Positions 1 to 58,025 of a stretch of 58,025 nucleotides of DNA are shown here, one piece after another. Both the position numbers and the translations under genes were made by a program. Position 1 is the stretch's first letter. Every line of letters begins with the position of its first letter. A model generated the notes under the pieces. The model did no database searches, had not been told where the DNA came from, and worked only from the letters and a program-made list of their open reading frames with translations. The stretch comes from Verrucomicrobiota bacterium (GTDB lineage: Bacteria > Verrucomicrobiota > Verrucomicrobiia > Chthoniobacterales > UBA10450): positions 19,719 to 77,743 of the forward strand of contig QHOX01000062.1 in assembly GCA_003219465.1 (NCBI GenBank), written 5' to 3'.

Positions 1-673
1 GTTGCTCCTGGCGATGTTGTGCAATAGCCGCCGGGTCGGGCAGTTGTTTCGCGTCAGTAGCCTGCAACAACATGTGCCCGATGCTCCATGCGTCGAGCGC
101 CGCGTTCACTGCCGCTTCAAAGCTGCTATCCGGTGTGTGCTTGTTCTTCAGAAAAGTTTCCATCAGTTCGACCGATTGCCGGGTACCGCTGAGCACGGCG
201 AAATCCTGCCTCGCCCGTGCGTAGGTTGCGCCGTTGCTCGCGATCTCGCCGTCGTATTCCACTCGCAAAAACAAATCGTCCTCGGGGCGTGCACCCACTT
301 CCGCAAAAAGCATGCGTGCGAGATACGGCGGGCCGTATATCTGTTCGAATGCGCTTTTCATCACGGGACTGAGCGAATAATGCACGAGCCGCCGCAGTGA
401 AACATCCGCAGCCGAGCGACTGAAACCTTCCGTGCTAGCCAGTTCAATCGCCGCCATTCGCAAGCGCTCGATGTCGCCCGGGTGACCAATCGCTCCCATC
501 GCAATCCGATCGTAAATCTCGAAAAGTTTCTGGCGCGTCTGACCGAGCGTGAAAAACAGAATGCCCTTGCGATATCCGAGCGTGGCGATGGGACTGCCGG
601 GGGCCAGCTGCCCTTCGATGTATTCGCGCCGGTTGGCGATCGCTTCGACCCAACGATACGGCTCTTCGATCAT
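1..673 (-). CDS. prcA: Proteasome alpha subunit (partial, 3' end outside window)
   Basis: This gene forms the outer, gating ring of the bacterial 20S proteasome. The ATG at 673-671 overlaps the TGA of prcB (ATGA), and the frame stays open for 224 codons to the left edge, so the C-terminus is missing. The N-terminal part reads MIEEPYRWVEAIANRREYIE, and around residues 25-60 comes the segment SPIATLGYRKGILFFTLGQ followed by KLFEIYDRIAMGAIGHPGD. That layout is the usual one in PrcA, where a self-compartment strand is followed by a helix with an IxDRI/GxGHPxD-like motif. Position directly behind prcB and the UBact gene, with overlapping starts, supports the call. It was identified from family recall, not a search. 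Confidence 0.85.
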   Translation of the reverse strand, partial: MIEEPYRWVEAIANRREYIEGQLAPGSPIATLGYRKGILFFTLGQTRQKLFEIYDRIAMGAIGHPGDIERLRMAAIELASTEGFSRSAADVSLRRLVHYSLSPVMKSAFEQIYGPPYLARMLFAEVGARPEDDLFLRVEYDGEIASNGATYARARQDFAVLSGTRQSVELMETFLKNKHTPDSSFEAAVNAALDAWSIGHMLLQATDAKQLPDPAAIAQHRQEQ

Positions 674-1494
674 GCCACCATTTCCTTGAACACGGCGGCA
701 ATTTTGTTCTCCGGCAAAGTGGTGATGCCTTCGCGCGACACAATCTTGATCACGGGATAAATTTTTCCGCTGCGATCCACGCCCGCTGTCGCCGTATCGG
801 ATTCCGCCGCGGTGTCGAGCGCACGTAATGCGATCGATACCGCTTCCTCTTCGTTCAATTCGTGCAGCGGCTTCCGGCCCCAGTTGTTTTCGTAGTAGAG
901 AATGCCGCGTACGGCCGGCGAGCCCGACCCTGTTGCAGCATAATCCGTCGCTTCAAATTGCGCGCCCATCGCATCGTAAAAATAGAGGCGCACTTCCGGC
1001 TTCGAATTTCCGTTGTAGGTCGCGAAGATCGGCACTACGACACCCACGCCCTGCATGACGAATCCAAAATTGTCGCGCAACAGTTTCGAAAGCGCGCGTA
1101 CTTTTCCATCGACACTCATCTCCTGTAGTTGAGTTCGGCGAAAGTATTGCAGTGAGTGCTCGAGCACGCGCGCCATCTCCCACGCGGTCGCAGGCACACC
1201 GGCGATCGCCATGATCGAATGCTTGTCGATCTCCAAAACTTTGTCCGCGCGATCGTACACGACGGTGTTGCCCGCAGTCGCGCGGCGATCGCCCGCCACC
1301 AGAACGCCGCCGGAAAATTTGAATGCCAGAATCGTGGTCGCCTCGGTCGGTTGCCACATTTGTTGTTGGATCTGGTCTTGTGGCATTGGACCAGTCACAG
1401 CTGGGCCGAGCAGACCTTTGCGTCGTAGCAGTGAAGGAAAATCGTCCGCTGCACCAGAAAAGTTCTGGTCGAACCCAAACTGTGAACGGTCCAT
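670..1494 (-). CDS. prcB: Proteasome beta subunit (catalytic)
   Basis: This is the catalytic subunit of the 20S proteasome, an N-terminal-nucleophile threonine protease that degrades tagged proteins in the cytoplasm. The start ATG at 1494-1492 overlaps the UBact stop codon by one base (TAATG), which argues against the longer in-frame start further upstream. A propeptide of about 52 residues precedes TTILAFKFSGGVLVAGDRR, so Thr53 should become the nucleophile after autocleavage. GDRRAT, the Lys within YDRADKVLEI and the GSGSPAVRG segment fit the family. The length of 274 residues is normal. The last bases overlap the prcA start, so the three genes should be one translationally coupled operon. 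Confidence 0.93.
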   Translation of the reverse strand: MDRSQFGFDQNFSGAADDFPSLLRRKGLLGPAVTGPMPQDQIQQQMWQPTEATTILAFKFSGGVLVAGDRRATAGNTVVYDRADKVLEIDKHSIMAIAGVPATAWEMARVLEHSLQYFRRTQLQEMSVDGKVRALSKLLRDNFGFVMQGVGVVVPIFATYNGNSKPEVRLYFYDAMGAQFEATDYAATGSGSPAVRGILYYENNWGRKPLHELNEEEAVSIALRALDTAAESDTATAGVDRSGKIYPVIKIVSREGITTLPENKIAAVFKEMVA

Positions 1495-1670
1495 TACTGA
1501 CCCGTGCGCTGGCGATAGCGCTTGGATTGGTTGGGATCGACCTTGCGCATTTTCTTTAACAGATCCTTTGTGTCCGGTCGCGAAATATCCGGCGAACGCG
1601 GCCCACCGCCATCGCCTTGTTTTGGTCCCCACGGAGCCGGTTCCACCGGCTTTTGAATGCGCTCAGGCAT
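1494..1670 (-). CDS. ubact: UBact ubiquitin-like protein modifier
   Basis: This small protein of 58 residues starts MPERIQKPVEPAPWGPK and ends RQRTGQ. It is disordered in composition, rich in Pro, Gly and charge, with a lysine-rich segment (DTKDLLKKMRKVDPNQSKRY) before the Gly-Gln tail. These are the features of UBact, a Pup-like modifier described in Verrucomicrobia, Nitrospirae and some candidate phyla, where the C-terminal Gln would need deamidation before ligation to substrate lysines. The ATG at 1670 was chosen because the preceding 11 in-frame residues are hydrophobic and unlike the family. The stop overlaps the prcB start. The neighbouring ligase and deamidase genes (pafA/dop-like) are not in the window. 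Confidence 0.85.
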   Translation of the reverse strand: MPERIQKPVEPAPWGPKQGDGGGPRSPDISRPDTKDLLKKMRKVDPNQSKRYRQRTGQ

Positions 1671-1843
1671 AAAAAAACGTACGAGCAAAAGTTGGAAACG
1701 CAAGGGGCTGCACGCCGCGAAGCGTCAATCGTTACATCCGTTTAGCAGCAATTACCCTTTGCCGATTTACGCTTCAACGATTAACGATTTGAGGAGGCGA
1801 ACCGCTTGTCAGACGAATGTGCCGATGGCAAAATTTTGCCCTA

Positions 1844-2311
1844 ATGAAAACAGGTGCCACTTTTTTGGCGATTAGCTCTCTTGCGCTTTGCCCCGCTTCT
1901 GCGCAGACTCCCACGCCGGATGCGGCAAAATCGACTGAGGCCGCCCAACTTGAAGCGCTGGCAAAAAAGATTGACGAACAGAACACCAAAATCGACGCGC
2001 TTTCCCAAGAAATCCTCAAACTGGAGCAACAACTCTTGCATGTCCGCCCGGGCGTAATGATCGGAGAAGATGCACCCGCGCCCGCAACTGCCGGTGCTGC
2101 CGCCAGCGCAGCAGCTCATCCCTCTGTCACGGGCAACACGCACACTGTCGCGCGCGGAGAGACGCTCACGTCGATTGCAAAAATGTACAAAGTGACCGTG
2201 GACGACTTACAAAAAGCCAACAATATCGAAGACGGTCGTAAGTTGCAGGCGGGCCAAACCATCGTTATCCCGACGTCGTCGCCCCCGGCTTCAGGCTCGT
2301 CGTCGCCTTAA
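1844..2311 (+). CDS. LysM-domain exported protein
   Basis: The predicted 155-residue protein starts MKTGATFLAISSLALCPASA, a signal peptide, so it should be exported. A coiled-coil helix (about residues 30-65, repeated leucines and charged residues) is followed by an Ala/Pro-rich linker and then one LysM domain (about 99-145) that contains HTVARGETLTSIAKMYKV and ends LQAGQTIVIPT. LysM binds peptidoglycan N-acetylglucosamine chains, so a periplasmic wall-binding role is likely. The upstream ATG at 1817 would spoil the signal peptide, so 1844 is preferred. Function beyond binding is unknown. The next gene follows after 17 bases on the same strand. Confidence 0.85.
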   Translation: MKTGATFLAISSLALCPASAQTPTPDAAKSTEAAQLEALAKKIDEQNTKIDALSQEILKLEQQLLHVRPGVMIGEDAPAPATAGAAASAAAHPSVTGNTHTVARGETLTSIAKMYKVTVDDLQKANNIEDGRKLQAGQTIVIPTSSPPASGSSSP

Positions 2312-2328
2312 CGGACAATTAACCTCCG

Positions 2329-2877
2329 GTGAATCAAAGGTGGTTTCTCCGCAAACACGAGGACGGCAGCACCTTCGGCCCGGTCCAGTTCGATCAAATC
2401 GCGCGTTGGGCGTCTGCTGCGCAGATCGCGCCGCACGACACGCTTTCTAGCGATCAGCAGACCTGGATCAAAGCGCCGATGCTCCCACAGCTGGGCATGG
2501 ACTGGCTGGTTGAACTGACCAGCGAAAATTATTATGGACCGACTACGCTCGGCGCGCTGCAGGAATTTATTCGGCTCGGCGAAATCGATGGCGATACTTT
2601 CGTTATCAACAGCTGCGACGGTACGCGGCGGCAAATCCGGGAAATGCCTGACCTGTGGGAAACTGTGCGGTCAGAGACGGATGACGACCAAATCAAAATT
2701 CAATTAGGCGATCCCGTCGGACCGGCCGTGGCGAAGATGTCCGTTCGTCTCCAGGAGCGTATTCGCGATCTTGAGCAAACCCTGAAGGAAGAACGCCGCG
2801 CTCTTGGTGAGAGCGAGCAGCGTTACGCAGAGTTGGAGCGAAAATATCAGGATCTCTTGCTGAGCTTGGAAGGGTAG
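2329..2877 (+). CDS. GYF_2-domain protein with C-terminal coiled coil
   Basis: The 182-residue protein uses a GTG start right behind the LysM gene. Residues 3-55 (WFLRKHEDGSTFGPVQFDQI to WIKA) match the GYF_2 pattern, in which a W/Y...GP...L/I segment is followed by a W-containing strand. A second, weaker copy follows (NYYGPTTLGALQEFIRLGEI). GYF-like domains bind proline-rich peptides, and in bacteria they are common in proteins of unknown function. The last 50 residues are a strongly charged heptad helix (VRLQERIRDLEQTLKEERRA onward), probably for dimerisation. There is no signal peptide, so it should be cytoplasmic. The partner is unknown. Confidence 0.7.
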   Translation: MNQRWFLRKHEDGSTFGPVQFDQIARWASAAQIAPHDTLSSDQQTWIKAPMLPQLGMDWLVELTSENYYGPTTLGALQEFIRLGEIDGDTFVINSCDGTRRQIREMPDLWETVRSETDDDQIKIQLGDPVGPAVAKMSVRLQERIRDLEQTLKEERRALGESEQRYAELERKYQDLLLSLEG

Positions 2878-2987
2878 CGCCTAACAAATCGATTCCGAGT
2901 CGCTGCTGTAGCGTGCGCTCTCCCTTGGCGCGCCGGAAGAAAGCGAAGGCGGCTCAGCGCAATGCAGAGCGTACGGCGGCGCTCTTG

Positions 2988-4823
2988 TTACACCTGCATT
3001 CGCTGCTCTTCCGGTTCCGCCACTCCCGACGGGACGATTTCCGTGCCAGCCTCTATTTCCCGTTGAGGCGAAGACTCTAACAAACTCTGTCGACATAGCT
3101 GCGCGTATTTCCTGTTGAGTGCGAGCAATTCCTCGTGCGTGCCCCGCTCCATGATACGGCTGTGATCGAGTACCAGGATTTCGTCCGCATGCACGATCGT
3201 CGAAAGCCGATGCGCAATCACAATCGATGTGCGATTCGCCATCAAATGCTCCAGCGCCTCCTGAATTAATCGTTCGGTTGCCGTGTCCACGCTGGCCGTC
3301 GCTTCATCGAGAATTAAAATTGGCGGATCCTTTAGCAGCGCCCGCGCAATTGAGAGCCGCTGCTTCTCGCCTACGCTCAACTTCACCCCTCGCTCGCCAA
3401 CGACGCTTTCCAATCCATCCGGCAAACGCTCGATGAACTGTCGCGCGTTCGCCGCGTCCACGGCGCGCCATAATTCCGCGTCGGTGGCAGTTGGTTTCCC
3501 CACCAAAAGATTCTCGCGAATCGATCCATTGAACAGAAAGCTTTCCTGTGTCACCACGCCGATCGCTTCGCGCAATGTGCGCAGTTCGTAATCGCGAATA
3601 GATCTGTCATCGACATAAATCTGGCCGGCATCGAACTCGTAAAATCGCACCAGCAAACTCACCAGCGTCGATTTCCCCGCGCCAGTCGCGCCGACCAGTG
3701 CCGTCGTTGTGCCTGGCGGTGCATGAAACGAAATGTGTCTAAGCGCCGGTAGTCCATCGACGTACCCAAAGCTGACGTCTTCATATCGAATGTCGCCGAC
3801 GATGTGCGTGCTGTAGCCGCGATCGGTGATCGCGGTGCGGGGGTCACCCACCCCGGCTACAGCGCCCGGCTCAGCTTTTTCATCGAGAATATCGAACACG
3901 CGTTCGCCCGCCGCGCGACCGGCCTGCACCAACTGATTTAACTGATGCAACCGGCTGATCGGATCGTACAGAAACGCCATCAGCATGAGAATGCCGACCA
4001 GATCGCCCAGTTGCATGCTGCCAGTCAAAACGGCGTGACTGCCAAATCCCAGCACGAGCAACGCCCCGATGGCTTCAAACATCGACATCGACGGCGAGTA
4101 AATCGCCCATGTTCGCATCACCACCAGCGTTGCGTGCCGCAGTTGATCGCTGGCCCGATTGAAGCGCGCGTGTTCCTCGCGCTCGCGCGCGAAACTTTTG
4201 ATTTGACGAACCCCGGCAAGGTTATCGTGTAATAGCGCGTTGATGTCCGAGGCAGCGCGCCGCTGAAGTCGGTACCGCCGATGCGCGGTCAGCGTGTAAG
4301 AGAGTGCCCCCGCGACGAGCAGCGGCAACGGCACCAACGCGAGCAATGCCAGCTTCGCGTTCCAGTAAAACATCACCGCTAGCACGATCACAATTTGTAA
4401 AACGGCGACAACGCCCTGCTCGATCCCATCGATCAACACGCGCTCCACCGAGTTCACGTCCTCGATTACTCGCGTCATCAGGTCGCCCGTGGCGCGATTG
4501 TCGAACCAGCGCAACGGCAGCAGTTGAATGTGCGAATACAAATCGCTGCGCAGATCGAAAATGACTTTCTGCTCGAATGTGTTGTTGAGAATGATCCGAA
4601 GCGAATTGAAAACGTGCTGAATAAGAAAAGCGACAGTCGCGAGCAGGATCAGCGGCAGCAATTTATCCGGCCGATTTGCGCGCACCACGTCATCAATGAT
4701 CCATTTGGTGACGCTTGGAAAAACGATGACCATCAGCGTGCCCAGGATCGCGCAAGCGAGCGTCCCCGCAGCCAACGACGGATACCGCTTCAGATAAGCA
4801 AGAACGCGCCAGACTGTCTTCAT
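2988..4823 (-). CDS. MsbA-like ABC exporter (TM-NBD half transporter)
   Basis: This is a 611-residue half transporter. The N-terminal transmembrane domain (about residues 1-320, six helices) is followed by an ATPase domain with Walker A GATGAGKSTL, Q-loop VVTQESF, signature LSVGEKQRLSIARAL, Walker B ILILDEATASVD and the H-loop histidine in IVIAHRLST. The family exports lipids, lipid A or drugs and works as a homodimer in the inner membrane. Between the two domains, after LDEKAEPG, the reading frame contains a palindromic 52-bp element (3811-3862) that adds about 17 residues. No partner gene is adjacent. The substrate cannot be deduced; with waaA in the same window, lipid A is only one possibility. 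Confidence 0.9.
   Translation of the reverse strand: MKTVWRVLAYLKRYPSLAAGTLACAILGTLMVIVFPSVTKWIIDDVVRANRPDKLLPLILLATVAFLIQHVFNSLRIILNNTFEQKVIFDLRSDLYSHIQLLPLRWFDNRATGDLMTRVIEDVNSVERVLIDGIEQGVVAVLQIVIVLAVMFYWNAKLALLALVPLPLLVAGALSYTLTAHRRYRLQRRAASDINALLHDNLAGVRQIKSFAREREEHARFNRASDQLRHATLVVMRTWAIYSPSMSMFEAIGALLVLGFGSHAVLTGSMQLGDLVGILMLMAFLYDPISRLHQLNQLVQAGRAAGERVFDILDEKAEPGAVAGVGDPRTAITDRGYSTHIVGDIRYEDVSFGYVDGLPALRHISFHAPPGTTTALVGATGAGKSTLVSLLVRFYEFDAGQIYVDDRSIRDYELRTLREAIGVVTQESFLFNGSIRENLLVGKPTATDAELWRAVDAANARQFIERLPDGLESVVGERGVKLSVGEKQRLSIARALLKDPPILILDEATASVDTATERLIQEALEHLMANRTSIVIAHRLSTIVHADEILVLDHSRIMERGTHEELLALNRKYAQLCRQSLLESSPQREIEAGTEIVPSGVAEPEEQRMQV
3811..3862. repeat. Palindromic REP-like element inside the ABC transporter gene
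   Basis: The ends are CTGTAGCC and GGCTACAG, an 8-bp inverted repeat. Inside lie two smaller dyads: CCGCGATC/GATCGCGG with a 3-base spacer, and a GGGGT/ACCCC hairpin. Together they could fold into a cruciform or cloverleaf. The element is translated in frame on the minus strand as about 17 residues (AGVGDPRTAITDRGYS region) in the linker between the membrane and ATPase domains, a place where insertions are tolerated. It resembles small mobile palindromes such as those inserted in Rickettsia genes. No second full copy was found in the window. Confidence 0.65.
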
Positions 4824-4962
4824 CGCGCACTCAACGTCAACCCGCGTGTCCTGGCGTCAAGGTATGGCCGCGCTAGTCGAAGGAAATCGTCGACTACGGT
4901 TGGGGCATTTCGAAACTTTAGGCTTGATAATTGGTTCTCGCAGAGCCAAAACAGCACTCATT

Positions 4963-5406
4963 ATGAAAACCCTATCCGGAACATTCGTATTTGTTGCATT
5001 AGCGGCAATCGGGACCGTCGCAGTCCTCACCGTGCGCCCTTTCGCTCTCGCAACGCCCACGCCAACGCAAGCGGACTGCCCGCCCGCCGAGAACGCGCCG
5101 GTTCTTATCATCATGGGCAAAGATGGCCTGCAATCCACAAAAAGTGGGGATGCTCTTAAAGCAATGTTCGATGATCTAATCAAAAAGTGCGGCGACAAGG
5201 TGTGTAACGTCGATTATTACGATAAAGACCACCCCGTCGAGGGTCACCCGGCTTGGCACAAAGGCCATCGCAAACTGGTCCCGACGGCTGCGGTGCGCTC
5301 CGAGGCCAGTCGAAATGTGGCATCTGCCGATCCGTCGCATCTCGTACAGCAGGCGGCTTTTAAGACCACGGATGATGCGATCAGTTTTTTCAACAACATA
5401 AAATAA
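4963..5406 (+). CDS. Small exported protein of unknown function
   Basis: The ATG at 4963 opens a clean signal peptide, MKTLSGTFVFVALAAIGTVA, ending near ALATPTP. An earlier in-frame ATG at 4846 would hide it. The mature part of roughly 115 residues has three cysteines (QADCPP, KKCGDK and VCNVDYY), the histidine-rich segment HPVEGHPAWHKGHRK, and a C-terminal amphipathic helix ending FFNNIK. The Cys pair spaced CGDKVC could form a disulfide or bind a metal together with the histidines. I do not recognise the family. It sits alone between the divergent ABC transporter gene and the next plus-strand pair. Confidence 0.6.
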   Translation: MKTLSGTFVFVALAAIGTVAVLTVRPFALATPTPTQADCPPAENAPVLIIMGKDGLQSTKSGDALKAMFDDLIKKCGDKVCNVDYYDKDHPVEGHPAWHKGHRKLVPTAAVRSEASRNVASADPSHLVQQAAFKTTDDAISFFNNIK

Positions 5407-5450
5407 TCCAGCTAGGGATTTTGGATTGCTCATCAAGGCGCGCGATCTAA

Positions 5451-6068
5451 ATGGCCTTGAGCAAACGCCGCGTTTACTTGGCAGGCCTTGCTCTGCAGTT
5501 GTTTCTCATCATCACCGTTTCATCGCGTGACACGTTTTGGCTGCTCTCAGAGAGCAGAACCATTTTTCCGGAGTCGTCTAAAAACTATTGGCAGCGAGCT
5601 GAGCAAATCGCATCGACGGCGCTAGGGCAACGCTTGCCGGTCACGAATCCAGCCCGTCAGATTCTGACAGGTTATCTGGATCTTGCCGGGATCGAAGCCG
5701 GATACGGTTTCTTCGCGCCAAACGTACCAAATAGTTACAAGCTCGTATTCGAACTTCGTTTTCCAGACGGGCGCGTTGAATACGAACTGCCGCGCGTGTC
5801 GAATGCAGCATCCATCCTGCGTATCGCCGGCTTGTTGGACAAAATTGGGCGCACTCAGTCGGAGGCGCTGCGCCAAACGATAGTCGGGATGCTCGCTGAT
5901 GCCGTGTGGCGCGAGCACTCGGACGCGACAACGATTCGCGCGATCTTCGGATCGGTAATGCTGCCAAGTGCGCCCGAATTCGAGCATGGAAAAAGGGAGT
6001 CATACGAATTCCTGTATGCCTACGACTTCAGCGTCAGCGACAAATCAACTGAGCAAAGCGCGCCGTGA
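5451..6068 (+). CDS. Membrane-anchored protein of unknown function, coupled to HTTM protein
   Basis: The 205-residue protein has an N-terminal membrane segment (VYLAGLALQLFLIITVS, residues 8-24) and a soluble remainder rich in aromatic and charged residues. A region near residues 85-110 (GYGFFAPNVPNSYKLVFELR) looks like beta strands. Its TGA overlaps the GTG of the next gene (GTGA), so the two are translationally coupled and probably work together. In several bacteria HTTM-domain genes have a small companion gene of this shape. I do not know its name or activity. It should lie mostly outside the membrane. Confidence 0.65.
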   Translation: MALSKRRVYLAGLALQLFLIITVSSRDTFWLLSESRTIFPESSKNYWQRAEQIASTALGQRLPVTNPARQILTGYLDLAGIEAGYGFFAPNVPNSYKLVFELRFPDGRVEYELPRVSNAASILRIAGLLDKIGRTQSEALRQTIVGMLADAVWREHSDATTIRAIFGSVMLPSAPEFEHGKRESYEFLYAYDFSVSDKSTEQSAP

Positions 6069-7012
6069 AAAGATTGCCGGAGTTGCGGCTGCGAGTGATC
6101 GATTTCTGTTTTCCGGCTGAGTCTGATACATGGCTGGCGATCTTAAGAATTGGTCTTGGTCTTCAGGTCGTACTTTATGCGCTGTCGCTGCGGGACGATT
6201 GGAATTATTTCCTCGCAGGAACAGGCCATACGCTGATTAGCCGAAATCTCGGAGAAGCAATTCTCTCTCTGGAAAGCTATTTTGTCCCGAGACTGGGGTG
6301 GCTTGTCACTCTGGGGGCGCGGATTGGCTTCCGCGAAGAGACAGTTCTTAGGCTTGCTTGGATTTGCCTGCTCAGTTCCGGCTGCGCTCTTCTAATGGGG
6401 ATCGCCTCTCGATTCTCAGCGATTTTGGCTTGGTTTCTTCACCTGTGCGCGGCAAAGAGCGCCGGATTTGTGTCCTATGGCGTGGATAACTTCATGACCA
6501 TTGGACTCTTTTACTTGATGTTATCGCCGTTGCCGGATCGATATTCTCTGGACCGGCGACTGCGAAAATCGCGAGCAAATGATCCGCAGCTCCTAGCTTT
6601 TTGGCGGCGTATTCTTCAGTTTCATTTATGCATCATCTATTTTTTCAGCGGGTTGACGAAATGTCTGGGCCCCGGGTGGTGGGATGGCTCCAATGTGTGG
6701 CGCGCGCTCATCCGCCCGCCTTTCAACATCATCGATCCTGAGATACTCGTAAGATGGAAATATCTCTTCCCAGTCGCCGGAATCTTTATTTGTCTGTTGG
6801 AAATCGGATATCCATTTTTTATCTGGAACAGCCAAACACGGAAGATTTGGTTGATTTGCATTTGTGCAATGCACCTCGGGATTGGCATCACCATGGGGAT
6901 GTATCTCTTCGCTTTCGTCATGATCGTTCTGAACGTGGCTGCATTCGGTTCCAGACTTAGTCGCATGGAGTGCTGCACAACCAGCCTACAGCCCCGGAAA
7001 GCTGTTTCATAA
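6065..7012 (+). CDS. HTTM-domain integral membrane protein
   Basis: The 315-residue protein has about seven hydrophobic segments and the family signature FWRRILQFHLCIIYFFSGLT followed by KCLGPGWWDGSNVWRAL. These match the HTTM (horizontally transferred transmembrane) domain related to the membrane part of vitamin-K-dependent gamma-carboxylase. In that enzyme the domain carries the carboxylase chemistry; bacterial stand-alone HTTM proteins have mostly unknown roles. The GTG start overlaps the stop of the companion gene. No C-terminal lumenal carboxylase domain is present. The call rests on the aromatic and Lys/Gly/Trp motif and the topology. Confidence 0.8.
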   Translation: MKRLPELRLRVIDFCFPAESDTWLAILRIGLGLQVVLYALSLRDDWNYFLAGTGHTLISRNLGEAILSLESYFVPRLGWLVTLGARIGFREETVLRLAWICLLSSGCALLMGIASRFSAILAWFLHLCAAKSAGFVSYGVDNFMTIGLFYLMLSPLPDRYSLDRRLRKSRANDPQLLAFWRRILQFHLCIIYFFSGLTKCLGPGWWDGSNVWRALIRPPFNIIDPEILVRWKYLFPVAGIFICLLEIGYPFFIWNSQTRKIWLICICAMHLGIGITMGMYLFAFVMIVLNVAAFGSRLSRMECCTTSLQPRKAVS

Positions 7013-7128
7013 GAATTGATCTGGATGGAAGAGAATGCGGAAAGTCTCGATCTTGTCCGACACAACCTTTCTACTGGTGCCGCACGTGTTTGCCCAAAAC
7101 CACGGCGCCCGGTATCCTTTCTGAAACT

Positions 7129-7245
7129 GTGAACCCGCAAGACTCGGCCGCGGTACCGACGCCCGACCAACTGGAGATTGGACACATGCTGTTAATCGAC
7201 GTTGTCGGCTATTCGAAACTGGTTCGCGAGAAAAAGCAGCTGTGA
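7129..7245 (+). pseudogene. N-terminal remnant of a class III adenylate/guanylate cyclase
   Basis: A short frame from GTG 7129 reads MNPQDSAAVPTPDQLEIGHM and then LLIDVVGYSKLVREKKQL before a TGA. The segment hhhIDVVGYSKL is the first strand and metal-binding turn of class III nucleotide cyclases, as found in cyclase-TPR proteins where the next residues would continue the cyclase fold. Here it stops after about 38 residues, and its TGA overlaps the GTG of the kinase-TPR gene. It therefore looks like the leftover front end of a cyclase-TPR gene whose cyclase was replaced by a kinase domain. It may still be translated as a leader peptide coupled to the kinase. Confidence 0.55.
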
Positions 7246-10007
7246 ACAGTGCAATCAGAGTTTGCGGAAAGTGCGGGACCGAAATCCCAGTTGACGTGCC
7301 TGAGGGAGGCTGCCCGGGTTGCCTTCTCGATACGGCGCTCGACGCTGCCGGCGGACAAACGGTGTTTGGCCGCTTCAAGCTGGTAAAGGTGTTGGGCCGA
7401 GGCGGAATGGGGATTGTGTGGCTGGCGCGCGACGAAGAACTGGAGCGCCATGTCGCGCTGAAATTTCTTCCCGATCTGATGATCCAGGATCGTGCGCTGT
7501 TGGATCAGCTCAAGCGTGAGACAAAACGTTGCTTGGAATTGACGCATCCGCACATCGTCCGGATTCACGATTTTGTGCACGACGAACGTTCCGGCTGCAT
7601 TTCCATGGAGTACGTCGACGGCGAAACGCTTTCAAACTTGCGTGCCGAGAAAGAGCACCGCGTCTTTGAACCACACGAGATCGCAGGCTGGATCGCTCAG
7701 CTTTGTGACGCGCTCGATTATGCGCACGCTCACGCGAATGTTATTCATCGTGATTTGAAGCCTGCCAACCTCATGGTGAATCAACGAGGCGATCTGAAGA
7801 TCACTGACTTTGGTATAGCGCGCAGCCTCGTTGATTCAGCAACTCGATTGACCGGGGAACAGGGCCGGAGCGGTACGCTCGTTTATATGAGCCCGCAACA
7901 ACTAAGCGGCGATCGCAGCACACATTTTGACGACATTTACTCGTTAGGCGCGACGATTTATGAATTGCTCACCAGCAAGCCACCGTTCTATTCGGGCAAT
8001 ATCGACAGGCAGATTTGCGAGCGACTCGCCCCTTCCATGGCGGAACGGCGCAAAGAATTCAACATCGAGCCGACATTCATTCCACAGATTTGGGAAAAAC
8101 TGGTTGCAGCTTGCCTGGCGAAAGATCCCTTGCGTCGTCCGCAAACAGCAGTTGACGTTGCACAACGACTTCAACTTCCGTCAGGACCTGCAAGAATAAG
8201 TCCGGCTTTTGCCAAGGCTGGAAAGAGGAAGCGGCTGCTTGCTGCTGGAGTCGCAGCGGTGGCAGTTCTGTTGCTCGCCGGCGTATATTTCGGGGCATCC
8301 CACCGACACGCCAAGCCGCTGTCACATTCGCCGGCGATTCCGGAAAAATCGATCGCCGTTCTTCCCTTCGAGAATTTAAGTGACGAGAAAGCGAATGCTT
8401 ATTTTGCCGATGGCGTACAGGACGAAATCCTCACTGGTCTTACCAGAGTTGCCGATCTCAAAGTCATCAGCCGCACTTCTACATTGCAGTACAAGAGCAC
8501 TGCCAGGCGTAATCTACGCGAGATTGCGAAGGTGCTGGGCGTCGCGCACGTGTTGGAAGGTACCGTCCAACGCTCTGGGGGGCGGGTTCGCGTCAACGCG
8601 CAGTTGATCGATGCGCGTACCGACAGCCAGGTTTGGGCCGAGCGGTACGACCGTGATATTGCGGACGTGTTCGCAATCGAAAGCGAGGTGGCTGGAAAAA
8701 TAGTCGCGCAGCTTCAAGCCACGATTTCTCCGGGTGAAAAAGCGGCGATGGAGCAAAAACCAACGGCTGATCTGCCCGCGTACGAGTTGTACGTTCATGC
8801 CAAAACACTTATCGCGACTGCTGTTTTTAATACACCCTTACAGGAGGGTCTGTTGGAAGCCGTTGATCTCCTGAATCAAGCAATCGAGCGCGATCCAGCT
8901 TTCGCGCTTGCCTATTACCAACTTGCCCACGCTCACGATTTGATCTACTTCGCCGGTCTCGATCATACTCCTGCGCGATTGGCCATGGCCGACGCAGCGA
9001 TCCAAGCAGTCGTTCGGCTGCTTCCAGATTCCGGTGAAGCGCATCTTGCTCTGGCCAAGCATTTGTACTGGGGTTACCACGATTACGACCGCGCTCGGAA
9101 GGAACTTAGTCTGGCACAGAAGAGTTTACCAAACGAACCGTGGGCGTTTGTGCTTGCTGGTTATATTGACCGACGGCAAGGACGCTGGGCGGACTCAACG
9201 AAAAATCTTGAACGCGCGGTCGAGCTCGATCCGCAAAACGTTCAGGTTCTCCAACAAATCGCGAGCAGTTATGGTCTTCTGCGTCGTTACGCGGATCAGG
9301 AGCGGGCCTTGGACCGCGCAATTGCGCTTACTTCCAAAGAAGGGAAAGCGGAGTTGCGCACATCGCGTGCAGAAATCGAACTCGACTGGCATGCCGACGC
9401 ACGCCCGCTGCTATCAACAGTGGAGACGATACTCGCTGAAGATTCGCGCGAAGCCAAAAACATTGCCGAGACTTGGCTTCGCGGATTTTTATGCAGGCGC
9501 GATTTCGATAGCGCGAGTCGCGCCGTTGCTGCTCTTCCGGCGGCAGGGTGCTATCAACAAACCATTCCGTTTCCGCGAAGCTGGTGCGAAGGCGTAGTCG
9601 CTCAATTGCGGGGTGATAAAGCCGCAGCGGACGCTGCCTTTGCGCGGATGCGAAGCGAAGCAGCGAAACTCGTAGCGGAACAGCCTGATTACCCGGAAGG
9701 ACTTTGCGTGCTTGGGGTGGCTGACGCGGCCCTCGGGCATAAGGAGGACGCCATTCGACAAGGTCGCCGCGCTGTCGAGCTATTGCCGGTCACAAAAGAT
9801 GCAATTACTGGTCCGTTGCTGGTGCAAAATTTGGCGCTCATCTATGCGTGGACAGGCGAGAAGGATCTAGCCTTCGAACACTTGGCCATCGCGGCACGCG
9901 TTCCTAGTTATTTAAGCTATGGTGAGTTACGGTTGCATCCGGTTTGGGACCCTTTGCGCGGCGATCCGCGCTTTGAGAAGATCGTCGCTTCCCTCGCGCC
10001 GAAATAG
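7242..10007 (+). CDS. Ser/Thr protein kinase with TolB-like and TPR domains
   Basis: This is a 921-residue signalling protein. A Cys-rich N-terminus (CGKCG, later CPGC) looks like a zinc ribbon. Then comes a Hanks-type kinase domain (about 45-320) with glycine loop LGRGGMGIVW, lysine in HVALKFL, catalytic loop HRDLKPANLM and DFG in ITDFGIARSL. A single membrane helix follows (about 330-350, LLAAGVAAVAVLLLAGVYFG). The outside part has a TolB-like/adenylate-cyclase-associated segment (KSIAVLPFENLSDEKANAYF) and then several TPRs. It should sense or bind something in the periplasm and phosphorylate cytoplasmic proteins. The start is GTG, overlapping the stop of the upstream cyclase remnant. Confidence 0.88.
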   Translation: MNSAIRVCGKCGTEIPVDVPEGGCPGCLLDTALDAAGGQTVFGRFKLVKVLGRGGMGIVWLARDEELERHVALKFLPDLMIQDRALLDQLKRETKRCLELTHPHIVRIHDFVHDERSGCISMEYVDGETLSNLRAEKEHRVFEPHEIAGWIAQLCDALDYAHAHANVIHRDLKPANLMVNQRGDLKITDFGIARSLVDSATRLTGEQGRSGTLVYMSPQQLSGDRSTHFDDIYSLGATIYELLTSKPPFYSGNIDRQICERLAPSMAERRKEFNIEPTFIPQIWEKLVAACLAKDPLRRPQTAVDVAQRLQLPSGPARISPAFAKAGKRKRLLAAGVAAVAVLLLAGVYFGASHRHAKPLSHSPAIPEKSIAVLPFENLSDEKANAYFADGVQDEILTGLTRVADLKVISRTSTLQYKSTARRNLREIAKVLGVAHVLEGTVQRSGGRVRVNAQLIDARTDSQVWAERYDRDIADVFAIESEVAGKIVAQLQATISPGEKAAMEQKPTADLPAYELYVHAKTLIATAVFNTPLQEGLLEAVDLLNQAIERDPAFALAYYQLAHAHDLIYFAGLDHTPARLAMADAAIQAVVRLLPDSGEAHLALAKHLYWGYHDYDRARKELSLAQKSLPNEPWAFVLAGYIDRRQGRWADSTKNLERAVELDPQNVQVLQQIASSYGLLRRYADQERALDRAIALTSKEGKAELRTSRAEIELDWHADARPLLSTVETILAEDSREAKNIAETWLRGFLCRRDFDSASRAVAALPAAGCYQQTIPFPRSWCEGVVAQLRGDKAAADAAFARMRSEAAKLVAEQPDYPEGLCVLGVADAALGHKEDAIRQGRRAVELLPVTKDAITGPLLVQNLALIYAWTGEKDLAFEHLAIAARVPSYLSYGELRLHPVWDPLRGDPRFEKIVASLAPK

Positions 10008-10066
10008 GAGGCGGACTCTCAACCAAAGGGGAGTTGCTCTGAGCGGCAGCGCGGTAATCTTGCCGG

Positions 10067-10447
10067 ATGACCAACGAATCCCACCCGTTTTTCGACGAAA
10101 TTCACATCGAGCAGCTTGAGGTTTCGAGTGTGATCGGCGTATCGGAGCACGAGCGAAAGACGCCACAGCGATTAACGATCAACCTTTCGTTTTGGCCACG
10201 TCGGCAAACGCGCGATATGGAGGACAAAATTGACCACACGATTAACTACGCGATCGTAGCCGAGGAAACGCTGCGGTTCGTTCAGAATGAAAGGGTCAAT
10301 CTCATCGAGACACTGGCGGACGGGCTCGCAGCACATTTGCTGAAGAACTTTCCAATCCAGAAAATCACGGTCGAGATTCGCAAGTTTCCTCTGGAGCATG
10401 CCAAATACGTCTCCGCAATTGTAACGCGCAGTGCGGCCGCCGGTTGA
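10067..10447 (+). CDS. folB: Dihydroneopterin aldolase
   Basis: The 126-residue protein fits FolB in length. FolB converts 7,8-dihydroneopterin to 6-hydroxymethyl-dihydropterin plus glycolaldehyde in folate synthesis. The sequence has the family pattern: an N-terminal strand (DEIHIEQLEVSSVIGV) followed by EHERKTPQRLTINLSF, a middle segment DHTINYAIVAEETLRFVQ with the Tyr after the Asn, NLIETLADGLA, which contains the conserved Glu for pterin binding, and a final VEIRKFPLEHAKYVSAIVTR strand. The Lys-Pro spacing of the usual VxKP motif is replaced by KFP. It stands alone, and the other folate genes are not visible. The start ATG at 10067 is used. Confidence 0.87.
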   Translation: MTNESHPFFDEIHIEQLEVSSVIGVSEHERKTPQRLTINLSFWPRRQTRDMEDKIDHTINYAIVAEETLRFVQNERVNLIETLADGLAAHLLKNFPIQKITVEIRKFPLEHAKYVSAIVTRSAAAG

Positions 10448-10699
10448 CGATTCGCAAAGGGCAATTTGATAAACCCGCCCCCAGATCGCACAGCGTAACG
10501 GCAAAATCTGTCTCGTTCGATTTGACGCAGAGTCCCGCGCTCGCGTGGCGCTGTTCACGCCCCTGTGGAATCCGAATTGCCTTGACAGTTAATTTTGCTG
10601 AGGCGTAGGAATTGCAGTGCCGCGCACGCTTAAATAACGAACAAAGCTTATGTGCGTATCTGCTTAATTTGCAGGGTAGTTATCTCGCTCATAGATGGT

Positions 10700-12514
10700 A
10701 TGAAGAACTTGGCTCTCCTATTGCTGCTAACGGCACTTGCTCTCCCGACCGCAATACGCGGCGCTGATCATAATGACCCCAACGCAGTGAACTCGATTTT
10801 TTCCGATATCGAACCCAATGGTGCAGACCTTTATGACTTTTTTGGCTGGCCGGCGGATGATTCCAGCGGCGGAGAAAAAGTCATTGTGGCGCTGACCTTC
10901 GCCTCCATTCCACGTGCGGGCAATCTCGATCCCGATTTGCTTTACCGGATTTTAATCGCTCCCACTCCGAGGTATTCGCCGCTGGCGGACCCCGAGCCCA
11001 CGCTGGGCACCATGCTAAAATATTTCCGCGCCGTAACGCAAAAATATTTGAGTCTTCACCCGGGGGAAATTCGCGTCGCGCCCGTTTCCACGACGCAGGC
11101 AAGAATTCAGTTCACCGGATTTCCGGGCGGAAATATTTCTCAGATCATCGACCTTAACAAAGCGGTCATTCTCAACAACACTATCAAGGCTTACGTCGGC
11201 GGACGCGACGACGCGTTTTTCAATGACCTGCCGGGGTTTTTCCGTTCTATCAATTACGCGCCGCAGTTTTATCACATCAAACAATCTCAGACCGATCTGC
11301 GCGAGCTTCCCATTCCCAAAACGCTGGTTGAACTGGAAGGAAATAAGCTTTTCAATTTCGATCCTGCCCGTCCCAACCACGGTCGGGGCGAAAAATTTGA
11401 TTTGCCGCCGGGCGCGCCAACTTGGAATGGCAAGGCCTATAACAAAGACGCGCAGGGAAATTTTCGCTTCGTTTATAGCGGCGGAGACGCGCAGGCGGGC
11501 AAAAATGTAAATGCCGTCATTTTGGAAATTCCGCTGAGCTTCCTGACCGCCAACCCGGAACGGGACCGCATCGTCAACGCTTGGGGCGAAAGCTGGGTGC
11601 GCAAAGCCACCGGAAAAGTCCCCGCTATCGCCGACGACAAGCCACCTGTGCGGCGCGCATTTTGGCTGGAGCATCCCGTCGTGTTGCCGGCCGTGTTTGT
11701 TGTGCTGGGAATTTTACTTTTGCTGTGGGCACTTCGGAGTCTTCGCTCCCGCTGGATTTGGTGCGCGTTAGTCATCGCCCTCGGCGTAGTCTTCGCCGGG
11801 TTGGGACTCTTCGCGGCGGTGCTGCTGACAAAAATCTCCAATCAAAAACCGGACTTGGCGCACAGTCCTTCCGAGTTTGACGAGGAGTTGCGCAAATACA
11901 AGCTGGTGGATACCGACGGCCAGCCATTCGCCGACGCGGCGCTGTTCTTGCGCGAGGACAACAAACAACTCGGCGCCTACGATTTCGACCAGGCGTTTTA
12001 CTTGATCAAACGCCTGGCGCATCTGGGCTGGGGCTTCGGCCCCTCAATCACCGCGCTGGGGCTGAAGACGGCCTTTGATCACAGCAACTCGCCGCTGCCG
12101 GTCCACAAGGAAGTGACCAGTGCCCTGGCGGCTTTTCCGCGCGTCAAGAAAGTGATCTTCCAGCAGCTTAACATGCCGGACAATTCCTGGAACAAGAGCG
12201 GCAAAGCGATCCCGTTGCGCCGCCCAATCGAGATTTTTATTCCGAACGTCTGCGCCATCGACATGGACACCACCGGCACTTGGCCATATGGCCGCCGCCT
12301 CGAAGATCAGGTCGCCACGCGTTTCCTCTCGCTGTTTTTAGACATGAGCGCCGATCTTGGCGGAAAAAAATACAATATCGAAACACTCGCCAATCAGGGT
12401 CTGTGGGATAGCGCGTCGATTGAACCCAAAACGCCGCCCAACCCGTTGGCCAACGACAAGCCCTTCCTCACAGAATTTCCCTATCTAGCCGACCCTTGGC
12501 CGGTCCCGTGGTGA
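10700..12514 (+). CDS. Exported DUF4331-like protein with membrane segments
   Basis: The ATG at 10700 opens the signal peptide MKNLALLLLLTALALPTAIR. The earlier in-frame ATG would add 16 residues in front of it. The mature protein begins ADHNDPNAVN, followed by DIYDFFGW-like and LTFASIPRAG motifs that I associate with the DUF4331 family of secreted proteins. Residues near 300 and 330 hold two membrane helices (PVVLPAVFVVLGILLLLWAL and ALVIALGVVFAGLGLFAAVL). A second soluble part (about 370-604) repeats family features such as FIPNVCAIDMDTTGTWPYG. The activity is unknown. It is followed directly by a TPR gene and a HupE-like gene, probably one operon. Confidence 0.65.
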   Translation: MKNLALLLLLTALALPTAIRGADHNDPNAVNSIFSDIEPNGADLYDFFGWPADDSSGGEKVIVALTFASIPRAGNLDPDLLYRILIAPTPRYSPLADPEPTLGTMLKYFRAVTQKYLSLHPGEIRVAPVSTTQARIQFTGFPGGNISQIIDLNKAVILNNTIKAYVGGRDDAFFNDLPGFFRSINYAPQFYHIKQSQTDLRELPIPKTLVELEGNKLFNFDPARPNHGRGEKFDLPPGAPTWNGKAYNKDAQGNFRFVYSGGDAQAGKNVNAVILEIPLSFLTANPERDRIVNAWGESWVRKATGKVPAIADDKPPVRRAFWLEHPVVLPAVFVVLGILLLLWALRSLRSRWIWCALVIALGVVFAGLGLFAAVLLTKISNQKPDLAHSPSEFDEELRKYKLVDTDGQPFADAALFLREDNKQLGAYDFDQAFYLIKRLAHLGWGFGPSITALGLKTAFDHSNSPLPVHKEVTSALAAFPRVKKVIFQQLNMPDNSWNKSGKAIPLRRPIEIFIPNVCAIDMDTTGTWPYGRRLEDQVATRFLSLFLDMSADLGGKKYNIETLANQGLWDSASIEPKTPPNPLANDKPFLTEFPYLADPWPVPW

Positions 12515-12516
12515 CC

Positions 12517-13704
12517 ATGCGCCACTGGATTTTTTATTTGGTATTCGCGGCTGGGAATCTTTTCGCCGAGACCAATTACCAAAAGGAACTGGTCGACATT
12601 GACCGCGCCGTAAGCACGGCAAGCACGCAAAGCCAATCCATTCACGCGCTTTATCGCCGTGCTTGTCTGACGGGCAACATCGCCGATATCAAAAAATCTC
12701 AGTTCGCCGTTCAAACCGCGCTTGAAAAATTTGGCCCCTGCCAGGAACTGTATCTGTTGGCTGCCTCGCTGGATTTAAAGCTACATCGTCTCGCCGAAGC
12801 AAAATCCATGTTGGAAAAAATTCCGTCTGGTCAATGGGATCAAGACTTCGCTCTGCTCCAAGCCGACCTCGCCGAGCAGGAAGGCCGATACGCCGACGCG
12901 ACCGCTCTTTGCCAACAGACCTTGCGTTACGGTGAGCGTTGGGATGCACTTGCGCGTCTGGCGCATCTGGATTTTCTCGCCGGCAATTTTTCGTCGGCGG
13001 ACAAAAATTTTTCTGCTGCCGGACCGCTACTAACCGCGAAAGACATGCGCTCCTTTGCTTGGCTGGAAGTTCAGCGCGGACGGATGGAATTTCAGCGCGG
13101 AAACTATCAGCGGGCCCGAAAGTATTATGACAGAGCGACCCAAGCCTATACCGGTGGTTGGCTCACTGAAGGCGTGCTAGCCGAGTTGGATGCCGCGGAG
13201 AGAAAATTTCCTTCAGCCATCGCCCGCTATGAAAAGCTGATCGCCGCTACCGGCAAACCGGAATTTCGGGAAGCGCTGGGCGATCTACATGTTTACGCTG
13301 GCAAACCGGCTCTGGCCAAGCCCTGGCACGACCAAGCCTGCGCCGCCTTCCTTGCCTCCGCCGCGCAAGGCGATGTACATTTTTTTCACCATCTCACTCA
13401 TTTTTTTGCCGACACACGGACTGATGGTGCGGAGGCCGTCAAATGGGCGCAAGCGGATTTTCAACTGCGCAAGAACGCTTTCACCGCTGATGCGCTGGCG
13501 TGGGCTTTTTTCCGAAACGGTCAATTCTCTGAGGCACTGGATTTTTCCAAAACCGCGCTGGCCTTCGGCGTGAACGATTGTTTTTTGCAGTATCATGCCG
13601 GCATGATTCACTTGGCGGCCCAGAAACCCAAGGCAGGCAAAGAACTTTTGGCACAAGCAGCCCGGCTTAACCCGAATTATGCGAATTTCCACGCGCATTA
13701 TTGA
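12517..13704 (+). CDS. Exported TPR protein
   Basis: The start at 12517 lies two bases after the stop of the DUF4331-like gene. It gives the signal peptide MRHWIFYLVFAAGNLFA and a mature protein of about 378 residues built of TPR-like helix pairs. Examples are YLLAASLDLKLHRLAEAKSM, EVQRGRMEFQRGNYQRARKY and FFRNGQFSEALDFSKTALAF. TPRs bind proteins, so it may hold the DUF4331 and HupE-like neighbours together in the periplasm. The order DUF4331 - TPR - HupE suggests a functional unit. No catalytic motif is visible. Confidence 0.75.
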   Translation: MRHWIFYLVFAAGNLFAETNYQKELVDIDRAVSTASTQSQSIHALYRRACLTGNIADIKKSQFAVQTALEKFGPCQELYLLAASLDLKLHRLAEAKSMLEKIPSGQWDQDFALLQADLAEQEGRYADATALCQQTLRYGERWDALARLAHLDFLAGNFSSADKNFSAAGPLLTAKDMRSFAWLEVQRGRMEFQRGNYQRARKYYDRATQAYTGGWLTEGVLAELDAAERKFPSAIARYEKLIAATGKPEFREALGDLHVYAGKPALAKPWHDQACAAFLASAAQGDVHFFHHLTHFFADTRTDGAEAVKWAQADFQLRKNAFTADALAWAFFRNGQFSEALDFSKTALAFGVNDCFLQYHAGMIHLAAQKPKAGKELLAQAARLNPNYANFHAHY

Positions 13705-13743
13705 GGTAAAAGCCGCCCTCTCTATGGCGCTACAAGACATTTC

Positions 13744-14904
13744 GTGTCCAGCGCAATGAGTGTTCGGTTCTGTGCTTTTGTTGCTGTGCTGAAGCTCACC
13801 GCTCTGGCAGCCATGGCCCATCCTATTGCCCAAGGTGCAATGGAGGTTTTGATTTGCGCCGATTACATCGACATCATCGCCCGCGTCTCTACGGAGGAAG
13901 TATTTGTGGCCGAAGCTTTCGGTGACAAGACGTACGAGAAAACGAGGCTCGATGAAGTTTGGCGGAGGCACGGCGAATATTTGCTCAGTCATCTCGAGAT
14001 CGCGGTGGATGGTTTTCCGCTGACTGGACGCGTTGCCGAAATCCGTTCACCGGGCAAAACGACGCCCGGAGATCGCGTTGGTTACAATCTGAGATTCGAC
14101 ATTCCCCAGAATCGAAATTATCCCAACGCGATTTCGTTGCGTCAGAATGTGCTTAACGAATTCATCTTCGCGCCAGGCAATCGGTGGGAAGCCAGTTACA
14201 TTGTCCGCGTATTTCAGCAGGACCGTCTCCTCGGCGAAGGCCTGCTGTTTACATCGCGAGTGCCCCTTGCGTTTGCCTGCGATTGGAACGGCGTCGCGCC
14301 ATCTACGTTTCATGTGAATCAATGGACGATGGCCGTCGCGTTCGTGCGACATGGAATCCAACACATCCTCGGCGGATACGATCATTTGCTTTTCATTGCG
14401 GCCCTCGTCCTTGCCGTCGCCAGCGTGTGGGACCTTGTGAAAGTGGTGACGGCCTTCACAATCGCGCACACGCTGACGCTCACCCTTGCCGCGCTCGATA
14501 TCTTCAGGCTTTCCGATCGGGTTGTGGAACCGATGATTGCGGCCAGCATCGTCTTCGTCGCTTTGCAAAATGTCTTCTCACCTTCCCGCAGCCGCGGGTG
14601 GCTTAGGCTCGCGGTCGCATTTGGGTTTGGCCTTTTTCACGGCCTCGGGTTTGCCGGAGGATTGCTCACGGCTATGCAAGGAATGGCAGGATTGGCGATT
14701 CTTGTCGCGATTGCCGCATTCAGTTTCGGCGTCGAGCTGGGGCATCAACTGGTGGCGGTGCCACTTTTCGGATTGATGACAATTACGCGCTCCTGGCATA
14801 GCCGAGCCTCGGAACCGGAATGGATTTTGCGCTTGGTATCTCGAGTCGGATCAAGCGCCATTTGCGTGGCAGGATTGGTGTATCTTGTCGCGGCCCTGCG
14901 CTGA
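13744..14904 (+). CDS. HupE/UreJ-like membrane protein
   Basis: The 386-residue protein has a signal peptide (VRFCAFVAVLKLTALAAMA), an outside domain to about residue 190, and a C-terminal six-helix membrane domain beginning FVRHGIQHILGGYDHLLFI. The histidines of HGIQHILGGYDH, a TIAHTLTL motif and the GLFHGLGFAGGL motif are the signature of the HupE/UreJ_2 family, often linked with metal transport (nickel in HupE). The GTG at 13744 is the first start; an ATG at 13756 is an alternative. It closes the DUF4331 - TPR - HupE cluster. The ligand is unknown. Confidence 0.78.
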   Translation: MSSAMSVRFCAFVAVLKLTALAAMAHPIAQGAMEVLICADYIDIIARVSTEEVFVAEAFGDKTYEKTRLDEVWRRHGEYLLSHLEIAVDGFPLTGRVAEIRSPGKTTPGDRVGYNLRFDIPQNRNYPNAISLRQNVLNEFIFAPGNRWEASYIVRVFQQDRLLGEGLLFTSRVPLAFACDWNGVAPSTFHVNQWTMAVAFVRHGIQHILGGYDHLLFIAALVLAVASVWDLVKVVTAFTIAHTLTLTLAALDIFRLSDRVVEPMIAASIVFVALQNVFSPSRSRGWLRLAVAFGFGLFHGLGFAGGLLTAMQGMAGLAILVAIAAFSFGVELGHQLVAVPLFGLMTITRSWHSRASEPEWILRLVSRVGSSAICVAGLVYLVAALR

Positions 14905-15368
14905 CCGATTCCGTTTGCGTATCTGGTGGATCGCGCAGGTGAGCACGGCGTTTTCTAGCCTGGATCAATAAGATACAGAACTCAGGATTACATGGACGAG
15001 CCGCATTGGGCGAAAAGATCGCCGATTGTGCTCGCGCGATTCTTGGTCGGAGCGCAATAAGATGGAGCATGGCCTGCCATGTCGGTAGGCAAGCATGCCG
15101 CGCACGGCCTGTGCCCGGATCTGACAAGATGCCAACGGGACGACCCGTTGAGCACTGGACATTACCAGTCAGCACGAAATCAATGAAAGCGACTGAGAAA
15201 GGCGCGCTTCGGTATGACCTTTTTCGGACTCGATTAGTTACGGGATGAGCTCGACGGAAATTCGTGTACGATTTGGATGTCGCCTGACAAGACGCCACTT
15301 CGTTAACGAATGATTCTTTAGAAAAGTCTTGTTATTTCTGCACCAACTTTAGAGAATTCGCAGCCGAG
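14905..15368. other. 464-bp region without recognised gene
   Basis: No frame in this stretch looks like a gene. Short open frames exist on both strands but have no recognisable domain, and their residue use is like a shadow. One 12-bp run of the type CGGGACGACCCG forms a small dyad near 15137. The region must hold the promoter of the cytochrome gene that starts at 15369, but no clear -35/-10 pair could be read with confidence. Confidence 0.5.
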
Positions 15369-18300
15369 ATGCAAAATAGAGGCTGTCTCACCGTCTCGAG
15401 CGGCCTCTGTGTTCTTATTGCGACGGTCGTGTTCGCGGTCGATCCGTCCGAACCGTTGGATGAAGCGATGGGTGGCAGGACGCTCAAAGGAACGCCGGTA
15501 AAACAGCGCTTGCCCGAATGTTTCCCGGCAGAGCCGCAGGATGTCTTTTATGAGATGGATCAGGTGGTGAGTAGCCCGGGCGGTACGCCCCAGCCGTTGA
15601 ATTTTGACGCTGACAACAATCACATGATCTCAGACAAAGAGCGGGACGCCATTCGCGGGCGTAATACGTGGCTGCTTTGGGGGGGAGGGAACGAGGAGTT
15701 TTGGGGATGGTTGCAGGAAGAAGGGTTCGGTCTCACTGATTTTTTGATTCTCCTCGATTCACGTAACCGCGATCATCGTTTTCGCGACGACGGCCTAATT
15801 AATCAACCCGGTTTCGTATCGAACAGCGACGCGGGCAAGCGCATCTGCGGGTTGTTTTTGGATTTGCCCGACGGGGACAAAGTGAAGCTGGTCGCCCCTT
15901 CCTCTGATTTAAATGAGAGCGGGCAGCCAGTTCAGCGTAAACAATTGCCGGCCACCGATACACGGGCCTTTGGTTCCTATTCGGTTGTGCGGAACGGAGT
16001 GACACAAAGCTGCACTGCTTGCCATGGCTCAGGGGCAAACCAAGCTAATCGTTATCTGTTTGATCCCGGCGATAAGGAGCTGTTCGACAGAGTCCTGAGC
16101 CAGTTGGCCGATGATGGCCTTGACCCGACTGTGTATGGTTACGCGAGCGGGATCTTCGGGTTGCGATTGATGCCGAATCCGGACTTCTTCGGTAAAACGC
16201 CGGCGGCTAAGAAAGCGCGTGAGTATTGGCAGGAGCGAGTAACAAACGACGGCTCGTTCAAGTATTACACGGATTATTCGATTCAAGCCGATCCGAAATT
16301 GGTTAGGCCGTTTCGGGTTAGCATGTCCTGCGGGTTTTGCCATGTGGGGCCCCATCCCCTGAAACCGCCCCAGGATCCCGAGCACCCCGCATGGGAGAAT
16401 CTTTCTTCCATCATTGGCAACCAGTACTGGTCGCCCCAGCCCGCGTTTGCCAATCTTTTGAAAACGGGAAAGCAGAAGGAGGAGCAAACGGGCCGGAAAG
16501 GGCAACGAGGAAATTTCCTGCATCACTTTCTCGCCAGTCAGCAGCCTGGGACAATCGATACGTCGCTTGTTAGCACAGACTGGATCAACAATTCGAACAC
16601 GATCAATGCGGTCTTCGATGTGCCAGCGCGTTTGACCCGCGCGATGAACAATCAACCGGAAAAGCAAAGCGCGGCGAATTTGCTTATCCCAAGTGTCGAA
16701 GACAAGGACGCGTCGGTTAACCCGCGGCATTTCCCGCGGGTATTGGTCGACGGGTCCGACAGTTGCGGCGTGTTCACGGCATTGATTCGGGTGCCGTTGA
16801 ACATCGGCACTTACTTCGAGGAATGGCGGCGGACGTCGAATCCGATCATCGGATTTGCGCATCGACGACCATTCAGCGTCGCGGTCTGCCAGGCCAACTC
16901 GGTTTACTGGCAGACTAACGAACGTTACCGCGTGCCCTATGAAGCCGCGTTTTTCACGTATCAGAATGCGGCTCATATGCAGAGCAGCACTGCGCCGATA
17001 AAGCTGCAAGATGCGCTGGGCGGAGCGGCCATTGTTGCAGGCGAACGCGCGCGGGCGACAGGGGGACGAGCCGTCTTTATTCAGCACTGCGCTATCTGTC
17101 ATTCCAGCAAACAGCCGCCAGATTTCCAGTTGACCTTTTCGCGCGACTGGGAAAAGACAGCGAACTTTCCGCAGCTCGCGGCTTCGCCGACGCCCGAGCC
17201 TCCGCCGCACTACACTTTGCCGATGGATTTCGCTTTCTGGGACGCGTTCAAAAAATCTGCCGCCTATGCGGATTACGTAGCGCGGATCAGGAAGATCGTG
17301 GGTGACCCTCCGCCTAACGACTCCGACGATCCATTTATTAAGGACAATTTTCTGTCGAGCGAAATACGCATTCCCGTTAGTTTGGTTGGCACGAATTCAG
17401 GTCGTGCGACCGCTACGAATGCTTTGAGGGGTGAAGTGTGGGATAATTTTTCGTCCGATGATTACAAGGAATTGCCACCCGTCGGCCCGCTTCGGTACTT
17501 CGATCCATTCTCCGGTGCGACTCCAGATGACTACGGTGACAACGCCAGTTACTCGCCGCTTGGTGGCGGACGTGGCTACTATCGTCCGGCGTCGTTGATC
17601 AGCCTTTGGGCGACAGCCCCATATCTGCACAACAATACCCTCGGCCTCTACAATCACGATCCATCGGTGGCGGGTCGGTTGGCTGCCTATCAGGATGGCA
17701 TCGAAAAGCTCCTTTGGAAAAATTTGCGAGCCCGTGATTCGTCGCGACAGGCAACCAATTCTCCTAGCGGATCGGTTCGTGATGGAGATTTGCGACCAAC
17801 GCCTAGTGCCGCGGCGGCGCATGATCCGGGATTCATTTACCGGCTGCCGGAAGACACCGAGATCTTCATGGCGCCAGGGTTTATCCGGCCGTTGCTCGCG
17901 GGAGTCGTGGGCGACTTTTTGACGAATGCGCTTGCGACGTACATCTGGATCGTTCTCTTCTTCGTCTTTTTGGCCGCGGCGATATGGGGCAACCAGCGCC
18001 ACGTTACCTTTCTCTTTATAGTACTGGCCTTGATCGTCGCGGCGGTGCTGGCCACTACGGGCCTTGCCTCTGTCTTAGGCAAATGGTTGTGGCTGACACC
18101 GATTGCGCTGCTGGTGGTTGCATTGGCCTTCTACTTTTTGGGCGACCCATCGCGAGCGAGTCTTGCACGCATCGCCTCGCGTGTTGTTTTTCTGCTCGCT
18201 ACGCTCGCAACACTCGTTATCGGCGTGGCGGCGCATCGGTTTATCAATGGAAATATGGGCCCGTTGCGGGTTGGTCCGATTCCACGGGGCACTCCCGTCA

Positions 18301-18557
18301 ACCTGATTATGAACATGGATCCGGATAATCCAAATCTGTTGCAAGGTCTTGCCGGATTGACACGTGGAATAATCCGCGCCCGAGATTCCAAATTGACTGA
18401 AGACCAGAAATACGACGCGTTCATCGCAGAAGCCGGTGCGCCGATGATGCGCGCAAGCAAGTGCCCCGATTTTGTTCTCGATCGCGGCCATTACTTCGGT
18501 GAAGGACTAACAGATGAAGAAAAGAGAGCCCTCATTGCATTTCTGAAGACGCTTTGA
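15369..18557 (+). CDS. Multiheme c-type cytochrome with C-terminal membrane domain
   Basis: The 1062-residue protein begins with a short signal peptide (LCVLIATVVFAV). Three haem-attachment motifs are seen: CTACH at residues 215-219, CGFCH at 321-325 and CAICH at 574-578. Around 739 lies RPASLISLWATAPYLHNN, a segment like that of dihaem peroxidase/RoxA-type cytochromes, where it precedes the distal haem ligand. From about 850 to 960 there are several membrane helices, followed by a C-terminal cytochrome-like tail (GHYFGEGLTDEEKRALIAFL). It should carry electrons on the outer face of the inner membrane. The next gene, a GMC flavoprotein fusion 16 bases downstream, is the natural electron donor. 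The start ATG at 15369 is the first available. Confidence 0.75.
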   Translation: MQNRGCLTVSSGLCVLIATVVFAVDPSEPLDEAMGGRTLKGTPVKQRLPECFPAEPQDVFYEMDQVVSSPGGTPQPLNFDADNNHMISDKERDAIRGRNTWLLWGGGNEEFWGWLQEEGFGLTDFLILLDSRNRDHRFRDDGLINQPGFVSNSDAGKRICGLFLDLPDGDKVKLVAPSSDLNESGQPVQRKQLPATDTRAFGSYSVVRNGVTQSCTACHGSGANQANRYLFDPGDKELFDRVLSQLADDGLDPTVYGYASGIFGLRLMPNPDFFGKTPAAKKAREYWQERVTNDGSFKYYTDYSIQADPKLVRPFRVSMSCGFCHVGPHPLKPPQDPEHPAWENLSSIIGNQYWSPQPAFANLLKTGKQKEEQTGRKGQRGNFLHHFLASQQPGTIDTSLVSTDWINNSNTINAVFDVPARLTRAMNNQPEKQSAANLLIPSVEDKDASVNPRHFPRVLVDGSDSCGVFTALIRVPLNIGTYFEEWRRTSNPIIGFAHRRPFSVAVCQANSVYWQTNERYRVPYEAAFFTYQNAAHMQSSTAPIKLQDALGGAAIVAGERARATGGRAVFIQHCAICHSSKQPPDFQLTFSRDWEKTANFPQLAASPTPEPPPHYTLPMDFAFWDAFKKSAAYADYVARIRKIVGDPPPNDSDDPFIKDNFLSSEIRIPVSLVGTNSGRATATNALRGEVWDNFSSDDYKELPPVGPLRYFDPFSGATPDDYGDNASYSPLGGGRGYYRPASLISLWATAPYLHNNTLGLYNHDPSVAGRLAAYQDGIEKLLWKNLRARDSSRQATNSPSGSVRDGDLRPTPSAAAAHDPGFIYRLPEDTEIFMAPGFIRPLLAGVVGDFLTNALATYIWIVLFFVFLAAAIWGNQRHVTFLFIVLALIVAAVLATTGLASVLGKWLWLTPIALLVVALAFYFLGDPSRASLARIASRVVFLLATLATLVIGVAAHRFINGNMGPLRVGPIPRGTPVNLIMNMDPDNPNLLQGLAGLTRGIIRARDSKLTEDQKYDAFIAEAGAPMMRASKCPDFVLDRGHYFGEGLTDEEKRALIAFLKTL

Positions 18558-18573
18558 ACAGCCTTCATCGTTC

Positions 18574-21500
18574 ATGCTTTCCCAAGACTCCGAATTGGCA
18601 AACGAAAGCGGCATCGAGACTTTTTTATCGAGTCCTGACCTGGTCGAAGCAGCGCAGAGCAAAGGGACGACACCGTTCGATTACGTGATCGTCGGTTCCG
18701 GTGCCGGGGGCGGTCCACTAGCGGCAAGACTCGCGCTTGCCGGTAAGCGTGTTCTGGTTGTCGAAGCCGGCGGCGATCCGAACGAAGCACCACCATCGCC
18801 CGCATTTCCGGGAAGTTTTGCCGGAGAAGTTACCCGGGTGCCGGGCTACCACGGCGCCGCGACCGAAGATGCCGCGATGAGCTGGCAATTTTCCGTCCGG
18901 CACTATTACGACAACTTCCGGCAAGCGAAGGACGAAAAATACAACGCCAGCCCGTTTGATCCAAACCGGCCGCCGGGCAGCGCGACGCCGCTGGATCCCA
19001 AGTATCTCGACCCGAGACCTCCGCCCGATAGCGTCGGTAAACGCGGCATTTTGTATCCGCGAAGTTCCGGAATCGGTGGGTGTACCGGCCATCACGCCAT
19101 GATCATGGTCACGCCTAACGACCGGGATTGGAATGCAATCGCCGATCTTACTGGCGACGATTCCTGGCGCGCCGAAAACATGCGGGGCTACTTTGCGCGG
19201 CTCGAACGCTGTCTCTATCCCGCGGCCTACGCGAAATTTCTGCGGCGCTTGCTCGGTGTTTTTTATCTGATCTGGCGTGCGCTTGCGTTGTTTTTCTACC
19301 CCCGGGACGCACTGGACAAGGGCGGTCACGGGTTTGATGGCTGGCAACCGACAAGTCTTATCGATCCCGCTCTCGTTCAGTCAATCGCTCTCAAGGACCG
19401 CGGGTTCATTAATGTGCTGATTCGCACAACGCTAACGACCCTGCACGGGAGCAAGCTCATCGCCCTCCTGAAACGCGCGATCTTTCGATTCCGCTCGGTT
19501 GAAGCGCTTGATCCCAATGATCTCAATACGCGACGGCTCAATCCGGAGGGCGGCGTTTTTCTGATTCCTCTGGGTATCGCGAGCGAGAATGTGACGGAGC
19601 GAGAGAGCACAAATCAAGGCGCACAAGCGGCTGCAGCGCAGGCGCAGGGCATCCGATTTGGACGCCGTGTTGGAATTCGCGAGTTTCTGCTTAAGACTCA
19701 GCGGCGATATCCGGATCGGCTTGTGCTGGCGACCGGATACCACGTTACGCGTGTCGTTTTCGAACGTGACTGCAAGCCTCCGCGCGCCATCGGAGTCGAG
19801 GCGGTCAAAGGCGACAACCTCTACGAGGCCAGTCCGCTTCAGCAGCGACCCGCGAGTACGCCGGTCTGTTTTTATAGCAGAAGCGAAGTCATTTTGTGCG
19901 GCGGCGCCTTTAATACGCCTCAACTCCTCATGCTCAGCGGCATCGGGAACAAGGCGCATTTGAGAGACCACAACGTTCGCGGGCCGCGAGATAAGCATGG
20001 CCGCGAGGTCGCGCCGATCGTTCATTTACCCGGTGTCGGTCGAAATCTGCAGGATCGCTATGAGGTCACGGTTGTCAGTGAATTGGATCAGAATTTTGAA
20101 ACCTTAGCGGGCATAAGCTTTCATCCTGGAGATCAGGCTGACGTTGCTCGCCAGGAATGGCTCAGTAAAGGCACCGGCCTCTACGCCACGAACGGCGGGG
20201 CCATTGCCGTGCTGCAACGCTCAACGATGGCGGGTGATGGTCATCCACCAGATCTCTTCACTTTCGGCGCACCCGCAGCCTTCCGCGGGTATTACTGGGG
20301 ATGGTCGCGCGAACTATTACGGCCGACCATCGGCGCGCCGAAGGACCAACGCAATCTTTGGAGCTGGGTTGTGCTCAAAGCGTATACCCGCAATCACCGC
20401 GGAATCGTGCGACTGCGCTCGGATGATCCCTTTGCCTGCCCGGATATTTGTTTCGATTCTTTCAACGAGCGCGCGGAGAAAGTGTGGAATCGCCTGCTCG
20501 CTGCGAAGCAACGTTCTGAAGCTACGGGTTACCCATCGAAATCTTGGCTCGAAACGCTCAGTGCTCGTATCGCAGAAATCCGAGTAAACAGCGAACGTGA
20601 TGTCAACGGCATGCTCGAGGCGATCAAGGCGATGCGCGCGGTGAACGCACAGAACAAGCAATTTCGAAAAGAGATTCAACCCGGTGCGACCAGACCGGAC
20701 GGTTCTGAAGAGTTAAGAGAGTGGGTCAAAACGCAGGCGTGGGGCCATCACGCGAGTTGCACTTGTCGCATAGGGTCGGACCCATGGCGGGACGATCCAC
20801 GCAACCTCGAGGACCGATTTGCGGTATTGGATACCCGATTCCGTGTTCACGGTGTCGAGCGCCTTCGCGTGGTTGATGCATCGCTTTTCCCTTACATCCC
20901 CGGCTACTTCATTCTAACGCCGATTCTGATCGTTAGTGAGAAGGCGGCAGACACAATTTTAGAAAGCTCGATCGACGAGGTTTATCCGATGGACATTCGG
21001 GCACAGGAAGCCGAGGCGATCGGGTACCGCCGACAACGCGCTGGACTCTTAACCAAAGCGAGCGAACGCGAAAGGGATGAACTGCCTAATGATACCGTCG
21101 GTCTCGCCATTTCCGGAGGAGGGATTCGTAGCGCGACCTTCGCGCTTGGTTTCCTGCAGGCGCTGGCCGAGCGAGGTCGCCTCAGACGGATCGATTTTCT
21201 TTCGACCGTTTCCGGCGGTGGATTTATCGGCAGTTTCCTTGGACGACTGTTTACCCGGTCAAGCGTGACCGCTTCGAAAGATCCCTGCGGCCGCGTCCAG
21301 GATATAATTCGAAACACGGCATCGGCGCCCATATGGTGGCTTCGTACGCAGGCGAATTACATTTTTGCGACGGGAGCCTCAGATCTTCGACAGAACCTTG
21401 CCATTTACTGGCGCAATCTCTTTACCGTTCATCTCATCATCGGCGTTTTACTCTTTGCTTTATTTGCTTCGTTACAGGTTGCGTCGACTTATTTGCCACC

Positions 21501-23520
21501 AGCGCCGCAACTTCCGATTTTCCAATACTCGCTTTCGCCATGGTGGTGGCTGCCGTTAGCCTTACTCGTCCTTGCCATTCTGCCTTGTTCCCTTGGATTT
21601 TGGATTGCGCCGCGCTTGGGAGTACACCGCGCCTATCCGTTTTTTGCTTTGCTCGCCGCCATCGTTCTGGCCTCCGGCTTTGTTTATGCAATGACGTGGG
21701 CTGGGTTTTCTCGTTACGCGTTAGGCGGGTTCGCATTGCTTTTTATGGCGTGGCTCTGGCAGGAATTCGCGCGTTGGCGGCTGCCAAAGAGCAAAAACAA
21801 AAAAGCGCGGGAGGAGAATGAAGGCTTGATCGTGCGTAATCGACTCACGCGCAGCCTCGGTGAAGCGCTCGTTCTTTTTGCCATATCGCTGGCATGGGTG
21901 CTGATCGATACCGCGACCAATGCGGCTGCCAGTCCGAGCAGCTTGAAAAAGGTAATGGTGATGATTGTTGCGCTTGCGCCGCTGTTGCCGTTTCTGCGGT
22001 CACTTGCCGCCAGTGCGGCTCGCCAAGTCGCTAGCTCGCGTGGCCAGCAAGTGTCGTTAGTCGGCCTCGGAAACGCCATAGGCATTCCCCTGGCGATTTT
22101 TCTCCTGTTCGCGCTTAACCTGCTAGCACGCGAGCTCAGTGATCATCATCGGCCGTGGTTACTCGGTGTCGTAGTGATCGCGACTTTGTTTTCGCTAGCC
22201 GTCGGCCCTGCCTATACTTTTCTGAATCTTTCTTCGCTGTGTGCAACGTATTCGGCTCGCATAGCGCGCACTTTCCAAGGTGCATCGAATGATGCTCGGA
22301 TTTACGGCGGCGACGCCGATCTTGAGCGCAATATTCAGGTCGCTCACCCAGATGACGACCTTCCATTCGACCAATATCACCCCGAGCGAGAGGGTGGCCC
22401 GCTTCATTTGATCAACGTCTGTATAAATGAGACGGTTGATCAAGCGTCCAATCGCGAGGTGCGTGAGCGTAAGGGCCTTTCCTTCTCGCTTGGCCCGACG
22501 GGCGTTGCAGTTGGCCGGCGGTATTTCGCGCAGTGGACGTTACCAACGGCTCAGCCAGCCTGGCAAAGGTGGCGTAGCTGGTTCGACGGCAGTGAGAGCA
22601 CTGACGTCCGAACGGCTTGCGCCCTAAGACCCATTTCAGTCGGCCCAGATCCAAGCAGCTTTCATGTCCTTGGCAGTCGGAAAACGAAGACGGCGCCGGT
22701 TGAGCGTCTGACGCTTGGAAGATGGATTGCTATCTCTGGAGCGGCATTCAACACCGGGCTCGGTCGGGTCACTACATTGCCACTCGCTTTCTTACTAGGT
22801 TTCATCAATCTTCGCCTCGGGCACTGGTGGGACACCGGCATTCGTGGCTCGGAACGACCAGGCCGATATCCGCCATCGTTCTGGCGCCGCATGAAGGAAA
22901 TCCCCGCCATGATTTTCCGAATGCAGGGCATGTTGCTGTCGGAGTGGCGCGGACGGTTCTATGGGGCTTCGCGGCGATTTTGGTATCTGAGCGACGGCGG
23001 ATATTTCGAAGTTACCGGTGCTTACGAACTGCTGAGACGACGTCTGCCATTCGTCATCGTCACCGACACTGGCCACGATGCCGACTACATTTGGGACGAT
23101 GTCGCGCAGTTGACTCGTCAGTCCCGGATCGATTTCGGTGCGCAGATTACCTGGATTGATCCCGTTTGTAGCCGGCAGTCAGGAAAGACAGGTTGGGCGG
23201 CATTTTCCCTGCAACCACCGGTCTGGATCCAGGATTGGATTGAACCGGACGCGCTCGGCGCCCTGCGCGAGATCAAGCGCAACGGCGATTTTCACGCCGC
23301 GCTCGCACGAGTGACTTTCGACAACGGTCCAGAAATCACCTGGTTGCTTCTAGTAAAGCCCAGCCTCTCCCCGGGTCTAACTGAAGACATCTTAAACTAT
23401 TCGGTGGTAAACGAGAAGTTCCCGCAGGACCCCGCGACCGACCAAATCTTCGACGATATTCAGTGGGAGAGCTATCGTGCACTAGGGCAACAAATAGGGC
23501 GCCGTGTTACGCATTTTTGA
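18574..23520 (+). CDS. GMC oxidoreductase-patatin lipase fusion
   Basis: This single 1648-residue frame joins two enzymes. Residues 1-800 are a GMC flavoprotein with FAD motif YVIVGSGAGGGPLAARLA, mid-domain LPGVGRNLQDRYEV and the C-terminal HHASCTCRIG plus VVDASLFPYIPGYFILTPI. From about 836 a patatin-like lipase begins, with oxyanion motif ISGGGIRSATFALGF and Ser880 in STVSGGGFIGS. Seven or eight membrane helices (about 949-1219) interrupt the lipase domain, and the catalytic Asp is D1474 in YLSDGGYFEVTGAYELL. Patatins hydrolyse acyl lipids and GMC enzymes oxidise alcohols. The fused protein could release and oxidise a lipid alcohol and pass electrons to the cytochrome encoded just upstream. 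The natural substrate is unknown. Confidence 0.85.
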   Translation: MLSQDSELANESGIETFLSSPDLVEAAQSKGTTPFDYVIVGSGAGGGPLAARLALAGKRVLVVEAGGDPNEAPPSPAFPGSFAGEVTRVPGYHGAATEDAAMSWQFSVRHYYDNFRQAKDEKYNASPFDPNRPPGSATPLDPKYLDPRPPPDSVGKRGILYPRSSGIGGCTGHHAMIMVTPNDRDWNAIADLTGDDSWRAENMRGYFARLERCLYPAAYAKFLRRLLGVFYLIWRALALFFYPRDALDKGGHGFDGWQPTSLIDPALVQSIALKDRGFINVLIRTTLTTLHGSKLIALLKRAIFRFRSVEALDPNDLNTRRLNPEGGVFLIPLGIASENVTERESTNQGAQAAAAQAQGIRFGRRVGIREFLLKTQRRYPDRLVLATGYHVTRVVFERDCKPPRAIGVEAVKGDNLYEASPLQQRPASTPVCFYSRSEVILCGGAFNTPQLLMLSGIGNKAHLRDHNVRGPRDKHGREVAPIVHLPGVGRNLQDRYEVTVVSELDQNFETLAGISFHPGDQADVARQEWLSKGTGLYATNGGAIAVLQRSTMAGDGHPPDLFTFGAPAAFRGYYWGWSRELLRPTIGAPKDQRNLWSWVVLKAYTRNHRGIVRLRSDDPFACPDICFDSFNERAEKVWNRLLAAKQRSEATGYPSKSWLETLSARIAEIRVNSERDVNGMLEAIKAMRAVNAQNKQFRKEIQPGATRPDGSEELREWVKTQAWGHHASCTCRIGSDPWRDDPRNLEDRFAVLDTRFRVHGVERLRVVDASLFPYIPGYFILTPILIVSEKAADTILESSIDEVYPMDIRAQEAEAIGYRRQRAGLLTKASERERDELPNDTVGLAISGGGIRSATFALGFLQALAERGRLRRIDFLSTVSGGGFIGSFLGRLFTRSSVTASKDPCGRVQDIIRNTASAPIWWLRTQANYIFATGASDLRQNLAIYWRNLFTVHLIIGVLLFALFASLQVASTYLPPAPQLPIFQYSLSPWWWLPLALLVLAILPCSLGFWIAPRLGVHRAYPFFALLAAIVLASGFVYAMTWAGFSRYALGGFALLFMAWLWQEFARWRLPKSKNKKAREENEGLIVRNRLTRSLGEALVLFAISLAWVLIDTATNAAASPSSLKKVMVMIVALAPLLPFLRSLAASAARQVASSRGQQVSLVGLGNAIGIPLAIFLLFALNLLARELSDHHRPWLLGVVVIATLFSLAVGPAYTFLNLSSLCATYSARIARTFQGASNDARIYGGDADLERNIQVAHPDDDLPFDQYHPEREGGPLHLINVCINETVDQASNREVRERKGLSFSLGPTGVAVGRRYFAQWTLPTAQPAWQRWRSWFDGSESTDVRTACALRPISVGPDPSSFHVLGSRKTKTAPVERLTLGRWIAISGAAFNTGLGRVTTLPLAFLLGFINLRLGHWWDTGIRGSERPGRYPPSFWRRMKEIPAMIFRMQGMLLSEWRGRFYGASRRFWYLSDGGYFEVTGAYELLRRRLPFVIVTDTGHDADYIWDDVAQLTRQSRIDFGAQITWIDPVCSRQSGKTGWAAFSLQPPVWIQDWIEPDALGALREIKRNGDFHAALARVTFDNGPEITWLLLVKPSLSPGLTEDILNYSVVNEKFPQDPATDQIFDDIQWESYRALGQQIGRRVTHF

Positions 23521-23737
23521 TTACGCAATCGAGTGCAATCATCCTTCGTTAGGCACAAAAATGAAAGCAGGTTCGGAGGACGATTGAATCGAGATGCCGG
23601 GCACGTCACAGCGCTCCCTAGATCAGGTGAAAATGCACTTTGAGTAGTAAAAGCCGTGTAGCGCGCGCATTCTTTCGGCCCATCCGTTATGCAAAACATT
23701 TATGCCTTAGCCCCGTTGCCTGCGCTTACGAGGCAAG

Positions 23738-23810
23738 CGACCCTAACGGGATTCGAACCCGTGTTACCGCCGTGAAAGGGCGGTGTCCTGGGCCTCTAGA
23801 CGATAGGGTC
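23738..23810 (-). tRNA. tRNA-Glu (anticodon TTC)
   Basis: On the minus strand the sequence starts GACCCTATCGTCTAGAGG. It has a 7-bp acceptor stem (GACCCTA/TAGGGTC), a D-arm of the usual Glu type, an anticodon stem CCGCC/GGCGG with loop CTTTCAC (anticodon TTC), and a T-arm CACGGGTTCGAATCCCGT. The discriminator base is G, and CCA is not encoded. All bases of the cloverleaf pair as expected. Confidence 0.96.
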
Positions 23811-23883
23811 GGCAGCGCGGCAAATATCGGGTTGCCGTCATTCGGCGCAAGGCAAAACGGCAGTCAGATTTGACACGTTGCTC

Positions 23884-25182
23884 TCAGTTTCTCGATCCGA
23901 GTTGGTGGATCAGCCCGGCTGCGCGCGATGTTGCGCCCTGATACTCGCCCAACGCGGAGTGGGCGTTTTGCACGAGACACTTGCGGGCGTCGCCGTCGCG
24001 AAGCAGTTCGGCAACAGCGCGCTCGAGCGACTCGCTATCGCTAACCTGGACTGCACCGTTGTTCGACACCAGCGTCTTAGCGAGCATTGCGAAGTTCTCC
24101 ATGTGCGGACCAAATACGACAGGTTTGCCCGCAAGGATCGGTTCCACTGGATTTTGACCGCCGTGAGCCGTGAGGCTTTTCCCGATGAACACGACAGTCG
24201 CGATGTCGTACCACTGTTGAAGTTCCCCGGTCGTATCCAGAAGCAGACAATCGGCATCGGCGGCTCCGCCGGTAAGCGCGACGCTGGCGAGTGCGACGCG
24301 CAACGGCAAAGCGCTCAATTGGGCACGGATTTCTGTGAGCCGTTCGACATGACGCGGCGCAATAAACAGCCGCAAGGCGGGAAATTGCTGGCGCAACTCC
24401 AGAAAAACTCTGGCCAGGATTTCTTCTTCGCCACGATGTGTGCTACCGCCAAAGAGGACGGGAGTCTCCGAACTGAAGACGTGCGAAGCGTCCGAGACGG
24501 ATGTAGTTTTGGCTTGGCTTTGTGCCTGAACATCGCGATCGAATTTGATGCTGCCCGTCACATGGATTCGGATTCGCGGAATGCCGAGCGCCGCCCATCG
24601 CTCGATGTCTTGCCGTTCTGGAACGCAAACCAAATCGAGAAGCCGGAACGTTGGCGCGACGAAAAATCGAAATCGCTGATACCGTCTTTCGGAGCGCGGA
24701 GACAATCGCGCATTCACGAGCACAAGCGGAATCCGCCGTGCGTGCGCTTCCGCGGCGAGATTGGGCCACACTTCGGCTTCGACCAAAATTATCCGCGCCG
24801 GACGAATCACGGAAAAGGCGCGGCGCATAATTGGCCAGTAATCGAGCGGTGTGTACATGACTTCCATCGAAGGCGGCGCGTTTTTGCGCGCCAGCGCGAA
24901 TCCGGTGGTCGTGGTCGTCGTCAGAACGCAGTGCAAATCAGGTTCGAGTGCGCGTAACGCATTCGCCAATTTCAGCGCAATATTCACTTCACCTACGCTC
25001 ACGGCGTGCAGCCATGTGGAGCGTTGATTCGCGAGCCGGTGGTGCACGTCGCGGTGGTAAATTCCCAGCCGTTGTACGAATTTCTCGCGGTAGCCGCCGC
25101 GTCGAATCATTTTTTTGAAATAGCCGGGCAAAAAGAACAGAAGCCCAATCGGCCAAAACAAATTATAGATCAGCCGGATCAT
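23884..25182 (-). CDS. waaA: 3-deoxy-D-manno-octulosonic acid (Kdo) transferase
   Basis: This inner-membrane-associated glycosyltransferase adds Kdo from CMP-Kdo to lipid IVA in lipopolysaccharide synthesis. The 432-residue length fits. The N-terminal hydrophobic anchor (LFWPIGLLFFLPGYF) is followed by HAVSVGEVNIALKLANALR, ILVEAEVWPNLAAEA, VLVNARLSPRS, FGGSTHRGEEE and the C-terminal GGQNPVEPILAGKPVVFGP, all landmarks of KdtA/WaaA. Its 5' end overlaps the 3' end of rsmD by 20 bases, so the minus-strand genes from the AsmA-like protein down to waaA should be one transcript. It implies an LPS-bearing Gram-negative cell. Confidence 0.94.
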   Translation of the reverse strand: MIRLIYNLFWPIGLLFFLPGYFKKMIRRGGYREKFVQRLGIYHRDVHHRLANQRSTWLHAVSVGEVNIALKLANALRALEPDLHCVLTTTTTTGFALARKNAPPSMEVMYTPLDYWPIMRRAFSVIRPARIILVEAEVWPNLAAEAHARRIPLVLVNARLSPRSERRYQRFRFFVAPTFRLLDLVCVPERQDIERWAALGIPRIRIHVTGSIKFDRDVQAQSQAKTTSVSDASHVFSSETPVLFGGSTHRGEEEILARVFLELRQQFPALRLFIAPRHVERLTEIRAQLSALPLRVALASVALTGGAADADCLLLDTTGELQQWYDIATVVFIGKSLTAHGGQNPVEPILAGKPVVFGPHMENFAMLAKTLVSNNGAVQVSDSESLERAVAELLRDGDARKCLVQNAHSALGEYQGATSRAAGLIHQLGSRN

Positions 25183-25753
25183 CGATTGCGTACTCCTGAT
25201 TGCGGATTGGCTTCAGAAATAGCACTTCAGTTGCGCCATATGTTTTCTGCCGAGCCACGCGCCAGAACTTCATATTAGGAAGCGTTTCACCAGGTCGTTT
25301 TTCCAATACGAAGATGCCACGGGACTCCAGCAGCCGTGGCAAACATTTGTTCGTCACAAGCTTTTGAGTGTAGCGCTCGGCGTGCTTCGTCTTCTCATAC
25401 GGCGGGTCCGCAAAAATGATTTGAAATGTTCCCGCACCAGGCCCGTGCTGGAGAAAATCGAAAACGTCCTGGTTTCGAACACGCCCGTTCAATTTCGTGT
25501 TCGCGAGATTTTGGTCGATTATCTCAGCCGTTGGCCGGTCACCTTCAACAAAAACAGCCGAGGCCGCCCCGCGGCTGAGCGCTTCGATGCCAAGCGCGCC
25601 GCTTCCGGCGAACAGATCGAGCACTCGCGCGCCGATGATGGTATCGCCCAGGCTTGAGAAAATTGCGCCTTTGACGCGGTCCATTGTCGGGCGCACACCG
25701 CGCTTTGGAACTGCGAGGCGAACCCCGCCGGCGCTGCCGGCGATTACCCTCAT
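25163..25753 (-). CDS. rsmD: 16S rRNA (guanine-966-N2)-methyltransferase
   Basis: The 196-residue Rossmann-fold methyltransferase uses S-adenosylmethionine to modify G966 of 16S rRNA. It begins MRVIAGSAGGVRLAVPKR, the typical RsmD start, and has PTMDRVKGAIFSSLG, the SAM-binding VLDLFAGSGALGIEALSRGA and the catalytic IIFADPPYEK (DPPY). The length is normal. The ATG overlaps the stop of the upstream AsmA-like gene by four bases, and the 3' end overlaps waaA. The arrangement fits a housekeeping operon. Confidence 0.95.
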   Translation of the reverse strand: MRVIAGSAGGVRLAVPKRGVRPTMDRVKGAIFSSLGDTIIGARVLDLFAGSGALGIEALSRGAASAVFVEGDRPTAEIIDQNLANTKLNGRVRNQDVFDFLQHGPGAGTFQIIFADPPYEKTKHAERYTQKLVTNKCLPRLLESRGIFVLEKRPGETLPNMKFWRVARQKTYGATEVLFLKPIRNQEYAIDDPADL

Positions 25754-27324
25754 GGCGACGCGACTGGAGTCGGCTTTGCAGTAGCTTCAGACGGGGCTTG
25801 CTCTGGCGGAATAGAGGGTGACGGCGCAGCAGTCATCACATCTTCAACTGGCTTCTTTTTCTTTTTTGACCGGTCTTTTTTACCACCAAAGAAGCTGTTG
25901 AGCATGCTGCTGACATCACGGCCAACTAGTCGCTCCATTAGGTTTGTGCTTGGCCGATCAATGGTACCGCCCACCTGAAACTCGATGGCAGAATAACCAG
26001 GGTCGATGGGATGAAAGTTATCGCGAATTGCTCGGAAAAGCTGGCCACGAATTCTGTCGTTGATCGCGAGCTGTGAATTGAGCTGCAGCGCACCCCCAAA
26101 CGCAACTGTGCCTGACGCGGTAAGTCGAATGTTTGGCGAACGCAAAATCAGCTCATCAATAGTGACCAGCCCCGGGCTCAAGTGATATTTTGCCTCTGCC
26201 TGTTCCAAATGAAGCTCTTGGAGCTCCTCGATCTGGAGAATCTGACCGAGTAACACGAGCAGTCTGTATTGTTGAACTCGGCCTTCTCGCAGCAAGATTT
26301 CGCCTTTTCCAATAAGCGCGTCCGGATCGCCGGTTTTCCCGGAGGCTTGAAAACTTCCTTCCAACTTGCCCTTTACCATTCCTTTCGGGCCGCCAGCATT
26401 TTCGACGATCTGATCCGCGAGTACGTCATGGAAGTTTACGCTGGTCGTAAATGGCGAATCTTCTGCCTCCGGCTGGACAGCAAAATAACCGTTGACCTCG
26501 CCATCTGCGACACGCGCGGAAATCTTGGAAAGCTCAAGCACATCAGGTTCATACCGGAGCGGCGAATGCAATTGGTCCAGAAAAAAGCGGTCCCGCAATG
26601 AAATTCTGGCCACCTTTGCATCTCCGTGAAGCGCCAGTGAGCTTCGGATGCTGGTGCGAAAATCTACTCCTGTGAAGCTCGCGACCAGTCTTCCAGCTTG
26701 ATCGAGAAAAGTGAAATCGCCATTCTTAACGCTGACTCGTCGAACTTCCGGAGCAACGGCCGCTCGTGACTCCCGTCCCGGTAGTTGATCCTTAACGGTC
26801 ACCTGCGGCGAAGCCCCAACAGTGGCTGTCGCAGTAACAGCAGAGGATGCATTCGTTGGAACAAATTCGGTTTCTGCTGCCGCCTGCGATGTTGTCGAAG
26901 CCTGCGTTATGGAGACATCGTGTGACCGCGCTGCTTGCGCACTCGGCAAGCGCCATTTTCCTTGTACATCTTGCGGCCAGACAACTCTGGGGTTGATGAG
27001 GGAAACTTCCTTGATCACCAACCGCTGCGAAAACAATGAGAGGAAATGAACGCGCAGCCGGAATGTTTTTGCCTGCAGGAAATCCTTGGGGCCGACGGAG
27101 GAGGTTTGTGGAATCGTGATGCCGCTGAGTTCGAGTCCGCCCCACGGGGTAACGCTCATGCTGCGAATTTTGAGCGGCACGCCGAGACTGCGGGTCAGTT
27201 CCTGCTGAATCTTTGCTTGTGCGCCTTGTGATTGCACATACAGGTTCACGCCAACCAGGAGAACTGCGCCCAGCGCGATCAATGTCCCCAGAGCAATCAG
27301 TACCAGCCGACGCAGTTTTCGCAC
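25750..27324 (-). CDS. AsmA-like membrane-anchored protein
   Basis: The 524-residue protein has an N-terminal membrane anchor (LVLIALGTLIALGAVLLVGV) followed by VNLYVQSQGAQAKIQQELTR and SLGVPLKIRSMSVTPWGGLEL. This is the front of AsmA/DUF748-type proteins that form long beta-rich grooves. A low-complexity stretch of Ala/Thr/Val lies near 150-175, and the C-terminus is charged and Pro-rich (KKDRSKKKKKPVEDV). Relatives help lipid or outer membrane protein traffic across the periplasm. It is first in the operon with rsmD and waaA, and the link with LPS assembly is an inference. Confidence 0.7.
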   Translation of the reverse strand: MRKLRRLVLIALGTLIALGAVLLVGVNLYVQSQGAQAKIQQELTRSLGVPLKIRSMSVTPWGGLELSGITIPQTSSVGPKDFLQAKTFRLRVHFLSLFSQRLVIKEVSLINPRVVWPQDVQGKWRLPSAQAARSHDVSITQASTTSQAAAETEFVPTNASSAVTATATVGASPQVTVKDQLPGRESRAAVAPEVRRVSVKNGDFTFLDQAGRLVASFTGVDFRTSIRSSLALHGDAKVARISLRDRFFLDQLHSPLRYEPDVLELSKISARVADGEVNGYFAVQPEAEDSPFTTSVNFHDVLADQIVENAGGPKGMVKGKLEGSFQASGKTGDPDALIGKGEILLREGRVQQYRLLVLLGQILQIEELQELHLEQAEAKYHLSPGLVTIDELILRSPNIRLTASGTVAFGGALQLNSQLAINDRIRGQLFRAIRDNFHPIDPGYSAIEFQVGGTIDRPSTNLMERLVGRDVSSMLNSFFGGKKDRSKKKKKPVEDVMTAAPSPSIPPEQAPSEATAKPTPVASP

Positions 27325-27385
27325 CCTGAGATGTTACGCAGCCCCAGTTTGAAGCAAACATCAAAGCCCCTGATTCCTTTGTAGC

Positions 27386-28261
27386 GTGAGTGACATAGCT
27401 GTCATTCTCAATCCAACCGCGGGAAATCTCGAAACTGTTCGGGACTGGCAAGAACGCGTCGAATCAATCGCCGGCGGTTGCCCGATCCGGATTACGTCGC
27501 ATCCGGGCGAGGCCGAAGCGCTCGCTAGACGCGCGGTCGAGGAAGGTTTTGGACGCGTCGTTGCAGCAGGCGGCGACGGAACTGTCAACCATGTGGCAAA
27601 CGGAATCGTCGCCAGCAACGCTGCGCTGGGCATTCTCCCGATGGGTACCGTCAACGTTTTCGCCATGGAAATTGGTCTGCCGTCGAACGATCTCGAGCTC
27701 TGCTGGGAAATCGTCGAGGCCGGAAACATGCGTCTCGTTGATCTACCGAGCGCCAATCGAAAATACTTCGTTCAACTCGGCGGTATTGGGCTCGATGCAC
27801 AAGCTGTGAAGGAAACCAGTCTTGCGTTCAAGCGCAGTCTTGGCCCGCTCAGCTATCTCATCTCTGCGGCACAAATTGCGGCGCGGCAACCGCCGAAGCT
27901 TTTCATCGAATCGGAGAACGCGTCTGTGCGGGAAGGATCGTTTGTTCTCGTCGGAAACGGACGTCTTTACGGCGGACCTTTCCCGTTTTTCAAGCAGGCC
28001 ATCATCGACGATGGCTTGCTTGACGTCGTTGTGTTCAAGCGGCTCGGCTATCTCGAAATCATCAAATATCTCCATGACGTCGTATTCAGCTCAGACATCC
28101 GAGTTCCGGAAATTGAATATTTCCAGACTCGCTACCTGCGCGTCAGTAGCGAGCAGGATGTTCCCCTTGAGCTTGACGGCGAACTGGCCGGCAACTGCCC
28201 GGTGGAATTCCAAATGCACGAAAAAGCGCTTCGTGTGCTAGCGCCTTCAGCCTCGGGATAA
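27386..28261 (+). CDS. Diacylglycerol/sphingolipid-kinase-family lipid kinase
   Basis: The 291-residue protein is of the DAGK catalytic family (YegS/BmrU type). It starts with GTG (VSDIAVILNPTAGN), giving the family's N-terminal NPxAG motif. It has the nucleotide-binding GGDGTVNHVANGI near residue 67 and AALGILPMGTVNVFAMEIG, in which P-x-GT-x-N is diagnostic. The C-terminal beta domain includes FVLVGNGRLYGGPFPFFKQA and IDDGLLDVVVF. It should phosphorylate a lipid alcohol with ATP. In this window a sphingoid base or ceramide is a tempting substrate because of the cluster at 49-55 kb, but the sequence does not decide. It is divergent from the AsmA-like gene. Confidence 0.88.
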   Translation: MSDIAVILNPTAGNLETVRDWQERVESIAGGCPIRITSHPGEAEALARRAVEEGFGRVVAAGGDGTVNHVANGIVASNAALGILPMGTVNVFAMEIGLPSNDLELCWEIVEAGNMRLVDLPSANRKYFVQLGGIGLDAQAVKETSLAFKRSLGPLSYLISAAQIAARQPPKLFIESENASVREGSFVLVGNGRLYGGPFPFFKQAIIDDGLLDVVVFKRLGYLEIIKYLHDVVFSSDIRVPEIEYFQTRYLRVSSEQDVPLELDGELAGNCPVEFQMHEKALRVLAPSASG

Positions 28262-28364
28262 CGCTACTATTCGTTGCAGTTTCAGCCCCCATATGTGAGC
28301 GAAATCTGAATCGACACGGAGTGCCAATGAACACTGCGGCAACTAGTCTTTCGGCTGAAACCGC

Positions 28365-31193
28365 GTGATGTTCTGCGCAATGGATGCGTGTGCGCGCTGG
28401 ATTCGACAAGAATCTGCCACATCGTTGAACCCTTCACAGGTCGAGAGCAGCTTGGTCCAGCTCAGCGAGCAATGGCCGGCAAGCGCGCAGCCCCTGCTCG
28501 AGGTGGTCGAACAATTTCCACTTGGCAAAGCGGCCCTGCTACATCTTCTGGCAGTCTCGAGCATCTGCGCGACACGCTTGACGCGAAACCCTGAGACGCT
28601 GCTGTGGCTTTGTCAGCCAGAAGTATGCTTAGCCCCCCGCGGTCCTGCGGAAACGCGCGCCGAGTTGCATGCTTTGGCGGCTGCTTCCGAGGACAGTACG
28701 AAGTTCGCGGGACTGCGGTTTTGGAAGGGCCGGGAGATGACGCGCGTGGCGTTGCGCGAACTTGCCGGAATCGCCCCGCTGGAAGAGACCACCGGCGAAC
28801 TTTCGCACATCGCAGAGATCTGCATCCGCCGGGTGTTCGAACACTGGGATGCCGCACTTCGCCAGCGACACGGCTCGCCCAAGGCGGATTTTGCCATTCT
28901 TGCACTTGGGAAACTGGGCGGAGGTGAACTGAATCACAGCTCGGACGTTGACCTTCTTTTTCTCTACAGCGAAGAAGGTCAACTTGCGCCGCACATTTCG
29001 TATCACGAATTTTTTAATCGGTTGGGTAACAAGATTCTCGAGACCTTTTCGACGCCGGATCCGGCCGGCTCTCTATTTCGAGTTGACCTGCGCCTGCGCC
29101 CGGAAGGCTCGCCAGGTCCGCTGGCGCGCTCGCTCGAAAGTATGGAAAACTATTATTCCGGTTTCGGCGAAACGTGGGAACGCCTTGCTTTGATTAAAGC
29201 GCGCGGTATCGCTGGCAGCCGCGAGCTGGCTTACGATTTCCTGCGGCAACATCAGCCATTCGTCTATCCGAAAATCACGACGCCCGATTTACTCGACGAA
29301 ATCGCGCACATCAAACATCGCATCGAGCGAGATATCGTGGGAAGAGAGAAACTGGGTCGCGACGTGAAGCTTGGACGTGGCGGCATCCGCGACATCGAAT
29401 TCATCGTGCAGACGCTGCAGCTGATCCACGGAACGCGGCATCCGTTCCTGCAGGAACCGAGCATGCTTAAAGCGTTGCGAGCGCTTCGCGAACTGGATCT
29501 GCTCGCTCCCGATGAAGTTTTGGCTCTGGATAATGCGTATCGGTTTCTCCGGCGCGTCGAGCATCGTCTGCAGATAGAAGGGGAACAGCAGACCCACACT
29601 GTCCCAGACGAACCGGAAGCTCTGCGGCGTCTCGCACTGAGCCTTCGCTTCTCTTCACCCGGCGAGTTTACGGCAACGCTTCACGCGCGGATGGAAACAG
29701 TCCGGCCAATTTTTCAGAGGATCATCTCCGACACGCCGGCGGAATCGGCCAAGCCTAATCTCGAAATTTTCAACGATCCGCAACGAGCCGAAAAGGCGCT
29801 GAGAGACCTCGAACGAGGTCCCACAAGTTTCCATGTTGCGCCGCGGACCCGACAAATCTTTCACAAGCTACGGCCAGCATTGCTAGATTGGCTCCCGAAA
29901 GCTGCGGATCCCGATTCAACGCTGAATCAATTTGTTCGCTTCGTTGAAGCTTACGGACTGCGCAGTCTGCTGTTTGAGTTGCTTGTCACTAATCCGAAGT
30001 TGCTGGAGCTGCTGGTCAAGACGTTCGATGCCAGTCGGTTCGCCGGTGACCTCCTAATTCGCCGGCCGCAACTTCTCGAAGACATCACGCGCGATCCAAC
30101 CTTCGATGAACCGCGAAGCATGGCGGAAAATCTGCGCCGGCTCGACACATTCGGTGCCAACGCGAACAATCTCGACCCCGTGCGCGCATACCGGCAACGG
30201 CAATTGCTGCGTCTCATTTTGCGCGACGTACTGGGACTTGGTAGTCCGTCAATAACGTTCGCCGAGCTTTCCGACTTGGCTGAGGCATGTCTCGTTTTCA
30301 CTCAGAAGCTGCCTGCGAGCGACCAATTGACCGTGATTGCCCTCGGTAAGTTTGGCGGAGGCGAGCTCAGCTACGGCGCGGATCTGGATGTTTTGTTTGT
30401 CGGTGACGATAGCCGGGCGGCGCAAAATCTCGTCGGTGCCATGGCGCAGCGAACTGCCGAGAAGAACATCTGGCCAGTGGATGCGAGGTTGCGGCCGGAA
30501 GGAGAAAAGGGGCCTCTCGTTTGTTCGCTTGAGACTTACGAATGGTATTACGCAAATCGTGCGCAACCATGGGAGCTGCAGGCACTGACTCGCGCGCGGC
30601 CTATCAGCGGTCCGCTGCAGGACGAATTTATGACCCTCGTAAAGCGCGCATGGCGTCAAGCTAGTAAAGCCGCCGATCTCATCGAAAGAATTGACAAAAT
30701 GCTTGAACGCATTCGACGCGAACGCGGGAGCGGCTCAGATTTTCTCGATTTGAAAACTGGAGCCGGCGGAATCATCGAGGCTGAATTTCTTGTTCAAGCA
30801 TTGCAAATGCGCGCAGAGATTTGGGAGCCGAATTGGGAGCGCGCAGCGGATCGATTGCGTGGGCGCAAGCTATTCAACGATGCTGAAGCTGGGAGACTCA
30901 AACAGTCCTACGGTTTCCTGCGCCAGTGCGAATCTGTGTTGCGACGTTACGAGAACAAGGCTGTTTCAACGCTTCCGAACGATCCAAATGAACAACGCAA
31001 GTTTGCCGTTCGGCTTGGCTATCGTGAATTCAACGAATTCCGCCGAGATTATGTCGAGGCTCGTGACGCGATTCACGCGCTGTACAACCGCCGAATGCGG
31101 AAATCCGAAGCCGCCTCTGCGAGGCGCGCATCGCCCCCGCCTTCGCGTAGCTTCGGCGTGACAGGCAGCGAAGCGGCTACAGGAGCGAGCTGA
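28365..31193 (+). CDS. glnE: Glutamine synthetase adenylyltransferase
   Basis: This bifunctional enzyme adds and removes AMP on glutamine synthetase in nitrogen control. The length of 942 residues is as expected. Two nucleotidyltransferase halves are seen. The first has LGKLGGGELNHSSDVDLLFL and later the linked VDLRLRPEGSPGPLARSL. The second has LGKFGGGELSYGADLDVLFV and VDARLRPEGEKGPLVCSLE. The conserved RDIEFIVQTLQLIHG and IIEAEFLVQALQM follow each half. The last 30 or so residues (from KSEAASARRASPPP) are unlike the family and appear to be contributed by a repeat-like tail. It converges on rho with only three bases between stop codons. Confidence 0.95.
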   Translation: MMFCAMDACARWIRQESATSLNPSQVESSLVQLSEQWPASAQPLLEVVEQFPLGKAALLHLLAVSSICATRLTRNPETLLWLCQPEVCLAPRGPAETRAELHALAAASEDSTKFAGLRFWKGREMTRVALRELAGIAPLEETTGELSHIAEICIRRVFEHWDAALRQRHGSPKADFAILALGKLGGGELNHSSDVDLLFLYSEEGQLAPHISYHEFFNRLGNKILETFSTPDPAGSLFRVDLRLRPEGSPGPLARSLESMENYYSGFGETWERLALIKARGIAGSRELAYDFLRQHQPFVYPKITTPDLLDEIAHIKHRIERDIVGREKLGRDVKLGRGGIRDIEFIVQTLQLIHGTRHPFLQEPSMLKALRALRELDLLAPDEVLALDNAYRFLRRVEHRLQIEGEQQTHTVPDEPEALRRLALSLRFSSPGEFTATLHARMETVRPIFQRIISDTPAESAKPNLEIFNDPQRAEKALRDLERGPTSFHVAPRTRQIFHKLRPALLDWLPKAADPDSTLNQFVRFVEAYGLRSLLFELLVTNPKLLELLVKTFDASRFAGDLLIRRPQLLEDITRDPTFDEPRSMAENLRRLDTFGANANNLDPVRAYRQRQLLRLILRDVLGLGSPSITFAELSDLAEACLVFTQKLPASDQLTVIALGKFGGGELSYGADLDVLFVGDDSRAAQNLVGAMAQRTAEKNIWPVDARLRPEGEKGPLVCSLETYEWYYANRAQPWELQALTRARPISGPLQDEFMTLVKRAWRQASKAADLIERIDKMLERIRRERGSGSDFLDLKTGAGGIIEAEFLVQALQMRAEIWEPNWERAADRLRGRKLFNDAEAGRLKQSYGFLRQCESVLRRYENKAVSTLPNDPNEQRKFAVRLGYREFNEFRRDYVEARDAIHALYNRRMRKSEAASARRASPPPSRSFGVTGSEAATGAS

Positions 31194-31196
31194 AGT

Positions 31197-32657
31197 TTAG
31201 CCCGGAATGCCTTTGAGCATTTCAGTGTTCGTCGGGAATTTTTTAACAAACATCAGGAGACGCTGAATGGCTTCCTCCGGTTTGTGACCGGCGAGACCGC
31301 GCCGGATGAGATTGATTTTCTCCAATTCCCACGGTTGTAACAGCAGTTCTTCGCGGCGCGTTCCGGAGAGGAAGATATCGATCGCCGGGTAGATTCGCTG
31401 GTCGCTGATTTTCCGGTCGAGCACCATTTCCATGTTTCCGGTGCCTTTGAATTCCTGAAAGATCAGCTCGTCCATGCGGCTGCCGGTTTCGATCAGCGCT
31501 GTGGCCACGATCGTGAGCGAACCAGCTTCCTCCGTGTTCCGCGCGGCTGCGAAAATCTTTCGTGGAATTTCCATCGCACGCGCATCAATACCACCGCTCA
31601 TGGTGCGACCTCCCCCGCCCATTGCGTTGTTGAATGCGCGAGCGGTGCGCGTAATCGAGTCGAGTAGAATAAAGACGTGTTTGCCTGCTTCGACCAGGCG
31701 CTTGGCGCGCTCAATGGCAAGTTGTGAAATCCGCGTGTGACTCTTGATATCGGCATCATTGGAGCTGGCCATCAGCTGCGCTGTCGGGTGGGACCGGCGA
31801 AAATCAGTCACTTCCTCCGGACGTTCATCTACCAGCAGAATGATCAGGATCATCTCCGGGTGATTCTTCGCGACTGCATCGGCGATGTGATGCAACAGCG
31901 TCGTTTTGCCTGTCCGCGGCGGCGCGACAATCAAACCGCGCTGGCCCATGCCCAGCGGCGTCATCAAATCCATGATCCGCGTCGTGTAACGGTCCGACAC
32001 TGTCTCAAGCTTGATTCGCTTATTCGGATTGATTGTCGTTAATTCTTCAAATGGACGAAGGCCCTGGTATTTCGCCGGTTCTTCCCCGTTGATTGTAACG
32101 AGCCTCGTTAATTGAGGGCCACGGCTGCCGCGCCGGATTTCGCCATTGATCCACATGCCATCGCGCAAAGCGAACCGGCGCACGATCTCGGGAGTGACAA
32201 AGATGTCCTGCGGTGTCTGGACAAAATTTCGTTTCGGATCGCGCAGGAAGCCAAACCCTTTGCCGGAAATTTCAATGATGCCTTCGCCAAATTCCGGTTC
32301 GCTTTGAACCGGTTCGCTGGTTTCGATAGCGCCTTCAGCAGCTTCTCGGCCGCTCGGCGCGCCGTGTTGATCGAGAGTCTCGACGGCAACCTCTGCAACG
32401 GCGTTATCGGCGTTTGTCGACGATGAATTTGGCGATTCTTCGGAATTATCGCGATCGCGCCGGAATCGATCACCTCGGTAACGCCGTCTCGGGAAACGCC
32501 GGCGCGGGCGATGCTGACGTTGCTCCGGCAACGCGGATTCGGTTTCCAGCGGCGCAGGCTGGTTTTCATTTTCTTCGTTCATAAGCTGAGAATTGTTCGC
32601 TGCAGTTTGGGGGGCAGCGCCCTTAACACGTCTCCTGTAAGCAGTAAGTTTTTTCAC
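31197..32657 (-). CDS. rho: Transcription termination factor Rho
   Basis: This is an RNA helicase that ends transcription, a hexamer acting on nascent RNA. The 486 residues include an N-terminal disordered, Arg/Asn/Pro-rich stretch, a cold-shock-like RNA-binding part (GKGFGFLRDPKRNFVQTPQD) and the ATPase with Walker A VAPPRTGKTTLLHHIADAV, Walker B ILIILLVDERPEEVTDFRR, the Q-loop region RTARAFNNAMGGGGRTMSGG and the R-loop region RMDELIFQEFKGTGNMEM. The start is GTG at 32657, overlapping the yebC stop (GTGA), with AGG about nine bases upstream. An ATG at 32582 is an alternative. The charged N-terminal extension is common in Rho proteins from many phyla. Confidence 0.95.
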   Translation of the reverse strand: MKKLTAYRRRVKGAAPQTAANNSQLMNEENENQPAPLETESALPEQRQHRPRRRFPRRRYRGDRFRRDRDNSEESPNSSSTNADNAVAEVAVETLDQHGAPSGREAAEGAIETSEPVQSEPEFGEGIIEISGKGFGFLRDPKRNFVQTPQDIFVTPEIVRRFALRDGMWINGEIRRGSRGPQLTRLVTINGEEPAKYQGLRPFEELTTINPNKRIKLETVSDRYTTRIMDLMTPLGMGQRGLIVAPPRTGKTTLLHHIADAVAKNHPEMILIILLVDERPEEVTDFRRSHPTAQLMASSNDADIKSHTRISQLAIERAKRLVEAGKHVFILLDSITRTARAFNNAMGGGGRTMSGGIDARAMEIPRKIFAAARNTEEAGSLTIVATALIETGSRMDELIFQEFKGTGNMEMVLDRKISDQRIYPAIDIFLSGTRREELLLQPWELEKINLIRRGLAGHKPEEAIQRLLMFVKKFPTNTEMLKGIPG

Positions 32658-33409
32658 GCCGGCAACCTGGCCAGCAATTCGTCGGGAATGTCTAGATTTG
32701 AATAGACGTTTTGCACGTCATCGTCCTCTTCGAGCGCATCGCACAAGAGTAGCACCTGACGCGCCACGGTCTCGTCCCTGACCGCGACTGTAGTATCTGG
32801 AATAAACGTAAACCTTTGCCCATCGGTACTGACGCCTGCTTTCTTGAGCGCTTCAGCTACGGCGTAGAGCTGATCGTGGGAAGTGATAATAACATATTGA
32901 TCCTCCTCCGTTGTCAACTCCTCCGCGCCACCTTCCAAGGCGATCTCCAACAGACGGTCCTCATCAATGGTTGAACGCGGGACGGTGATATGCCCCTTTC
33001 GGTGGAACATGTACGAGACGCTGCCGCTCGAGGCGAGGTTGCCGTTATTTTGAGTAAAAATTCTGCGGATCTCCGCTCCCGTGCGGTTTCTGTTATCTGT
33101 CGCAGTTTCGACGATAATGGCCACACCACCGGGCGCGTACCCTTCGTAAGTGATCTCGTCGAACTGTTCGCCATCTCTTCCCTCGCCCGTGCCGCGTTTG
33201 ATAGCGCGCTCGATATTGTCATTCGGCATGCTCTGTGCTCGCGCCGCCTGAATCGCACTACGGAGACGCGGATTGGCGCCAGGATCGCCGCCACCGGTTT
33301 TTGCGGCGATGGTTATTTCCTTTGATAATTTGCTGAAGATCTTGCCGCGTTTCGCGTCGATCGCGCCTTTAAAGCGCTTGACCTTCGACCATTTACTATG
33401 TCCCGCCAT
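32654..33409 (-). CDS. yebC: YebC/PmpR family transcription or translation factor
   Basis: The 251-residue protein starts MAGHSKWSKVKRFKGAIDAK and carries the YebC hallmarks RGKIFSKLSKEITIAAKTGG, SMPNDNIERAIKRGTGEG, EGYAPGGVAIIVETATDNRN and FHRKGHI. YebC proteins form three-lobed structures. Some bind promoters (PmpR) and others help the ribosome at proline-rich sequences. The gene is upstream of and overlaps rho, so both are likely co-transcribed. The length is normal. Confidence 0.95.
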   Translation of the reverse strand: MAGHSKWSKVKRFKGAIDAKRGKIFSKLSKEITIAAKTGGGDPGANPRLRSAIQAARAQSMPNDNIERAIKRGTGEGRDGEQFDEITYEGYAPGGVAIIVETATDNRNRTGAEIRRIFTQNNGNLASSGSVSYMFHRKGHITVPRSTIDEDRLLEIALEGGAEELTTEEDQYVIITSHDQLYAVAEALKKAGVSTDGQRFTFIPDTTVAVRDETVARQVLLLCDALEEDDDVQNVYSNLDIPDELLARLPA

Positions 33410-33521
33410 GGATGCGGAGTTGTGTTAGACGTGAAAGGTTGCGAATACTGCACCTCGCAAGAGAACCACTAGCGAGGAAGAAATTTACCGCGGCTAATCA
33501 ATCGCACGAAAACTCCTTTCG

Positions 33522-33629
33522 TCAATAGTTTCGGGGCAGGGCAGCGCGGCTGATAGCGTGTACGAGGGATGTCCAAGTAAACATCACGATTCCGTCGAGA
33601 ATACCGGCAAGTAGAACTCTCGTACGCAT
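33522..33629 (-). pseudogene. Inverted N-terminal fragment of a membrane protein
   Basis: A 35-residue reading frame on the minus strand starts MRTRVLLAGILDGIVMFTWT and then reads SLVHAISRAALPRNY before a stop. A start followed by RVLLAGILxGIVMFxW and a SxxHA helix is what I would expect at the N-terminus of the small four-helix membrane proteins whose C-terminal half appears just next to it on the plus strand (33581-33880). The two pieces point in opposite directions with their breakpoints about 15 bases apart. The simplest reading is that one gene was split by a small inversion with loss of the middle. Confidence 0.45.
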
Positions 33630-33880
33630 GGATCGCGAGCGATTTGCCGAATGCGATTTTAGCAGTGTTCCTTTTGGCTCAGACGAAAATTGGCAGCTTT
33701 GCCGGACGAATCGGCTTCGTCGTTGTAGCTGGGGTCCTGGCCGCGATCGCAACGGACGTTTCTTACTGGAACTTCCCTGGTGTTTACACAGCCAGCTATA
33801 GACTCACTGAAATTATCGGCTTCCTTGTGGTCGGAATTGTTGCCAGCCTCGTGCTGCGAAAGCGCGCCACCACGGCCTGA
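33581..33880 (+). pseudogene. C-terminal fragment of a membrane protein
   Basis: The plus-strand frame is open from 33581. The translation from TTG 33644 reads MPNAILAVFLLAQTKIGSFA and then GRIGFVVVAGVLAAIATDVS, YWNFPGVYTASYRLTEIIGF and a last helix LVVGIVASLVLRKR. It has three membrane helices and the YWNFPGxYTAxY motif, which looks like the back half of a small conserved membrane protein. A normal start and first helix are missing. The likely front end lies inverted at 33522-33629. It could still be expressed from TTG, but there is no good ribosome binding site. Confidence 0.5.
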
Positions 33881-33886
33881 AGCTAA

Positions 33887-34315
33887 TCACTGATCACCGC
33901 GGTGATCGGAATGAAGTTCACGAACCGTGAGCGTCGGCCGACCATTCACAGGTGCGTAGGTTGCCTCTGCGTGGCCATCACTGCGTTTGAAACGTCGCGC
34001 CGTGCCGATGTTGTCCGCCCTCCATGTGCCGCCCGCTGCGTTTGCCTTCAGGAATCGCGCGATTTCCCTTTCGGAAAGGTCGGTGCCTTTCACGTGCGAA
34101 TAGGTTTCCAAAATACTCCGATCATTAGCAAACGTCACGAAGTAGAGATATCGATCCTTCTTGTAAACGACAGTTACCGTTCCGTCATTCCGCAGACGTC
34201 GCTGCATAACTGCGCCGTACGAGTCTTCAATCTTATCGCTGCTGTCGCCTAGGCGAGCCCAGCCCGAGTTCGCGGCTGCGAAGACACTGAGGATCAAGAC
34301 AAATGTTACCTTCAC
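33887..34315 (-). CDS. Small exported protein of unknown function
   Basis: From GTG 34315 the protein starts VKVTFVLILSVFAAANSGWA, a good signal peptide. A longer frame from ATG 34375 adds 20 polar residues and would bury it. The mature part of about 122 residues includes ARLGDSSDKIEDSYGAVMQR, a beta-like region VTVVYKKDRYLYFVTFANDR and a lysine/arginine-rich end. Its pattern (G-D-x-x-x-x-I-E-x-x-Y-G at the start, a hydrophobic beta strand after) recalls small secreted proteins found in several Verrucomicrobia, but I do not know a name. Confidence 0.6.
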   Translation of the reverse strand: MKVTFVLILSVFAAANSGWARLGDSSDKIEDSYGAVMQRRLRNDGTVTVVYKKDRYLYFVTFANDRSILETYSHVKGTDLSEREIARFLKANAAGGTWRADNIGTARRFKRSDGHAEATYAPVNGRPTLTVRELHSDHRGDQ

Positions 34316-34428
34316 CCTTTTCAATCCGCCACTTTGCAGCAATCGGCAAACCGGACTGTCGTGTCTGCATCGCAATTTTCTGAGCTTCCTTTTTTTGCAA
34401 AACCATCCCAGGCAAGCATTGTCGCAGC

Positions 34429-35136
34429 ATGAAAGCGGAACCGCTGTCCAGTGCTTTTACCGAACTTTCGACTCCGCTAATTGCCGATGCCGCTTTGCGC
34501 TTAAAAATTCCCTTCCGGTCCAGCCCGCCTGGTATTCGATCGGTGACGCCGAATCAACGCCTCGCCGGCGCTGCGCGGCCGGTCCGACATTTTGGAAGCG
34601 TGGATGTTTTCCTGGAGGCGATGCAATCCGCGCGACCCGGTGACGTTCTGATCATCGACAACGGCGGACGCCTGGACGAAGGCTGTATCGGCGATTTAAT
34701 CGCGCTCGAGGCTGAACACTGCGGTTTGGCTGGAATCATTGTCTGGGGCGCGCATCGCGACACACCAGAGCTGCGGCAGATTCGTCTGCCAATTTTCAGC
34801 TACGGCACCTGCCCCTGCGGCCCGCGGCGCCTCGATGCTCGTGATTCCTTGGCCTTGCGCTCGGCGCGCTTCGGGAATTTCGTCGTCGAATCGAATGACG
34901 TGGTGTTCGCCGATGACGACGGTTGTTTGTTTGTCCTTGCAGAACACACCGACGACCTCCTTTCGGTTGCACACGAAATCTGGCAACGGGAACGGCGTCA
35001 GGCCGAGGCGATCAACAATGCGCGTTCCCTGCGCGAACAGTTGGACTTCGCGCAATATCTCGAGAAGCGGGCAGCCGATCCGACCTATACGTTTCGGGAG
35101 CACCTTCGAAAAATCAGCGGTGCGATCGAAGAATAA
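34429..35136 (+). CDS. RraA-like family protein
   Basis: The 235-residue protein fits the RraA/HMG aldolase-like fold. It has LSTPLIADAALRLKI near the start, RPGDVLIIDNGGRLDEGCIG with the GD motif, the conserved GDLIALEAEHCGLAGIIVWG and HRDTPELRQIRLPIFSYG, followed by VFADDDGCLFV. Members act either as oxaloacetate decarboxylase / 4-hydroxy-4-methyl-2-oxoglutarate aldolase or as an RNase E inhibitor. The active-site Arg-Asp pair appears as HRD, which is compatible with the aldolase-type fold. The true substrate is not evident. The C-terminus has an added helix (about 200-235). Confidence 0.8.
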   Translation: MKAEPLSSAFTELSTPLIADAALRLKIPFRSSPPGIRSVTPNQRLAGAARPVRHFGSVDVFLEAMQSARPGDVLIIDNGGRLDEGCIGDLIALEAEHCGLAGIIVWGAHRDTPELRQIRLPIFSYGTCPCGPRRLDARDSLALRSARFGNFVVESNDVVFADDDGCLFVLAEHTDDLLSVAHEIWQRERRQAEAINNARSLREQLDFAQYLEKRAADPTYTFREHLRKISGAIEE

Positions 35137-35190
35137 GCCGGCCAGGACGCACGTAGGAGTCCAGGAGCAAGAATCGATTCCCCACTGCAT

Positions 35191-35643
35191 ATGCCGATAA
35201 AGCTCAAAACTCGAAAGCGAGCCGTACAGATCGAGGTTCGCCAGTCCGGTGTGCACGGTCGCGGCGTTTACACCACGCAGTTCATTCCCAAAGGCATGCG
35301 AATCATTGAATACACCGGCGAACGCGTCTCATGGGAAGCCGCCCCTGACAAAGCCAACGATCCACACACTTTCAACTTCGGGTTGGAAAACGGCGATGTA
35401 ATCAATCCAGAGATTGGCGGTAACGACGCGCGCTGGATTAACCATTCATGCAATCCAAACTGTGAAGCTATCGAGGAAGATGACCGAATCTTCATCTATG
35501 CCATGCGTAACATTCAAGCCGGCGAGGAACTCCTTTATGATTATCGCATGGAAATCGACGAACCGATCACGGAGGCAGCCAAAAAGAAATTCGCGTGCCA
35601 CTGCGGCGCCTCAAATTGCCGCGGCACAATGCTTGAGCTGTGA
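35191..35643 (+). CDS. SET-domain protein (lysine methyltransferase-like)
   Basis: The 150-residue protein is almost entirely a SET domain. It begins VRQSGVHGRGVYTTQFIPKG, then has RIIEYTGERVS, the key ARWINHSCNPNCEAIEEDD, GEELLYDYRM and a post-SET motif CHCGASNCRGTML with three zinc-binding cysteines (plus the fourth in NHSCNPNC). These are the features that bind S-adenosylmethionine and place the target lysine. SET proteins are eukaryotic-style and occur sporadically in bacteria. The target here is unknown, perhaps a ribosomal or DNA-binding protein. It is close to, but not overlapping, the RraA-like gene (54 bases). Confidence 0.9.
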   Translation: MPIKLKTRKRAVQIEVRQSGVHGRGVYTTQFIPKGMRIIEYTGERVSWEAAPDKANDPHTFNFGLENGDVINPEIGGNDARWINHSCNPNCEAIEEDDRIFIYAMRNIQAGEELLYDYRMEIDEPITEAAKKKFACHCGASNCRGTMLEL

Positions 35644-35781
35644 GGAGCCGAAAACCGCTTCCTAATTCTTCCTTCCTACTTCTTACTTCTTCCCTGGAAA
35701 TTGCTCCTTATAGGAACCTCCTATCCCAACTAGACGCATAAAGTATTTCAATCCGCCCCCGGGTTGTGGCCTGTTGATTAC

Positions 35782-35955
35782 ATGGAAACTAGAATACCGA
35801 TAGGACAGCGCATTTCACGCTTCCTCGAGGAACGATATATCCATAGGACGCGCCCTCATTATTTGCCTGAGCTCGCGATGTTTGGAGTGATCTTGATCCT
35901 CGTCGTCTGGCCTATGTTATCGATGGTCGCGACGGCGCTGGAGACGATGCGATAG
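35782..35955 (+). CDS. Small single-helix membrane protein
   Basis: The ATG at 35782 encodes a 57-residue protein. A positively charged front (METRIPIGQRISRFLEERYI) is followed by HRTRPHYLPELA and one membrane helix (MFGVILILVVWPMLSMVATA). The basic N-terminus and the helix near the C-terminus suggest a tail-anchored inner-membrane peptide facing the cytoplasm. No function is known. It converges on the LysR gene four bases away. Confidence 0.5.
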   Translation: METRIPIGQRISRFLEERYIHRTRPHYLPELAMFGVILILVVWPMLSMVATALETMR

Positions 35956-35959
35956 AAAG

Positions 35960-36877
35960 TTACTGCCCGGCGGTGGGATCGATCGACGAATCCTGGGATG
36001 ACAAGGCAGCTGCAGCTTCTTGACGGAACGCTGCGGCAGCTTTGCTCTGAAATCGAAGCGGATTGTAAAGAAGATTTAGTTCCCGCTCCAGAACCGGCGG
36101 AACGAACGGCAGAGTGACGCACCCGGGGGTGCCGTGATGTTTCACCATCATTTGCGGCACAATAGAGACGCCGATTCCCGCCGCGACCATGTTTGCAATT
36201 GTGCTGAGCTGACTGCCGGCAAGAGCTATCTCCGGCCGAAGACGGCGAGACTCGAGCAGGTGATGGACCTGTTGCGAGAGGCAATGCATCTCGTGAAGCA
36301 GTAGAAATCTCTGCGATTTGAGATCGTCGAATTCTACCAGAGTTTTCTTTGCCAAAGGATGCCTTTCCGGTAGCAGCAGAAGCAACGGTTCGCTGCCCAC
36401 GGATTCGCGCCGCAAAGTTGGACTCGCCCGGCACGTGGATGCTAATGCGACATCGAGTTCTCCGGCTTCTATTCGCCGAGTGATTCCATCGGTTACGTCC
36501 TCCACGATCTCCAGCATCACGTCCGGATAATGTTTCTGGAACGTCACGACCAATTCTGGAAGCACATATGGCGCGATCGTGGGAATTGCGCCCACCGCCA
36601 CCTTACCGGCGACTTCGCCCTTGAGCTCATCAACGCAACGACGTGCGTCGCCGATGGAAGCCAAAATTTGCCGGGCGTAATCGATGAAACATCGGCCCGC
36701 CTCCGTCAGGACGACTGACCTCGGCAAACGATCAAACAATGGTTGGCCCATTTCCGCTTCCAGCTTTCGAATCTGCTGGCTAAGTGAAGGCTGAGCCACG
36801 CGCACCTTCGCCGCCGCGCGCGAAAAGCTTCCCTCGTCCGCCACCGCAACGAAATAACGCAATTGATGAATCTCCAT
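35960..36877 (-). CDS. LysR-family transcriptional regulator, OxyR-like
   Basis: The protein of 305 residues has the LysR helix-turn-helix at its front (MEIHQLRYFVAVADEGSFSR, then VRVAQPSLSQQIRKLEAEMG). A ligand domain follows with LLPERHPLAKK and FLLLHEMHCLSQQVHHLLES. The segment HCLSQQ resembles the redox-cysteine region of OxyR (GHCLRDQ), but a second cysteine at the usual distance is not seen. It may therefore sense by one cysteine only, or bind a small molecule. The ATG at 36877 was chosen because the longer frame adds 32 residues with no LysR similarity. The regulated target may be the hydrolase gene on the other side, or elsewhere. Confidence 0.85.
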   Translation of the reverse strand: MEIHQLRYFVAVADEGSFSRAAAKVRVAQPSLSQQIRKLEAEMGQPLFDRLPRSVVLTEAGRCFIDYARQILASIGDARRCVDELKGEVAGKVAVGAIPTIAPYVLPELVVTFQKHYPDVMLEIVEDVTDGITRRIEAGELDVALASTCRASPTLRRESVGSEPLLLLLPERHPLAKKTLVEFDDLKSQRFLLLHEMHCLSQQVHHLLESRRLRPEIALAGSQLSTIANMVAAGIGVSIVPQMMVKHHGTPGCVTLPFVPPVLERELNLLYNPLRFQSKAAAAFRQEAAAALSSQDSSIDPTAGQ

Positions 36878-37100
36878 AAACAATCCCGCTGAAAGGATCC
36901 TCACACTAGCGCTAGCGTTGCTACTTTGAAACCCGCTGGTTACTTCGCTCGACGTCGTGCACTGCCGCAACAATTGTCGGCGCGGCGAACAACTCCACGC
37001 CGGGCGTAAAGAAAAACTGCGGTTTCAAGCGAGTAATTTCAGGATCAAAGCGATGTGAGTCTGCCATTATCCAACTTTGATTCGACACGGTTCCAGCTGC

Positions 37101-37120
37101 CTATGGGACTAAAGGCCAAT
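37101..37120 (+). promoter_or_regulatory. DosR-like dyad site A
   Basis: The 20 bases CTATGGGACTAAAGGCCAAT lie about 58 bases before the start of the alpha/beta hydrolase gene. They share GGACTWWAG with five further sites in the region, and the first 16 bases closely match site B. The half-site GGGACT, with an imperfect opposite half, resembles the binding motif of DosR/NarL-type regulators. Confidence 0.65.
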
Positions 37121-37177
37121 AGACAAAGGATTCGAGACTTGATACCGCTTCTGTTAGTTGTCTAGAATTTCCGTCAA

Positions 37178-38654
37178 ATGCGAAGCTCCAATTTGATTTG
37201 CTGCAGGGGGTTGTTTGCATTGGTATCTTCGATTCTCATCGGAGGCTGCGCCGAATACGGGCCATATCATGGGAACATATCCGGTGAACCACTCAATTCA
37301 GTGCGAGGCCCTAGCGACGGACGCTACAAGTTCGCTTTCATAGAATTCGGAGACCAGGGCTCGGCTTTGGATACATCACAGCGGGCGGCTGCGATCAATG
37401 TAATTCGCCAGGCGCAGCGACCGCTCCTTTTCGTCTATATCCACGGTTGGATGAACGACGCCAACTCCGGTGATGTTTGTCGATTTGAACACTTCATTGA
37501 TATGATCTCCCGTCTTCCCGAGGTGACTCAGGGAAACATCAACGTGATCGGTGTTTATATCGCATGGCGCGGGAAGAACCTTACCGTGCCGGGCTTGGAT
37601 TTGCTGACGTTTTGGAACCGCAAGCTGGCGGGCGGAGACGTAGCGGCGCAAAACAGCTGTCTGGCTACTATTAACGAACTCGCGCTGGCCGCTCGGGAGC
37701 CGGGCAAGAAGGTTCATCATTGCGTACTGATGGGTCACTCGTTTGGCGGATTAGTTCTAAGCAATACTATTTCTCACTCGATCCTGGATGCCAGCAGCAC
37801 CGGCGCGCGCAACGCGAGTCCCTGGGACATGGCGGTGGCGTTCAACGCGGCGGACAATTCCATCGGCACCCGGCAATTGATGTCCGAATTAGAATATCTT
37901 TATAGGTACGACTCGACCCGCGGCGCTTATGTGGGCAGGACGCCAGGGGCCGAAGAAGGTGCTGTGATAAAGGAAGACCGTCCCTTCCTCATCGTCTTGC
38001 AATCGGAGAACGATCAGGCGACAGGGAAATTTTTTCCGATTGGGCAGGGTCTCGCAAACACTGTAAATCTTCATTATCACTGGGACAGGGTTCCGGTGCC
38101 TGGTGGCGGTGGAAAAAAAGTATCGGAGAGAGAGTTCCAGACCCACACACCCGGCAACGATAAGTATCTGGTAAATTTTAAGGTTGTCCCCCTGGGAGAA
38201 GCGACTCCACCGGAGGGTCTAAACACGAATGAGAACCGGGCGTTCGAAGCCAATCTTCTGCACAACGTGCGTGGGCCGCACCTTTCTTACCAGCGAGAGG
38301 AACGATGGTCATGAAAAACCATTCTGCCGCGGTCCAGATTACAATCCCGATGAAACGCGTCCTCCCACCGGAAAGGAGGAGTGGCGCCGTTGGGAGTTTG
38401 TCTACAGCGGCAATGCTCGCGTGCCCTGTTGGATCGTGCGCGTACCGAAGGACATCATTTGGGGTCATGGCGGATTGTGGAGTGATAATTCGGTAGCGAT
38501 GTTCGCCGCTCTTTACCGGATGCATTTCCCCTTGAACGCCGAAGGTCAACCCTGCCCCTTCTCAACCGGTTCGCGTCCCCAAGGCCCCAGACACCTTAAA
38601 AATGAACCAGGACAAACTGCACTGACCGGCACGACACGCGTCAGCGCGAGATAA
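37178..38654 (+). pseudogene. Lipoprotein alpha/beta hydrolase, frameshifted near its C-terminus
   Basis: The first frame (37178-38314) gives a lipoprotein signal (LVSSILIGGCAEYG, lipobox GGC) and an alpha/beta hydrolase core with VYIHGWMND, the nucleophile elbow LMGHSFGGLVL and an NTISHSIL helix. It ends with a stop soon after YQREERWS. In the next frame the sequence goes on in a convincing way, DYNPDETRPPTGKEEWRRWE, then FVYSGNARVPCWIVRVPKDI, WGHGGLWSDN, down to 38654. A single-base change near 38300-38325 would restore one protein of about 490 residues. Site A (37101-37120) lies upstream. It may still function if the C-terminal part is dispensable. Confidence 0.7.
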
Positions 38655-38681
38655 CCAAGTTGGTTCCCAAAGACTGGGTGT

Positions 38682-39403
38682 TTACGAATCAGGGGACTTT
38701 GGTGTTGAATAAAGTGAGACCAGGCGGGCGATCAGGACCGCCACATATAGCAGACCGATCATCGCTTCCATCGCTGCAAGCCAGCGCGCAATTCTGGAAA
38801 CGGGAGTGATGTCGCCGTAGCCAACAGTGCTCAATGTGATGAAGCTAAAGTAAAAGCCATCGAACCCATTGATGGATCGCGGCCCTGCGTTCGTGTTGAA
38901 CGAGAAGGCCCCCCTGGCGTCAATCGGTCTACGAGCCAGTAGGCCAACGTCCAGATCAAACCGAGCATCAGGTAAGCCGCAATGCTGGCACAGAGAACGT
39001 CGGCCGTTACCGAAGGCGCGCGGAGGACGAAACGCAGCAGCTGCGCGACTACAAAAATAAACAAGAGGAGTCCGCCAATGAGGAAGACTCCAGGTGGGAC
39101 CAGGTCGGGCCGAAAATGGCTCACCCATCTCGCGGCGAGCGTTGGAATCGCCAGCAAGATTGCTACAACTAGCGTGCGCCGTCTGTCCGCGACAGCGAGC
39201 ACAGCCGAAAGCAGCACCAGGGAAAGCAAGAACGACACGATAAGATCGCCACCTTTGATTTCCTCCAGAAAAGGTGCGCAGGTGAAGAAGATGCCGAGAG
39301 CAATGAGTAACTGCGCAACGGAGAAGCGACGCCGTCCCAATTCTTGGGCGGCCGGTTTCCGTAATTCTACCTCCCGCGCGGTCTTGTTGGTTTCAGTCTC
39401 CAC
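38682..39403 (-). pseudogene. K+ channel (ion_trans_2 type), frameshifted
   Basis: The front frame (to about 38910) holds several membrane helices starting ELGRRRFSVAQLLIALGIFF and ending LMLGLIWTLAYWLVDRLTPG. The second frame (from about 38910 to 38682) reads GAFSFNTNAGPRSINGFDGF, then FSFITLSTVGYGDITPVSRI with the potassium filter TVGYGD and a last pore helix. The break is at a run of six C (38909-38914 on the plus strand); adding one base, or removing two, joins them. The combined protein of about 240 residues would be a small two-pore-helix channel. It may be a real pseudogene or a sequencing slip. Confidence 0.75.
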
Positions 39404-39559
39404 AATTTCGTTAAGTCACTGGGTGTCTGACTGTGGTCATCATTTTGACCTAACGAATACAATCTGAGGCCGCTTCACATGGTCTGCTTAATCTTTCGGT
39501 GTTTATCGACGAGGGCAGCAGCCATCAGGCTGGTGCCCTCGCGTTATGTGTCACTGCTC

Positions 39560-40042
39560 TTACCAATCGCCCAAAGAGGCCGTACCCATCGGACCAAAGC
39601 CATCGAACTCGTCAACTTCGATGTGATTCGGCCCGGCCGTCTCGTATGTCATCGTTGGCTGCGGGTTCATCAGTTGTTGACCTGGCTGCGCCTGCTGGCT
39701 TGCCGGCTGGCTAGTCTGCTATGCCGCAAGCGCCTTCTTGTAGGCATCGAATTGCTTTTGTTTTCCGACGTAGATTTTGTCCTTCGTCGCAGTGGGAAAA
39801 ACGTAATACAATTTTCCCTGATACTTCACGGCCGAGACCCTGTATTGGGCAAGCCCATTGATCGCCTGTTGCTGCTTTGGCGTGGTAACCGTTATGACCT
39901 TAAAGCCCGACTGCGCAAGCAGGAATTCCTTCTTGGATGCGGCGAGTTCGGCGTTGTTGGTCGCCACGGTTTGGCAGGCCGCCATTAGCGTCAATGCTGC
40001 CATGGAACCAGCGATATTTGTTAGTGTTAATACCTCTTTCAT
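39560..40042 (-). pseudogene. Lipoprotein interrupted by an in-frame amber codon
   Basis: The frame from ATG 40042 reads MKEVLTLTNIAGSMAALTLM and lipobox AAC, then the beta-rich VITVTTPKQQQAINGLAQYR and FPTATKDKIYVGKQKQFDAY, and stops at TAG (39721-39719). Beyond the TAG the same frame continues for 52 codons to a TAA at 39562-39560 with QTSQPASQQAQPGQQLMNPQ, ETAGPNHIEVDEFDGFGPMG and GDW. This matches the end of the next gene upstream (VQQFGGFGPMGVNALGDW). It is therefore the longer lipoprotein with a nonsense codon after residue 107. The short form may still be made, or the TAG may be read through. Confidence 0.75.
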
Positions 40043-40150
40043 GTGTCTCATCTAAGTTTCGTCGAACAAACCGGTGCGGATCTGTCTCACACGGACGGTG
40101 GGACAGATACCACCATCAGGTGCTGGCTTGCATCCGGCCGTCAATTGCTT

Positions 40151-40627
40151 CTACCAATCTCCCAGAGCGTTCACGCCCATCGGACCAAACCCACCGAACT
40201 GCTGGACTTCGACGTTGTTGGGTCCCGCAGTCTCTAATGTAGGCATCAGAGACTGTCCCGCCATCTGCTGCTGACCCTGTTGAGCCATGCTAGCTGGATG
40301 GCTCGCCTGTTGTCCAGCGAGCGCCTGTTTGTAGGCGTTGAATTGCTTTTGTTTCCCCACGTAGATCCTATCTTTCGTCCCAGTCGGAAACACGTAGTAC
40401 AATTTCCCGTTGTACTTCACGGCCGAGACCCTGCCTTGGGTCAGCCCGTTGACCGCCTGTTGCTGCTGAGGGGTCGTAACCGTTACGACCTTGAAGCCCG
40501 ACTGAGAGAGCAAGGATTCCTTCTGGGCGACAACCGATTGGCCAGTGCCGGTGGTCTGACATGCTGTCATTAGTGCCAATGCCGCCGCGGCACTGACGAT
40601 ACTTGTTACTGTTAATACTTTTTTCAT
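40151..40627 (-). CDS. Small lipoprotein, tandem paralogue
   Basis: The 158-residue lipoprotein starts MKKVLTVTSIVSAAAALALM followed by TACQTTGTG (lipobox TAC). The middle (FKVVTVTTPQQQQAVNGLTQ, then GRVSAVKYNGKLYYVFPTGT and KDRIYVGKQKQFNAYKQALA) is beta-strand rich and closely matches the neighbouring gene. A Gln/Pro/Ser-rich linker leads to a conserved C-terminus, NVEVQQFGGFGPMGVNALGD. Such lipoproteins probably sit in the outer membrane. The role is unknown. The gene is a tandem duplicate of the amber-interrupted copy at 39560-40042. Confidence 0.8.
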   Translation of the reverse strand: MKKVLTVTSIVSAAAALALMTACQTTGTGQSVVAQKESLLSQSGFKVVTVTTPQQQQAVNGLTQGRVSAVKYNGKLYYVFPTGTKDRIYVGKQKQFNAYKQALAGQQASHPASMAQQGQQQMAGQSLMPTLETAGPNNVEVQQFGGFGPMGVNALGDW

Positions 40628-40700
40628 ATGTTTTCTTTTGAGTGGGTTGGTTGAGTTTTGGTTGTATGAAAAATTAGAAATGAATTCAAGACCTTAATTG

Positions 40701-43163
40701 TTACCGTCGGCCCCTGAACCCGCCACCGCCGAACCCGCCAAAGCGGCCTCCGCCACCGAATCCTCCATTGCCGGAGCGATCACCGCCACCGCCGAATTCT
40801 CCACTGCCAAAACGGTCACCCCCGAAGCCTCCGCCGCCAGACCTATCAAAGCCGCCGCGTTGAAAATCCTGGGAGCGCTGGCTTGAAAAATCACCACGTG
40901 ATCGATTCTGAGCCTCGCGGTCCAAATCCTGCCTTTGCGAATCAAAATCTGATCGGTTAGCGCTGCTTTCACTGGTCCGATTGGAACTGCTCGCTGCCGA
41001 CTCCCGTTGTTGATAACTCTCGGATCCTGTCCGTTGCTGGCTACTTTCTGACCCTTGCCAGTTCGGCTGGGGTTTGCTCACGGAATTCCAGCTTCCGTTG
41101 TCGTACTTCTCCCAGCCGTTCCCCGTGTTCTTGTAGACGTTCCCGTCATGCCCGGCGTACATATTGCCGCTTGCAGTTTTACCCACCGCACTGTTTCCCC
41201 ACTTCGTGCTGGAAGCGGCCACTTTTCCTCCCTGAGAAGTCGCGGCGCCTGCGACGGTTCCATTAGCCGTCGAGTAATGGCCCATGGTAGCGCTTTGATT
41301 TCCTCGTGACACGTAGGAGCTGCCCCATTGAGCATTCGGACTGGAACCTTGTCTGGTCTGCGCATAGGTGCCCGTGTACGGATTGTATGCCTGCGCGGCA
41401 GTTCTGCTGCCGTAAGGTGTCGAGACTGATGCTCCTCGAGCGTACGTTCCGGTGTATGGATTGTAAGCAGCTCCGGCAGTCGCCGAGCCGTACGGACCGT
41501 ACGCTGAGGCTTTCCAGCCGTAAGCTCCCGTGTTGTAGTCATAGTAAGGCGTCGCGTAAGGATGATAACCATAGCCCCAGTAAGCGCCACAGTACGTCGC
41601 GGGGTAGGGATAGTAGTAGCCCCCACCAGAGTATGGCGGCCACCAATAGCCACTCCCATCGGCAAGAATCGCGCCCGTAGCCGCACCCAGGATGAAAGTG
41701 CCTAAATATCCTGCTGTGTAGTTGGACGTAACAGTGCCATCGGGATTGGAGGTTTGGGTGACATAGGTCACGTTATAAACCGGTGAGCTCGATGGAATCG
41801 TGTAGATTTCCTTCGGAACCGACATGCACGTCGACCACGGTCCAGTTGGAGTAGGAGCCATGAACCACACGCCTTGCAGGCAAAGGTAATACGTACCTTC
41901 GAGCTCGATCACCTTGTCAGCAGTGTTCGTGGCGTAGTTCATTGAAGTTCCCTTGATTGGCTCAAACTTTGGATCACCGGCATACGCGACTTTCACCTTA
42001 GCTGCAGCCTCGGTGGGTTTCACCGTCATCGTTGTTGGGACCTGAGCCAACAAAACCGCGTCCTTCGCTTGCTCGGTGCCTGGAACGGTAGCGAGTATCG
42101 CTGAGGCCGGGCTGCTGAGCGGAATCTTGGCGAAATCGGCCGGTAGATTCGGAGTTGCATATGTCCACGGGCCTTGCAGGTCAGGCGCGCTGAACCATCG
42201 GCCGGCAGTCAAATAGCAAAACTGCTGCGTCGGTTTGTACACGAACATGACGCTGTTTGTGTTCGTTGCGTACTCAAGCTGAGTGTCGCTGATCTGCGCG
42301 TAAACGGGTTGGCCGTCGAACAGAATCACTTCAGCCGGCTTGTCACTGTAGAAAATGTCCGGAGTTACACCCTTTGCGTTTGCTGGTGGCGGGATAAGTT
42401 TTTTGAGCGCGCTCCACTGTTTATCTTGCGGCACCTTAGACATCTCCGGCGGCAACTTCTTCGTGGCCGACCATTGACCCTCGAGCTTATTAGCCGTCAA
42501 CCATTGCTGACCGACTGCGAGGTAATAGGTGGAACTACCCTCGTCGACGAATAGCGGCCACTCTGTGTTCGCCACAAATTTCAAATTCGTGTTCGGAACT
42601 GCAGAAAGGACTGGCTCGCCATTTACGCTCAACAAAATCGACGGCCGGTAACCGACATAAATCTTTGGCGGATCGTTGTTCAATTGCACACCGGCCGGCG
42701 GCTCCTTCTTTGGCGTGGACGCGATTAAATTATACAAGGAGATCTGGAGCGTGGCTGGGACGAAACTCTTAAAGATTTGCTCCATCTTGTCCGCAGTGGC
42801 CTTATCGAGGGAAGGAAAGTACGTGCCTGTAATCTGCGGATTCGAGATCACGACAAGCTTTGCAACGTTGTCGATGCTCGTAGTTCCCTTCATTTCCACC
42901 ACGCCCACGACGGTTTTGCCGCTCTTGGGCGTAAGCGAAATCGCCATTCGCCAGCTCAAATCCTGGAAGTTCTTCCAGTCATCCACCTGAGGTTGATAAA
43001 TGATGAGGCGGTTCCCGTCCTGATAACGTTCCCGTGGCCAACTTGAAGTGCCGGATTGGCCGGGCCCCGTCGTTGAGTTGGCCGCGCGTATTTCAAATGG
43101 CGAAGTGAAGAGCGCCGCCGTTACGAGAAGACATTGAAGAAAAGACGCGTTAAAGATTTTCAT
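40701..43163 (-). CDS. Large exported surface protein with NPYTGTYA repeats
   Basis: The 820-residue protein has a signal peptide (LQCLLVTAALFTSPFEIRA). The first 500 residues contain repeated motifs such as FVANTEWPLFVDEGSSTYYL and GQQWLTANKLEGQWSATKKL, of the type annotated as carbohydrate-binding family V/XII proteins. A Gly/Tyr-rich middle follows with two NPYTGTYA copies (AYNPYTGTYARGAS and AYNPYTGTYAQTRQ). The C-terminal 150 residues are Gln/Ser/Arg-rich and end in FGGFGGGGFRGRR, an RGG-like tail. Carbohydrate binding is the family label, not proven. Site B (43205-43224) is 42 bases upstream of its ATG, so the DosR-like factor may control it. Confidence 0.75.
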   Translation of the reverse strand: MKIFNASFLQCLLVTAALFTSPFEIRAANSTTGPGQSGTSSWPRERYQDGNRLIIYQPQVDDWKNFQDLSWRMAISLTPKSGKTVVGVVEMKGTTSIDNVAKLVVISNPQITGTYFPSLDKATADKMEQIFKSFVPATLQISLYNLIASTPKKEPPAGVQLNNDPPKIYVGYRPSILLSVNGEPVLSAVPNTNLKFVANTEWPLFVDEGSSTYYLAVGQQWLTANKLEGQWSATKKLPPEMSKVPQDKQWSALKKLIPPPANAKGVTPDIFYSDKPAEVILFDGQPVYAQISDTQLEYATNTNSVMFVYKPTQQFCYLTAGRWFSAPDLQGPWTYATPNLPADFAKIPLSSPASAILATVPGTEQAKDAVLLAQVPTTMTVKPTEAAAKVKVAYAGDPKFEPIKGTSMNYATNTADKVIELEGTYYLCLQGVWFMAPTPTGPWSTCMSVPKEIYTIPSSSPVYNVTYVTQTSNPDGTVTSNYTAGYLGTFILGAATGAILADGSGYWWPPYSGGGYYYPYPATYCGAYWGYGYHPYATPYYDYNTGAYGWKASAYGPYGSATAGAAYNPYTGTYARGASVSTPYGSRTAAQAYNPYTGTYAQTRQGSSPNAQWGSSYVSRGNQSATMGHYSTANGTVAGAATSQGGKVAASSTKWGNSAVGKTASGNMYAGHDGNVYKNTGNGWEKYDNGSWNSVSKPQPNWQGSESSQQRTGSESYQQRESAASSSNRTSESSANRSDFDSQRQDLDREAQNRSRGDFSSQRSQDFQRGGFDRSGGGGFGGDRFGSGEFGGGGDRSGNGGFGGGGRFGGFGGGGFRGRR

Positions 43164-43204
43164 AAGACCAGAAACCTGATCATGGCATACGACGGGGCCG
43201 TTGC

Positions 43205-43224
43205 CTATAGGACTTTAGGGCAAT
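43205..43224 (+). promoter_or_regulatory. DosR-like dyad site B
   Basis: CTATAGGACTTTAGGGCAAT lies 42 bases upstream of the ATG of the 820-residue surface protein gene (minus strand) and a short way past the end of the porin pseudogene. It agrees with site A at 16 of 20 positions. Confidence 0.65.
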
Positions 43225-43244
43225 ATGATCGCGTGCGTTCCGTC

Positions 43245-43996
43245 TCACTGGAAGAGGACGCCTTTGACCAGCTTCGGAATAACAGGAGTGATCTGGACCT
43301 GCACATTCCACTCCTGTCCGGAAATCCGGGGGTGCACGGGCATGTACTGCACTGCGAGCTGAATTTTGACGGGCAAACGCCCTAGCTTCACCACCTTGCC
43401 CAAGCCGAGCCCGACCGGGACCGTCCAGACATCCTCAGACGGCGCAGTCCAGTCCGCCAGGATATTACCCGAATACCCGATGCTCCAGCCTGCTGAATCG
43501 CAACAGGGTTTGAATTTAAGATTAGCCGTTCGTATAAATTCGCATAGTGCGAGCCCGCAGCGAAATCGAGCGACCAGCGCGGAGTGTTGATGACCCGCCA
43601 GCTTAACCCAGTGTCAACGTACCATGTGTCCACTTCTGCGGCGATGTTGTCGATCATGCGGCTTACCTGTGAGCCGTCGGAAAGACCTACGTAAATAAAT
43701 TCGGCGAATATTCCCAATGGACCTTTTTGCGCCTCCGCCCGCATCGCGAAAACCATGTTCAGGTGCTGCAGAATTTGATCCAAACCGACATCGATATCTG
43801 CGTTGTGTCCATTGATCCCAATCGTACCATCCATGCCAGCCATCCAGCCAGGCGCTGCGATGGTAAATTGCCATGGCTCGCTCTGGGTAATTGTTGGTGG
43901 CGCGCTTTCCTTCGGTTGCAGTTCCAATGTGCCCGCGCCGAGGGAGCCGATGAGCGCAGATGCTGCACCGGCGAATAAGAAGAACCGAAGTTTCAT
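43245..43996 (-). pseudogene. Out-of-frame chimera of two outer membrane protein genes
   Basis: From ATG 43996 the protein has a signal peptide MKLRFFLFAGAASALIGSLG and the beginning of a beta-barrel protein (PWQFTIAAPGWMAGMDGTIG, GLDQILQHLNMVFAMRAEAQ, SLDFAAGSHYANLYERLILN). Near 43490-43500 the homology ends. A second frame then begins and reads GWSIGYSGNILADWTAPSED, VWTVPVGLGLGKVVKLGRLP, and VKIQLAVQYMPVHPRISGQE through to 43245. That is the end of a different porin family (phenol-degradation MetA/SphA-like). The two do not join in one frame, so a deletion has fused two genes out of frame. The front part still has an open frame down to 43388. Confidence 0.6.
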
Positions 43997-44083
43997 GTGT
44001 CGAGTCTTAAATAACGCCGTTCTGATTGGCAAGCTGACATTGCAGTAATTGCGCGCGATTTTGCTTTATCCAACGCGACGCGT

Positions 44084-44103
44084 CTATGGGACCTTAGGGC
44101 CAT
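44084..44103 (+). promoter_or_regulatory. DosR-like dyad site C
   Basis: CTATGGGACCTTAGGGCCAT is 88 bases upstream of the ATG (43996) of the chimeric porin gene. It has GGGAC at the left and GGGCC at the right, separated by CTTA. Confidence 0.6.
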
Positions 44104-44131
44104 GTTTCAAGGGTCTTAGAGACCTGAGACG

Positions 44132-44170
44132 ATCAAAAGAAATCGGCCTCCCGATTAAAGGAGGCCGATT
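44132..44170 (-). terminator. Rho-independent terminator of the outer membrane protein gene
   Basis: The stem AATCGGCCTCC / GGAGGCCGATT (11 bp, 44141-44151 and 44160-44170) has an 8-base loop. On the minus strand it is followed by TCTTTTG. It lies about 32 bases past the stop of the gene at 44202-44966. Confidence 0.8.
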
Positions 44171-44201
44171 CACTTGAGTTGTTAGAGAGATCGTTCGCTC
44201 T

Positions 44202-44966
44202 CTAGTGGAAAAAGAAGCGGACGCCGGCGCCTAACAAGTGCTGTTTGAGATCGCGATCTTGGCGAGTATCGACTTGGGTGCTCGTATCATCGAGGAATTT
44301 ATACTCGATGAACGCACTTATATTAGGCGTAAAAAAGTAATCGGAGCCGGCAACCACATCGAACGCCAGGTCTGCGTGATTCCGTCCGCCGCCAGTGTTT
44401 ATAGGCACAGTGCCGGTTACGGGGTTGACGACCTCGGTGCCTGCGGATTCAGCATAGTAAACGCCGACCCCGGCACCGAAATACGGCTGGAATTTTTGAT
44501 TTCCAGGCGCGAACCGCAAAATGAAGTTAAACAGAAACTGGCCCGTGTTAATCCAGGTCGTCACGTCGCGCTGTGCCAACACGTCGCCGAACGAATCTTG
44601 CAACGTGAAGTCACCGCCACCCCGGAAACCGTTGTAAAAGAGGTCGCCTTCAAGGGTAGGTCGAATTACGCCCCTGCCGAAGACATACCCCAGTTTAACC
44701 CCGCCAAAGAAACCGACATCATTCTTCGGGTCGAAGGTGAGAGTGTCTCCGAAATCAGGTAAATTCGGATTGTCTTGCGTAAAAGTTTGGTTCCCACCGC
44801 GGTTCTGATAGATATTTGCTCCCAGGTCGATCGCGCCGTAAAAGCCGGTCCCGTAAAGTGGCGGCGGTGGCGGCGCGACCTGTTTGTATTCGACAGCCGG
44901 CCCTGCCCGAAGAGAGGCGGCCAGAAGTCCTGTCAACGCAACAGTGGAGACTAGCAGTTTTTTCAT
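44202..44966 (-). CDS. Outer membrane beta-barrel protein
   Basis: The ATG at 44966 gives MKKLLVSTVALTGLLAASLR, a signal peptide; earlier in-frame starts add unrelated residues. The mature protein (about 232 residues) has a Pro-rich linker (QVAPPPPPLYGTG) and eight or more beta strands in pairs, for example GFYGAIDLGANIYQNRGG, FFGGVKLGYVFGRGVIRPTL and FLFNFILRFAPGNQKFQPYF. It ends KQHLLGAGVRFFFH, the C-terminal aromatic signature of outer membrane barrels. The type is OmpA/opacity-like (OMP_b-brl). The ligand is unknown. Site D is 130 bases upstream and a terminator follows. Confidence 0.85.
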   Translation of the reverse strand: MKKLLVSTVALTGLLAASLRAGPAVEYKQVAPPPPPLYGTGFYGAIDLGANIYQNRGGNQTFTQDNPNLPDFGDTLTFDPKNDVGFFGGVKLGYVFGRGVIRPTLEGDLFYNGFRGGGDFTLQDSFGDVLAQRDVTTWINTGQFLFNFILRFAPGNQKFQPYFGAGVGVYYAESAGTEVVNPVTGTVPINTGGGRNHADLAFDVVAGSDYFFTPNISAFIEYKFLDDTSTQVDTRQDRDLKQHLLGAGVRFFFH

Positions 44967-45095
44967 ATTAAGCCCTTTCATTGTTCCTTGTGATCGTCCC
45001 CTTACGGAGAACGGTAGTGAGGTCAAATTAAATAATTCCTTAGTGTAAGGTGTTTTCCTACAGGTGATCATCGTGCAGCAGGTGCAAAATTCCGT

Positions 45096-45115
45096 CTATG
45101 GGACTTTAGCCGTAG
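45096..45115 (+). promoter_or_regulatory. DosR-like dyad site D
   Basis: CTATGGGACTTTAGCCGTAG lies 130 bases upstream of the outer membrane protein ATG at 44966. It has the best inverted symmetry of the set (CTAYGG...CCGTAG), as expected for a dimer site. Confidence 0.65.
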
Positions 45116-45567
45116 GCCTTTGGGGTAGGGGATTCGTCGGCTCGTGAGTAGCTGGCGATTCGCTCGGGATGAAATCGAACCAGACAGCATCTTCGATATG
45201 TGTCGCGGGACCACTTACGCTCAGGGCATCGACAGGTTCTGCTCCCTGGCTTTCAGCGTGACGCTGAATTCCGTGTCTGGGCCGATAATCCCACCACGCC
45301 CGAATTTGTCCCGTATTGTTGCGGGGGCGTGGCCGCCGTGCTCGATCCAGATTACCGTATTTAAGCACCGCCCTGATTGCTACGCCGGCCAGAATGGCAG
45401 CAATACTGAGCAACCCAGGCCACGGATAAGTGACGACCATGTTCGAAGAAATAGGTTCCACTCGCGCCAGCAAACGTCCCGATTACAACGTACCAAACTA
45501 TAGCCAGCGTGTCCCGTCGCCCGGAGCGCGGCGTGTCTGAATCGTATTTCGGCAAGCAGATTTTCAA
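45096..45567 (-). pseudogene. Possible broken two-helix membrane protein
   Basis: Two overlapping minus-strand frames may be one small protein. The first (to 45567) has RRDTLAIVWYVVIGTFAGAS, a membrane helix. The second (from about 45445) begins NMVVTYPWPGLLSIAAILAG and has a second helix ending RAVLKYGNL. The join near GTYFFEH needs a frame change. The downstream part becomes an unlikely Pro/Arg-rich tail, so the end is uncertain. I do not recognise the family. Confidence 0.3.
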
Positions 45568-45652
45568 TTGGTGGACCAGACAAGGTTAACGACTACGACT
45601 TCTGATTCGACAAATGCATATTGGACCTCGCCCTGAGACATGCTGCGCGAAG

Positions 45653-46040
45653 CTATTTGCCGGAACCTGCCGCAGCCTTGACTCCGGCCAGAAACTCGCC
45701 GCTCTCGACGCCCTTGACAAAGAAAGCAGAAGCGCCTGCGTCCATCGCAATCCGACGAACTGACGGATCATCTTTGGCAGTCAGCACAATGACTCGGGTC
45801 GAGGGCGAAACGCGACGCAGTCGTGTTTGAACTTCAAGTCCATTCATCTCCGGCATAATCATGTCGATCACAGCAACATCAGGGGCAGTGCCTCGCAGCC
45901 TGTTCCAAAAATGCAATCGGGTCCGTAAAGGCTTCGACCTTCCAACCGACCGAATCGAGAAGGCGGCTCGTGGCTTTCAGGACCGAAGTATCATCATCCA
46001 GCAAGTACACAGCCGACTTTTCTTTATTAAGCGCAACCAT
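45653..46040 (-). pseudogene. Stand-alone response regulator receiver, frameshifted
   Basis: From ATG 46040 the protein reads MVALNKEKSAVYLLDDDTSV, then LKATSRLLDSVGWKVEAFTD and FLEQAARHC, and then a stop. In the next frame it goes on as PDVAVIDMIMPEMNGLEVQT, RLRRVSPSTRVIVLTAKDDP, AGASAFFVKGVESGEFL. Together they make a FixJ/TodR-like receiver of about 128 residues with acidic pocket DDD, phospho-Asp in VIDM, Thr in VLTA and Lys in FFVKG, and no output domain. The break is at a run of four G (45882-45885, plus strand), one G too many. Site F is 138 bases upstream. This may be the receiver of a dead or mis-sequenced two-component system. Confidence 0.8.
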
Positions 46041-46177
46041 CTTTACTTTTCCTGATTACACTGAAAATCGCATCCGAATTTCTCAACGGTTCTGTTCGAT
46101 AACGCAGCAGAACCGAACCGATGTCAGGCGCAACATTCCGCATGCGACTATCTTGCGTGTCAGACTACCGCAATGCA

Positions 46178-46197
46178 ATCAGACCTTAGTCCCGATT
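46178..46197 (-). promoter_or_regulatory. DosR-like dyad site F
   Basis: On the minus strand this is AATCGGGACTAAGGTCTGAT. It lies 138 bases upstream of the receiver gene start and overlaps the stop codon (TGA) of the gene upstream. It has the same GGGACTAAGGTCTG core as site E. Confidence 0.55.
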
Positions 46198-46742
46198 TTG
46201 ACGATGGGAGGCACAGGCACGTCGCCGCGCCGCCAGACGGTGATTGTGGCATCGATCACGAAGATCACCAGCAGCAGCAAGCTAGACTGGGCGACCAGCA
46301 TCCAGGGATTCGGGATGCCCGTCGGAACCGAAACGGATTCTCCGAGGAATGAGACGTGGCGAAGAGGAGTGATCCGCCAATAATTGATATTCGGCGAGAA
46401 AACGAAATTGAGGATTAGCGAGAGCGTACGCACTCCGATTACCACCCACGCGAGCCAGGGTCGACCTGCCCGGAAGTAAAGACGCACAAAGGCAACGAGC
46501 GACACGACGATCACCCAAGCGGGGACGTGGACCCATCGTGCCAAGGTGCCGAATTGTTCGGGCGTTTCGGCCCGCATCAACGCCAACTCCAGCGCTGCAA
46601 GGGCCGCTACGGCGATTGCCAGCACTGAAAAAGCCAGGTTCGCTCGCGCCGCCCGGTTCTTCCACCAAACAACAAACTGGATGAACGCAAGCGTCAGGCA
46701 TGCCCCGCTGCCAATGGACCAGATGACGGTGACCCAGCTCAT
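46179..46742 (-). CDS. Polytopic membrane protein, probable truncated sensor
   Basis: The 187-residue protein starts MSWVTVIWSIGSGACLTLAF and has about six membrane helices, for example AFSVLAIAVAALAALELALM, WVHVPAWVIVVSLVAFVRLY and VAQSSLLLLVIFVIDATITV. It stops at a TGA that is part of site F. In sequence and topology it is like the N-terminal membrane sensor part of histidine kinases, but the kinase is missing. It is directly upstream of the receiver gene on the same strand. Either the kinase half was lost, or this is a small independent membrane sensor. Site E is 115 bases upstream. Confidence 0.6.
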   Translation of the reverse strand: MSWVTVIWSIGSGACLTLAFIQFVVWWKNRAARANLAFSVLAIAVAALAALELALMRAETPEQFGTLARWVHVPAWVIVVSLVAFVRLYFRAGRPWLAWVVIGVRTLSLILNFVFSPNINYWRITPLRHVSFLGESVSVPTGIPNPWMLVAQSSLLLLVIFVIDATITVWRRGDVPVPPIVKIGTKV

Positions 46743-46857
46743 AGCCTCCGTGTCAATAATTTCTCCGAAGTTTATACCACTGTGGGCTCCATCGGGGAAA
46801 GCCCTATATTGCGGTAGGACAATTTTGTAACACAGCTGTAACGATCACATCCTGCAG

Positions 46858-46877
46858 CACCAGACCTTAGTCCTATT
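46858..46877 (-). promoter_or_regulatory. DosR-like dyad site E
   Basis: On the minus strand this is GAATAGGACTAAGGTCTGGT, about 115 bases upstream of the start (46742) of the truncated sensor gene. The core GGACTAAGGTCTG is shared with site F. Confidence 0.55.
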
Positions 46878-46982
46878 CACGAACAGCGAGCATTTGTCGA
46901 AACTGAGCATCGCTGCCATGAAGCTGCTCCTTCAAGAGATGCGACGGAATCCTTGGCTGCCAACATCGCGAAGTCGACTGCT

Positions 46983-47041
46983 TTGAAACTCGTTCACTGC
47001 CGACGCTCACTCGCTCCTACCCTCGTCGCTTTACCTTCTAT
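46983..47041. repeat. 59-bp dispersed repeat, copy 1
   Basis: This copy is nearly the same as 48035-48093 (four mismatches of 59). It forms the 3' end of the DapA-family gene on the minus strand, giving the C-terminal residues IEGKATRVGASERRQ and the stop codon. The shared core, on the plus strand, runs from CACTCGCTCCTACCCTCGTC to ACCTTCTAT. Confidence 0.8.
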
Positions 47042-47984
47042 CTCGCTCATCCCATTCACTCGATTCAAGTCCGCAGCGAGCACGTTCGCCTGCGCTGCCG
47101 TTAGCTCGACGAGCGGCGGGCGGACCCTTGCCCATTCCGGATCGTTGCCGTAGATCGCAATCGCCTGTTTCAACGCCGCGATCATCGACGGAAATTTCCT
47201 GCTACTGAAAACTTCGCGCACGATATTTAACCGCGCCTGTTGGGCTTCGAGATCTACATCCGCTGAGACAGCGGACGCTACGGCGTACAACTCGTGAATC
47301 GCTGCCGGATTCACGTTGGCCGTCGCGGAAATCGTGCCCGCACCGCCATTGCGCATGTTTGCGAGCAGGAACGATTCGCTGCCGACAAACACGTCGAACC
47401 CAGTCCGAGCCGGACGGGCGGTCTCTGCAAACGCGTCGAGAAAAGTTTTGGTATTGTTCCATTCGCCCGAGCTGTCTTTCATCCCGGCAATTGCGTCTGG
47501 ATAAGCTTTCAGGAGACGCTCCACCAGTTTTGGTGTGATCCCGACGATCGCCACCGGCGGAATGTGGTAGAGATAAATTCGTAGACGCGGGTCGCCGACG
47601 CGTTGCACCACTTCGCTGAAGTAACGGTAGAGACCTTCTTCGCTAACGTCCTTGTAATAGAACGGCGGCAACATCAGCACACCGGCGCAACCGTGTTTCG
47701 CCGCATGCGTTGTGAGCTCGACCGTCTCGGTGAACGAGCAGCAACCGGTACCCGGCATCATTCGCGACGGATCGATGTCAGCCGCGACCAGCGCATCGAG
47801 CAAGGAAATGCGCTCGTCTGTCGACATCGAGTTCGCCTCGCTGGTCGTACCAAACACGGCGAGCCCGCAGTTCTGGGAAAGCAACCATTGGCAATGCCTG
47901 ATGAAGCGTTCTGGATCAGGCGCAAGATCGGCCTTGAAACGGCGTTACAACCGGCACGAGTACGCCGCGGATGCGTTTGCTCAT
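46994..47984 (-). pseudogene. DapA-family lyase/aldolase, frameshifted near N-terminus
   Basis: From ATG 47984 the first frame reads MSKRIRGVLVPVVTPFQGRS and stops. One base less in the TTT near 47937-47939 would read VTPFKADLAPDPERFIRHCQ and join the long frame, which goes on NCGLAVFGTTSEANSMSTDE, MMPGTGCCSFTETV, the substrate region YLYHIPPVAI and the Schiff-base Lys in AIAGMKDSSGEW. The family includes dihydrodipicolinate synthase, N-acetylneuraminate lyase and related aldolases. GTTSE is the family GTTGE-like motif with Ser for Gly. The last 15 residues (IEGKATRVGASERRQ) come from repeat copy 1. The long frame without the first 33 residues lacks part of the barrel. Confidence 0.85.
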
Positions 47985-48034
47985 GGTTTCACATCAAACA
48001 TCAAATCTCTGACAATCAAACATCCCTTTCCTAA

Positions 48035-48093
48035 TTGAAACTCGTTCGCTACCCGCGCTCACTCGCTCCTACCCTCGTCGCTTTACCTTCTAT
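48035..48093. repeat. 59-bp dispersed repeat, copy 2
   Basis: This is the second copy of the repeat at 46983-47041, in the gap between the DapA-family gene and the porin gene at 48190. The two copies are in direct orientation 1.05 kb apart and flank the DapA-family gene. The base that forms the stop codon in copy 1 (A at 46996) is G here. Confidence 0.8.
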
Positions 48094-48189
48094 GTGGCTT
48101 CCCCCCGTCGCTCCATTCTTCCTTCATCGTTCTAACTTTTCGAGCGCCAAAACGCAGCAACGGCGGTTTCGTCTCAGGAGTGCGTCTTG

Positions 48190-49068
48190 TTATTTCGTTC
48201 GGCGAGCATCGGTTCGTGTGAACCAGTGTTCGAATGAGCAGTAGAAGAACACACCCCAATCGGGTGAATCCGAGGTGAGACCGATGGGAAGAGCCGCACC
48301 AATGACCAGTTGCGCGTCGTTAGCGAAATTGAAGGCGTAACGCGCGCCGGGGGAAACGATCGCGGTCGTGGTGCGATCGACAGTCTCTTCGAATACGAAC
48401 GCGCCTTCGGCAATGTCGTCATTCCAGCCGGCGACCGTTTCAAGCATCAGATTGAAATCGCGGCTGACCGCGTAAATCGCGCTCGCGCCCAAGTTGTAAT
48501 TCGTCAGGTGATGGTCGCGCACGCTCGGGAAGACCGACATCCCGGCATTGAAATGCAGAGTCCAACGGTCGCTAACGATCTTGCTGAAAGGCAGGTTGGT
48601 CTCGTAGCCCACTACGCCCGCGCCGAAGCCTTTATCGCGATCACCGGTCGCAAGGACTAGCGACAGACGTGGCGCGAACGCTGGCGTATATTCATCTTCT
48701 GTTAACGCTTGGAGACGATAGTTGAGCCGCATGTCTTCCATCCCGTTGTCATCTTCGGTGAAGATGTACGGAATCGTGTACGAGAACTGGTGCGTTTGAC
48801 TGAAGACTGGCCATTCCTGAGTGAAACTTGGCGCGATCTCACGCGAACCGTTCGTGAAATCGATTGGCAGGTTGAATATATGCTGCACCACGCCCGGCTC
48901 CTGATTGTAAGCCTCTTCGATAAAGAATGAATTGTCCTGGATACCCTTAGCTAGCGGCTCCGAGGCATGGATTCGTGACGGGAGAACGGCCACGGCCAAA
49001 AGACAGGCGATCACAAGGAGGCGCAATTTCGATCTGGAGCGCGAATCTGGGAATTGCAGCGGGTTCAT
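48190..49068 (-). CDS. Outer membrane transporter-like beta-barrel (MetA-pathway/phenol type)
   Basis: From ATG 49068 the protein starts MNPLQFPDSRSRSKLRLLVI and has a signal peptide ending IHA. Other possible starts are the ATG at 49080 and the GTG at 49089. The mature part (about 250 residues) has the strand pattern of the phenol-degradation MetA-like outer membrane family: FFIEEAYNQEPGVVQHIFNL, WPVFSQTHQFSYTIPY, RLSLVLATGDRDKGFGAGVV, GYETNLPFSKIVSDRWTLHF and finally DWGVFFYCSFEHWF. It probably forms a barrel for hydrophobic solutes. The gene is divergent from the sphingolipid-type desaturase at 49258, leaving about 190 bases for promoters. Confidence 0.75.
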   Translation of the reverse strand: MNPLQFPDSRSRSKLRLLVIACLLAVAVLPSRIHASEPLAKGIQDNSFFIEEAYNQEPGVVQHIFNLPIDFTNGSREIAPSFTQEWPVFSQTHQFSYTIPYIFTEDDNGMEDMRLNYRLQALTEDEYTPAFAPRLSLVLATGDRDKGFGAGVVGYETNLPFSKIVSDRWTLHFNAGMSVFPSVRDHHLTNYNLGASAIYAVSRDFNLMLETVAGWNDDIAEGAFVFEETVDRTTTAIVSPGARYAFNFANDAQLVIGAALPIGLTSDSPDWGVFFYCSFEHWFTRTDARRTK

Positions 49069-49257
49069 ATTGACGGTCATCTCGCGCACACGACCGAAAC
49101 ATAAGCACAGTCAACGAGCCTCGGCGTTCCAATTTCGCGCAGAGTTCCGGGACGCAGCTTCAAGAGTGACATTCGTGCAGCGCCGCAGGTCGCCGTCGCC
49201 TGCCGAGGAAAAAAGCGCGATTGAGGATACGGCTGCGATGCAATACTTTGAAGGGCG

Positions 49258-50286
49258 ATGCAGGCCGCGTTTTACCAATCCGAATCTGAGCAGCCGCATC
49301 CGGGCCGGGCGCGGGCGCTCATCAGAGCGCATCCAGAGGTTCGCGAGTTGATGGTGCGCAATCCGTGGACGGCGCTGATCGCACTCTCGATTGTGGTAAT
49401 GCAGACGGCGATTGCCTTCGGCATGGGCCAGTTGGGTTTCGGTTACTGGTGGCTAAGTCTGCTGATCGCCGTCTGCGTTGGCGCGTTCGGCAATCATGCG
49501 AACTACGTCATCATTCACGACGCCACGCACAACCTGATTTTCCGGAGCCCGAGCTGGAACAAAATGGTGGCCATCATTGCCGATCTGCCGAATCTCACTC
49601 CGGGCGCGATGGGCTTTCGCGTTTTTCACTTAAAACATCATTCCCATCAGGGCGACTACGAATGGGACGCAGACCTGGCGAACCATTGGGAAGCCCGCCT
49701 GGTAGGCAACTCATGGTACCGGAAAGCGATCTGGCTGATGCTGTTTCCATTTTTCCAGGTCACGCGTCCGCCTCGACTCAAAGCCATCAAGATGTGGGAC
49801 CGCTGGTTCTCGATGAATCTCGCATGCGCGGTCGCGTATGATGTAGCCGTCGTTTATTTCTGCGGTTGGGCTGGATTTCTTTATCTGGTATTCGCGTTTT
49901 TGTTTTCCATTGGGTTGCATCCGGTGGGGGCACGCTGGATTCAGGAGCATTACACTTACGACTTCGACCAGGAGACGTTCAGTTACTATGGGCCAATCAA
50001 TTGGTTGGCGCTGAACATGGGTTATCACAATGAGCATCACGATTTACCCTCGATCCCGTGGAACAATCTGCCGAAGCTACGGGCTATGGCGCCGGAGTTT
50101 TACAATAATCTGAAGTATCACTCCTCGTGGAGCCGCCTTCTTTTCCAGTTTGTCTTTGATAAGCGATACAGTCTCTATTCGCGAGTGGAGCGAATGAGAC
50201 AAAAGGACGGGTCGAACGCGACATCGCAGATGACCGGCCACGAAGCGGGCAATCTTGATCTGAGTGCGCGGCCCATTAGCTTTTAG
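49258..50286 (+). CDS. DES1-like dihydroceramide/sphingolipid desaturase
   Basis: The 342-residue membrane protein of the fatty acid desaturase fold has three histidine boxes: HDATHN (residues 87-92), HLKHHSH (124-130) and NEHHD (258-262), which bind the di-iron centre. Beyond the boxes the sequence follows the eukaryotic sphingolipid delta-4 desaturase DES1: an EHYTYDF segment, FSYYGPINWL, NMGYHNEHHDLPSIPWNNLP and the end KYHSSWSRLLFQFVFDKRYS. It therefore most likely puts a double bond in the sphingoid base of dihydroceramide. It is followed after two bases by the hydroxylase gene. The start ATG at 49258 gives an N-terminus of the usual length. Confidence 0.82.
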   Translation: MQAAFYQSESEQPHPGRARALIRAHPEVRELMVRNPWTALIALSIVVMQTAIAFGMGQLGFGYWWLSLLIAVCVGAFGNHANYVIIHDATHNLIFRSPSWNKMVAIIADLPNLTPGAMGFRVFHLKHHSHQGDYEWDADLANHWEARLVGNSWYRKAIWLMLFPFFQVTRPPRLKAIKMWDRWFSMNLACAVAYDVAVVYFCGWAGFLYLVFAFLFSIGLHPVGARWIQEHYTYDFDQETFSYYGPINWLALNMGYHNEHHDLPSIPWNNLPKLRAMAPEFYNNLKYHSSWSRLLFQFVFDKRYSLYSRVERMRQKDGSNATSQMTGHEAGNLDLSARPISF

Positions 50287-50288
50287 CC

Positions 50289-50936
50289 ATGGCGGATCAA
50301 CTAGACCAGAAAAGAGCGCTCTCGAAGCCGCCCCTGTACGTCTCGACGAAAAACGAAACCGTCCGGATGTTCGACAGCGATTTCATGGAATTCTTTTCAC
50401 GCGTGCATCCGGCGACTCCATTGATTCTCTACCTGCCGGTCGTCGGCTTTATGCTTTACGTGGCACTTTGGAGACAAGGATTCCCGGTATTAGTTGTCGC
50501 GGGATCTTTCCTGCTCGGTATGCTGCTCTGGACGCTGCTGGAATATCTGATTCACCGATACATTTTCCATTACGAACCGAAAACGCGTGTGGGAAAACGG
50601 CTTCACTACATCATTCACGGCGTGCATCACGATTATCCAAACGACGGGAGAAGGCTTGTTATGCCGCCGAGCATCAGTGTTCCGCTCGCATTTCTTTTTT
50701 ACGGCATGTTCCTGCTAATCTTCGGGCGCTTTGCGTCCAGTGTGTTCGCCGGATTGGTATTCGGCTACGTTTGTTACGACATGCTCCATTATGCCACGCA
50801 CCATTTTCCGATGAAACGCGGCGTATTGCTGTGGCTGAAGCAGTACCATCTTCGGCATCACTACAAAGATGATTATGCTGGGTACGGCATCAGCTCGCCA
50901 TTGTGGGACTACATCTTTCGGACGACCCGCCGGTAA
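50289..50936 (+). CDS. FA2H/Scs7-like sphingolipid fatty acid hydroxylase
   Basis: The 215-residue integral membrane protein is of the fatty acid hydroxylase fold with histidines in the order H89, H94, H106, H110, H113, H114, H167, H171, H187, H190 and H191. The stretch DGRRLVMPPSISVPLAFLF and FGYVCYDMLHYATHH, followed by LKQYHLRHHY and GYGISSPLWDYIF, follows human FA2H and yeast Scs7, which 2-hydroxylate the N-acyl chain of ceramide. It lacks the N-terminal cytochrome b5 domain of the eukaryotic enzymes, so electrons must come from another protein. The gene begins two bases after the desaturase stop, so the pair should be co-translated. Confidence 0.82.
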   Translation: MADQLDQKRALSKPPLYVSTKNETVRMFDSDFMEFFSRVHPATPLILYLPVVGFMLYVALWRQGFPVLVVAGSFLLGMLLWTLLEYLIHRYIFHYEPKTRVGKRLHYIIHGVHHDYPNDGRRLVMPPSISVPLAFLFYGMFLLIFGRFASSVFAGLVFGYVCYDMLHYATHHFPMKRGVLLWLKQYHLRHHYKDDYAGYGISSPLWDYIFRTTRR

Positions 50937-51172
50937 TCGTCGCATTCGTATCGCCCGTACATCCTGGTCGAACTGGAGGCGGCTTGGCCTGCCCTAAAAC
51001 CCTTGTCCTGAAATCCGAAAGCCCTTACATTGGTGCCCCGACACGAAACTCCACGATTTGTGGAAGCAGTGGAGAAACTCGTAAGGAATCTTAGTGAACG
51101 AGAAAATTGTCAGTTTTGCTGGGAAATACCGTCTGTGCAGAGGGTTGCGAGTGAAACGGAGTCTGAGGCTCG

Positions 51173-52429
51173 ATGAACGTTGATCCGGCAAAACTTAGTT
51201 TGAGTAATTTCCTGGGGGGCGAAAGCGACGACCCGCTGCAACCGCCCCCGAGCTTTACAAACTGGATGCAGCTCGGCGCTTGGGCTGTTGAATTGTACGA
51301 GCCCGAGCTTCTCTCGACTGCAGATGCCCGGACCACGATCAACTACGCCGGGAAACCACAATCAGTAATCAACTTCTGTTCGTACAATTATCTCGGTCTT
51401 GCGAATCACCCCGACGTGCTTGCTGCCGCGCACGAGGCGCTGCGCACTCACGGTCTGGGCGCATGCGGTTCGCCGATGCTTTCAGGCATGACCGATCTCC
51501 ATCGCGAACTCGAACGCCGCGTCGCGAAATTTCTCAACCGCGAGGACGCCATGCTTTTCAACAGTGGATTTGGCGGCGCGCTAGGAACGATTTCCGGCCT
51601 GTTGCGCAAAAGCGATGTCGCCATTCTCGATAATCGATCGCATCTGAGCCTTCGTGACGGCGCGATTTTGTCGCGATGTCGCACGGAGAAATTCGAGCAT
51701 AACGACCCCGCCTCACTCGACGTGGCATTGGCTCGGCAGAAAGGCCGGCGTCAACTCGTGGTGGTCGAAGGCATTTATTCGATGGACGGCGATTTTGGAA
51801 ATCTACAAGAGGTGATTGACGTGGCGGACGCGCATGGCGCGAGCGTTTTCATCGACGAAGCACATTCGATGCTCAGCTGCGGCCAACATGGCCGGGGAGC
51901 TGCGGAGCACTTCGGCGTCGAGGACCGCTTTCCTCTGGTGTATGGCACGTTTTCAAAAGCGTTCGGAGCATTGGGCGGTTTCGTCGCCGGTTCCAAGGAA
52001 ACGCTGCAATATTTGCGTTTCTATGCGCATCCGTACGTGTATTCGTGCGCGCTACCGCCGGTCGTCATCGCGGCAATTCTCAAGGCGCTGGAACTCGGCA
52101 CGAGCCAGCCCGAATTGCGCGCGAAGCTTTGGGAAAACGCCGAGTACTTCCACGCTCAGCTCGACAAGCTCGGATTCGACACGGGAGCATCGACAACTTA
52201 CGTGATGCCGATTGTGATTGGGGATCGCGAGCTGATGTACCGGCTCGGGCACGAGCTGCGGCGCCGCGGTCTTTGGGTTGCGCCGGTGGATTACCCGGCT
52301 GTCCCGCAAAATCGGATCTGTTTCCGCGCGTGTGTCACAGCCAAACACACCCGCGCGGATCTGGATGAGGCGTTGAATATTCTCGAGGACACTCTCGTTC
52401 CGGCGTTGCTGCAAAAGCAAAGCGCCTGA
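51173..52429 (+). CDS. Serine palmitoyltransferase-like aminotransferase (AOS family)
   Basis: The 418-residue PLP enzyme is of the alpha-oxoamine synthase family (serine palmitoyltransferase, 8-amino-7-oxononanoate synthase, KBL). It has NFCSYNYLGLANHP, GACGSPMLSGMTDLHRELE, FIDEAHSMLSCGQHGRG with D228/H231, and the PLP-lysine motif GTFSKAFGALGGFVAG (Lys262). The first 50 residues contain the N-terminal extension seen in bacterial and eukaryotic SPT rather than in KBL. It would condense serine with an acyl-CoA or acyl-ACP to 3-ketosphinganine. Context (desaturase, hydroxylase, acyltransferase and two CDP-alcohol enzymes) favours SPT over biotin synthesis. Its TGA overlaps the start of the next gene (ATGA). 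Confidence 0.8.
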   Translation: MNVDPAKLSLSNFLGGESDDPLQPPPSFTNWMQLGAWAVELYEPELLSTADARTTINYAGKPQSVINFCSYNYLGLANHPDVLAAAHEALRTHGLGACGSPMLSGMTDLHRELERRVAKFLNREDAMLFNSGFGGALGTISGLLRKSDVAILDNRSHLSLRDGAILSRCRTEKFEHNDPASLDVALARQKGRRQLVVVEGIYSMDGDFGNLQEVIDVADAHGASVFIDEAHSMLSCGQHGRGAAEHFGVEDRFPLVYGTFSKAFGALGGFVAGSKETLQYLRFYAHPYVYSCALPPVVIAAILKALELGTSQPELRAKLWENAEYFHAQLDKLGFDTGASTTYVMPIVIGDRELMYRLGHELRRRGLWVAPVDYPAVPQNRICFRACVTAKHTRADLDEALNILEDTLVPALLQKQSA

Positions 52430-53361
52430 TGATGTCTCAGCAGGTCGAGACACATCATTCCCGCATCGCAGCCACTTACAAGGCGCGTGAAGTGGAAGGC
52501 GCTCTCGACGTTTATTTCTACCGGCCGCTGGGATTTCGGTTAGCCGAATTTTTCGCGCATCTCAAGGTGACGCCGGCGGGCGTCAGTCTGCTGGCGGGTG
52601 TCTGCGGTGTCATTGCTGGGCATCTTTATTTTTACCGTAATCTCGTCATCAACATCGCGGGCATGGTTTTCCATGTCTGCGCGAATGCGCTCGATAATGC
52701 GGACGGTCAGCTTGCGCGGTTAACTCACCAGGAAAGCCGCAAAGGCCGAATCATTGACAGCGTTGCCGATCATTTGGTATTCGCGAGCGTTTACATTCAT
52801 CTGACGCTTCGCTATGCGTTTGCAGGTGCGTCGCCGGCGATCTGGGTTTTAGCGCTCGGCGCGGCGATCAGTCACGCGTTGCAAGGGGCAGCGGCTGATT
52901 ATTACCGCACGGCATTTCTCTACTTCACAGGCGGAGCACGCACCGACGTAAATTCCTCATCTGCATTGCGCTCGGATTACCGGAAATTGCGCTGGGATCA
53001 GAACCCGTGGGACAAGCTTCTTCTCGCGCTCTATTCGAATTTCACTCTGCAACAGGAAATGCTCGCGCCCCGTCTCAAAAAGCTGCGCGAGACGGCCAAC
53101 ACAATGTTCCACGGCCGAATCCCCGGCTGGCTGGAACAGCGCTATCGAGACGCTGCCGGCCACATGCTCAAGTGGTGGCGCCTGTTAATGACCAATACGC
53201 GCATGCTAATTCTATTTCTTCTGCTGTTTCTGGGGCAGCCGGTTTATTACTTCTGGTTCGAGCTCATCCCACTGAATTTGCTGTTCGTTTACCTGATCGC
53301 CCATCAGGAAAAAATGGCTGAATCGCTGGAGCGGCTCGTGGTGGCGCGACCTTCTGCGTAA
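52429..53361 (+). CDS. CDP-alcohol phosphatidyltransferase I
   Basis: The 310-residue membrane protein has the CDP-alcohol motif D-x2-D-G-x2-A-R-x8-G-x3-D-x3-D in the segment LDNADGQLARLTHQESRKGR and DSVADH. The motif residues bind metal and the CDP group. The rest has about six membrane helices, for example PAIWVLALGAAISHALQGAA and LILFLLLFLGQPVYYFWFEL. It would move a phospho-alcohol from a CDP-alcohol to a lipid acceptor, or the reverse. Translational coupling with the SPT-like gene (ATGA) and the acyltransferase behind it suggest that the acceptor is ceramide or a related lipid. The headgroup is unknown. Confidence 0.82.
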   Translation: MMSQQVETHHSRIAATYKAREVEGALDVYFYRPLGFRLAEFFAHLKVTPAGVSLLAGVCGVIAGHLYFYRNLVINIAGMVFHVCANALDNADGQLARLTHQESRKGRIIDSVADHLVFASVYIHLTLRYAFAGASPAIWVLALGAAISHALQGAAADYYRTAFLYFTGGARTDVNSSSALRSDYRKLRWDQNPWDKLLLALYSNFTLQQEMLAPRLKKLRETANTMFHGRIPGWLEQRYRDAAGHMLKWWRLLMTNTRMLILFLLLFLGQPVYYFWFELIPLNLLFVYLIAHQEKMAESLERLVVARPSA

Positions 53362-53372
53362 GCTTTCCACGA

Positions 53373-54509
53373 TTGATATTGAATATCGAAGTTTCAGAGG
53401 TGACATCGCGTCGTGAGCGCGATGTGTTCATCAAATTTCAGTGGCAAATTTATGCGAATGATCCGGTGTGGGTACCGCCGCTGATCATCGAACGCAAAAG
53501 GTTTCTCGATCACAAGCGGCATCCATTCTACAAGCATGGCGACGCCGCGCTATTCCTCGCGCGAAAGAACGGCAAAATCGCCGGTCGAATCATGGCCAGC
53601 GACGATCCGAATTACAATTCGCTGCACGAAACGAATGTAGGCTGTTTCGGCCTGTTCGAGTGCATCGACGATCAAGAAGTAGCCGCTGCGCTTTTTGACG
53701 CTGCGGCCAGTTGGCTTCGCAACAAAGGCCGAACCGAAATGATGGGGCCGATCGATTATTCAACGAATTACGTGTGCGGCCTATTGATCGACGGGTTCCA
53801 GTTTCCGCCTACGATTTTGACCGCGCACAACCCGCCATACTATCGCGAGTTGATCGAGAGCTGCGGCTTCGCGAAAGCGAAAGATTGGTACGCGTGGTGG
53901 TTTGCCGATCCGTCGAAGGCCGCGACGCATTTGCGACGGCTCGCAACGCGCTTGAAAACGCGTTGGCCTGTCACCATTCGTCCGGCAAATCTCAAGGACC
54001 TGCGCGGCGAGAGCAGGCGGCTTCGTCAAATTTTTAATCAGGCTTGGAAAAAGAACTGGGGTTTTGTGCCGTTCACCGAAGCCGAGATCGAGTTCATGAC
54101 GGAGGAACTGAAGCCGCTGATCGTGCCGGAGTTTGCCTGGATCGCCGAGATAGGAAATGAACCCGTTGGATTCACATTATGCCTGCCGGACATCAACGTT
54201 GTGCTGCGCGACCTGAACGGCCGACTCACTCGCTTCGGCCTGCCAATCGGCCTTATTAGACTGCTCTTCTACAAAAAGCGTATTCGAAAAGGACGTTTAA
54301 TCGCTCTCGGCGTTATTGAAAAATATCGCCGCGCCGGAATAGCGGAGATGCTTGTGCTGCGGGTCATGGAGGAAACGATGATCAAGCGCGGGATCACGGG
54401 CGAACTAAGCATGACGCTCGAAGACAATTACATGATCAACCGCTTTCTCGAAGCCATCGGAGCCCAGCGCTATAAGACCTATCGCATCTTCAAAAGGACA
54501 ATGACCTGA
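53373..54509 (+). CDS. GNAT-fold acyltransferase, candidate bacterial ceramide synthase
   Basis: The 378-residue protein has no membrane helix, and its C-terminal third has the GNAT acyl-CoA site: FAWIAEIGNEPVGFTLCLPD, then ALGVIEKYRRAGIAEMLVLR (the R-x-x-G-x-A loop) and ITGELSMTLEDNYMINRFLE. The N-terminal half begins FQWQIYANDPVWVPPLIIER and includes a PPTILTAHNPPYYRELI segment. In Caulobacter, ceramide synthase is a GNAT-type N-acyltransferase rather than a TLC-type one, and an enzyme of this fold inside an SPT operon is the best candidate for the same step. The start is TTG at 53373. The stop overlaps the start of the next gene (ATGA). Confidence 0.72.
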   Translation: MILNIEVSEVTSRRERDVFIKFQWQIYANDPVWVPPLIIERKRFLDHKRHPFYKHGDAALFLARKNGKIAGRIMASDDPNYNSLHETNVGCFGLFECIDDQEVAAALFDAAASWLRNKGRTEMMGPIDYSTNYVCGLLIDGFQFPPTILTAHNPPYYRELIESCGFAKAKDWYAWWFADPSKAATHLRRLATRLKTRWPVTIRPANLKDLRGESRRLRQIFNQAWKKNWGFVPFTEAEIEFMTEELKPLIVPEFAWIAEIGNEPVGFTLCLPDINVVLRDLNGRLTRFGLPIGLIRLLFYKKRIRKGRLIALGVIEKYRRAGIAEMLVLRVMEETMIKRGITGELSMTLEDNYMINRFLEAIGAQRYKTYRIFKRTMT

Positions 54510-55216
54510 TGAGCAAACCTCAAGACGGTTTCGTTTCACGATTTCTGAATCGGCCGATTTCGCGGCGGATAACAAGTTTTCTGCTCAAGTTTCCGCTTCA
54601 TCCCAACGCGTGGACGATATCGATCTTTGTTTTGCCGGTGATCGCAAGTGTATTCTTGGCGCGCGGTGATTACGTTAGCGTCATCATTGGCGCGGCTGTT
54701 TTTCAGGCGTTCAGTATTCTTGATGGATGTGACGGCGAGATTGCGCGCGCCAAAAATTTGGAATCGAAGTTCGGGGAACGTTTGGATTACTTCTGCGATT
54801 TTCTGGCAAGCCTTATCTATGTTCTCGCTCTTAGCCTGGGGCTTCATCATTTAGCCGAAGGAATCGTCTGCGCCGGCTTGATCACGGCTAACGAATGGCT
54901 TCTGCGCGGTGGCAAGGACGAAATGCAGATGGTTTCGGCAAAGCTGCATGAGTCGTTTTATGCGAGGCACCACGGAATGATTGGCCATTCCGGTTTGCTG
55001 AATTTCGGTGAACGATTTGTGTGGTGGATCTTCCAGCTGACCAAGCGGGACATGGCCATCCTCGTTTTCCTCGTGCTTGCGTTACTCGGCCTGGCTGTCT
55101 GGATCCTTCATCTGTGGACGGTTGTTGCCGCTGCAAGCCTGATCGTCACCGTGATCGCCACGATCAGATCCGGCATGGGTCATGGCGATGTCGTAACGCG
55201 CGAGCCGCGATCGTAA
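54509..55216 (+). CDS. CDP-alcohol phosphatidyltransferase II
   Basis: The 235-residue membrane protein has the complete CDP-alcohol motif in LDGCDGEIARAKNLESKFGE and DYFCDF (D-x2-D-G-x2-A-R-x8-G-x3-D-x3-D). It has six membrane helices (for example FVLPVIASVFLARGDYVSVI and FLASLIYVLALSLGL). The gene is the last of the coupled group that starts at 51173. It differs in sequence and length from the first CDP-alcohol enzyme, so the two probably use different headgroups or different lipids. Inositol, glycerol and ethanolamine are all possible. A nucleotidyltransferase pseudogene lies downstream on the other strand. Confidence 0.82.
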   Translation: MSKPQDGFVSRFLNRPISRRITSFLLKFPLHPNAWTISIFVLPVIASVFLARGDYVSVIIGAAVFQAFSILDGCDGEIARAKNLESKFGERLDYFCDFLASLIYVLALSLGLHHLAEGIVCAGLITANEWLLRGGKDEMQMVSAKLHESFYARHHGMIGHSGLLNFGERFVWWIFQLTKRDMAILVFLVLALLGLAVWILHLWTVVAAASLIVTVIATIRSGMGHGDVVTREPRS

Positions 55217-55248
55217 GGCGCGCGCTTTGCAAGGATTCACTCTGTATC

Positions 55249-55790
55249 TCAAGTCAGCGCGCTCTGTTGCAAGAGCCTTCGGGATCTGGCGATTTGGCTC
55301 TCCGCATGTTGCAGCATCTGCGGCGTATCCAGATCCTGCCACCAGCTCTCGCCGATGTCGATGGCCTGGACTTTACTATCGCGGGCCATCAATCGAATTG
55401 CATCAGCCAGGCTGCAATCGCTTTGGCCGCTGATGGATTTCGCTCGCTCGAGATACTCAAAGATCCAGCGGGCAAATGAACAAGCCGGTATCGATCGCAT
55501 CGTAAATCCGCGGATCTTTGCCGATGCTGACGACCCTGTTTCCGCGCCTTTGAACCTTCATCGCATCATCCAAATCGCGAATTGACTCGAGTTTTCGATC
55601 CACGGCGATGTTGAGCATGTCAGGATTCGATGAATCGATTAAAAGATCCACAATCGCATTGTCGAACAAATGATCGCTCATCGTCAAAAGAAACGGCGAC
55701 GTTATGTGATTAGCGGCTGCGAGGACCGATACGCCGTTTTGCTTTTGCCAATCGGGATTTTCGATGAAGCAGGGCTCAAGCCCGGACGGA
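55249..55790 (-). pseudogene. Nucleotidyltransferase, truncated and frameshifted
   Basis: A first frame reads ENPDWQKQNGVSVLAAANHI, TSPFLLTMSDHLFDNAIVDL, DMLNIAVDRKLESIRDLDDA, KDPRIYDAIDTGLFICPLDL and then stops. The next frame goes on FEYLERAKSISGQSDCSLAD and ESWWQDLDTPQMLQHAESQI to 55249. The whole matches the gene at the right edge (57670-58025), which is not broken there. The front with the GxGxR nucleotide-binding loop is missing, because the radical SAM gene begins at 55879. In the family, sugar-phosphate or choline-phosphate cytidylyltransferases make the CDP-linked headgroup used by CDP-alcohol enzymes. The 5' limit is approximate. Confidence 0.75.
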
Positions 55791-55878
55791 ATAGTGCGCG
55801 ACCAAAACAGGCGTCGCGAGGGCCCATTTTTGCGTCGGGAGAAGATTGCCGCTACACTGAGGATCTCATCAAAGCTGC

Positions 55879-57021
55879 ATGAAGATTCTGAAACACGTCC
55901 GCCGTGAATTTTCCGGCTACAATATTTTGGAATCGGGCAAGCGTCTGCTCGATCGCAAACCGCTGCAATGCAGTCTTTATGTCACGGATCATTGCAATCT
56001 CGATTGTGCCTATTGCACGGAGTACGACAACAGCCGGCCGCATCCCACCCTCGACGATTTGAAAAAATGGGTTCGGAAGATTCGCGAGCTTGGCACTATG
56101 CGCATTGCTCTCGTCGGCGGTGAGCCGCTCACGCATCCGAATATTGTCGAACTCGTTCGCTACTGTCGCGAGCTCGGCTTTGCCACGAGTCTGACCACCA
56201 ACGGTTTCCTCCTGACGCGTAAACTCGTCGTGCAACTGGAAGATGCCGGCCTGCAGGTGATGCAGATCAGTGTTGATCGGATGACACCGAGTTCGATTAC
56301 GAAGAAGTCCTTCAAGACGATTTTGCCGAAGCTCGATTATTTTCGTCATTCAAAAATCAGTCTCCATATCACCGGAGTGATTTGCGCCGACACCTTGCCC
56401 GAAGCGCAGGCCGTGCTCGAGACCGGTTTGTCGCGCGGAATTCCCACCGAAGTTCGCCTCGTGCATGCGGATCCTTTGCATCGGTTTCGCGTCGATCGCG
56501 GGCGGCGTGAGGAACTCGAACGTTTTATCGATTCGATGATCGAGCGAAAGCGCCGCGGGGAAAAAATTCACACCAGCGAGGCGATCCTTAATTACCAACG
56601 GAGCCTCCTCCGAGGCGAGTACGTCGAGTGGACGTGTATGGCCGGCTACAAATTATTCTTCGTTTCTGCGCAAGGGAAGTTTTGGATTTGCAGCATGGTG
56701 CACACGGACAAGCACATCATGGACGTGACGCTGGACGACCTTTACGCCAATTATCACAAGAAATCCTGCCAGGAAGGTTGCGGTGTTTACTGTGCTGTGA
56801 GTGCCTCACTGCTGGTCGAGAAACCAGTGCGCGTGCTCGGCCAAGAAATTATCGCGCGCGCCAAGCGCCTGCCGTCCATGTTGCATCCGTCTTCAAGTCC
56901 GCGAATCAATAACCCGACGTCCTCCGGCGTTACAAATCCAGATGGAACGCACAAGATGAACGGCAGCACTAACAGCGGCCCATCCGCAGATGATTGCGTA
57001 ACTTTGCGAGAAGGCACCTGA
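55879..57021 (+). CDS. Radical SAM protein with SPASM-like C-terminus
   Basis: The 380-residue protein has the iron-sulfur motif VTDHCNLDCAYCTEYDN (C-x3-C-x2-C, about residues 38-45), GGEPLTHPNIVELVRYCREL, TTNGFLLT and a C-terminal region with extra cysteines (CMAGYKLFF, WICSM, CQEGCGVYC), as in radical SAM proteins with auxiliary clusters. The substrate is unknown; radical SAM enzymes of this general type occur in lipid or polyol modification as well as in peptide maturation. The Pro/Ser-rich C-terminal 50 residues look unstructured. A truncated relative follows at 57132. The ATG at 55879 fits the family start. Confidence 0.8.
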   Translation: MKILKHVRREFSGYNILESGKRLLDRKPLQCSLYVTDHCNLDCAYCTEYDNSRPHPTLDDLKKWVRKIRELGTMRIALVGGEPLTHPNIVELVRYCRELGFATSLTTNGFLLTRKLVVQLEDAGLQVMQISVDRMTPSSITKKSFKTILPKLDYFRHSKISLHITGVICADTLPEAQAVLETGLSRGIPTEVRLVHADPLHRFRVDRGRREELERFIDSMIERKRRGEKIHTSEAILNYQRSLLRGEYVEWTCMAGYKLFFVSAQGKFWICSMVHTDKHIMDVTLDDLYANYHKKSCQEGCGVYCAVSASLLVEKPVRVLGQEIIARAKRLPSMLHPSSSPRINNPTSSGVTNPDGTHKMNGSTNSGPSADDCVTLREGT

Positions 57022-57131
57022 CAAAAAACCATACTCCAGGACCCAAACATAGACGTTTCTCCGGGCCGCAATCAGCCGGAAGGCACGGTCGAATGGCGTG
57101 GGGCCATCGAGCAGGCGGTCTGTGACCATCT

Positions 57132-57680
57132 TTGCGCGGCGTTTCGACGCGGAAGGTTCTCAACAACCTGAAGAAGCGCTTGCAATGGTTGCGGGACCAC
57201 GCCCGGTTTGAAGTGGTTATCTGTGCGGTCATCGGCGCATGTCCTCCCGAGGAAGCTGATGAAGTCGTCTCCTTTGTGCGTCAGCTTGGCTTTGGCGCCC
57301 GCGTGCTTCTCGTGCACGATAGCCAGGGGCAACTCAAGTTGAGCAGTGAAGACCTGAAGGCGTTCGAGAACATCGTAGACAAGCTGCCAAGGAAATGGCC
57401 GGAATTCTCGGGCTATCGCAGGGAGCTCGTGCGCGGTCGCCCCGCACCATTCAAATGTCGCGCCGACAGCCGCTACCTTTACGTGGATGAATACGGGAAA
57501 GTGAATTGGTGCTCGCAGATCCGGAACTTGTGGTCCAAAAACCTGATGGATTACACCACCAACGATTTACGCGAACAGTTTTACCGCTATAAATCTTGTC
57601 ACGCGACGTGCACCCTCGGATGCGCCCGCTCGGCCAGCCAGCTCGACAACTGGCGCTCTCAACCAGGATTCAGCTCCTAA
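57132..57680 (+). pseudogene. C-terminal half of a second radical SAM protein
   Basis: The 182-residue frame, with only a TTG start, reads RKVLNNLKKRLQWLRDHARF, VVICAVIGACPPEEADEVVS, RVLLVHDSQGQLKL, and then PAPFKCRADSRYLYVDEYGK and SCHATCTLGCARSASQLDNW. This is like the second half of a radical SAM protein with auxiliary clusters. The C-x3-C-x2-C part is missing, so it is probably an inactive fragment. The 110 bases between it and the previous gene hold no recognisable front half. It is a different paralogue from the one at 55879, and its end is 10 bases inside the next gene. Confidence 0.65.
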
Positions 57681-58025
57681 CCAACGGGGTCAAATTCTTC
57701 TCTGCGTAGCGTAGCGCCCCGGGAGTGTCGACGTCCTGCCACCAGGTGTCGCCGATTTCTATCACCTGAGTTTTCCCATCTGCGGCCATTAATCGAACTG
57801 CGTCGGTCAAACTGCAGTCACCCTGATTGCTGGCGGATTTGGCTTTGCCCAGGTACGTGAAGATTTCTACCGGGGAAACGAACAAACCGATATCAATGGC
57901 ATCGTAGTTACCCAGGTTTTTGCCAATATCGATGACTCCATTTTTGCGCGTTCGGACTTTCATCGCATCATGCAAATCGAAAATGGAATCGAGCTTTCGA
58001 TCGACTGCCATGTTGAGCAGTTGAG
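57670..58025 (-). CDS. Nucleotidyltransferase (partial, 5' end outside window)
   Basis: The frame ends at 57670 and is open to the right edge. It reads QLLNMAVDRKLDSIFDLHDA, MKVRTRKNGVIDIGKNLGNY, DAIDIGLFVSPVEIFTYLGK, GDCSLTDAVRLMAADGKTQV and IEIGDTWWQDVDTPGALRYA. It is a close paralogue of the broken copy at 55249. The last segment is the C-terminal signature of sugar/choline phosphate nucleotidyltransferases. Only the C-terminal half is in the window; the real start is outside. The ATG at about 58011 lies inside the conserved region and is not the start. Confidence 0.75.
   Translation of the reverse strand, partial: QLLNMAVDRKLDSIFDLHDAMKVRTRKNGVIDIGKNLGNYDAIDIGLFVSPVEIFTYLGKAKSASNQGDCSLTDAVRLMAADGKTQVIEIGDTWWQDVDTPGALRYAEKNLTPLVRS

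Follow-up and report, generated by a model that had tools for sequence, protein, structure and literature searches.

Does a run of six bacterial genes, two of which resemble the enzymes that finish ceramides in eukaryotes, encode a single route to a ceramide-type lipid? The genes lie on the plus strand of a 58,025-nucleotide stretch of verrucomicrobial DNA (the window) in the order DES, HYD, AOS, CDP1, GNAT and CDP2. A ceramide-type pathway is well supported by the sequence evidence, with comparative linkage as the decisive element, and the locus probably makes a ceramide-type lipid that carries a phospho-headgroup.

Gene order and genomic setting

All six open reading frames stand where the original prediction placed them, and each has a Pfam match above its gathering score (in gene order, FA_desaturase plus Lipid_DES, FA_hydroxylase, Aminotran_1_2, CDP-OH_P_transf, Acetyltransf_1 and CDP-OH_P_transf). 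One base, within TGATG, is shared at the AOS/CDP1 and GNAT/CDP2 junctions; 11 nt separate CDP1 from GNAT, whose start codon is TTG, 2 nt separate DES from HYD, and 236 nt lie between HYD and AOS. The proposed coupling of four genes therefore fits AOS–CDP1–GNAT–CDP2, whereas DES and HYD are set off by the 236-nt gap. A promoter scan returned a single weak reverse-strand match and was uninformative.

The six-gene order is kept across Candidatus Udaeobacter and related Chthoniobacterales, and because it recurs in so many related genomes the arrangement is not due to chance. On about 10 distinct contigs the six genes are followed by genes for an NTP-transferase and a KdsR-like reductase, and a variant with a fused CDP2b also occurs. 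DES and HYD form a separable module, missing from several genera that retain AOS–CDP1–GNAT–CDP2.

Desaturase and hydroxylase

DES (49258–50286, plus strand, 342 aa) is supported as a DES1-like membrane desaturase of the sphingolipid Delta4 type. It matches PF00487 at 97.9 bits (gathering 29.7) and the N-terminal, sphingolipid-specific Lipid_DES domain PF08557 at 29.2 bits (gathering 23). Its histidine boxes, HX3H, HX2HH and HX2HH, are H87DATH91, H124LKHH128 and H257NEHH261; the box histidines are invariant in the family alignment, and D88 is replaced by E in one row. A sequence search of the PDB found no solved DES1 relative, and no viral relatives of DES were confirmed as an outside comparison. 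By homology, the enzyme may carry out the reaction of its family, in which dihydroceramide becomes 4,5-trans ceramide.

HYD (50289–50936, plus strand, 215 aa) resembles the catalytic domain of the Scs7/FA2H 2-hydroxylases and, by homology, would act as one. PF04116 (70 bits) is the sole domain in the Pfam search, so that the fused N-terminal cytochrome b5 domain is absent. Residues 33–212 match yeast Scs7 (4zr1/4zr0) with an E value of 3.6e-32 and with the histidine motifs aligned; judged from family members, the true start may lie about 11–16 codons downstream. The Lipid_DES domain and the Scs7 match together uphold the eukaryote-like identities first proposed for the two proteins.

Putative condensing enzyme and acyltransferase

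AOS (51173–52429, plus strand) is an alpha-oxoamine synthase and probably an SPT-like enzyme, which would condense an amino acid with an acyl thioester. The catalytic His, Asp, His, Lys and Arg are present, and the PLP-lysine motif is GTFSK, as in SPTs, compared with GTLGK in the sampled KBLs and ALAS and GTLSK in most BioF-type enzymes. The loop after the catalytic histidine reads HLSLRDG, which is specific to this family, versus HASIIDG in SPTs. AOS scores below all curated NCBIfam SPT cut-offs (322, 316 and 256 bits against 500, 640 and 670, respectively) and slightly higher, at 341 bits, against the bioF model, which is itself below that model's cut-off of 426. In trees it groups with SPTs at support values of 90/90 and 93/95 on a very long branch, and groupings with KBL (p-AU 0.466) or BioF-type enzymes (0.273) are not rejected. 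The SPT-like assignment of the original prediction agrees with the catalytic residues and the motif, but, given the failed cut-offs and the permissive tree, serine is a presumed substrate. We also considered that AOS might be the genome's biotin or threonine enzyme; this is unlikely because the genome has a separate paralogue of the KBL type and its relatives have separate ones of the BioF type, even though the tree alone cannot prove an SPT.

GNAT (53373–54509, plus strand) is a tandem-GNAT N-acyltransferase and a candidate bacterial ceramide synthase. A fold search with its AlphaFold model (pLDDT 84.5) retrieved tandem GNATs at Z scores of 24–20 and N-myristoyltransferases at about 15; no ceramide synthase was among the top rows, which has no bearing either way. 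Across its full length, GNAT is 37–43% identical to GNATs of sphingolipid-type clusters, including WP_019463172.1 of Roseomonas mucosa (37% identity over 99%). The region around that homologue encodes an acyl-AMP ligase, an SDR, an ACP and an AOS above the curated SPT cut-off, in agreement with the ceramide gene set described in Caulobacter (PMC11324152). This homologue and synteny in several phyla sustain the view that GNAT is of the bacterial ceramide-synthase kind.

Putative headgroup enzymes and downstream genes

CDP1 (52429–53361, plus strand; PF01066, 47.8 bits) and CDP2 (54509–55216, plus strand; PF01066, 41.9 bits; NF041135, 78 bits, partial) are CDP-alcohol phosphotransferases, the former a putative headgroup transferase. 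The motif D-x2-DG-x2-AR-x8-G-x3-D-x3-D is intact in CDP1, and a Foldseek search with its AlphaFold model gave CDP-alcohol phosphotransferases as the top rows, with an E value of 3e-3 at best, which weakly indicates the superfamily only. The nearest match of CDP2 is the DIPPS domain of IPCT/DIPPS, and in other genera the protein is longer by an N-terminal extension.

The locus extends further than was first proposed and goes on to include a nucleotidyltransferase of the CDP-inositol type as well as a KdsR-like ketoreductase. In the window, a broken remnant of such a nucleotidyltransferase (55267–55798, minus strand) lacks its first ~71 residues and changes frame near residue 184. It is followed by a radical SAM/SPASM-like protein (55879–57021, plus strand; PF04055, 71.8 bits), which occurs in some cluster variants, and by a second, N-terminally truncated radical SAM gene (57132–57680, plus strand) that matches residues 144–317 of an intact 322-aa relative at 88%. 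The C-terminal part of an intact nucleotidyltransferase (57670–58023, minus strand) is cut by the contig end. Its remainder lies on another contig of the same genome (G000:C80), which overlaps the window end by 186 bp at 100% identity and also carries the KdsR-like reductase, beginning about 0.4 kb beyond the window. This SDR matches the KdsR model NF049977 over its full length at rank 2, with 170–182 bits against a cut-off of 400.

An inositol headgroup was considered and is weakened by the distribution of myo-inositol-1-phosphate synthase (MIPS, PF07994), found in one of 58 relatives and not in the source genome, a fragmented MAG that is 89% complete with 5.5% estimated contamination. Given this near-absence among relatives, de novo inositol synthesis is unlikely.

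Linkage in other lineages

Similar associations occur in three other lineages. Beijerinckiaceae carry the same desaturase beside AOS and GNAT genes, with AOS–GNAT–DES on 13 contigs; a Saprospiraceae genome brings together CDP-alcohol enzyme, DES, HYD, PAP2, SPT, GNAT, CerR-like reductase and MIPS genes; and another verrucomicrobial family has a HYD–GNAT–CerR–DES cluster. Many Bacteroidota and Ignavibacteria carry DES alone; 14 of 16 tested genomes of this kind contain an SPT-model match of at least 474 bits. Carriers of DES include named species with strains, such as Methylocella silvestris, Methylocapsa acidiphila and a Beijerinckia sp. The conserved order and independent co-clustering in several phyla uphold the proposal of one pathway with a ceramide-type product.

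Proposed pathway and alternatives

The analysis establishes which families the proteins belong to, the motifs of their active sites, the order of the genes and their linkage in other lineages; each reaction given here is deduced from these, as are the identity of the amino acid, the site of the double bond and the nature of the headgroup. AOS would first join a long-chain acyl thioester to an amino acid (most likely serine), producing a 3-keto sphingoid base that the tandem GNAT would N-acylate in the manner of a bacterial ceramide synthase. The KdsR-like SDR beyond the window would reduce the 3-keto group before or after N-acylation. DES would then desaturate the long-chain base, probably at C4, and HYD would 2-hydroxylate the N-acyl chain. 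Finally, the nucleotidyltransferase would supply a CDP-activated alcohol, from which CDP1 and CDP2 would move the phospho-alcohol onto the C1 hydroxyl of the ceramide.

Several other readings were weighed. It is somewhat unlikely that CDP1, CDP2 and the nucleotidyltransferase build a glycerophospholipid headgroup outside sphingolipid synthesis. CDP-alcohol enzymes act mostly on CDP-DAG or DAG, and the lack of MIPS in 57 of 58 genomes also favours this reading; however, the genes for CDP1 and CDP2 overlap those for AOS and GNAT or directly adjoin them, stay with both where DES and HYD are lost, and have counterparts in the pairs of NTP-transferase and CDP-alcohol enzyme in the sphingolipid loci of Caulobacter (PMC11324152) and Bacteroides (PMC9246714). 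We regard as quite unlikely the use by AOS of another amino acid (for example alanine, glycine, cysteate or homoserine), so that DES, HYD and GNAT would act on a 1-deoxy-, sulfono- or other amino-lipid. Such 1-deoxy- and sulfono-ceramides do exist in bacteria (PMC11334938), and the divergence of AOS, its long branch, sub-threshold SPT scores and distinctive loop would suit this possibility, as would a 213-bit match to the solved cysteate-C-fatty acyltransferase 28eh. Solved SPTs nevertheless score higher (258 and 230 bits), and the adjoining CDP-alcohol enzymes and nucleotidyltransferase suggest a primary hydroxyl, which serine provides and cysteate or alanine does not.

The 236-nt gap, the absence of DES and HYD from genera retaining the other genes and the lone DES of many Bacteroidota and Ignavibacteria might indicate that the two hitch-hike beside a ceramide operon and modify other membrane lipids, such as free or phospholipid acyl chains. 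This is very unlikely, as DES or HYD stands independently beside AOS, GNAT or CerR genes in three other lineages, DES has the Lipid_DES domain and Scs7 hydroxylates ceramides. That the genes are contamination from a eukaryote or a product of misassembly, as the state of the MAG might suggest, is scarcely credible and was rejected: introns are absent, the overlaps are of bacterial type, GC content is steady and separate projects have yielded dozens of independent genomes with the same locus.

Significance and comparison with known systems

Few soil bacteria are as abundant as Candidatus Udaeobacter. Ceramides with a Delta4 double bond or a 2-hydroxyl group are usually taken as a sign of eukaryotes; the 101 sphingolipids of a soil lipidome, some of them 2'-hydroxylated, were discussed mainly as fungal, with the remark that unexplored soil bacteria may also be makers (PMC9969633). 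Because Udaeobacter and its relatives carry conserved ceramide-type genes, some 'fungal' soil ceramides could be bacterial. In the Black Sea, the base of about half of the ceramides contains one double-bond equivalent (PMC11334938); DES genes that lie in clusters with SPT and GNAT genes are direct candidates for such unsaturation. More tentatively, and at somewhat less than even chances, bacteria of several phyla may finish ceramides in the eukaryotic style with DES1- and FA2H-type enzymes, with Udaeobacter adding a Kennedy-like headgroup system that uses a non-inositol CDP-alcohol, yielding an undescribed sphingolipid class and a major source of soil ceramides. In the literature searched, no paper described genes of the DES1 or FA2H type within sphingolipid loci of bacteria, which is weak evidence as subscription papers fall mostly outside its coverage.

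The window's enzymes share the Lipid_DES and FA_desaturase domains with eukaryotic DEGS1 (DES1), and the catalytic domain, with aligned histidines, with yeast Scs7 and animal FA2H. Unlike these, they are bacterial and operon-encoded, the hydroxylase has no fused cytochrome b5 and their substrates are predicted. With the spt/cerR/cerS(bcerS)/acpR/aasR and phosphosphingolipid region of Caulobacter crescentus (PMC11324152, PMC11087976), the locus shares an AOS, a GNAT-type N-acyltransferase, an NAD(P) reductase and an NTP-transferase plus CDP-alcohol enzyme for the headgroup. It differs in that ACP and acyl-AMP ligase genes are not beside it, in having a KdsR-like classical SDR rather than the extended-SDR CerR, and in adding the DES1-like and Scs7-like genes; acyl hydroxylation in Caulobacter is ascribed to the DesA-family enzyme CC_0202 (PMC11324152). 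The putative reductase may resemble the 3-ketosphinganine reductase BT_0972 of Bacteroides thetaiotaomicron (PMC9278070) through the KdsR (3-ketodihydrosphingosine reductase) model, although far under its curated cut-off. The inositol-phosphoceramide pathway and alternate cluster of Bacteroides likewise include an NTP-transferase and a CDP-alcohol transferase, and a Kennedy-like CDP-polyol route to the headgroup has been proposed there (PMC9246714). In contrast to Bacteroides, almost all relatives of the window lack MIPS, and the window's headgroup genes lie inside the putative ceramide operon itself.

Results

The six ORFs that the original prediction had joined into one ceramide/sphingolipid pathway (49258-55216) all stand on the + strand where it placed them, and each carries its expected Pfam domain above the gathering score. 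They encode a DES1-like desaturase (DES), an Scs7/FA2H-like hydroxylase (HYD), a PLP-dependent alpha-oxoamine synthase (AOS), a tandem-GNAT N-acyltransferase that is a candidate ceramide synthase (GNAT), and two CDP-alcohol phosphotransferases (CDP1 and CDP2). AOS/CDP1 and GNAT/CDP2 each overlap by one base (TGATG); 11 nt separate CDP1 from GNAT, 2 nt DES from HYD and 236 nt HYD from AOS. The window forms one end of contig C370 in a MAG of 4.19 Mb (completeness 89%, contamination 5.5%), and GC is steady across the cluster region.

The same locus is found in Candidatus Udaeobacter, Spartobacteria and Chthoniobacterales MAGs, which bears out the assignment of the window to Verrucomicrobiota. The order DES-HYD-AOS-CDP1-GNAT-CDP2 recurs on about ten distinct contigs (those appearing in several locus sets counted once), followed on the opposite strand by a CDP-inositol-type nucleotidyltransferase and an SDR; on about six further contigs, a fused NTP-like/CDP-alcohol protein (CDP2b) replaces CDP2. 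The locus is larger than the six genes first proposed, as the nucleotidyltransferase and SDR also belong to it. The SDR (267 aa) has the KdsR (3-ketodihydrosphingosine reductase) model as its second-best NCBIfam match, full length at 182 bits against a curated cut-off of 400, and this predicted KdsR-like enzyme would supply the ketoreductase that the pathway needs and the original prediction lacked. In the source genome it lies on contig C80, whose end shares 186 identical bases with the window end, placing the SDR start about 0.4 kb beyond the window.

Two nucleotidyltransferase copies, 72% identical in DNA, lie on the - strand: one broken (55267-55798; N-terminus missing, frame change), the other intact as far as the contig end (57670-58023). 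Downstream of the cluster are also two + strand radical SAM genes (55879-57680), the second truncated with its cysteine motif lost. Their intact relatives come from the CDP2b variant, suggesting that two cluster variants have recombined to give the window end.

All three histidine boxes are intact in DES, which also carries the N-terminal domain of sphingolipid desaturases. HYD resembles the yeast ceramide 2-hydroxylase Scs7, for which a structure is known (E 3.6e-32), and their histidine motifs align; unlike Scs7, HYD has no cytochrome b5 domain. The GNAT structure model is a confident tandem GNAT (pLDDT 84.5). Other tandem GNATs head its structural matches (Z 24.1, rmsd 3.5, 304 aligned), and N-myristoyltransferases, which are long-chain N-acyltransferases, match it at Z ~15.

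CDP1 and CDP2 have complete CDP-alcohol motifs by sequence. The nucleotidyltransferase is nearest to CTP:inositol-1-phosphate cytidylyltransferase (2xme, 4mnd), and CDP2 to its partner domain, the DIPPS part of IPCT/DIPPS. As inositol-phosphate synthase is absent from 57 of the 58 genomes examined, the alcohol activated is probably something other than inositol. Three related loci (L068, L073 and L080) carry an insert between AOS and CDP1 (L080:7020-11529) with genes resembling a HAD-type hydrolase, a second NTP-transferase, an aminotransferase and a Gfo/Idh-like oxidoreductase, probably for another headgroup.

AOS is the weak link of the ceramide reading. It scores below the cut-offs of three SPT models (322, 316 and 256 bits against 500, 640 and 670) and reaches 341 bits against the bioF model (cut-off 426). 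Its catalytic residues are conserved and it shares the GTFSK lysine motif with SPTs, but the loop that follows its catalytic histidine has HLSLRDG in place of HASIIDG. Two trees put AOS on the SPT side (support 93/95 and 90/90) on a long stem; constraining it with KBL (p-AU 0.466) or BioF-type enzymes (p-AU 0.273) was not rejected. A housekeeping role is unlikely, since a KBL-type paralogue lies elsewhere in the source genome and BioF-type paralogues occur in relatives. We favour an SPT-like role, but, given the low SPT scores, the divergent loop and the tolerated alternative groupings, only infer that serine is the substrate.

A strong DES match occurs in 39 of 61 members of the window's family, in none of the remaining families of its order, and in 4 of 288 genomes sampled evenly across the phylum (three in the family, one outside), a patchiness that would fit horizontal spread. 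DES and HYD form an add-on module, since they are missing from several genera in which AOS-CDP1-GNAT-CDP2 is retained. One contig labelled 'Acidobacteria gp1 AA140' (QIAB01000086.1) carries a Udaeobacter-type cluster at 75-77% identity and is probably misbinned or mislabelled.

Gene neighbourhoods in other lineages support a ceramide context. In other families of the window's order AOS adjoins GNAT, several also having a CerR-like extended SDR, and another verrucomicrobial family has the order HYD-GNAT-CerR-DES. Among genomes with a lone DES, 14 of 16 have an SPT-model match of at least 474 bits, with the strict cut-off exceeded in only 2. An uncultured Saprospiraceae MAG (L156:6814-15353) encodes consecutively a CDP-alcohol enzyme, DES, HYD, a PAP2-family protein, SPT, GNAT, a CerR-like reductase and myo-inositol-phosphate synthase, a single run that looks like a full inositol-phosphoceramide-type locus and includes DES1- and Scs7-like genes; its DES, HYD and GNAT are 53%, 47% and 42% identical to those of the window. 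AOS-GNAT-DES occurs on 13 contigs of Beijerinckiaceae and related Alphaproteobacteria (Methylocella silvestris, Methylocapsa acidiphila, M. palsarum, M. aurea and Beijerinckia). At three Beijerinckiaceae loci (L143, L155 and L165), the AOS adjoining DES forms its own divergent clade, outside the SPT clade in both trees.

Discussion

Bacterial ceramide synthesis (Spt, bCerS and CerR) and CDP-polyol headgroup ideas are already known (PMC11087976, PMC11324152, PMC9246714). A search confined largely to open-access papers turned up no description of bacterial sphingolipid loci with DES1-type desaturases or Scs7/FA2H-type hydroxylases. Unsaturated and 2-hydroxylated ceramides are reported from soil (PMC9969633) and the Black Sea (PMC11334938), and with this locus it could be tested whether some of these lipids come from bacteria.

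The window GNAT is 38% identical to a Rahnella GNAT adjoining an AOS/ACP/SDR/acyl-AMP-ligase set and 37% identical, across 99% of its length, to one in Roseomonas mucosa (NZ_CP025058.1:408000-434000); the latter region connects it to annotated genes. A plasmid of this skin commensal holds a whole Caulobacter-type sphingolipid region, in which the ceramide-synthase-like GNAT is annotated 'hypothetical protein'. Alongside that GNAT are an acyl-AMP ligase, SDR, ACP, lipid kinase, CDP-alcohol enzyme, LptF/LptG, a sterol-desaturase-family protein, an NTP-transferase and an AOS above the curated SPT cut-off (613 against 500), a gene content that agrees with the described Caulobacter sphingolipid region (PMC11324152).

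Follow-up and report, generated by a model that had tools for sequence, protein, structure and literature searches.

The window, that is, the whole stretch of 58,025 nucleotides analysed here, ends where its contig ends, in a 4.2-Mb genome. Towards this end lies a run of same-strand genes encoding a desaturase, a hydroxylase, an oxoamine synthase, a CDP-alcohol phosphotransferase (CDP1), a GNAT protein and a second CDP-alcohol phosphotransferase (CDP2). These genes and the features that follow them are:

49258-50286 (+): desaturase, a DES homologue, 342 aa; PF08557, PF00487 and three His boxes
50289-50936 (+): fatty acid hydroxylase, 215 aa; PF04116 at 70 bits (cut-off 31) and His motifs
51173-52429 (+): alpha-oxoamine synthase, SPT-like but divergent, 418 aa; Aminotran_1_2 at 182 bits
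52429-53361 (+): CDP1, proposed to act in headgroup transfer, 310 aa; PF01066 at 47.8 bits (cut-off 22) and motif
53373-54509 (+): tandem-GNAT N-acyltransferase of the YghO / CC_1154 family, proposed ceramide synthase, 378 aa; Acetyltransf_1 and homology
54509-55216 (+): CDP2, 235 aa; 41.9 bits (cut-off 22) and motif
55247-55855 (-): second nucleotidyltransferase copy, truncated and frameshifted, a pseudogene; tblastn match in two pieces, and reading frames
55879-57021: radical-SAM-type gene 1, beside the operon
57132-57680: radical-SAM-type gene 2, 182 aa; no Pfam model match, resembles the C-terminal half only
57670-58025 (-): nucleotidyltransferase, cut by the window end to its C-terminal part; NF041135 at 52.5 bits (cut-off 580)

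The last four genes of the run, from the oxoamine synthase to CDP2, follow one another tightly: CDP1 and the GNAT gene are 11 bp apart, and the other neighbours, GNAT and CDP2 among them, overlap by 1 bp. The hydroxylase gene lies 236 bp from that of the oxoamine synthase. An initial annotation had placed the GNAT gene between two CDP-alcohol enzymes, and both neighbours do score above the Pfam cut-off and carry the motif DxxDGxxARx8GxxxDxxxD, which we take to be the catalytic motif of CDP-alcohol phosphotransferases. Among NCBIfam models, CDP2 comes closest to NF041135, matching its inositol-phosphate transferase half at 78 bits (cut-off 580). The same annotation had the GNAT gene following the SPT-like gene closely; the two do share a tight operon, but one CDP-alcohol gene stands in between and the GNAT gene comes two genes on.

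The nearest named relatives of the locus are metagenome-assembled genomes of Verrucomicrobia, Chthoniobacterales and Candidatus Udaeobacter (66-85%), with one among them (L036) titled Acidobacteria. In relatives, two minus-strand genes come next, a nucleotidyltransferase and then a short-chain dehydrogenase (SDR). A second contig of the same genome, C80, overlaps the end of the window by 186 identical bases and holds the remainder of the nucleotidyltransferase gene, whose frame is open across the join, as well as the SDR reductase. The window thus has two nucleotidyltransferase copies with the radical-SAM pair between them, the first broken and the second open across the contig join, and resembles a hybrid of both gene arrangements found in relatives.

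The GNAT protein and its family

The GNAT open reading frame has 378 codons and begins with TTG; an alternative TTG at 53379 also fits, and relatives start within 1-2 residues. Pfam Acetyltransf_1 covers residues 217-354, in the second half of the protein (3.1e-10, 40.8 bits, cut-off 20.7), and the acyl-CoA loop noticed in the initial annotation is indeed visible, with [QR]xxGx[GA] represented by RRAGIA at residue 319. When 72,556 plasmid records were searched with the GNAT by tblastn, 45 matched, among them E. coli YghO (36.6% identity over 99%, E 1e-64) and the GNAT of a Sphingomonas parapaucimobilis cluster (30.9% over 99%); in the sequence comparison, these Sphingomonas and E. coli family members represent Caulobacter CC_1154. 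In the Sphingomonas cluster the GNAT is accompanied by LptF/LptG, an ACP, an NAD(P)H-binding protein and an aminotransferase whose 833 bits exceed the cut-off of an SPT model, while in an E. coli plasmid record (PN43) yghO adjoins genes for an oxoamine synthase, an ACP, an epimerase and an acyl-AMP ligase. In the excerpted text of PMC9386255, CC_1154, yghO/ECD_02850, Swit_3908 and others are treated as one gene, 'aca', whose product is the acyl-CoA N-acyltransferase of dihydroceramide synthesis (dihydroceramide N-acyltransferase). The homology to YghO and the Sphingomonas GNAT, together with this naming, places the window GNAT in a known N-acyltransferase family. No model in the Pfam and NCBIfam scans marks YghO or the Sphingomonas GNAT.

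The gene yghO itself is present in 4501 of 5426 complete E. coli genomes. At MG1655 (NC_000913.3:3129043-3131340), an IS5 element adjoins it, and this stretch is devoid of the oxoamine synthase, ACP, epimerase and ligase genes that flank yghO in PN43.

How the window protein relates to the studied enzymes was examined with profiles and a tree. Three profiles, all free of Chthoniobacterales rows, were built from 10 proteobacterial SPT-linked rows, from 15 SPT-linked rows, most of them belonging to Ignavibacteria and Bacteroidota, and from 7 unlinked rows; the window GNAT scores 367, 436 and 287 bits against them, respectively. On leave-one-out, 31 of 32 rows score best in their own set, the exception being an Ensifer row (L135). 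The 80-bit margin of the proteobacterial over the unlinked profile is moderate evidence, because for several Ignavibacteria rows the former gives no better score than the latter. Two residues, W225 and R308, are shared by the window GNAT and all 22 SPT-linked rows and occur in none of 6 unlinked rows, in columns that were chosen post hoc. In a tree of 83 rows, the window row groups with those of Chthoniobacterales, close to Streptomyces (support 85). The proteobacterial rows, including the studied enzymes, form a separate clade (SH-aLRT 100), and a further clade (95) unites rows from Chloroflexi, Vescimonas and Bacteroides finegoldii that lack SPT linkage. Because it falls outside the proteobacterial clade, the window GNAT is a family member and not a close orthologue of the studied enzymes. 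Along this tree, linkage switches state 20 times against a shuffled mean of 27.9, with many 'unlinked' rows having a flank of 1.5 kb only; SPT linkage is therefore clustered on the GNAT tree, yet far from perfectly so. An unrelated GNAT subfamily, the outcome that the initial annotation had set against its own reading, is rejected on the homology to YghO (36.6%), the tree, the W225/R308 columns and the profile scores (367 and 436 versus 287 bits). We regard the GNAT as a well-supported, and on these comparisons highly probable, member of the bacterial ceramide synthase family.

An AlphaFold2 model of the GNAT, built from a 16-row alignment, is confident (mean pLDDT 88.1, pTM 0.87) and adopts a tandem GNAT fold, matching tandem GNATs over its whole length by Foldseek and structural comparison. 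Its top matches are tandem acetyltransferases, mycothiol synthase among them, and not long-chain acyltransferases: MAB_4324 (7q3a) aligns with Z 24.2 (rmsd 3.5, 301 aligned) and the glucosamine N-acetyltransferase 5kf2 with Z 23.1 (rmsd 3.7, 297 aligned). A PDB sequence search with the GNAT, and one with the desaturase, matched no chain. Such folds could suit an enzyme acting elsewhere, for example an acetyltransferase on an amino headgroup, with another gene supplying the ceramide synthase, and the GNAT gene does sit between both headgroup enzymes. The predicted fold, however, cannot separate acetyl from long-acyl transfer, since the matched tandem GNATs span many substrates, and N-myristoyltransferase 1nmt is also among the matches (Z 15.8, rmsd 4.7, 286 aligned). 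The GNAT is moreover homologous to the named N-acyltransferase family (as excerpted in PMC9386255), it is the sole member of the YghO family in its genome, in single copy, and it keeps an SPT-like neighbour even in phyla whose loci showed no CDP-alcohol gene next to it. That the GNAT acts elsewhere is very improbable in our judgement.

Conservation of the cluster

We compared 40 Chthoniobacterales-type loci (the window and L002-L040), counting for each neighbour only the loci with enough flanking sequence. An SPT-like gene lies upstream of the GNAT gene in all 33 loci that have at least 2.5 kb upstream, an agreement that makes a chance arrangement untenable. Also upstream are CDP1 (36/37), the hydroxylase (26/27) and DES (22/24), and downstream follow CDP2 (20/34), the nucleotidyltransferase (19/21) and the SDR (19/20). 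Within the window's family, a GNAT match (E 1e-40) occurs in 64 of 83 genomes, including a 26% paralogue in one of them (G637), and in 26 of 30 good genomes; a desaturase match occurs in 48 of 83 and 15 of 30, respectively. Both are found in 40 genomes, on the same contig in 32.

Outside this order, 45 GNAT copies were considered (L041-L081). An oxoamine synthase gene lies within 6 kb in 18 of these and within 200 bp in 16; for the remaining 27, some at short loci, no oxoamine synthase was found within 6 kb, and the GNAT family may have other roles too. Pairs of neighbouring GNAT and oxoamine synthase genes extend over at least 7 phyla (Verrucomicrobiota, Calditrichota, LCP-89, Ignavibacteriota, Bacteroidota, Balneolota, Actinomycetota, Pseudomonadota), and the two also adjoin in Streptomyces, Rubrobacter, Acidisoma, Rahnella and Aureispira records.

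Several further genes recur around the cluster. A fusion gene with NTP-transferase and CDP-alcohol transferase domains (L026:11139-12446, minus strand) belongs to a family found in 11 loci and occupies the place of CDP2 in several relatives that lack it (e.g. L023, L026, L027, L030, L032), a hint that, where they are separate genes, the nucleotidyltransferase and CDP2 serve the same headgroup pathway. An MMPL-family transporter gene, possibly a lipid exporter, lies 5′ of the desaturase in 8 of 40 loci (e.g. L007:3-1865, plus strand). On C80, about 6 kb past the SDR, are genes for an FtsX/MacB-type permease and an ABC ATPase (L160:2327-4269), whose families turn up repeatedly close to the cluster in relatives; they could possibly form a lipid transport system.

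Desaturase, oxoamine synthase and reductase

The product of 49258-50286 is a homologue of sphingolipid delta4-desaturase (DES) with the corresponding putative activity. It scores 29.2 bits (cut-off 23) against PF08557 (Sphingolipid Delta4-desaturase; N-terminal Lipid_DES) and 97.9 bits against PF00487 (FA_desaturase), with His boxes HDATH, HLKHH and HNEHH. Enzymes of the DES family are known to act on N-acyl sphinganine. PF08557 occurs in 4 of 288 sampled Verrucomicrobiota genomes and in 4 of 299 sampled Pseudomonadota genomes. At a locus from another Verrucomicrobiota family (L149), genes for a hydroxylase, a GNAT, a CerR and a desaturase that passes PF08557 stand in a row, and two Pseudomonadota loci (L156 and L158) line up genes for an oxoamine synthase, a GNAT, a desaturase and a hydroxylase. 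At a third (L157), the 19 kb around the desaturase gave no match to the GNAT, hydroxylase or oxoamine synthase; a fourth, of 3 kb (L155), had no match to the window desaturase, nor did the plasmid collection contain a relative of it. Related groupings are found in Acidisoma, where a hydroxylase-type gene, an oxoamine synthase, an SDR and a GNAT lie together, and in Roseomonas, where a sterol-desaturase-family gene is directly 5′ of the GNAT gene.

The oxoamine synthase is harder to place. Against three curated NCBIfam SPT models it scores 322, 316 and 256 bits, all below the cut-offs of 500, 640 and 670, and its PDB matches to KBL (1fc4) and SPT (3a2b) are nearly equal. In a tree of 52 oxoamine synthases it belongs to a deep Chthoniobacterales clade where long branches meet; it lies outside a 32-row SPT clade that includes the Sphingobacterium and Sphingomonas SPTs, and on the same side of the KBL/BioF split, a placement that rests on a very short inner branch. 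It contains TFSK and IDEAH motifs. A second oxoamine synthase of the same genome groups with E. coli KBL in the tree, and with this separate KBL-like gene present the operon gene is ruled out as the housekeeping KBL. With a divergent sequence and no score that reaches a curated SPT cut-off, this enzyme leaves its amino-acid substrate as the weakest link in our reading. Were alanine, glycine or cysteate used in place of serine, the GNAT would acylate a 1-deoxy-, sulfono- or other 2-amino-3-keto base, an option that fits the enzyme's own deep clade and its near-equal closeness to KBL, and for which 1-deoxyceramides in Black Sea water, credited to bacteria in the literature excerpts consulted, offer a parallel. 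Against it stand the two CDP-alcohol transferases and the nucleotidyltransferase, which suit a C1 hydroxyl, the separate KBL-like gene, and the substrate of the DES family as described above. We consider such a substrate unlikely, and serine remains the amino acid in the pathway proposed below.

The reductase bears on the order of the reactions. KdsR (3-ketodihydrosphingosine reductase, NF049977) is the second-best NCBIfam family of the SDR, over its full length, in scans of two relatives (L010 and L022), with scores of 167 and 170 bits that are below the cut-off of 400. The SDR of the window's own genome, on C80, is 76% identical to a relative's SDR and has the motifs GASSGIG (GxxxGxG) and YNAAK (YxxxK); an SDR with the same motifs, Bacteroides BT_0972, is a proven 3-ketosphinganine reductase according to excerpts of PMC9278070. 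For CerR of the Sphingomonas type, the same genome yielded one weak partial match only. In Caulobacter, one group proposes that 3-ketosphinganine is acylated first and reduced afterwards, with Spt and bCerS cytoplasmic, CerR periplasmic, and an oxidised ceramide accumulating without CerR (PMC11087976, in excerpt). The initial annotation's appeal to Caulobacter, where a GNAT-type enzyme was said to N-acylate sphinganine, holds for the enzyme family, while sphinganine as the substrate is disputed with 3-ketosphinganine in the excerpted literature. Acylation before reduction at the window locus is a genuine possibility, though we lean against it; with a KDSR-like SDR present and no good CerR found, the eukaryote-like order, reduction before acylation, seems the more natural one.

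Proposed pathway and known systems

What we observe is the set of genes with the families they belong to, the conservation of their linkage and the homology of the GNAT to a known N-acyltransferase family; from this we infer each reaction, the acyl donor, the order of steps and serine as substrate. The SPT-like enzyme would join serine and an acyl thioester in a condensation that yields a 3-keto base, which the SDR would reduce to sphinganine. The GNAT would then transfer a fatty acyl group onto the amino group of sphinganine, giving the N-acylated product into which the DES homologue may introduce a 4,5 double bond (or a 4-hydroxyl). The hydroxylase would add a hydroxyl, probably to the acyl chain, and the nucleotidyltransferase and CDP-alcohol transferase would attach a phospho-headgroup. 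Family homology and SPT-like linkage sustain the earlier reading of the GNAT as a candidate ceramide synthase, and that it acylates the amino group of the operon's sphingoid base to form a (dihydro)ceramide is very probable.

Bacterial ceramide synthesis as such is already known. We give about even chances to the broader proposal that Udaeobacter-type Chthoniobacterales encode every step of a eukaryote-like ceramide route within a single cluster, making sphingosine-type hydroxylated phosphoceramides, and that the cassette is mobile between phyla. If so, the presence of the same SPT-GNAT-desaturase-hydroxylase cassette in Pseudomonadota would reflect a bacterial module moving between phyla. The Chthoniobacterales hosts of the cluster are common soil bacteria. 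A soil lipidome study reports ceramides raised in dry soil, some of them 2′-hydroxylated, and in its excerpted text discusses these mainly as fungal while asking about a bacterial contribution (PMC9969633). If the proposal is true, part of the soil 2-hydroxylated ceramides now credited to fungi would be bacterial, and, should the cluster work as read, 4-unsaturated, hydroxylated ceramides would be an unsafe fungal or animal signature in soil. In our searches of open-licence PubMed Central papers, those on Udaeobacter included, we found no bacterial cluster with an N-acyltransferase, a delta4-desaturase homologue and a hydroxylase.

Compared with known systems, the window GNAT resembles bCerS/CerS (Caulobacter CC_1154) and E. 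coli YghO in belonging to the same family over its full length and in its linkage to an SPT-type gene; it differs in lying outside the proteobacterial clade. Of the rhodobacterial five-gene dihydroceramide set (aasR, cerR, acpR, spt, cerS), CerR, AcpR and AasR are missing from the window operon, where an SDR stands as partner reductase instead of CerR. With this set and the Caulobacter phosphosphingolipid cluster CC_1152-CC_1168, as excerpted in PMC11324152, the window shares a single region that brings together an SPT-type gene and genes for N-acyltransferase, CDP-alcohol and nucleotidyltransferase enzymes. Relative to the rhodobacterial and Caulobacter clusters, that of the window adds the PF08557 desaturase and the hydroxylase, and shows no LptF/LptG among its operon genes. 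With the eukaryotic DES/DEGS proteins (PF08557), the desaturase shares the N-terminal Lipid_DES domain, above the curated cut-off, and the FA_desaturase domain, but it is bacterial and lies within an SPT-like-GNAT operon. The GNAT is thus a new member of a known family, and the cassette, judged by the literature searched, looks like a new variant of the bacterial sphingolipid clusters.
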